From: an uncultured Selenomonadales bacterium
GTDB taxonomy: Bacteria > Bacillota_C > Negativicutes > Selenomonadales > Selenomonadaceae
Assembly: GCA_946407175.1 (NCBI GenBank)
Contig: CAMJNB010000062.1
Location: 1-7,209 of the forward strand
Length of the DNA: 7,209 nucleotides
Reading direction: 5' to 3'
Part shown: piece by piece, positions 1-7,209 of the stretch
How positions within the stretch are numbered: the stretch's first letter is position 1
Layout: the number at the start of each line of letters is the position of its first letter
Position numbers and translations under genes: made by a program
Notes under the pieces: model-generated
Databases searched by the model: none
What the model saw: only the letters and a program-made list of their open reading frames with translations
What the model was told of the DNA's origin: nothing

Positions 1-154
1 TCGCGTCTTTGACTTCCTGCGCTTTCGCCAAGTTACCGGCAAAGTTTATTGCAATTTTTGCGCCGAGACTTGACAGCTTTAAGGCAATGGCACGACCTAT
101 TCCGCGTGACGCGCCTGTTACCAGCGCAGACTTTCCTGCCAAACTTTTTTCCAA
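1..154 (-). CDS. fabG: 3-oxoacyl-ACP reductase FabG-like, N-terminal part
   Basis: Only the first 51 codons are present; the gene continues past the left edge. The protein opens with the NAD(P)-binding Rossmann motif of short-chain dehydrogenases, TGASRGIG at residues 13-20, followed by helix residues [13 protein letters not shown] and then INFAGN at 36-41. The last stretch resembles the N-Y-S/A-G-N segment of FabG, the NADPH-dependent enzyme that reduces 3-oxoacyl-ACP in fatty acid elongation in the cytosol. The catalytic Ser-Tyr-Lys lies outside the window, so another short-chain dehydrogenase cannot be excluded. The chosen start is TTG at 154, eight bases after GGAGG (163-167). An in-frame ATG at 184 has no SD and lies inside the spacer of the predicted promoter, so it is unlikely. 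The gene is co-directional with the ribosomal cluster but separated by 152 nt and seems to have its own promoter. Confidence 0.82.
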
Positions 155-162
155 ACTTTTCG

Positions 163-167
163 CCTCC
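163..167 (-). promoter_or_regulatory. Shine-Dalgarno of fabG-like gene
   Basis: GGAGG on the minus strand ends eight bases before TTG 154. It decides the TTG start over the upstream in-frame ATG at 184, which has no SD. It lies just downstream of the predicted transcription start, so the leader would be very short (about 14 nt). Confidence 0.75.
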
Positions 168-174
168 GCGCAAA

Positions 175-203
175 AATATAGCATAAACTATTCAACTTGT
201 CCA
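175..203 (-). promoter_or_regulatory. Sigma-70/SigA-type promoter for fabG-like gene
   Basis: On the minus strand a -35 box TGGACA (203-198, five of six matches to TTGACA) is followed by exactly 17 bases and a -10 box TATATT (180-175, five of six matches to TATAAT). TGC directly precedes the -10 and forms an extended -10 motif. Transcription would begin near 168, immediately before the GGAGG at 163-167. This is a match to the known consensus; the activity is inferred. Confidence 0.65.
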
Positions 204-228
204 CTATTTCATAGAAATTGAAAATTTT

Positions 229-280
229 CTAAAAAATAGCTTTTAATTCTTTCACGAATTTTTCAAAGTTATTTTTTTAG
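229..280 (-). terminator. Extended AT-rich hairpin, candidate terminator after rplQ
   Basis: The segments 229-243 (plus strand CTAAAAAATAGCTTT) and 265-280 (AAAGTTATTTTTTTAG) are inverted repeats with one bulged base and one imperfect pair. A second small stem, AATTC (245-249) with GAATT (256-260), lies in the loop. On the minus strand the 3' arm contains a run of six T, so transcription out of rplQ would meet a hairpin and a U tract within the arm. It is poor in G and C, so it is weaker than a classical intrinsic terminator. It begins 26 nt past the rplQ stop and ends 26 nt before the predicted fabG promoter, a sensible place to end the operon. It could also work from the other side, as the other arm has seven T. 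Confidence 0.4.
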
Positions 281-284
281 CTTT

Positions 285-317
285 CAAACTTAGTCGACAA
301 CCAAACTTAGTCCACAA
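285..317 (-). repeat. 17-nt tandem duplication across the rplQ stop codon
   Basis: The 11-base word CAAACTTAGTC (plus strand) occurs at 285-295 and again at 302-312, a period of 17. Including flanks, about 14 of 17 bases agree. The right copy contains the rplQ stop codon (307-309). A degenerate third relative, CAACTTGTCCAC, lies at 193-204 over the -35 box of the fabG promoter. A small slippage duplication is the simplest reading. Confidence 0.55.
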
Positions 318-648
318 GCTCCATCAAAACCATAGGAGCGGCATCACCGCGACGCGGACCGAGCTTTAAAATACGAGTGTAGCCGCCTTCACGCGAATTG
401 AACTTTTGCGGCATTTCTTCAAAAATTTTATGTACCACGACATCATTGCCGACCATTTGAATAGCCTGACGGCGAGCGCTTAAATCTCCGCGCTTTGCAA
501 GGGTAACCACTTTATCGGCGAATTTGCGAAGTTCCTTAGCCTTAGCTTCGGTAGTTTCAATTCGACCATAAGTGAAAAATACGGCGAGGAGAGATTTAAA
601 AAGAGCCTTGCGCGCGCCGCTGTTCCTGCCGAGTTTTCTATAACTCAT
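307..648 (-). CDS. rplQ: 50S ribosomal protein L17
   Basis: The 113-residue product is bL17, a large-subunit protein near the polypeptide exit region. It has the family's N-terminus [20 protein letters not shown], the conserved [18 protein letters not shown] block (residues 29-46), [12 protein letters not shown] (49-60) and the C-terminal signature [19 protein letters not shown] (88-106). It is slightly shorter than the roughly 120 residues usual in Bacillus because the segment around residues 68-85 is compact. The ATG at 648 is preceded by GAGGA (655-659) seven bases away, inside the 15-nt gap after rpoA, so the two are probably co-translated. It is the last gene of the alpha-operon half, and an AT-rich hairpin follows. 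Identity is certain from the signature blocks. Confidence 0.98.
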
Positions 649-663
649 TGCAATTCCTCACTT

Positions 664-1743
664 CTAAATATCAATATCGCTGTCAATATGCACGCTGGGC
701 TTAAGTGACAAGCCGATATCTTCAAGTTTATTTTTAACTTCGTCCAAAGATTTTCTGCCGAGATTGCGAACCTTCATCATATCTTCTTCGGTCTTGTTGA
801 CCAAATCGCCGACATAATCAATTCCCGCACGCTTAAGGCAGTTAAACGACCGCACCGAAAGATCCAAATCCTCAATCGTCATATCCAAAATTTTTGTAGC
901 CTTATCTTCCGGCGAAGCAGGCGCGTCCGTAGCCGCCGCTACCTCTGTCTGCGTATCTTCCTCAATAACCGGTTCATCTTCCACAAAACCTTGCATAGAC
1001 TGGAAAAGTTTCAAGCGATTTATCAAAATGTCCGCCGCTTTTGCAACTGCCTCGTCCGGCTTAACCGTGCCGTTTGTCCAAACTTCCAAAATCAGCTTGT
1101 CATAGTCCATTTCGTTGCCTACGCGCGTGTCTTGAACTTCGTAGTTTACGCGAAGAACCGGCGAAAAAATGGAGTCAATGGGAATGGTACCGATAACGTC
1201 ATCAGGCTTTTTATTTCTCTCCGCCTCGACGTAACCGAAATTCTTTTCAACTTTCATTTCCATTCTAAGCTGACCGTCGGCATTCAGTGTGGCAATGTGC
1301 AGATTGGGATTTACAACCTCAACATCGGCGTCACAAATGACATCTGCGCCGGTAATTTCTATGTCGGACTTTTCAGCGTGCCGCTTTTTGCGTGATTCGT
1401 CGGAGTCAATTCTGATTATGTAGGGAATTTCTTCCTCCGGATTTTCGGGATTGACGTGATTGGTGCCGAGAATTTTAAGATACAGTTGCTTGATATTCAA
1501 AACTATGTTCGTAATATCTTCGCGAACGCCGGGCAAAGTGGAAAATTCGTGCAGTACGCCGTCAATTTTTATTGAAGTGACCGCCGCGCCTTCCAATGAC
1601 GCCAAAAGCATACGGCGCAAACTGTTTCCGATCGTGTGACCGTAGCCGCGTTCCAAAGGTTCGCAGGAAAATTTGCCGTAGTCTGAACGAACTTCAATTG
1701 ATTCTATCTTCGGTTCAATTTTAGATTTTTCATTGTCTGCCAT
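664..1743 (-). CDS. rpoA: DNA-directed RNA polymerase subunit alpha
   Basis: This encodes a 359-residue alpha subunit, whose dimer nucleates assembly of RNA polymerase. The N-terminal domain shows YGKFSCEPLERGYGHTIGNS (residues 22-41), LRRMLLASLEGAAVTSI (42-58) and DGVLHEFSTLPGVREDI (61-77). The C-terminal domain (about 285-346), which contacts UP-element DNA and activators, shows DLSVRSFNCLKRAGI (294-308) and EEDMMKVRNLGRKSL (319-333). An acidic Ala-rich linker (about 250-284) joins them. The protein is longer than the 314 residues of Bacillus subtilis alpha: about 20 extra residues lie between roughly 93 and 130, and there is a short C-terminal tail (347-359). ATG 1743 is preferred over an in-frame GTG at 1764, because AAAGGGG (1755-1761) precedes the ATG whereas the GTG has no SD. 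The spacer after rpsD is 57 nt. Confidence 0.97.
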   Translation of the reverse strand: MADNEKSKIEPKIESIEVRSDYGKFSCEPLERGYGHTIGNSLRRMLLASLEGAAVTSIKIDGVLHEFSTLPGVREDITNIVLNIKQLYLKILGTNHVNPENPEEEIPYIIRIDSDESRKKRHAEKSDIEITGADVICDADVEVVNPNLHIATLNADGQLRMEMKVEKNFGYVEAERNKKPDDVIGTIPIDSIFSPVLRVNYEVQDTRVGNEMDYDKLILEVWTNGTVKPDEAVAKAADILINRLKLFQSMQGFVEDEPVIEEDTQTEVAAATDAPASPEDKATKILDMTIEDLDLSVRSFNCLKRAGIDYVGDLVNKTEEDMMKVRNLGRKSLDEVKNKLEDIGLSLKPSVHIDSDIDI

Positions 1744-1754
1744 TAAGAGTACTA

Positions 1755-1761
1755 CCCCTTT
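1755..1761 (-). promoter_or_regulatory. Shine-Dalgarno of rpoA
   Basis: AAAGGGG on the minus strand lies eleven bases before ATG 1743, slightly far but the only SD-like element in the spacer. It overlaps the beginning of the longer GTG-started frame (GTG at 1764), arguing that the 7-residue extension is not translated. Confidence 0.55.
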
Positions 1762-1800
1762 CACTACGCATTATAAATTACGCGCACTATTAGCAGACTG

Positions 1801-2394
1801 TTATCTTGAATATAATTCAACGATTGACTGTTCATTGACCGGCACGTCAATTTCTTCACGCGTAGGAAAGCGTACAACCGAGCCTTTAAGGTTAGCCTGA
1901 TCCGATTCAAGCCACGCAGGTGCACTCAAGGCGTTATTCGTCTCCTTAAGCATCTTGAAAATTTCTTTACTCTGACTTTTTTCGCATACTTCTACGACGT
2001 CGCCGGCTTTTATCAGCGCCGACGGGATATCTACGCGCTTGCCGTTCACCGTTATATGTCCGTGCGTTACGAATTGGCGCGCTTGACGGCGCGTATTTGA
2101 AAAACCCAGTCTGAATACCACGTTATCAAGGCGGCGTTCCAACAGTATCAACAGGTTTTCACCGGTTACGCCGGACATTTTACGTGCTTTTTCGTAGTAA
2201 TTGCGGAATTGACGCTCCAAGACGCCGTAAATAAATTTAGCCTTTTGCTTTTCTTTAAGCTGAATTGCGTATTCACTGATTTTACGCATTGTGCGATGCG
2301 CATTTCTTTTGGATTTGCGGCTACGTCCGATGAACGCAGGCTCTATTCCCAGTGCGCGGCAACGCTTTAAATCAGGTGTTCTGTCGATTGCCAT
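1801..2394 (-). CDS. rpsD: 30S ribosomal protein S4
   Basis: This 197-residue uS4 binds 16S rRNA early in small-subunit assembly. The N-terminal region ([15 protein letters not shown], residues 5-19) has one cysteine and lacks the four-Cys zinc site of some S4 proteins, so it is the zinc-free type. [22 protein letters not shown] (49-70) is the conserved middle block. The S4 RNA-binding domain begins at about residue 87, with [12 protein letters not shown] (87-98) and [21 protein letters not shown] (105-125). Two ATGs compete: ATG 2400 lies only two bases from the AGGAG, while ATG 2394 lies eight bases from it and gives the usual MAIDRTP start, so I chose 2394. In many bacteria S4 represses its own operon through a leader structure. 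Here the 77-nt spacer upstream is filled by a heptamer array instead, with no evidence of an S4-binding site. Confidence 0.97.
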
Positions 2395-2402
2395 TAACAT
2401 TT

Positions 2403-2407
2403 CTCCT
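2403..2407 (-). promoter_or_regulatory. Shine-Dalgarno of rpsD
   Basis: AGGAG on the minus strand lies two bases before ATG 2400 and eight before ATG 2394. The normal spacing selects ATG 2394. The heptamer array begins five bases upstream, at 2412. Confidence 0.8.
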
Positions 2408-2411
2408 TTTT

Positions 2412-2475
2412 TAGTTGCTAGTTACTAGTTGCTAGTTGATAGTTACTAGTTGCTAGCGATCTAGCTACTAATTAC
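2412..2475. repeat. Heptamer tandem array, TAGTTRC type (rpsK-rpsD spacer)
   Basis: On the plus strand six consecutive 7-nt units start at 2412, 2419, 2426, 2433, 2440 and 2447: TAGTTGC, TAGTTAC, TAGTTGC, TAGTTGA, TAGTTAC, TAGTTGC. Degenerate units continue through 2475 (TAGCGATC, TAGCTAC, TAATTAC), the last reaching into the rpsK stop codon (2472-2474). Unit junctions form CTAG, which is self-complementary; bases 2418-2456 fold symmetrically about 2437 with CTAG pairing to CTAG. The array fills nearly all the space between the rpsK stop and the rpsD SD. No ORF or promoter is visible in it. Confidence 0.9.
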
Positions 2476-2864
2476 ACTCTTCTGCGTTTGGGCGGACGGC
2501 ATCCATTGTGCGGAATGGGCGTCACGTCTTTAATCATATTGACTTCAAGCCCGGTAGCCTGCAGAGAACGAATTGCCGCCTCACGACCGGCGCCCGGTCC
2601 CTTTACATAAACTTCTACCTGCTTTAATCCGTGTTCCATTGCCGCCTTTGCCGCTACTTCCGCCGCCTGCTGAGCCGCAAACGGTGTACTTTTACGCGAT
2701 CCGCGAAAGCCTAAACCGCCCGCTGACGCCCATGACAAGGCATTTCCGCCTTTATCCGTTATCGTGACAATCGTGTTATTGAAAGTGGAGCTGATATGCG
2801 CCACGCCGTATTCTATATTCTTGCGGACTTTTTTCTTTGCACGAACTGTTCTTTTCGTTGCCAA
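2472..2864 (-). CDS. rpsK: 30S ribosomal protein S11
   Basis: This 130-residue uS11 lies on the platform of the small subunit near the mRNA exit and the Shine-Dalgarno helix. Conserved blocks are [18 protein letters not shown] (residues 20-37), [20 protein letters not shown] (44-63), [18 protein letters not shown] (85-102) and the terminal [17 protein letters not shown] (114-130). Length is normal. The start codon is TTG at 2864, the only one giving the expected MATKR start, with GGGAGG (2874-2879) nine bases upstream. The 93-nt spacer towards rpsM and the 77-nt spacer towards rpsD are both occupied by heptamer arrays, so this gene is bracketed by repeats. The coding sequence itself looks ordinary. 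Confidence 0.97.
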
Positions 2865-2873
2865 CTACTTAAT

Positions 2874-2879
2874 CCTCCC
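2874..2879 (-). promoter_or_regulatory. Shine-Dalgarno of rpsK
   Basis: GGGAGG on the minus strand lies nine bases before TTG 2864 and supports this non-ATG start. The repeat hairpin ends five bases upstream of it, at 2885, close enough that folding could influence ribosome access (inference). Confidence 0.8.
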
Positions 2880-2883
2880 TTTT

Positions 2884-2953
2884 TGAGCTTCGAGCTTCGA
2901 GCTTTGAGCTTTGAGAATAAAACTCTACGCTGTAAGCTCTAAGCTCCAAGCTT
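2884..2953. repeat. Palindromic heptamer array, YGAGCTT/YAAGCTY type (rpsM-rpsK spacer)
   Basis: Ten 7-nt registers run without a break from 2884 to 2953. The first four are TGAGCTT, CGAGCTT, CGAGCTT, TGAGCTT; the last three are TAAGCTC, TAAGCTC, CAAGCTT; the three in the middle are degenerate. The two halves are inverted: GAGCTT at 2892 and 2899 pair perfectly with AAGCTC at 2941 and 2934, GAGCTT at 2885 pairs with AAGCTT at 2948 (one G-T), and GAG 2913-2915 pairs with CTC 2923-2925. The loop is seven bases (2916-2922). Mismatched single bases fall exactly every seven positions. No T tract follows the hairpin on the coding strand, so it does not look like a terminator. Confidence 0.92.
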
Positions 2954-2957
2954 GCAC

Positions 2958-3329
2958 CTACTCTTTCTTCTTGCCTTGTACCAGCTTTTTCGGTCCTTTG
3001 CGCGTTCTCGCATTGTTTTTCGTGTTTTGTCCGCGTACCGGAAGTCCAAGTCTGTGGCGGCGTCCGCGATAGCAGCCAATATCTATGAGTCGCTTGATGT
3101 CCATCTGTATGTCGCGGCGAAGGTCTCCTTCTACCACGTACTTATGATCTATTACATCACGAAGTTTTACTACTTCGTCGTCCGTGAGGTCTTTTGACTT
3201 GGTATCGGGATTGATTCCCGTTTCCGCCAATATCTTTTTCGACGTCGACAACCCGATTCCAAAAATATACGTCAATGCGTATTCCATTCTTTTCTCACGC
3301 GGCAAATCTACACCGGCTATACGTGCCAT
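2958..3329 (-). CDS. rpsM: 30S ribosomal protein S13
   Basis: This 123-residue uS13 sits in the head of the small subunit and contacts the 50S subunit and P-site tRNA. It begins [19 protein letters not shown], has the helix-turn-helix segment [20 protein letters not shown] (residues 20-39), the [19 protein letters not shown] block (83-101) and the basic tail [13 protein letters not shown] that reaches toward tRNA. Length is typical. ATG 3329 is served by GAGGAGGTGA (3337-3346), the strongest SD in the window, ten bases from the start counted from GGAGG. It follows rpmJ after 25 nt and opens the rpsM-rpsK-rpsD-rpoA-rplQ block. The stop is TAG; the heptamer array ends four bases beyond it. Confidence 0.98.
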
Positions 3330-3336
3330 TAAATTT

Positions 3337-3346
3337 TCACCTCCTC
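3337..3346 (-). promoter_or_regulatory. Full-length Shine-Dalgarno of rpsM
   Basis: GAGGAGGTGA on the minus strand contains the full AGGAGGTGA complement of the 16S rRNA 3' end. It is the best match in the window and predicts strong, independent initiation at the first gene of the alpha-operon block. Confidence 0.85.
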
Positions 3347-3354
3347 AAAAAATT

Positions 3355-3468
3355 TTAACCTTGACGCTGTTTGTGTTTGGGATTTTCACAAATAACCATT
3401 ACGCGACCTTTGCGCTTAATAATTTTGCACTTGTCGCACATTTTTTTTACTGAAGGTCTGACTTTCAA
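3355..3468 (-). CDS. rpmJ: 50S ribosomal protein L36, zinc-binding form
   Basis: A 37-residue bL36, too small and with too unusual a start for simple ORF calling. The translation after the TTG start is [19 protein letters not shown] for residues 2-20, then [17 protein letters not shown] (21-37). It carries the zinc-ribbon ligands Cys11, Cys14, Cys27 and His32, so this is the Zn-containing (C+) type. Bacteria that also carry a Zn-free paralogue can switch under zinc limitation; no paralogue is visible here. The TTG at 3468 aligns exactly with the family's first Met and is preceded by AAGGAGG (3477-3483) at eight bases. It lies 20 nt after infA and 25 nt before rpsM, the usual infA-rpmJ-rpsM order. 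Confidence 0.97.
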
Positions 3469-3476
3469 AGTTACTG

Positions 3477-3483
3477 CCTCCTT
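3477..3483 (-). promoter_or_regulatory. Shine-Dalgarno of rpmJ
   Basis: AAGGAGG on the minus strand, eight bases before TTG 3468, fixes the non-ATG start of this very short gene. The next in-frame ATG (residue 10) would remove the conserved KVRPSVKK start. Confidence 0.85.
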
Positions 3484-3488
3484 TATTT

Positions 3489-3707
3489 TTATTTAAAGCG
3501 ATAAGTTATTCTGCCGCGCGTCAGATCGTACGGCGTAAGTTCGATAGTCACTTTGTCGCCGGGCAAAATGCGGATAAAGTTCATTCTGATCTTGCCGGAA
3601 ACGTGCGCCAACACTACGTGTCCGTTTTCAAGCTGGACTTGAAACATAGCATTGGGAAGAGCCTCAACCACTGTGCCTTCAACTTCGATTACGTCTTGCT
3701 TTGACAT
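3489..3707 (-). CDS. infA: Translation initiation factor IF-1
   Basis: This 72-residue protein is IF-1, which occupies the ribosomal A site during initiation and helps IF-2 and IF-3. It is a single OB-fold: [20 protein letters not shown] (residues 1-20), [20 protein letters not shown] (22-41), [20 protein letters not shown] (47-66) and the ITYRFK end. Length is exactly the family norm. ATG 3707 is preceded by GAGG (3717-3720) nine bases upstream, located between the adk stop (TGA at 3724-3726) and the start; the gap to adk is 16 nt. In many Firmicutes map, and sometimes a KOW-domain gene, lie between adk and infA; here neither is present. Confidence 0.98.
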
Positions 3708-3723
3708 ATGTCTATACCTCGAT

Positions 3724-4377
3724 TCAATTTTTCACCGAGAGCAAAACGTTTTCAAGTTCTTCGGTGACTTTATCAATAGCCTGCCTGCCGTCAATTTCAA
3801 CGTACAAGCCGACATTTTTGTAGTAGTCGATTAAAGGGCGCGTAGATTCTTCATAAACACTGAGACGCTTTGTCATAGTCTGTTCATTGTCGTCTGCACG
3901 CTGATAGAGTTGACCGCCGCATTTATCACACTCATCCTTCACCTTAGGAGCATTGAACTTTACGTGGTAGGTGGCGCCGCAATTCTTACAAATACGCCTG
4001 CCAACCGCACGTTCAATTAAATTTTCCGCCGGTACGTGAATGTTTAAAACCTTAGTCAACTTCAAATTTAAATCGCTTAAAATCTTTTCAAGAGCCTTAG
4101 CCTGCTCGACTGTACGCGGAAAGCCGTCCAAAATGAAACCGTTTTTGCAGTCATCTTTAGCCAATCTCTCACGCACAATACCTACAGTGACTTCGTCCGG
4201 CACCAATGTACCTGCATCCATACAAGCCTTAGCCTTTTTGCCGAGTTCGGTACCTTCCTTGACTGCCGCGCGGAACATATCGCCCGTTGCAATTTGCGGA
4301 ATTTTAAATTTTTCAACCAATTTGACCGCCTGCGTACCTTTTCCGGCGCCGGGAGGTCCCATTAATAAAATTTGCAT
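3724..4377 (-). CDS. adk: Adenylate kinase, zinc-LID type
   Basis: The 217-residue enzyme interconverts ATP + AMP and 2 ADP in the cytosol. The Walker A loop is GPPGAGKGT (residues 7-15); the AMP-binding region includes [10 protein letters not shown] (30-39) and DGFPRT (84-89). The LID (about 127-160) carries Cys130, Cys133, Cys150 and Cys153 in two CxxC pairs, so it is the long, zinc-binding form typical of Gram-positive bacteria. [16 protein letters not shown] (171-186) is the conserved C-terminal block. ATG 4377 is preceded by GGAGG (4385-4389) at seven bases. The 79-nt spacer upstream, after secY, is mostly a heptamer array. Placement between secY and infA is usual for Firmicutes. Confidence 0.98.
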
Positions 4378-4394
4378 TTCGTATCCTCCAATTT

Positions 4395-4458
4395 AGCTTA
4401 CAGCTGACAGCTTGCAGCTTACAGGATTCTAAAAGCTAAAAGCTGACAGCTACCAGCT
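4395..4458. repeat. Symmetric heptamer array, AGCTNNN type (secY-adk spacer)
   Basis: Plus-strand units AGCTTAC, AGCTGAC, AGCTTGC, AGCTTAC start at 4395, 4402, 4409 and 4416. After an interruption, AGCTAAA, AGCTGAC, AGCTACC and a final AGCT start at 4434, 4441, 4448 and 4455. The eight AGCT cores are arranged with mirror symmetry about 4426.5, so each can pair with its partner. AGCTG/CAGCT, CAGCTT/AAGCTG and AGCTT/AAGCT helices stack between 4402 and 4451, leaving a 12-base loop. The last core overlaps the secY stop codon (4457-4459) and the first lies six bases upstream of the adk SD. Nothing else is visible in this spacer. Confidence 0.9.
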
Positions 4459-5713
4459 ATTTCATAAAGCCTTCGTAGTGTCGCATAACGACCATTGATT
4501 CAATCTGTTTCATAGTGTGCAAGGCAACACTGACAACGATTAAAAGCGCCGTGCCGCCGAAGTAAACGCCTTGAATATGCGTCGCGCCGCCGATTAGTGT
4601 CGGCAGTACCGCGATGAACGATAAAAATATCGAACCTGCAAGCGTCAACCTCGTAAGCACTCTGTCTACATAATCCGCCGTAGGTTGACCGGGTCTTATA
4701 CCGGGTATGAAGGCGCCGTACTTTTTCAAATTGTCCGCCATATCGGGGATTTTCACCGTTACCGCCGTGTAAAAATAAGTAAAGAAGATTATCAGCACGA
4801 CGTACAAAAAGGTTTGAAGTGGCGTACCCCATTGCAAGTATGCGGCTACTTTTTGCACTTCCGGTATCTCTATAAATTGCACTATTGTTATCGGGAACAT
4901 CAGCACGCTGGATGCAAAGATAATCGGTATTACACCTGCTTGATTCACTTTCAGCGGTATGTGACTTGAATGTCCGCCGAATGCCCTTGAACCGGCAACA
5001 CGCTTGGCGTATGTTATCGGTATTCGCCTGTACGCCGCCTCAACGTAAATTACAAATACAATCATTGCTACCGCTATCACTGCAAATAGCAACACGCTGA
5101 AATAGCTGATTGTACCTGCTTTTAAGTAGCTGTAAATTGTACCTATATTCTGCGGCAATGCGGCTACTATACCTGCAAAAATTATCAGTGAAATGCCGTT
5201 TCCTACGCCCTGCGCCGTAATTTGTTCACCTATCCACATTAACAGCGTCGTTCCTGCCGTCAGCGTTATCGCTATGATTAGGATATTGACGGGACTTGGA
5301 TTCAGTATCGCCGCTTTTAAGCCGATTGACATACCTATTGCCTGTAAAAACGCCAATACTACTGTCAATTTCCGCGTCACGCGCGTAGATTTTTTATGTC
5401 CTTCCGCGCCTTCCTTTGACCATTGCTCCAAAGTCGGTATTACCACCGTCAGCAACTGCATTATGATTGACGCATTGATATATGGCGTGATACTCATTGC
5501 AAATATCGAAAATTTACTGAATGCGCCGCCTGAAAATAAATCAAGGAGCCCGAACAAACTTCCGTTATTGAAAAGCTGTTCAATCGCTGAAGGGTCGACG
5601 CCCGGTACCGGTATGTGCGTACCTAACCTGAATACCGCGAACATTATCAGCGTGAAAACTATCCTCTGCCTAAGTTCCGGTATCTTGAAAATGTTTGAAA
5701 GTGCGTCAAGCAC
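4457..5713 (-). CDS. secY: Protein translocase channel subunit SecY
   Basis: SecY (418 residues) forms the membrane channel that, with SecE, SecG and SecA, exports and inserts proteins. Hydrophobic stretches fit the ten-helix topology, the first near residues 17-30. Family blocks include PGVDPSAIEQLFN (37-49), LDLFSGGAFSKFSIFAMSIT (57-76), PYINASIIMQLLT (77-89), GEQITAQGVGNGISL (162-176), HIPLKVNQAGVIPIIFASS (251-269) and GAFIPGIRPGQPT (333-345). It ends MRHYEGFMK, as in many Firmicutes. The start is GTG at 5713, one base after the rplO stop. Its SD GAGGTGA (5720-5726) lies within the last rplO codons, so translation is probably coupled. The 79 nt downstream, before adk, are a repeat array. 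Length and order are normal. Confidence 0.98.
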   Translation of the reverse strand: MLDALSNIFKIPELRQRIVFTLIMFAVFRLGTHIPVPGVDPSAIEQLFNNGSLFGLLDLFSGGAFSKFSIFAMSITPYINASIIMQLLTVVIPTLEQWSKEGAEGHKKSTRVTRKLTVVLAFLQAIGMSIGLKAAILNPSPVNILIIAITLTAGTTLLMWIGEQITAQGVGNGISLIIFAGIVAALPQNIGTIYSYLKAGTISYFSVLLFAVIAVAMIVFVIYVEAAYRRIPITYAKRVAGSRAFGGHSSHIPLKVNQAGVIPIIFASSVLMFPITIVQFIEIPEVQKVAAYLQWGTPLQTFLYVVLIIFFTYFYTAVTVKIPDMADNLKKYGAFIPGIRPGQPTADYVDRVLTRLTLAGSIFLSFIAVLPTLIGGATHIQGVYFGGTALLIVVSVALHTMKQIESMVVMRHYEGFMK

Positions 5714-5714
5714 C

Positions 5715-6155
5715 TCAAATCACCTCAGCCGTGCCGCCGACAGCCTCAATTTTTTCCTTAGCGGACTTGCTGAACGCCTGCAATTTGACGGTAAGTTTTT
5801 TGGTAATTTCGCCCTTGCCCAAAACTTTGACGCCGTCAAGCACGTTTTTGAGTATGCCGACTTCAACTAAGGCAACTGCATCAACTACAGCACCGTCATC
5901 AAAGCGGTTAAGGGTCTCGACGTTGACTTCTGCAAACTTTTTAGCCCAAATATTTTTAAAGCCGCGCTTAGGCAGTCTGCGATAAATCGGCATTTGACCG
6001 CCTTCAAAGCCGGGACGAACGCCGCCGCCGCTACGAGCCTTTTGACCTTTGTGACCGCGACCGCAAGTCTTGCCTACGCCGCTACCAATGCCGCGACCGA
6101 CGCGAATTTCTTTTTTTCTGGCACCGTCTGCAGGTTTAAGAGTATGTAAATTCAT
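5715..6155 (-). CDS. rplO: 50S ribosomal protein L15
   Basis: uL15, 146 residues, binds 23S rRNA late in 50S assembly. The extended, Gly/Arg-rich N-terminal arm is clear: [38 protein letters not shown] (21-38), [17 protein letters not shown] (40-56) and [10 protein letters not shown] (57-66). The C-terminal domain ends with the signature region [19 protein letters not shown] (111-129) and [13 protein letters not shown]. The ATG at 6155 follows the rpmD stop after three bases, and its SD AGGAGGG (6163-6169) lies inside the rpmD coding end. Its own TGA is one base from the secY GTG. These contacts indicate a translationally coupled rpmD-rplO-secY string. Confidence 0.98.
5720..5726 (-). promoter_or_regulatory. 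Shine-Dalgarno of secY inside rplO
   Basis: GAGGTGA on the minus strand is six bases before GTG 5713 and overlaps the last rplO codons (rplO stop TGA 5715-5717). It supports the GTG start and coupled translation. Confidence 0.75.
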
Positions 6156-6158
6156 AAA

Positions 6159-6407
6159 TCAGCCCTCCTGCGGTTTAACAACTTTTTCGGCAATGGCGGG
6201 ACGCTTGGCAACTTCGACTTTCTTTGCTACGTCGGCAACTTCTTCAACTGCTACAAGGTGCTTTACCTTAAAAATCTGACCGCGAATGGCGGGAGTGTCA
6301 GGAAGTACGGCAGTTGAATTGACCTTGCGAAGACCGAGAGAACGAACCGTCTTGCGTTGAGTATCGGGGCGGCTGATAAGACTTCTTTTGAGTGTAACTT
6401 TTAACAT
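6159..6407 (-). CDS. rpmD: 50S ribosomal protein L30 with C-terminal extension
   Basis: Residues 1-57 are a complete uL30: [20 protein letters not shown], then [20 protein letters not shown] (21-40) and [17 protein letters not shown] (41-57). Bacterial L30 normally ends near residue 60. Here the frame runs on to 82 with a low-complexity, Ala/Val/Lys-rich tail ([20 protein letters not shown] at 58-77, then KPQEG). The frame is open, the stop is TGA at 6159-6161 and the next gene starts three bases later, so the tail is not an obvious frameshift artefact. L30 lies on the 50S surface, where a tail could be tolerated. ATG 6407 is eight bases from GGAGG (6416-6420), whose first G is also the last base of the rpsE stop codon TAG, which favours reinitiation. 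Confidence 0.95.
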
Positions 6408-6419
6408 ATCAGCGACCTC

Positions 6420-6932
6420 CTACACAAAAAGTTCGGCGACGGATTTGCCGCGCAGGTTGGCAACAACATCGGCACGTTTTAACATTTTCAAACCTTCGAG
6501 AGTGGCACGAACCATATTGTTGGGGTTAGAAGAGCCGAGAGATTTGGTTAAAATGTCATGAACGCCTGCAAGTTCAAGAACGGCACGAGCGGGACCGCCT
6601 GCAATGACGCCGGTACCTTTAGATGCGGGGCGTAACATAACACGACCTGCGCCGAAAATACCAACAACGCCGTGAGGGATTGAACGATCCTTTAAAGCGA
6701 CGTCGATAAGATTCTTTTTAGCGTCATCAACGCCTTTGCGAATGGCTTCGGGGACTTCAGCAGCCTTGCCGAGACCGACACCGACTTTGCCGTTGCGATT
6801 GCCGACGACAACGAGAGCGCTGAAAGAGAAACGGCGACCGCCTTTAACGACTTTGGCGACGCGATTTATAAAAACGACTTTTTCTTCAAATTCGGGAGTT
6901 TCGTTAGATTCAATTTTTTCATTTCTAGGCAC
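6420..6932 (-). CDS. rpsE: 30S ribosomal protein S5
   Basis: uS5 (170 residues) sits near the decoding centre and mRNA entry and affects fidelity. The N-terminal RNA-binding domain shows [20 protein letters not shown] (residues 16-35) and [20 protein letters not shown] (36-55). The C-terminal domain shows [19 protein letters not shown] (85-103), [19 protein letters not shown] (106-124) and [19 protein letters not shown] (126-144). Length is normal. The start is GTG at 6932, eight bases after AAGGAG (6941-6946), which directly follows the rplR stop (TAA 6948-6950). The 15-nt gap and this arrangement fit one transcript with rplR. Confidence 0.98.
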
Positions 6933-6940
6933 TGTATCAA

Positions 6941-6946
6941 CTCCTT
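6941..6946 (-). promoter_or_regulatory. Shine-Dalgarno of rpsE
   Basis: AAGGAG on the minus strand, eight bases before GTG 6932, begins one base after the rplR stop codon and supports the GTG start. Confidence 0.75.
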
Positions 6947-6947
6947 T

Positions 6948-7209
6948 TTAAAATTTTAAGCCTGCCTCACGAGCGGCATCGGCAAGAGCGGCAATGCGAC
7001 CGTGATAAATGTAGCCGCCGCGATCGAAAACAACTTCGGTAATGCCTTTATCGAGAGCTTTTTTGGCAATATTGGCGCCGACTTTCTTTGCACCGGCAAT
7101 GTTGGAACCGTTAGAGTCAAAATCTTTTTCAACGGAACTGGCGGCGGTTAAGGTAACGCCTTTTTCATCGTCAATAATCTGCGCGTAGATGTGAGAAAGA
7201 CTGCGGAAG
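6948..7209 (-). CDS. rplR: 50S ribosomal protein L18, C-terminal part
   Basis: The last 86 codons are present; the 5' end lies beyond the right edge. uL18 binds 5S rRNA and helps place it in the central protuberance. The visible part reads [20 protein letters not shown], continues through [19 protein letters not shown], and ends with the family signature [20 protein letters not shown] and AREAGLKF before TAA at 6948-6950. The missing part should hold the basic N-terminus (about 30-35 residues in this family). Its place directly before rpsE is the standard spc order. Confidence 0.97.

Follow-up and report, generated by a model that had tools for sequence, protein, structure and literature searches.

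Short tandemly repeated heptamers (STRR) are dispersed over the genomes of cyanobacteria, where they form simple head-to-tail arrays not known to have inverted arms. Heptamer repeats are already known from unrelated bacteria, and their cause is left open in the accounts drawn on here. TAACTGA direct repeats have been described in marine Beggiatoaceae, Cyanobacteria and Bacteroidetes, and their author remarks on stops in all three frames (MacGregor 2015, PMC4679880). As described there, they have one fixed unit, lie mostly just upstream of start codons and form one inverted set among 170, the repeat alone being without predicted structure. Xanthomonas and Nostoc have heptamers of the G-quadruplex type, GGGAATC and GGGGA(C/T)T, and 90 % of the Xanthomonas heptamers are given as lying between the same ORFs in two xanthomonads (PMC4692102). 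GTAG-tagged REP elements are gene-end palindromes of defined families that are tagged by an unpaired GTAG at a single end and associated with RAYT, and their termini often provide the TAG stop of flanking ORFs, according to the cited part of the literature (PMC3733652).

The window analysed here is a stretch of 7,209 nucleotides from an uncultured Selenomonadales bacterium of the Selenomonadaceae (GCA_946407175.1, contig CAMJNB010000062.1, positions 1 to 7,209). An earlier note on this DNA had reported period-7 arrays in the rpsK-rpsD, rpsM-rpsK and secY-adk spacers of its ribosomal cluster (Table 1). Indeed, none of 2000 dinucleotide shuffles reached the lag-7 signal of any of the three, and the same arrays were recovered by TRF. 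At a segment score of at least 12 the whole window gave five segments over lags 4 to 13, all of them at lag 7. The three spacers are also, as had been stated, the only ones longer than 60 nt inside the cluster, the runner-up being rpsD-rpoA with 57 nt. No lag-7 excess was seen in that spacer (13/50 matches) or in a 122-nt stretch at 185-306 (35/115 matches). The description of the arrays as running from the upstream stop codon to just before the downstream Shine-Dalgarno sequence holds as well: they overlap the stop codons of rpsK and secY, lie 4 nt from that of rpsM and, by eye, stop 3-5 nt short of a Shine-Dalgarno-like sequence.

Table 1 Spacers, period-7 arrays and flanking signals in the window
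Feature	Position	Strand	Remarks
rpsK-rpsD spacer	2395..2471		77 nt; lag-7 matches 43/70
rpsM-rpsK spacer	2865..2957		93 nt; lag-7 matches 53/86
secY-adk spacer	4378..4456		79 nt; lag-7 matches 42/72
rpsK-rpsD period-7 array / hairpin	2412..2475	(-)	computed; overlaps rpsK stop codon
rpsK-rpsD array, sense strand		(-)	TAG heptads in 5' part, CTA heptads in 3' part; by eye
rpsM-rpsK period-7 array / hairpin	2884..2953	(-)	arms 2886-2915 and 2923-2952
rpsM-rpsK array, sense 5' arm		(-)	AG every 7 nt; by eye
secY-adk period-7 array / hairpin	4394..4459	(-)	arms 4394-4420 and 4433-4459; overlaps secY stop codon
secY-adk array, sense 5' arm		(-)	TAGCTGG TAGCTGT CAGCTTT TAGCTTT TAG; by eye
rpsK stop codon TAA	2472..2474	(-)	within array edge
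rpsM stop codon TAG	2958..2960	(-)	4 nt away from array
secY stop codon TAG	4457..4459	(-)	first array unit
rpsD Shine-Dalgarno-like AAGGAG	2403..2408	(-)	by eye; 3 nt past array
rpsK Shine-Dalgarno-like GGGAGG	2874..2879	(-)	by eye; 4 nt past array
adk Shine-Dalgarno-like GGAGG	4385..4389	(-)	by eye; 4-5 nt past array

The window arrays are not plain head-to-tail repeats. All three have two inverted arms, of 30 nt and 80 % complementarity in rpsM-rpsK, 27 nt and 78 % in secY-adk and 18 nt and 78 % in rpsK-rpsD. Folding of the sense strand gave -32.5 kcal/mol for rpsM-rpsK (z -3.6; 0/200 shuffles as stable), -34.1 kcal/mol for secY-adk (z -4.2; 1/200) and -19.9 kcal/mol for rpsK-rpsD (z -3.5; 0/200). 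Such stability is consistent with a functional intercistronic RNA, a hairpin between stop codon and Shine-Dalgarno sequence kept for tuning operon coupling, polarity or mRNA decay. In the same direction, folding at z<-3 was found for 27 of 71 spacers with lag-7 or lag-8 arrays versus 22 of 110 others, picked randomly out of 155. The excess is small at z<-2 (35/71 versus 39/110), and Rfam gave no match up to E 1, which weakens this explanation. Among 121 noncoding arrays of relatives an inverted partner (ungapped, score at least 12) was present in 41 against a control mean of 8.4, a count into which one hairpin may enter twice, and the rest have none at this threshold. Hairpins as a universal feature were ruled out on this count and on the small excess at z<-2. 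Beyond the TAG anchor, similarity between both arms of a hairpin is low (1.81/4 versus 1.36/4 for other hairpins).

It is highly improbable that the arrays are intrinsic terminators or an artefact of assembly. One terminator-like site (GC-rich stem, then U run) does lie in the secY-adk array (4458-4441), and repeats can be mishandled by metagenome assemblies. However, only 2 such sites were found versus 2.9 (sd 1.6) in shuffles, so that the terminator was rejected; the arrays lie inside a ribosomal operon and lead into a Shine-Dalgarno sequence, and the architecture recurs in reindeer, goat and water buffalo bins.

In 1.31 Mb from five related genomes (G001, G003, G004, G005 and G020), 121 noncoding arrays were found at lag 7. 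The remaining lags between 4 and 13 gave at most one array per genome and class, except for lag 8 in G005, which holds 25 noncoding octamer arrays; a strict period of 7 as a universal property was rejected on that account. No lag-7 array was present in 1.5 Mb of mostly Bacilli loci (L007-L080) or in 174 kb of G006. In their exact 7-nt tandem units, mostly intergenic position, occurrence above chance and many copies per genome the arrays are of the broad kind of heptameric intergenic repeats, and like STRR they are dispersed over the genome. In the 250 kb of Trichormus variabilis plasmid A there are three lag-7 arrays, all adjoining or overlapping an ORF 3' end, a density of ~1.2 per 100 kb versus ~18 in G001. 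The plasmid gave no match to a pattern of five TAG heptads, and no fold-back was seen by eye in its three arrays.

That the repeats form a group of 7-nt units, found mostly in noncoding gaps and constrained more in unit length than in sequence, is supported in the related genomes. The proposed shared core AGYTNNN is not: the window and one large group agree with it, yet many units do not (AAGAATT, ACTACTC, AACAGGG and AATAGTG among them), and it was rejected as a common motif. Its AGYT pattern has 287 matches in G001, 754 in G005, 1 in G004 and 0 in G006, counts in which, as in those of the other patterns, matches may overlap and the palindromic AGCT is scored on each strand. The earlier note had mentioned neither inverted arms nor polarity, nor that loci of one genome have units in common. 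A shared central AAAATTTT core was also rejected, being present in 20 of 71 array spacers versus 108 of 155 others.

TAG or its reverse complement CTA is present in 46 of 71 distinct genome-units versus 20.8 expected; AGC ranks second in enrichment among the trinucleotides (19/71 versus 6.2 expected). Arrays lying for more than 50 % inside predicted ORFs were excluded from these unit counts, as from the stop, inverted-partner and unit-sharing counts. The pattern of five TAG heptads has 1857 matches in G001 versus 20 for a reversed control. Phylum-wide it occurs in 52 of 398 genomes, and because the reversed control also matches 34 of these 398, the TAG preference is modest outside array-rich genomes. 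TAG apart, the heptads of a single genome vary. There are also families with TAA or AGCT as anchor, and only one arm is apparent in many arrays. The commonest form is a fold-back with a 5' arm of TAG-anchored heptads (YAGNNNN), a loop and a CTA-anchored 3' arm. The order became clear only once runs were paired: a TAG run, loop and CTA run were found in 36 pairs, 26 of them from G001, and the reversed order in 1. Sorted by context, with all ORFs <450 nt ignored, the 37 pairs comprise 26 co-directional TAG-then-CTA, 1 co-directional CTA-then-TAG, 4 convergent, 3 divergent and 3 at contig edges. The convergent and divergent pairs keep the TAG-then-CTA order, which argues against a functional RNA, few as they are.

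Of the 580 spacers between 30 and 600 nt long, 113 contain a lag-7 or lag-8 array; spacers beyond stated length limits were left out of the counts. Genes were defined as mechanical ORFs, whose start positions are unreliable, and ORFs <450 nt containing an array were excluded from the array-position, TAG-stop, folding and three-frame-stop counts; the first three of these pool lag-7 and lag-8 arrays. The array edge lies at a median of 4 nt from the gene 3' end and 25 nt from the ORF start, the longest start being taken, and of 119 edges facing a gene 3' end, 68 overlap that end or lie <10 nt away. Only 9 of 141 array clusters fall within ORFs. Like the TAACTGA repeats the arrays are intergenic 7-nt repeats, some of which overlap the upstream stop codon, but they have many units, are anchored at 3' ends rather than placed just upstream of start codons, and often have inverted arms in TAG/CTA order (PMC4679880). 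TAACTGA or its reverse complement was absent from the unit families, which were covered completely for five genomes and by the ten commonest for ten more. With the Xanthomonas and Nostoc heptamers, as far as that account describes them, they share over-representation in intergenic DNA and a position nearer the 5' neighbouring ORF (PMC4692102). Array density is 1.49 per kb in co-directional spacers versus 0.66 in divergent ones, a difference in favour of a functional RNA. The excess of sense-strand stops in the upstream half of co-directional spacers is not significant (36 versus 24, p 0.16).

Stops in all three frames occur within 48 nt past the gene stop in 49 of 72 lag-7 array spacers versus 98 of 336 others; in rpsM-rpsK of the window the third frame is first stopped only 89 nt on. 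Genes next to an array end in TAG in 39 of 69 cases versus 156 of 992, an excess that is partly built in. ATG/CAT is depleted in units (10 versus 20.8 expected), but the depletion is greater for ATC, CCA and ATA, and the ATG/CAT figure therefore tells little about start codons.

The comparison of the same spacers in sister strains, which the earlier note had proposed, showed other heptamers than those of the window in these spacers of five close relatives, and none at rpsK-rpsD in most distant ones. The survey of rpsK-rpsD, run in both orientations, covered 35 of 35 loci, three genomes being represented twice. In 24 of 27 distant loci this spacer is just stop codon and Shine-Dalgarno sequence, 17-23 nt, and in L206 and L212 alone it holds fold-backs of 85-92 nt between TAA and TTTGGAGG. 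By eye, TAA flanks these gained inserts on both sides; the arrays themselves also contain TAA. The rpsM-rpsK spacers of L002 and L003 differ in length by 21 nt, three units. Gain and rewriting between genomes of 91-96 % identity in long alignments are unlike the conserved placement given for the Xanthomonas heptamers (PMC4692102). A spacer that holds an array in one species and none or an unrelated one in the next also speaks against a functional RNA, as does the 8-bp perfect pairing in rpsK-rpsD of L002 that is disrupted in L003 (by eye). On balance this explanation is unlikely, and an mRNA hairpin role is possible but secondary.

The 21-nt difference and the 7-nt period itself could equally be expected of purely local polymerase slippage, in which a chance seed grows its own heptamer in each spacer and the polymerase footprint favours 7 nt, an idea that PMC4679880 and PMC4692102 cite from Mrazek and colleagues. 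The heptamers described in other bacteria in these two papers point the same way. However, identical units were found in 12.5 % of within-genome array pairs, with one array kept per 2 kb, versus 2.0 % between genomes and 0.4 % after shuffling. Since units are common to distant loci of one genome, local slippage alone is insufficient. The fixed order of the inverted arms and the long fold-backs of L206 and L212 at an otherwise short spacer weaken it further. The same holds for site A, where G003 has an insert of ~67 nt that is lacking in the four relatives readable there. Through this insert one gene has acquired a different C-terminus and lies apart from the adjacent gene, and a TAA of the insert now serves as its stop codon. 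Taken together, slippage as the sole cause is decidedly improbable.

Dispersed copies of at least 50 nt at 92 % identity or more number 3 in G001 (two at the same place), 3 in G005 and 0 in G003. For the insert at site A there is no full-length donor, the best match elsewhere covering 52 of 74 nt at 85 %, and no clear target duplication. By eye, 21 copies of one family have no ends in common, and GGAATGCTT lies directly 5' of 3 of 10 G003 copies in a family without shared ends. A BLAST search of two array strings against plasmids gave no match, which is uninformative as the low-complexity filter may be the cause.

Like the arrays, GTAG-tagged REP elements are dispersed hairpins near genes whose TAG is often an ORF stop (PMC3733652), and it was considered that a Y1 (RAYT) transposase recognising TAG-tagged hairpins mobilises them. 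This is very unlikely. TAG/CTA recurs in every unit, each 7 nt on both arms, instead of as a single-end tag. The search for a mobilising gene, limited to PF01797, found none: array-bearing G001, G003, G004, G019, G020, G024 and G029 have no Y1_Tnp match, and the only match in G002 is partial and close to the start of a contig. Y1_Tnp matches occur in 22 of 60 genomes (G005 lies outside the 60), mostly in the array-poor part of the list. The transposase thus does not track the arrays and is unsupported as their mover.

The spacers are best explained as inserts of ~40-110 nt between the stop codon of one gene and the Shine-Dalgarno sequence of the next. Probably, these belong to a dispersed class of short inserts at gene ends in these rumen Selenomonadaceae, spread by copying and rewritten in 7-nt steps. 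A putative enzyme would spread them between loci by DNA copying, after which slippage or fold-back template switching may expand or rewrite them in 7-nt steps. The inserts would survive mainly at gene ends, where overlap simply makes a new gene terminus; they would be tolerated there because 7 is not divisible by 3 and a stop-bearing heptad soon stops every frame. The scarcity of long dispersed copies, the lack of a full-length donor and of common ends, the low similarity of hairpin arms, the inverted partner in only 41 of 121 arrays, the late third-frame stop in the window and the negative search for PF01797 count against this reading. Rather doubtful is a class defined by length and anchor instead of sequence, its DNA written or copied in 7-nt steps keyed on TAG. 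Element families would then replace one another at gene ends with the TAG-then-CTA format persisting. If true, the class would form a separate category and imply a dedicated copying activity, such as that of a reverse transcriptase, a primase or a fold-back polymerase working in a 7-nt register.

For the heptamer arrays, the high density in some genomes and the fast turnover between related ones make birth and loss traceable at orthologous sites, and the TAG anchor with its 36:1 order is a concrete constraint for any mechanism. The inserts alter gene ends, and site A shows a simple route for evolving operon spacers and protein ends.

The minus strand of the window carries a ribosomal cluster of rpl and rps genes with secY, adk, infA, rpmJ, rpsM, rpsK, rpsD, rpoA and rplQ (names assigned from translations). 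Its three spacers longer than 60 nt are period-7 sequences, as an earlier note had claimed: self-matches at a lag of 7 nt number 43 of 70 in rpsK-rpsD, 53 of 86 in rpsM-rpsK and 42 of 72 in secY-adk, and each count was reached by none of 2000 dinucleotide shuffles. TRF found the same arrays. The claim that other spacers lack such repeats was borne out against shuffles for the 57-nt rpsD-rpoA spacer and a 122-nt end stretch, and the arrays were indeed found to overlap the stop codons of rpsK and secY. They end 3-5 nt before the SD. Each array has two inverted arms, overlooked in the first reading, and on both strands is predicted to form a long stem interrupted by a mismatch at intervals of roughly 7 nt. 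Sense-strand folding energies are -19.9 kcal/mol for rpsK-rpsD (z -3.5), -32.5 for rpsM-rpsK (z -3.6) and -34.1 for secY-adk (z -4.2).

Ranked by RpoA (78-91%), the window's nearest relatives are five bins of Selenomonadaceae/Selenomonadales; four state a source (reindeer, two from goat rumen, one from water buffalo reticulum) and the fifth states none. In the five close relatives (loci L001-L005) the orthologous spacers are period-7 stretches built from other units: TAGTNAG in L001, CAGTGAT in L004, TAGCCGG with CTACAAG in L005, and AATGCGT and CCCTAAA in L002 and L003. In certain relatives rpsD-rpoA and rpoA-rplQ are period-7 as well, and short, empty versions of some spacers occur in the same relatives, for example rpsM-rpsK of L005. 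The rpsK-rpsD spacer measures 80-88 nt in four of the five and 40 nt, two units, in L004. Among 27 distant loci (L194-L220; RpoA 56-66% where present) it is 17-23 nt, just stop and SD, in 24; the 45 nt read for L220 reflect an alignment that stopped at residue 122 of 130, and L206 (92 nt) and L212 (85 nt) have gained fold-backs of differing units between TAA and TTTGGAGG. The rpsM-rpsK spacer varies more, with heptad arrays also in the distant L196, L205, L206 and L207 and a 21-nt length difference, three units, between L002 and L003. By eye, the rpsK-rpsD inserts of L206 and L212 have TAA on either side and a common left start AAGCAAT, and the rpsM-rpsK insert of L207 ends in TTTCAAT...ATTGAAA; these are possible element ends or target duplications.

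Genome-wide figures refer to relatives, none to the window's own genome. Parts of 16 relatives were scanned for segments self-matching at a given lag (score at least 16). Lag-7 arrays, as noncoding+coding counts, numbered 30+5 in 251 kb of G005, 65+5 in 382 kb of G001, 17+1 in 267 kb of G003, 6+2 in 290 kb of G004, 3+2 in 125 kb of G020, 3+3 in G019, 5+0 in G024, 2+0 in G009, 1+1 in G037, 6+1 in G010 and 14+0 in 43 kb of G029, a density biased because the G029 contigs were picked for AGYTNNN matches. None reached this score in the scanned parts of G006, G021, G011, G036 and G008, and none was found in 74 loci, mostly of Bacilli (1.5 Mb). Other lags from 4 to 13 gave 0 or 1 array in either class of any genome, the one exception being lag 8 in G005 (25+1 in 251 kb, unit ATCGATCY). 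Longer lags, multiples of 7 or 3 (14, 15, 18, 21), added a few arrays. Among 187 array-free co-directional spacers, a further 32 showed weaker lag-7 periodicity, compared with 0, 1, 5, 0, 1 and 2 at lags 5, 6, 8, 9, 10 and 11.

Array edges tend to lie at gene 3' ends. With lag-7 and lag-8 arrays pooled in five genomes (G001, G003, G004, G005, G020), an array was present in 113 of the 580 spacers measuring 30-600 nt (co-directional 85/419, convergent 16/73, divergent 12/88), and 9 of 141 array clusters lay inside ORFs. An array edge faced a gene 3' end in 119 cases; 41 of these edges overlap the gene end and 27 lie less than 10 nt off (median 4). The median for edges facing ORF starts is 25. 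Where a gene end carries an array, the stop is TAG in 39 of 69 cases versus 156 of 992, an excess that is partly automatic because such arrays include the stop. Within 48 nt past the gene stop in co-directional spacers of 60-250 nt, all three frames contain stops in 49 of 72 lag-7 array spacers versus 98 of 336 without an array (odds ratio 5.2, p 2e-9).

Consecutive AGYTNNN units, the core first proposed, matched in 25 of 60 relatives. In 71 distinct genome-unit combinations compared with shuffled units, TAG/CTA was the most enriched trinucleotide (46 versus 20.8 expected, z 6.6), with AGC/GCT (19 versus 6.2, z 6.1) and TAA/TTA (40 versus 25.8, z 3.9) also enriched; ATC, CCA, ATA, ATG and GAC were most depleted. 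The anchor has a fixed order: a run of three or more TAG heptads precedes a run of CTA heptads, at most 60 nt away, in 36 cases, 26 of them in G001, and the reverse order occurs once (p 6e-10), with gaps of 1-51 nt. Since divergent (3) and convergent (4) cases are ordered alike, the adjacent upstream stop codon does not simply impose this polarity. TAA heptads lack it (1 in TAG-like order, 6 reversed). Outside the anchor, arm agreement is small (1.81 of 4 positions within a hairpin, 1.36 of 4 between hairpins).

Five consecutive TAG heptads were found in 52 of 398 sampled genomes of the phylum and a reversed control in 34 (counted from the listing), about as frequently as the pattern itself in a few genomes (G156, G206); with the control this common, the phylum-wide survey tests TAG only weakly. 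The close group separates pattern and control clearly: 1857 versus 20 in G001, 331 versus 0 in G002, 243 versus 0 in G005, 83 versus 0 in G003, 83 versus 1 in G004, 59 versus 1 in G009, 27 versus 0 in G011 and 276 versus 15 in G029. G006, G044 and three Bacilli/Clostridia genomes had no five-TAG match. A Trichormus plasmid has 3 lag-7 arrays in 250 kb, at ORF ends, and no five-TAG match over its whole length.

Loci compared between relatives, and further features
Feature	Location	Observation
Site A	L153:9600-9687	
Site B	L153:3974-4090	
Spacer compared in G002 and G003	about L158:1850	
Other dispersed repeat, about 110-250 nt	L158:10978-11090; L274; L275	GCGGCATTT/AAATGCCGC with CTTTTTCTTTGCGCCAAAGAAAAAG hairpin; many matches in G002, at times within a heptad array
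TAG-out fold-backs in G151 (phylum member outside the 60 relatives)	C10:282-398; C11:30641-30754	TAG on plus, then TAG on minus strand at these two listed places; order as in the close group
Period-8 family of G005	L089-L108	ATCGATCY, RGATCGAT; often starts at a TAG stop; some fold back
Near-identical 17-nt pair	window 285-317	CAAACTTAGTCSACAA; just past the rplQ stop
Open reading frame, minus strand	window 2-184	TGASRGIG motif; presumably a short-chain dehydrogenase

Units are shared within genomes: they are identical in 12.5% of 1428 pairs from the same genome, against 2.0% of 5593 pairs from different genomes and 0.4% of 4000 shuffled pairs. The sister genomes G002 and G003 are 91-96% identical in long alignments; in one spacer they have the stop codon region and 3' end in common and differ in the 5' arm (TAGTNAG versus AATTAAG). 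At site A, gene 1 ends in ...KKN* and overlaps gene 2 in G001, G002, G004 and G005; gene 2 starts with MSKK in the first three, and its start is unclear in G005 because that codon is ATC. G003 is longer here by about 67 nt that include AATGCGT/AATTCGT units; gene 1 terminates in ...GMQDSMRNS* at a TAA supplied by the array, and the SD-like GCAGGAG of gene 2 is also new. A search for site A in G007 gave a weak partial match and nothing more. With 40 candidates scored per genome, relatives of the insert, mainly of its 5' arm, were found at no fewer than 40 places in G003 (query counted) and at least 41 in G002, with no match to the whole insert among those listed. Site B has three unrelated fillings in G003, G004 and G005; it is shorter in G001 and G002, where by eye no such filling is seen.

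Y1 transposases were considered as the agent and are disfavoured, as their occurrence in the 60 genomes searched does not track the arrays. In earlier work, TAACTGA heptamers provide three-frame stops and overlap upstream stops (MacGregor 2015, PMC4679880), G-rich heptamers are described in Xanthomonas and Nostoc (PMC4692102), and GTAG REPs provide TAG stops (PMC3733652). Neither such arrays in Selenomonadaceae nor the TAG/CTA order was reported in the titles and abstract beginnings of the matches listed, and novelty is claimed for both within the literature covered by that search only. Period, location, TAG/CTA order, sharing of units and gain of inserts are observed; it is proposed that array inserts would be copied between loci and may be tolerated at gene ends through frame-independent stops.
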